Shown here piece after piece: positions 1-11,138 of a stretch of 11,138 nucleotides of DNA; the first letter of the stretch is position 1, and each line of letters opens with the position of its first letter. Below the pieces are notes generated by a model. The model saw nothing but the letters and a program-made list of their open reading frames with translations, searched no databases and had not been told where the DNA came from. The translations under genes and the position numbers were made by a program. Origin of the DNA: Flavobacterium psychrophilum (GTDB taxonomy: Bacteria > Bacteroidota > Bacteroidia > Flavobacteriales > Flavobacteriaceae); assembly GCA_945878515.1 (NCBI GenBank), contig CAMCTL010000119.1:1-11138 (forward strand), written 5' to 3'.

Positions 1-2
1 TT

Positions 3-587
3 GAAACCACCGCATTTTATACCCGTTTTAGCAATAAAATAATTCCCAATTATGAAGCTGATCCCAACAAAATCATTTACAACAATATTGATGGCTATGC
101 TTTAAGCCAAGGAATTAGTTGCAATACCGACCTCAATTTTACCAATGGATTAAAATTCATACTCGGAGCAACCTATATGGATGTGTCGAATGTTGAAAAT
201 GGCGTAAAAACAAGGCCAATATTGACCGAAAATTTCACTGGCACTTGGACAGTTTCGTATAAAATTGATCCAATTAAGTTAGCCATTGACTACACCGGAA
301 ATGTGTACAGCCCGATGAAATTACCTTTGTTAAGCGATACTGATCCTAGAAGCCCGAATTCGCCTTGGTACAGTTTGCAAAACATACAATTTACATTTAC
401 TGGTTGGAAAAACTTTGAATTGTTTGGAGGCGTAAAAAATCTACTTAACTTTACACCAAAGCAAAACAATCCATTTTTAATTGCTAGTGCAAATAATCCC
501 TTTGCTCCCGAATTTGACACCAGCTATGTTTACGGACCCAATCAAGGAATAAGAGGGTTTTTGGGATTGCGTTATAATTTATACTAA
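3..587 (+). CDS. TonB-dependent outer-membrane receptor, C-terminal fragment
   Basis: The reading frame is open from the left edge, so only the last 194 residues or so of the protein are present. The fragment alternates polar and aromatic or hydrophobic residues like transmembrane beta-strands. Its end is typical of TonB-dependent receptors: a strand with 'GGVKNLLNFTP', a loop with 'NPF' and 'FDTSYVYGPNQG', then the closing strand 'RGFLGLRYNLY' with the terminal aromatic residue needed for outer-membrane barrel assembly. Such receptors import large or scarce nutrients (iron chelates, cobalamin, oligosaccharides or peptides) using energy from TonB/ExbBD. The plug domain and N-terminus lie outside the window, so the substrate cannot be called. 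The stop codon is directly followed by the ATG of the next gene (TAA-ATG at 585-590), so the two are probably co-transcribed and translationally coupled. Family call is firm; specificity is unknown. Confidence 0.88.
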   Translation, partial: ETTAFYTRFSNKIIPNYEADPNKIIYNNIDGYALSQGISCNTDLNFTNGLKFILGATYMDVSNVENGVKTRPILTENFTGTWTVSYKIDPIKLAIDYTGNVYSPMKLPLLSDTDPRSPNSPWYSLQNIQFTFTGWKNFELFGGVKNLLNFTPKQNNPFLIASANNPFAPEFDTSYVYGPNQGIRGFLGLRYNLY

Positions 588-1616
588 ATGAATAAACGAT
601 TTGAAATTGCAGATTTATTAAAAGGCATCGCTGTACTATTAATGATTCAGGTTCATATTATTGAATTATTTGCAAATGTTTCCATTTTTGATAGCAAAAC
701 AGGTCGTTTTTTACTTTTTTTAGGTGGCTCTTTTGTAGCGCCAGTTTTTTTGTTTCTATTTGGCTATTTTATTGCCCACTCCACTAAAACCAATTCGCAA
801 CAAATAGGGAGAGGATTCAAAATCTTCATTTACGGCATGCTGCTAAACGTGGCTTTGAATTTTAATTTATTCATAAAACACAGTGAAGGTCAAATCGAAT
901 TTGATATTTTTCCTTATTTATTTGGTATAGATATTTTGCAATGTGCTGGTTTAAGTCTCATTATTATTACTTTAATACAAAAAGTGTTTTATAAAAATAA
1001 GTTAATAGCCACTGCTTTACTATTGTTTTCGGCTTTTCTAGGTGGATATTTATTGCAGTACAAAACCGATTCTATTTTCCTTAAATACCTGTCCGCTTTT
1101 TTTTACGGAAGCACCTCTTGGTCTTATTTTCCAGTTTTTCCTTGGATAGCATATCCGTTGATGGGAATGATTTTTTTTAAAAGTAAAATTGACTTTAAAA
1201 TCCTAGCGAATCCTATTGCTAAAATTTCAATTTATTTGTTATTGATAGTGTTTTTATTTTTTACTATAAATGATGCAATAGCGCAATCTTCAAATTTAAA
1301 CTCTTATTACCACCACGGTTTGATTTTTTTTATATGGACAATGATTTTTATCGCTTTTTATGGATTCATGATTAATGAAGTGGATATTTTGTTTGGTAAA
1401 TCTTTTGTGTTCAAATACATAAAATGGTTAGGCCAAAATGTAACCGCTATTTACGTTATACAATGGATTTTAATTGGAAATATTTCAACAGCCATTTATA
1501 AAAGCATCGATAATCCTATTATTTTACTAGTATCATTTATAGGCATTCTCCTCATTTCAAGTATTATCGCTTTTCTATATGTACAAATAAAAGAAGGAAA
1601 AAAATTTGCTGATTAA
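588..1616 (+). CDS. Multi-pass membrane acyltransferase-like protein (HGSNAT/DUF1624 type)
   Basis: A 342-residue integral inner-membrane protein with about nine to ten hydrophobic segments. The N-terminal segment reads 'FEIADLLKGIAVLLMIQVH' (residues 5-23), matching the '(R)xxxxDxlRGiaxllMixxH' start of the heparan-alpha-glucosaminide N-acetyltransferase catalytic family (DUF1624) and the related acyltransferase-3 group; His23 is the likely catalytic position. A second hallmark is 'FPVFPWIAYPLMG' at 181-193, and 'LGQNVTAIYVIQW' at 281-293 resembles the late 'lGxnslaiYxxH' helix with Gln in place of the usual His. Known members transfer acyl groups across the membrane to sugars or other extracytoplasmic acceptors; the acceptor here is unknown. 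It starts on the base after the receptor stop codon, so it is probably made from the same transcript. Its last four bases overlap the end of the convergent ATP-grasp gene. An acyltransferase-3 assignment is the main alternative. Confidence 0.72.
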   Translation: MNKRFEIADLLKGIAVLLMIQVHIIELFANVSIFDSKTGRFLLFLGGSFVAPVFLFLFGYFIAHSTKTNSQQIGRGFKIFIYGMLLNVALNFNLFIKHSEGQIEFDIFPYLFGIDILQCAGLSLIIITLIQKVFYKNKLIATALLLFSAFLGGYLLQYKTDSIFLKYLSAFFYGSTSWSYFPVFPWIAYPLMGMIFFKSKIDFKILANPIAKISIYLLLIVFLFFTINDAIAQSSNLNSYYHHGLIFFIWTMIFIAFYGFMINEVDILFGKSFVFKYIKWLGQNVTAIYVIQWILIGNISTAIYKSIDNPIILLVSFIGILLISSIIAFLYVQIKEGKKFAD

Positions 1617-3103
1617 AGCATTTTAAATCCTCCTTCTAATTCCAACAATAATTCTTCTTCGGTTAGTGCTCCCATATCAAGCATGTCTGACACATATTGT
1701 TTTTTTAGTGCTTTTATCCAACGATTGGCTCTTTCTGACAATTGAAAGTCATCAGACATTAACCTACCTCTTAACAATAAAATCCCCAAATCGGCTCCTT
1801 CGTACAAGTAATCCTCTTCTTGAGTTATTTGCATAAAAAAAGCTTCATTATCTCCAACAATTGACTGTCGATGGGCATCCATTTTTTTGAAATTGATATT
1901 CCCATTATTTTTCATTTCCCAAATTCCAGATTTTGGTACTTTTGTTGCCAACTCAAGTGTTTTTCGAGTATGCTTTAAAACCAACTGACTCCAACTGTCC
2001 ATATTTTTAGCTTCTGCCCATCGGTTTGTTAATTCATCAGCATTAATTTCATACGGAATTTCCATCCATTCTAAAATGTGAAACAAGAATAATGGCACAT
2101 CAGTCATTGCAAATTTAGAATGGTTGGTCAGACTGCTCACGCCTGAAACTCTTGGGTTTAATTCTCCCAAATAAACTTCGCCATTGTCTTGATCTATTAA
2201 ATAATCCAATTCAAAATACCCTTTGTACCCTTCTTTACGCAATTGGTCACCAAATCGTTGGGTGTAAACTTTTGCTTTTTCTCTAATATCAGCATTGAAT
2301 GCATTTGGATAGATTTCGTTGCCACACCAACCGCCTTTGTAAGGAGTTAATGCATCAAAACCTACCAATTCAGTCATCAAAGGAGCGACAATTGTACCGT
2401 GTTGGGTAACACAACCTTCAATAGCGGTGCCTTTGCAATTGATACGTTTCATGATTTTTACTTCTTCTTCTTTCAAAATTTCTTCTGCATAAAGGTTGTA
2501 TTCGGCTTCATTTGAAATAAAAAAAGTAGTATGTCCAGAATCTCCAAAAGGAGTTTGTACCACAAGATTTTCTCCTAAAGCTGCGGAGATTTCTCGAAGT
2601 TGGTTATAGCTTGTCACTTTAGAAAGTACGTTAGGAACGCAAGCTACACCAGCTTTTTCGGCAATTCTGTTGGTGTTGACTTTATTGTCCAGAAAAGTGC
2701 GAAGTTGTGCCGAAGGAAAACAAACATCTAGTCCCAAAATTCGGGCTAGTTGCTCTGTTTTCTCATTGAACATCAAAAAAAGTGCTTTTCCAGCTTGTCC
2801 ATTTACTTTTCGTGAATTGATATATTCAATAACTTCTGGGTGCACCAATAAATAATTATTGATGTCTTCGATGCTAGTAAAATCTTCGTGATCAATTTCT
2901 AAAGGTGAAAATAAATTTTCATATTCTCCACCATAAGAATCAATATGACTTATGAATTTGAAATTAGAAATCCATTCGTCCATTCCTAATAAATTAAAAT
3001 TGGTAGCACTTATAAAATAAATTGGTGTTTTATTTTCACGAAAAAAATGTTTGATTTCATTTAATCCTTTAAGAGTTGGTATGTTCTGATTGAAATTTGA
3101 CAT
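1613..3103 (-). CDS. ATP-grasp ligase (often annotated biotin carboxylase-like)
   Basis: A 496-residue cytoplasmic protein with an ATP-grasp fold. Residues 1-135 form a pre-grasp region. The ATP-grasp core runs from about 138 ('FLDNKVNTNRIAEKAGV', the usual lid-subdomain start) to about 335. The glycine-rich loop is 'VVQTPFGDSGHTTFF' (181-195). The metal-binding region 'GYFELDYLID...GEVYLGELNPRVSG' supplies Asp300, Glu314 and Asn316, with Arg318 following, the classic Mg-ATP ligand set. About 160 residues of uncharacterised C-terminal sequence follow. The family makes an acyl phosphate from a carboxylate and ATP, then couples it to an amine or other nucleophile. No biotin-carboxylase-specific partner (biotin carrier or carboxyltransferase) is nearby, so that label is probably only fold-level. 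The loop has Gln183 where many ATP-grasp enzymes have Lys. It lies 24 nt downstream of the decarboxylase, whose amine product is a plausible acceptor. Substrates are inferred, not shown. Confidence 0.85.
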   Translation of the reverse strand: MSNFNQNIPTLKGLNEIKHFFRENKTPIYFISATNFNLLGMDEWISNFKFISHIDSYGGEYENLFSPLEIDHEDFTSIEDINNYLLVHPEVIEYINSRKVNGQAGKALFLMFNEKTEQLARILGLDVCFPSAQLRTFLDNKVNTNRIAEKAGVACVPNVLSKVTSYNQLREISAALGENLVVQTPFGDSGHTTFFISNEAEYNLYAEEILKEEEVKIMKRINCKGTAIEGCVTQHGTIVAPLMTELVGFDALTPYKGGWCGNEIYPNAFNADIREKAKVYTQRFGDQLRKEGYKGYFELDYLIDQDNGEVYLGELNPRVSGVSSLTNHSKFAMTDVPLFLFHILEWMEIPYEINADELTNRWAEAKNMDSWSQLVLKHTRKTLELATKVPKSGIWEMKNNGNINFKKMDAHRQSIVGDNEAFFMQITQEEDYLYEGADLGILLLRGRLMSDDFQLSERANRWIKALKKQYVSDMLDMGALTEEELLLELEGGFKML

Positions 3104-3127
3104 ATACTTTAATTTACTATTTTTATT

Positions 3128-5857
3128 TTACTTTTTCTCTCCAGCTTGAATGGCTTGCATCGCATACATTGCTCCCATTGCTGACACGGTGTTTTTTCTG
3201 TTTAATGCTTTTACAGCGAATACTTTCAATCCCAAATCGGCTCGATAACCGTGGATTTCTTTTACATCTAACGCCAACATAAATTGAATGATTTCCTTGC
3301 TAACAATTTGGCCTGGAACTAAAATTGGAAATCCAGGCGGATAAGGAATTACAAACGAGGTAGAAACCAATTCCTTTTTATTCTCAATTGCTTTTAGACA
3401 ATCATTTAAAAGTACATATTCGCACAAATCTTCTTCATATCCCAGAAAAAATGCTTCCCTAAGATTGCCTCCTGGAACGCCCGGCGCAGCTAGAAAAGAA
3501 TTGTGAAAACTACTGAAATTGGGCAACGGTGGTACATCTTTAATTAAAGATTGAATTTGTTTTTTAGAGATTTCAGCTTCACGTTTATTCAACGATCGGT
3601 TGTTGTCTTCTAGTTCATTGGCTATTTGCAAAAGCGCATTAATCAAAAAAGTAACACTGCCTCTGGTTGTGCCAATATTGGTCATTAGCAAAACAGTATT
3701 TCTTGATGTTTTATTGACTTGAATGCCAAAACGATCCATCAAATATTTGTTTTTGAATGCATCTCCAGTGATTCCAGCTTTTCCTACTGATAATGTAATT
3801 TTAGTTGGATCTAATACAAATTCATCTTTTTCCCAAGATTCTTCCATTCGATTCCAGCCTTTTTCTAGATTATAATACTCATTAGTACCATTGCTTCTGA
3901 ATTCTTTTGGAATTAAATCATTTGGGCTTAAAAAATGAAATATGGTACTCAACTTTGGATGGTCTTTCATTTTGGCACGAAGGATCAAAGCCATTTCAAT
4001 ACTTTTTTCAACAAGTTCATATCCTTCGAGTTCAACTTGCCTTCTTCCTACATCAAGCGAAGCCAAAATTTGGTAATTTGCTGATGTTGAAGTATGTGTC
4101 ATATACGATTCCTGAAAAGCATCGGCAACACCTCTGCTAAATTCTTCATCCCATATTTGAATCATCGAACCTTGACGAAAACTAGACAAGGTCTTGTGTG
4201 TACTTTGAGTAGCGTAAACTCTAATTTTTACTTTGTCTGGATCTGGCATTGTGGGAATTTCTCCCTTTTTTAAAGCGCTAATGTGTGCATTGTACTTTTC
4301 TCTGTACGCTGATGTTTTGTATTTATTGAATAATTTTTGTGCAACATACATTCCGGTTCTTTGTTTGAAAGTATAGGTAAAACGGGCAAAAGCAAACCAA
4401 GCCTCATCCCACAAAAAGACCATATCTGGCTTTATAGCCAAAACCTCTTCCATTACTTTTTCGACATTGTAAACCAAACCATCAAAAGTGCAATTGGTCA
4501 ACGAAAGCATTTTTACTTTGTCTAACCTTCCTGCTTGACTCAAGGAAACCAATTTTTCTTTGATAACTCGCAAAGGAACAGCTCCATACATAGAATATTC
4601 TTCCATTGGATACGAATCAAGATAGGCAGGAAATGCTCCCGCGAGTACCAATCCGTAATGATGCGACTTGTGACAATCTCTATCAATCAAAACAACGTCG
4701 CCAGGTTTTATCAAGGCTTGATGCACAATTTTATTGGAAGTAGAAGTTCCGTTTGTCACAAAAAAAGTATGCTCAGAACCATAAGCCTTAGATGCTTTTT
4801 CTTGTGCTTTTTTCAATGGACCTGTCGGTTGCAATAACGAGTCTAAACCTCCATTTGTCGCCGATGTTTCTGCCAAGAATACATTTCTGCCATAAAAATC
4901 ACCAAAATCAGAAATCCATCTGGATTTAAAAACCGAATTTCCCCTGGATATTGGCATCGCATGAAATACACTTATTGGACGCTTGCTATACTCGGAAAGC
5001 GCTGTGAAAAAGGGAGTTTCGTAGCGTTCATTAATGCCACTAATGATGGACAGATGCAGTTCTTGCAAATCTTCCATTCGGTAAAAAATACGTCGAAATG
5101 TTTTTACAGTATTGTCTTCGAGATGAGTAAGCGAAGCATCGGTAATGTAATAAATATCTAATTCCGGTCTAAATTGATGAATGTATTTGCCAAGTAAAGT
5201 TCCCAAATCTTGGTCGGAAACGCCATCTAAATCAATTTTTAAAACATTTTGGATAAATGGTTTAATTAGTTTATTTATATTTTTCGAATAATGCAAAGGC
5301 GCAGATCTAATGACCGCAACTTGAATATTATAATTAAAAAAAAGACAAATTAATGCGTCTTGAAAGGAACGTTGCACCACTAAATCGTACGAAAAATTAT
5401 CTCTTGAATCTATTAATGATTTCGATTTCTTTTTTAATTCTTTTTCTTCATTGTCTGATAAATCTTCAACATACAAAACTTCAAAAAAATTGCTTTTGGC
5501 ATCTAATTTTTTTTTATTCTTGTTATCCTTTATGCTTTCAAAAAATTCAGGTTTCAATTCTGGATGCATGCGATAATCTTCACTAACCAACAAAGCGACA
5601 ATTTCGGAAACCCGATGACTAACGGCAACAAACTCTGATTTTTTAACTGCTTTCATGATTTGATTTGTTAAATCAGCGCCAGGAAAAGCAAAATATTGCT
5701 CAATACACAACAGGTTTTGCATTATACCATTAAGTTCGGTCAACCTTTCTTCGAAACTGTCATTTTCTAAATTAAAAGTGATTAAATTACTTTGCTCTTT
5801 TAACTCATTCCATAAATCTACTCGAAGTTGGTTGACGTTGTAATGTTTTGAAATCAT
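3128..5857 (-). CDS. PLP-dependent Orn/Lys/Arg-type amino acid decarboxylase
   Basis: A 909-residue fold-type I decarboxylase of the Orn/Lys/Arg group, longer than E. coli LdcI (about 715). Residues 1-125 are an extra helical region, and about 155-245 resemble the receiver-like wing domain. The PLP core has 'TNGTSTSNK' (368-376), 'DRDCHKS' (392-398; His396 should stack on PLP), 'NCTFDGLVYN' (455-464), 'WDEAW' (Asp484 for the pyridine nitrogen) and 'QSTHKTLSSFRQGSMI' (551-566), with Lys555 as the Schiff-base lysine. The C-terminal domain has 'PYPPGFPILVPGQ' (838-850) and 'IHGYRADLGLKVFAVKAL'. Compared with LdcI from memory, about 34 residues are inserted between Asp484 and Lys555, the 'PGH' near the core start is replaced by 'MPISRG' (301-306), and the usual Glu after 'PG' is Gln850. 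The likely product is cadaverine, putrescine or agmatine, but the changes make the substrate uncertain. It is the middle gene of a tight minus-strand operon. Confidence 0.9.
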   Translation of the reverse strand: MISKHYNVNQLRVDLWNELKEQSNLITFNLENDSFEERLTELNGIMQNLLCIEQYFAFPGADLTNQIMKAVKKSEFVAVSHRVSEIVALLVSEDYRMHPELKPEFFESIKDNKNKKKLDAKSNFFEVLYVEDLSDNEEKELKKKSKSLIDSRDNFSYDLVVQRSFQDALICLFFNYNIQVAVIRSAPLHYSKNINKLIKPFIQNVLKIDLDGVSDQDLGTLLGKYIHQFRPELDIYYITDASLTHLEDNTVKTFRRIFYRMEDLQELHLSIISGINERYETPFFTALSEYSKRPISVFHAMPISRGNSVFKSRWISDFGDFYGRNVFLAETSATNGGLDSLLQPTGPLKKAQEKASKAYGSEHTFFVTNGTSTSNKIVHQALIKPGDVVLIDRDCHKSHHYGLVLAGAFPAYLDSYPMEEYSMYGAVPLRVIKEKLVSLSQAGRLDKVKMLSLTNCTFDGLVYNVEKVMEEVLAIKPDMVFLWDEAWFAFARFTYTFKQRTGMYVAQKLFNKYKTSAYREKYNAHISALKKGEIPTMPDPDKVKIRVYATQSTHKTLSSFRQGSMIQIWDEEFSRGVADAFQESYMTHTSTSANYQILASLDVGRRQVELEGYELVEKSIEMALILRAKMKDHPKLSTIFHFLSPNDLIPKEFRSNGTNEYYNLEKGWNRMEESWEKDEFVLDPTKITLSVGKAGITGDAFKNKYLMDRFGIQVNKTSRNTVLLMTNIGTTRGSVTFLINALLQIANELEDNNRSLNKREAEISKKQIQSLIKDVPPLPNFSSFHNSFLAAPGVPGGNLREAFFLGYEEDLCEYVLLNDCLKAIENKKELVSTSFVIPYPPGFPILVPGQIVSKEIIQFMLALDVKEIHGYRADLGLKVFAVKALNRKNTVSAMGAMYAMQAIQAGEKK

Positions 5858-5888
5858 AATTGTTTTTGATAAAATATCTTAAAAATTA

Positions 5889-6326
5889 TTATTTTTTTGA
5901 ATGCAATGCCAATCTATTGCCTTCAGAATCTATAAACATGGCAAAATATCCTGCGGAATCACTCAAAAAAGTTTTTTCCATCACAACTCTTCCGCCTGCT
6001 TCATTCACTTTTGATAAAACATTGTTTAAATCCTCACCTCCATTCAAGTACATTAAAGGGCCAATTTCGCTAGGAACACAACCTGGTCCAGAAACTATTG
6101 CGCCACCAATTCCATTTTCGGCAGGAAAAAAACCCATTGCAAAACCATTTAATTCTACAGATGTCATTTGAATGCCGTAGATATAATTGTAAAAAGCCAC
6201 CGAACGAAAATGATTATAGGCTGGAATTTCGAACCAACTTACAAAATTTTTAAAAGCAGATTGTTCTTTTTGTTTGTTTAATGCTGCCTCTCTTAATTTA
6301 CTTTTTAGATTTACTGTAGATCCCAT
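5889..6326 (-). CDS. VOC-family (glyoxalase/bleomycin-resistance fold) protein
   Basis: A 145-residue protein with the paired beta-alpha-beta-beta-beta modules of the vicinal-oxygen-chelate superfamily. The first module starts at 'FVSWFEIPAYNHFRSVAFYNYIYG' (28-51), with Glu33 at the usual first metal-ligand position. The domain continues through 'GGAIVSGPG' (74-82) and 'PLMYLNGGEDL', and ends with 'GYFAMFIDSEGNRLALHSKK', the standard closing strand of predicted VOC lyases and dioxygenases, with His142 near the end. A 27-residue charged leader precedes the domain; no other in-frame Met occurs before residue 54, so the start at 6326 is the best available. It is the first gene of the operon, 31 nt upstream of the decarboxylase. 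VOC proteins include glyoxalases, dioxygenases and binding proteins, so the role is open; modifying a substrate of the decarboxylase/ligase pathway, or detoxification, are both possible. Confidence 0.86.
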   Translation of the reverse strand: MGSTVNLKSKLREAALNKQKEQSAFKNFVSWFEIPAYNHFRSVAFYNYIYGIQMTSVELNGFAMGFFPAENGIGGAIVSGPGCVPSEIGPLMYLNGGEDLNNVLSKVNEAGGRVVMEKTFLSDSAGYFAMFIDSEGNRLALHSKK

Positions 6327-6345
6327 TATTGAATTATATTTTACA

Positions 6346-6378
6346 CGAATATATAAAATATTTTAGATTTTTGAACAA
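6346..6378 (-). promoter_or_regulatory. Candidate Bacteroidota-type promoter for the VOC-decarboxylase-ligase operon
   Basis: On the minus strand a TTG (6378-6376, within a T-rich run) is followed 22 nt later by TATATTCG (6353-6346). This is one base off the Bacteroidota primary sigma -7 element TAnnTTTG, with the -33 TTG at an acceptable distance. The -7 element sits about 20 nt before the ATG of the VOC gene. No strong Shine-Dalgarno sequence is seen, which is normal for this phylum. AT-rich DNA gives many near-matches, so this is a candidate only. Confidence 0.35.
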
Positions 6379-6442
6379 AAAACAAAACGGTGATTTGATT
6401 TTTACGATAATTATATCCCGGAATTTGCATTTAAAATTTTCA

Positions 6443-6557
6443 ACCACAAATTACGCAAATTACACAAATTTCATTTTTAAATTTAACTGAATTCTCTTAG
6501 CTCGGGTCACAAATTCTATTATCTTAAGAATTTGTGCTAATTTGCGTAATTTGTGGT
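6443..6557. repeat. Nested palindromic intergenic repeat
   Basis: Two long inverted arms lie 58 nt apart. The left arm (6443-6470) begins accacaaattacgcaaatta, and the right arm (6529-6557) is its reverse complement over the same 20 bases; the match then continues after a single-base indel through the 'cacaaatt' end. A second, perfect 10-bp inverted repeat lies inside: cacaaattct at 6508-6517 and agaatttgtg at 6527-6536, with a 9-nt loop. The inner right arm overlaps the outer right arm, so the two hairpins are mutually exclusive. There is no coding potential. The layout resembles a dispersed REP-like element; I recall similar 'aattacgcaaatta' sequences between genes in Flavobacterium but cannot check copy number. 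Neither hairpin has a following U-tract, so this is not a classic intrinsic terminator. Confidence 0.75.
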
Positions 6558-6616
6558 CAACTTTTTTCTAAAAGCGAATGCACTGTGATTATATTGAAAA
6601 ATAGTAAAAAATTTTT

Positions 6617-6638
6617 GATTGTCCGTTTTTAGTCATAA
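6617..6638 (+). repeat. Left terminal inverted repeat of the IS
   Basis: It begins gattgtccg and pairs with 7574-7595 at about 17 of 22 positions. It includes the transposase stop codon (TGA on the minus strand, 6635-6633), so the reading frame runs into the element's end. Confidence 0.75.
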
Positions 6639-7538
6639 CCCTGTAATGCTTGCTATCACTAGTCTATCGAATAATTTTTCCTCAAAATACCGTCTATTCA
6701 GCTTGTAAACGAACTCATTTAGGTATAATTGAAGATATTTTCCCTTAATTTTGTGGAAATTTCCTAAAAAATTCCTTTTAGCATTACTAATTGCAATATG
6801 TACCCATCTTAAAGTTTCTGTTGTTGTTTCTTTATTCGATTTTTCAGTAATATGAATCTCTACATAATCTGCAATATCTATATATGATGTGCTTTTGTCT
6901 GTAAACAGAATACTTTTTTCAGAAATAGATTCCTGGATTGTTTGATTTATCTGTTCCGATGTATGATCTGTCAAGACCTTTGCTTTAAAATATCTGCAAT
7001 GATTTGATTTTTCTCCCGTTTCAATATCTTCTAAAACTGTTGACTCTGCCATAATTGCAACGTTTGATTTTCCAACAGCACCACGACCACGAATTCCTTT
7101 TTCTTGTTCTATTTCAGAAGATTCAATTGTAAAATATCCTTCGTCAAATTCAATCATTCCTTCCAGAGTATAACGCGCATCTCTATTGCCCATTGCTTTT
7201 CGCAACTTATGAACCATAGACCAAACCGGTTCGTAACGTTTCAAACCCAGTTGCTTTTGAATTTCTTTACTTGAGAATCCTTTTTTAGTTGCCGTTAAAA
7301 GGAACATCGTTTTGTACCAAGTCAAGAATGATAAATTAGAACTTTGCATTATCGTTCCGCTACGTAACGAAATTCTGCTCCTACATTTTTTACATTCATA
7401 ACTCCATCTGCTTTTTATCCAAAAATGCTCTTTGCTGCCGCATTTACATTGAACTCCGATTTTGTCTCTTTCTTCTTTAAAATGAAGCCTGCAAGATTCC
7501 TCACTCCCAAAATTTGCTGTAAAATTGAATAGATTCAT
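6633..7538 (-). CDS. IS1595-family transposase (ISXO2-like DDE domain)
   Basis: A 301-residue transposase when started at the ATG at 7538-7536; a TTG start five codons upstream (7553) is possible but less likely. The N-terminus has a zinc ribbon with Cys pairs in 'CKCG' and 'CKKC', followed by 'SLRSGTIMQSSNLSFLTWYKTMFLL', typical of the IS1595 zinc-finger region, and a helix-turn-helix-like stretch ('SSKEIQKQLGLKRYEPVWSM'). The ISXO2-like catalytic domain has the first Asp in 'EFDEGYF', the second in 'LFTDKSTSY', and 'HIAISNAKRNF', which supplies the Asn-Lys signature used by some IS1595 subgroups instead of Glu. The end, 'YLQLYLNEFVYKLNRRYF', is the usual C-terminal motif. No frameshift or stop interrupts the frame, so the enzyme could be active. 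It cuts and joins the terminal repeats of its own element. Confidence 0.92.
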   Translation of the reverse strand: MNLFNFTANFGSEESCRLHFKEERDKIGVQCKCGSKEHFWIKSRWSYECKKCRSRISLRSGTIMQSSNLSFLTWYKTMFLLTATKKGFSSKEIQKQLGLKRYEPVWSMVHKLRKAMGNRDARYTLEGMIEFDEGYFTIESSEIEQEKGIRGRGAVGKSNVAIMAESTVLEDIETGEKSNHCRYFKAKVLTDHTSEQINQTIQESISEKSILFTDKSTSYIDIADYVEIHITEKSNKETTTETLRWVHIAISNAKRNFLGNFHKIKGKYLQLYLNEFVYKLNRRYFEEKLFDRLVIASITGL

Positions 7539-7550
7539 CGCTTTTTTTGT

Positions 7551-7558
7551 CAAATATA
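7551..7558 (-). promoter_or_regulatory. Candidate -7 element for the transposase gene
   Basis: The minus strand reads TATATTTG here, an exact match to the Bacteroidota -7 consensus TAnnTTTG. It ends about 12 nt before the ATG at 7538, which would leave a very short 5' leader and low translation, as is common for transposases. No well-placed -33 TTG was found, so support is limited. Confidence 0.3.
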
Positions 7559-7573
7559 AAGCTTTTTTTTAAA

Positions 7574-7595
7574 TTATGGGTAATTGCGGACAATC
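7574..7595 (-). repeat. Right terminal inverted repeat of the IS
   Basis: Read on the minus strand it begins gattgtccg and ends cataa, like the left repeat, with five mismatches in the middle. It lies about 36 nt upstream of the transposase ATG, so the promoter must lie within or just inside the repeat. Confidence 0.75.
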
Positions 7596-7655
7596 AAAAA
7601 ATTTATCTCTTTATTAAAATTGTGAATTAATATACTATTTTTACAGACGAAACCC

Positions 7656-7682
7656 ATCAATAATATCAATAATATCAAAATT
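7656..7682 (+). repeat. 9-bp tandem repeat in the leader of the UT-M23 gene
   Basis: Two exact copies of atcaataat (7656-7664, 7665-7673) are followed by a degenerate third, atcaaaatt (7674-7682). The array ends about 10 nt before the ATG, inside the probable 5' leader. It may be chance low complexity, a protein-binding site or a slippage-prone spacer. Confidence 0.5.
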
Positions 7683-7692
7683 ATTATAATTT

Positions 7693-9900
7693 ATGACGTT
7701 AATTTCAAAATTAAAAACAAACTATTGGCTTCAATGTGTTTTAAACAGCTACAGTTTGATTTTTTTTTCTAACGATAATCTGTTTGCAATTTGTATTCTT
7801 ACCGTTTGCTTTTTTACACCATTTGTTGGTTTATGTGGTCTTGCTTCGGTGGTATTAATAAATGTAGCAGCCTATTTTATTGGTTTTAATAAAGAAGAAA
7901 TAAAAATAGGATTGTTTGGGTTTAATGCACTTTTTTTAGGAATGGCGATTGGATATGAATTCAATTTTAATTTTGCGTTTGTAATCTTGTTGATCTCTTC
8001 GATTATAATTTTATTATTGATTACTGTTTCGCTAAAAGGTTTTTTATCGACAAACTATTTGCCTTTTTTATCACTTCCTTTTATTATAACGTATTGGATT
8101 GTTTCACTTTCTGCGACAAATTTCACTAATATTCAATTGGACGAAAGTCATATTTATCTCGTAAACGAAGCAGCGCGAAACCAAACTTCGCCAATTTATG
8201 TTTTTATCAATTCGTTAGATACTATCGCATTGTTTCCTTTAGCTATTACTTATTTCAAGACTTTGGCAGGCACTTTTTTCCAAACAAGTGTTCTTGGCGG
8301 AATAATTATCGCATTTGGATTATTGCAATTTTCTAGAATAGCATTTTCATTGAGCATATTGGGTTTTACTTTCGCTTATTTTTATTATTCTATTTTTGGC
8401 GCCGACGTCAACGATTTAAATCACAATTTATTAGGAGCTAATTTTATTTTCCTGTCCATTGCAATTGGTTGTTTTTTTGTAATTCCAAATATCAACAGCT
8501 ATTTTGCAGTTGTTGTACTTACACCGGTTCTATTACTGACAACACTTGCTTTGACTAAGATTTTGTCTGTTTTTCAAATACATACTTATTCATTTTCTTT
8601 TAGTTTGATAACAATTTTGTTTTTGTTTGCACTCAATCAAAGGTTGTTTTCTAAATATTTGCATTTGATAACTATTCAATATTTTTCCGCAGAAAAAACA
8701 ATTTACAAATACCTAAATTCTATTCAACGATTCAAAAATGAGCATTTGTATAAAATTTCATTGCCTTTCGTTGGCGAATGGAATGTAAGTCAAGGTTATG
8801 ATGGAAAAATTACGCATTTAGGAGATTGGAGCAAAGCATTAGATTTTGTAATAGAAGATTCTAAATCGAATACTTATATGATTCCTAAATCTGCAAGAGA
8901 AGGTTTTACAAAAGATAGTTTTTATTGTTACAATAAAGAAATTCTTGCGCCATTTGAAGGTTATGTTTATGATATTATTAATACTGTTGAAGACAATGAT
9001 ATTGGCGATATGGACACAAAACATAATTGGGGCAACACCATTATTTTGAACCATCTTAATGGATTATTTTCACAAATCAGCCATATCAAAAAGGATTCAT
9101 TTGGGGTTTTTATTGGTCAATATGTAACTAAAGGCACTTATCTAGCAAGATGTGGCAATTCTGGTCGATCTCCAGAACCGCATATTCATTTTCAATTGCA
9201 AACTATCCCAATTGTTGGAGCTAAAACACTTGAATATCCAATTTCTTATTTTATTGAAAGACACGGAAACGAAAGAAAATTAATCATTTCTGAAGTTCCA
9301 AAAGAAGGTGCTTTTATAAGCAATGTTCAAGTAAACGAATTATTGATTGTTGGATTTGCGCTTATGCCAGGTCAAAAAATAGTGATGCAAAAAGAAAACA
9401 GTATCGAGAAAATTTATTGGGAAATATTTACCGATGCCTTCAATAGAACCTACATTTATTGCGAAAAAACAAAATCTTATGCTTATTTTATCAATGATGG
9501 AACAATGTTTTATTTTACAGATTTTGAAGGCAAAAAATCTTCGTTGTTATTTCAATTTTATTTAGCTAGCTATAGACAATTGTTGGGGTATTACGAAACA
9601 ATTACTATTCAAGACAAAGTGCCATTGATACATTTCAACAACAAATTTATTGCTTTTTTTCAAGATTTTTTCGCACCATTTTACTTGTTTACAAAAGCAA
9701 ATTACACCTCTACTTTTTCTTATGCAGATAATCAATATGCGCCACAAAAAATACTTATAAATAGCGAAATCGAAGCCAAAATAATCAATTATACTTTCAA
9801 GAAAATTAACTATGAATTTGAATTAAAAGACCTTAGAATACAACGTTTTACGATTCATCACAAAAATAAATCAACATCTTATCAATATGCTTTACAATAA
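7693..9900 (+). CDS. Urea-transporter-like membrane domain fused to M23 metallopeptidase
   Basis: A 735-residue two-domain protein. Residues 12-318 are strongly hydrophobic, about ten membrane segments in two halves. Each half carries a urea-transporter-like signature: 'GLFGFNALFLGMAIG' (73-87) and 'LNHNLLGANFIFLSIAIG' (242-259). This matches the internally duplicated UT channel family, which passes urea down its gradient. After a linker (about 320-355) comes an M23/LytM peptidase domain: 'THLGDWSKALDF' with His375 and Asp384, 'SHI' with His464, and 'GNSGRSPEPHIHFQLQ' with His497 and His499, so the zinc and catalytic residues appear intact. These enzymes cut peptidoglycan cross-bridges or act as LytM-type regulators, so this domain should face the periplasm. 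Residues 505-735 are beta-rich and unrecognised. It is the first gene of a plus-strand operon with two TPR genes. Both domain calls are good; the substrate of either half is inferred. Confidence 0.87.
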   Translation: MTLISKLKTNYWLQCVLNSYSLIFFSNDNLFAICILTVCFFTPFVGLCGLASVVLINVAAYFIGFNKEEIKIGLFGFNALFLGMAIGYEFNFNFAFVILLISSIIILLLITVSLKGFLSTNYLPFLSLPFIITYWIVSLSATNFTNIQLDESHIYLVNEAARNQTSPIYVFINSLDTIALFPLAITYFKTLAGTFFQTSVLGGIIIAFGLLQFSRIAFSLSILGFTFAYFYYSIFGADVNDLNHNLLGANFIFLSIAIGCFFVIPNINSYFAVVVLTPVLLLTTLALTKILSVFQIHTYSFSFSLITILFLFALNQRLFSKYLHLITIQYFSAEKTIYKYLNSIQRFKNEHLYKISLPFVGEWNVSQGYDGKITHLGDWSKALDFVIEDSKSNTYMIPKSAREGFTKDSFYCYNKEILAPFEGYVYDIINTVEDNDIGDMDTKHNWGNTIILNHLNGLFSQISHIKKDSFGVFIGQYVTKGTYLARCGNSGRSPEPHIHFQLQTIPIVGAKTLEYPISYFIERHGNERKLIISEVPKEGAFISNVQVNELLIVGFALMPGQKIVMQKENSIEKIYWEIFTDAFNRTYIYCEKTKSYAYFINDGTMFYFTDFEGKKSSLLFQFYLASYRQLLGYYETITIQDKVPLIHFNNKFIAFFQDFFAPFYLFTKANYTSTFSYADNQYAPQKILINSEIEAKIINYTFKKINYEFELKDLRIQRFTIHHKNKSTSYQYALQ

Positions 9901-9928
9901 AAATAACAAACTCCTAAACTCAAAAAAA

Positions 9929-10543
9929 ATGAAAAATTTAAAAAATGCTTTTGCACTGCTTGTTTTCTTGATTTGTATGACATTACAAGCGCAAAATAAA
10001 GAAATTGCTGCTGCTTTTAGTCGTTCTTATGAATATGAAAATGCGAAAAAACATGAAACTGCCATTGCAGCATTCAATACTGTTTACGACACAAATTCGT
10101 ATGAAATGAATTTAAGATTGGGTTGGCTTAACTATTTGGCTGGAAAAAACAAAGAATCTATTTCTTACTATCAAAAAGCGGCTGCCAATATGCCCGCGGC
10201 TACCGAACCAAAATGGGCAATAATTACTGTTTATACAAAATTAGAAAATTGGACAGAAATTGAGAAAACTTATTTATCAATTTTGAAATTAGATGCTAAA
10301 AATGCTACTGCTAACTACAATTTAGGATTAATATATTACTATCGAAAAAATTATATTGAAGCAAAAAAATACTTTGATGTATCATTAAATCAAACTCCAT
10401 TTGGATATAATTATTTGCTAATGAGTGCTTGGACAAATTACTTTTTAGGAAACAAAAATAATGCTTCCATCTTGTTTAATAAGGTTTTGTTATATGCTCC
10501 AAATGATGCCTCAGCATTAGAAGGATTGGGATTGATTAAATAA
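9929..10543 (+). CDS. Secreted tetratricopeptide-repeat protein
   Basis: A 204-residue protein from the ATG at 9929; an in-frame ATG at 9887 would overlap the preceding gene and put 14 polar residues before the signal, so 9929 is preferred. The N-terminus 'MKNLKNAFALLVFLICMTLQAQ' is a clear Sec signal peptide, probably cleaved after 'LQA' and leaving Gln first, a common Bacteroidota pattern; there is no lipobox. The rest is built of about five TPR-like helical hairpins (roughly 24-57, 60-93, 95-124, 125-158 and 160-193), seen in 'LRLGWLNYLAGKNKESISYYQKA' and 'ANYNLGLIYYYRKNYIEAKKYF'. TPR arrays bind protein partners, so this is probably a periplasmic scaffold. It lies 28 nt after the UT-M23 gene and 14 nt before the next gene, so it probably links the two. 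Its partner is not known. Confidence 0.85.
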   Translation: MKNLKNAFALLVFLICMTLQAQNKEIAAAFSRSYEYENAKKHETAIAAFNTVYDTNSYEMNLRLGWLNYLAGKNKESISYYQKAAANMPAATEPKWAIITVYTKLENWTEIEKTYLSILKLDAKNATANYNLGLIYYYRKNYIEAKKYFDVSLNQTPFGYNYLLMSAWTNYFLGNKNNASILFNKVLLYAPNDASALEGLGLIK

Positions 10544-10557
10544 AAAATCTTTTGAAT

Positions 10558-11138
10558 ATGATGATTGGAAGCAATTTTAAGCCCGTATTGTATTTGTTTA
10601 TTTTCAGTTTATTTTTTCTAAAATCATATTCTCAAAATGAAATAGACGCGGCAGAAATAGAAACAAAAACCTTTGAGTTCTATACAAACAAAAATTGGAA
10701 TTCCTTAATTTCACTTGGAAATGAAGCCCTTAAAAACGGTAGCGATTATTTCTATTTGCGAATGAGACTAGGAATAGCCTATTATGAGCAGAAAAATTAT
10801 TGCCTAGCTTTAGTTCATTTTAAAAAAGCAATTGATTTTAATGCAACCGACGATTTAGCAAATGAATATTTGTATTACAGCTACACCTTTATAGGACAAG
10901 AGGAAGAAGCTCGAAAATTGAGCACTACATTCTCATCAGAATTAAAAGAAAAATTAGGTTTGAACAATACTCCTGTAATAGATTTTATTGCAGTTAGCGG
11001 AGGTTTAAAAAATGCAAATAGTTCTCTTTTTGAACAAGCTAATTTTTTTGAACTCGGATTGAAACACTATTTAAAGAATAACTTTTCATTATTTCATGCA
11101 GTTAGCACGTTCAATCAAGAAACTTGGATAGGGAAAAT
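10558..11138 (+). CDS. Secreted TPR protein, probably with an outer-membrane barrel (3' end cut by window)
   Basis: The frame opens at ATG 10558 (a second Met follows directly) and stays open to the right edge, giving 193 residues of an incomplete protein. Residues 1-26 are a signal peptide with a hydrophobic core 'VLYLFIFSLFF' and a probable cut near 'SYS-Q'. Residues 28-125 hold two or three TPR-like hairpins, clearest in 'YFYLRMRLGIAYYEQKNYCLALVHFKKAIDF'. From about 139 the pattern changes to alternating strands with turns ('IDFIAVSGGLKN', 'ANFFELGLKHYLKNNFSLFHAVSTFNQ'), as in the start of an outer-membrane beta-barrel; TPR-plus-barrel proteins of the YaiO kind are a possible comparison. 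It is third in the operon, 14 nt after the previous stop. The secretion and TPR calls are good; the barrel is inference from a short stretch. Confidence 0.75.
   Translation, partial: MMIGSNFKPVLYLFIFSLFFLKSYSQNEIDAAEIETKTFEFYTNKNWNSLISLGNEALKNGSDYFYLRMRLGIAYYEQKNYCLALVHFKKAIDFNATDDLANEYLYYSYTFIGQEEEARKLSTTFSSELKEKLGLNNTPVIDFIAVSGGLKNANSSLFEQANFFELGLKHYLKNNFSLFHAVSTFNQETWIGK

Follow-up and report, generated by a model that had tools for sequence, protein, structure and literature searches.

The window, by which we mean the whole stretch of 11,138 nucleotides analysed here (Flavobacterium psychrophilum, contig CAMCTL010000119.1), carries on its forward strand one uninterrupted open reading frame (7693..9900) that encodes 735 residues followed by a stop codon. 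Its product, hereafter UT-M23, joins a channel domain of the urea transporter type (residues 14-313, 7732..8631; PF03253, 141.1 bits against a Pfam gathering cut-off of 25) to an M23 peptidase domain that spans residues ~350-520 (8740..9252) and matches PF01551 (Peptidase_M23) over residues 414-503 (43.5 bits, gathering cut-off 28.7). The rest of this plus-strand frame, residues 521-735 (9253..9897), is modelled with high confidence as a beta-rich domain. An earlier note, made from the sequence alone, had called the C-terminal ~230 residues unrecognised, and indeed they match no family of Pfam or NCBIfam; a structure search with the whole model, which barely tests this domain, named no fold for it. 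The model used was an AlphaFold (AF2) model with a pLDDT of 90.5, a first one from a shallow alignment (pLDDT 62.8) having been discarded. With it, the structure search found the UT fold over residues 1-345, further than the Pfam match. Of the GFN/AIG-like signatures that had been described for both halves of the channel, the first half does have a GFN-type motif, together with LPxxSxPF, but the second half of the window protein reads GAN and not GFN.

The fusion of channel and peptidase in one polypeptide is real, since a single frame holds both domains above their cut-offs, and it recurs in other genomes. The 120 proteins listed among 2248 matches to the window protein all carry both domains (68-100% identity), as do all 120 listed among 1299 matches to a distant member, both totals being drawn from word-limited candidate sets. 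The expectation that similar fusions occur in other Bacteroidota was borne out in 34 of 395 genomes (with 1.2e-91 for the weakest match counted; G001, the centre genome, is one of the 34 and was selected for having the fusion). By their source names, distant relatives come from Persephonella and Hydrogenothermus (Aquificota), Calditrichia, Planctomycetota, Verrucomicrobiota, Desulfobacterales, SAR324 and Eremiobacteraeota. A frame or assembly error that joined two genes is ruled out as the origin of the fusion by the single open reading frame and by the number of independent sequences. What could be cited in favour of such an error comes from Chloroherpeton thalassium (L099:7944-10198), where the UT and M23 halves are two ORFs in different frames that overlap by 4 bases at a run of seven T; this split may be a natural fission, a slippage site or a sequencing error.

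Some matches lack the channel. Among 12 M23-only matches whose N-termini were printed, 8 still carry some of the final UT helix, whereas 4 begin in the linker or in M23; none of the 12 has a signal peptide by eye. A 929-aa ORF in L021 was considered as a further fusion, with a TPR protein, and rejected because it reads across a run of N. Viral contigs gave 8 pattern matches and no relative of UT-M23, the 50 matches listed from a viral fold library were of M23 type or unnamed, and none of 19 matching plasmid records covered >80% of the query. UT-M23 is an unusual tie between known domains; among the open-licence papers searched we found none on the fusion and did not find its operon described.

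The peptidase site and the channel pore

The five active-site residues reported in the earlier note (zinc ligands and catalytic histidine), H375, D384, H464, H497 and H499, are all present in the window and near-invariant among its relatives. We collected 101 loci (80 plus the window, then 20 more hand-picked from the 34 fusion genomes), which provide 102 ORFs because L099 contributes two pieces. Each of the five residues occurs in 101 of these 102 ORFs, the odd row being a gap, in all 120 close database proteins, and, in the order given above, in 120, 120, 119, 120 and 120 of 120 proteins of the distant set. From their conservation in both close and distant sequences we infer selection for catalysis, beyond mere binding. 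Domains of the M23 type usually act as hydrolases on the cell wall, and the structure matches of this one are of that kind. It differs from known M23 peptidases (DipM, EnvC LytM, lysostaphin, ShyA, Csd1/2) in being tethered behind a UT channel, on what is predicted to be the cytosolic side, in having H375 and D384 nine residues apart (a THLGDWSKALDF-type motif), and in sitting in an operon of metabolic enzymes.

The whole fold of UT channels (dvUT, 3k3f; UT-B, 4ezc and 9j22; UT-A2, 8xd9) is common to residues 1-345 of UT-M23, whereas the fusion to M23 and to a further domain is not, and the pore has also changed. We aligned it to dvUT, with a numbering that is partly provisional and in which F80 is anchored by the title of 3m6e. 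The canonical set Q24/E187/F80/F240/T130/T294 is incomplete in UT-M23: the outer-site acid of the second half, equivalent to E187, has given way to G, A, S, T or M in every one of the 63 fused proteins, whereas of 7 canonical Bacteroidota UTs 6 have E and 1 has Q there. The remaining residues are partly kept. At the F240 equivalent most proteins have S, F, A, L, V or T, often S or A, and in the distant set 109 of 120 proteins have E or D at position 22. We find it very improbable that UT-M23 is an ordinary urea channel, which would vent or take up urea with M23 as a passenger. Such a role would fit the UT fold and the several pore motifs retained, but the protein scores only 91.2 bits against the equivalog urea_trans_yut (TIGR03441, NCBIfam), far under the cut-off of 274.6, the second-half acid is absent throughout, and the M23 site is kept across phyla. 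Furthermore, no urease or agmatinase gene is among the neighbour clusters identified, whereas a canonical yut gene on a Providencia plasmid adjoins ureD.

Gene neighbourhoods of the fusion

Two genes follow UT-M23 on the same strand. The first (9929..10543) encodes a TPR protein recognised by Pfam; its frame is open from 9887, the likely start is M15, and a signal peptide is visible by eye. The second (10552..11136) is open-ended and cut by the window end; it has a weak TPR match and a predicted outer-membrane beta-barrel, a prediction made by eye from the sequence, with no match to a barrel family. Homologues of the two were found at 90 and 82 of the 101 loci, respectively, the second measuring ~439 aa in relatives.

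On its other side, the fusion is mostly found in one of two settings, which we call module A and module B. Module A lies upstream on the same strand and comprises genes for a PqqD-like protein (PF05402, 1.1e-10), an ATP-grasp enzyme and a PLP decarboxylase of the Orn/DAP/Arg family (PF02784, 9.6e-35). Homologues of the decarboxylase, the ATP-grasp enzyme and the PqqD-like protein occur at 67, 65 and 55 of the 101 loci, and the intergenic gaps in the operon are mostly small or negative, the genes then overlapping. All 20 added loci have ATP-grasp and decarboxylase genes upstream (L098 has a 159-aa ORF in between), and 16 also have the PqqD-like gene. Over genomes, the module-A ATP-grasp (E <= 1e-30) is present in 33 of 395, all within the 34 that have the fusion (hypergeometric 2.4e-47), and the sole fusion genome without it at this threshold, G001, has module B.

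The nearest solved structure to the module-A decarboxylase is the N-citrylornithine decarboxylase 7kh2 (2.7e-66). The enzyme shares a C-M-x-x-D site with FslC, at which LysA types have an acidic residue. FslC, an N-citrylornithine decarboxylase, acts on an amide-conjugated substrate. By analogy, these likenesses suggest that the far end of the module-A substrate is already conjugated when it is decarboxylated; the ATP-grasp ligase would do the conjugating. FslC, LysA and BtrK belong to the same PLP Orn/DAP/Arg decarboxylase family, and the module-A enzyme scores below both the FslC model (NF041039, 256.6 vs 500 bits) and the LysA model (227.7 vs 297.9 bits). Its partner ligase is an ATP-grasp enzyme, whereas that of FslC is a NIS synthetase; butirosin BtrJ/BtrK is a parallel.

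A PqqD-like protein beside an ATP-grasp enzyme raised the question of a RiPP cluster, but we found no precursor peptide for the PqqD-like protein among 327 small ORFs lying <=1.5 kb upstream of the ATP-grasp gene at 59 loci, the largest groups of which (<=14 loci) look like pieces of neighbouring genes, for example of a LytTR regulator. The excerpts of the graspetides paper PMC8939145 make no mention of M23 or urea. At the Rfam gathering threshold, neither the window nor 13 module-A loci showed a riboswitch at the operon; this set matched three tRNAs and, in L078, a single TPP element that lies ~7 kb away from the operon.

Module B, the setting in the window, is transcribed divergently from UT-M23 there and in its clade. 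Its genes, all on the minus strand, encode a small VOC/glyoxalase-like protein (c6, 5889..6326), for which PF00903 gives only E 0.078, below the cut-off, an OKR-type decarboxylase of 909 aa (c7, 3128..5857; PF01276, 4.8e-78) and an ATP-grasp enzyme of 496 aa (c9, 1613..3103) that matches NF005096, 'biotin carboxylase', with 719.2 bits (cut-off 684). The module-B decarboxylase of L003 matches the Rv2531c structure 9n0o over nearly its full length (4e-235). According to the excerpted text of PMC12910592, that structure is solved and the activity itself unknown; the module-B enzyme differs from Rv2531c in adjoining UT-M23. The c6 cluster is represented at 25 of 81 loci and adjoins the fusion gene in 24 of them, at a spacing of 105-543 bp, whereas in the window an IS1595-type insertion sequence (6608..7604, minus strand) intervenes. 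Its transposase ORF spans 6633-7553 (NF033547, 6e-58), and its terminal arms are 31 nt long and 81% complementary. Only 88 bp separate the element from the UT-M23 start downstream, whose promoter it may affect. The window also encodes, at 588-1616, an HGSNAT/acyltransferase-like membrane protein with homologues at 14 of 101 loci, most of them located beyond module B.

Replacement of one module by the other

In a tree of 99 of the 101 loci (L021 and L099 were left out by length), all 24 module-B rows fall into one 29-row clade that is nested among module-A rows; the other five rows of this clade have neither module in the locus. When 13 module-B genomes were searched for the module-A ATP-grasp, 11 had no match and 2 had matches of just 26-28% identity, while a control genome was matched; G001 gave no match either. 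For the module-A decarboxylase, G001 yielded a single match (26%) and G002 no match. Neither module was seen in 9 of the 99 rows. Five of these rows (L024, L034, L037, L056, L070) start at the very edge of their locus or close to it, with the upstream DNA unseen; of the other four, L062 has module A and L015 and L023 have module B elsewhere in the genome, and L060 has neither in a genome of 1.9 Mb that is perhaps incomplete.

Because module B replaces module A in a single nested clade, two unrelated pairs of decarboxylase and ATP-grasp enzyme appear to serve one gate. What counts against this reading is that of the 395 genomes 7 have the module-B ATP-grasp, and 6 of these lack the fusion. In these six fusion-less loci (L102-L107) the OKR decarboxylase lies alongside in 6/6 and the VOC-like gene in 3/6, and the gene set looks like an unassigned amine pathway: the neighbours scanned in L106 resemble a GABA aminotransferase, a carbon-nitrogen hydrolase, a C45 hydrolase and SSADH, and the C45 gene was confirmed in L102 too.

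The pore may have changed along with the module. Between the B clade (30 proteins) and 10 near module-A proteins, five columns of the whole protein differ at 90% fixation: 22 (Q to L), 81 (L to F), 322, 331 and 416. Columns 22 and 81 belong to a set of 20 pore and motif columns drawn up in advance, and the chance of at least two such hits is 0.007 over the protein and 0.018 over UT alone. With so few sites, and a dvUT numbering that is partly provisional, this is suggestive of a selectivity filter that changes with the module, and not proof of it.

Orientation of the peptidase domain

The M23 domain had been taken to be periplasmic, a placement that our analysis does not confirm. In the excerpts of the sources consulted, UT-B has ten transmembrane helices with both termini intracellular (PMC3869693), and human UT structures have ten transmembrane and two pore helices per subunit (PMC10541013); the text of PMC13279936 gave no guidance on topology. 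The AF2 model shows no further transmembrane helix between UT and M23. Mean net charges in 63 fused proteins are +1.33 at the N-terminus, +0.68 at 62-75, -2.22 in the linker between the halves, -1.62 at 234-246 and +1.60 at 316-332. These mostly follow the 7 canonical UTs, which have +1.29 at the N-terminus, -1.57 in the linker and -1.00 at 234-246, and +1.43 at 314-345 where the fused proteins have +2.40. The M23 domain is therefore predicted, from homology, model and charge, to be cytosolic.

Several observations count against this prediction. Canonical UTs are slightly negative at 62-75 (-0.14), unlike the fused proteins. The distant set, with +0.74 at the N-terminus, -0.97 at 234-246 and +2.01 at 316-332, is net negative at 62-75 (-0.35) and at 333-356 (-0.66), and its linker is just -0.58. 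Moreover, of the 12 nearest standalone M23 relatives fetched, 11 were printed and 10 of these 11 have a signal peptide by eye, so this M23 fold is normally extracytoplasmic. A composition classifier for the location of M23, with a balanced accuracy of ~0.81, gave a median probability of secretion of 0.52-0.53 and thus favoured neither side. Conserved cysteines lost weight as an argument for a cytosolic M23, since secreted relatives have cysteines too and C412 and C590 are lineage-specific. In five of the secreted relatives (L108, L111, L113, L115, L117) one cysteine lies in an APC motif and another ahead of GNSG, and the two perhaps form a disulfide by the active site; the APC cysteine is mostly missing from UT-M23 proteins, with 6 of 63 having it.

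These observations keep alive a rival in which UT is inverted and M23 is periplasmic. By cutting peptidoglycan or binding to it, M23 would open the wall, or provide an anchor in it, at the place where the TPR protein and the outer-membrane barrel assemble a conduit. The usual role of M23 domains, the structure matches to wall hydrolases, the apparent secretion of the standalone relatives and the signal peptides seen by eye in the downstream partners would all suit it. We nevertheless judge it unlikely, because the positive-inside pattern and the homology to UT-B place both termini inside, the model has no extra transmembrane helix, and the gene found always linked when tested over genomes encodes a metabolic enzyme. 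The related suggestions of wall remodelling and of a LytM-like sensor are not supported either: the conserved neighbours identified are small-molecule enzymes and TPR or barrel proteins, with no wall genes.

Discussion

Since the fusion travels with genes for ligating and decarboxylating amino acids, UT-M23 is probably the gate of a small-molecule pathway rather than a tool for the cell wall. We propose that it is the inner-membrane gate of an envelope-spanning system. Two cytosolic enzymes, an ATP-grasp ligase and a PLP decarboxylase, in most cases accompanied by the PqqD-like protein, would make a conjugated and decarboxylated amino-acid derivative, the ligase conjugating before the decarboxylase trims. 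M23, at the cytosolic mouth of the channel, would then hydrolyse an amide or peptide bond of the conjugate, the UT pore with its altered selectivity filter would let the small released part through, and the periplasmic TPR protein and the outer-membrane barrel would carry it over the rest of the envelope. This whole chain, in which a conjugate is made, cut by M23 and passed out via UT, we put forward tentatively, as somewhat short of an even chance; that the genes form one operon and one system we hold to be more probable than the chain. The data show the fusion, its folds and conserved catalytic residues, the operon, the co-occurrence and, in one clade, the exchange of modules; the cytosolic M23, the outward direction, the bond that is cut and the product are our inference.

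A more specific form of the proposal is a coupled exit gate, in which a cytosol-facing M23 and a passive UT pore together free and pass a small amide or amine, the two biosynthetic modules being interchangeable and the filter following them. That the channel may pass an amide had also been suggested in the earlier note. We regard the coupled exit gate as a minority possibility. If true, it would be the small-molecule counterpart of peptidase-containing exporters, across many bacterial phyla. C39-type ABC exporters likewise pair a membrane transporter with a peptidase that faces the cytosol. UT-M23 is not a member of that group, as it has no ABC part and its peptidase and channel are unrelated to theirs.

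The flow might also be inward. UT channels are passive and work both ways, and a peptide-like or amide nutrient could enter through the barrel and the UT pore, be cut by M23 on arrival, and be assimilated by the ligase and decarboxylase module. The catabolic set next to module B in L106, one of the six fusion-less loci, would agree with this. Against it, the aminotransferase, carbon-nitrogen hydrolase and C45 genes of those loci have no BLAST match at 1e-6 among fusion-locus proteins, the SSADH-like gene having just a ~26-28% match, and the ATP-grasp and PqqD-like genes look biosynthetic. We thus consider inward flow a rather poor prospect, yet, like a periplasmic M23, a live rival to the outward gate.

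If the operon reading is true, UT-M23 proteins are the sign of a metabolite system not described before, one that is present at least within Bacteroidota and perhaps in further phyla. The names that databases give to UT-M23 fusions are mixed, and proteins annotated as 'urea transporter' or 'murein hydrolase activator' may be neither. Two metagenome-assembled genomes titled Actinomyces viscosus and Bifidobacterium breve (L031 and L072) have the operon inside Bacteroidota branches, and their titles look wrong.
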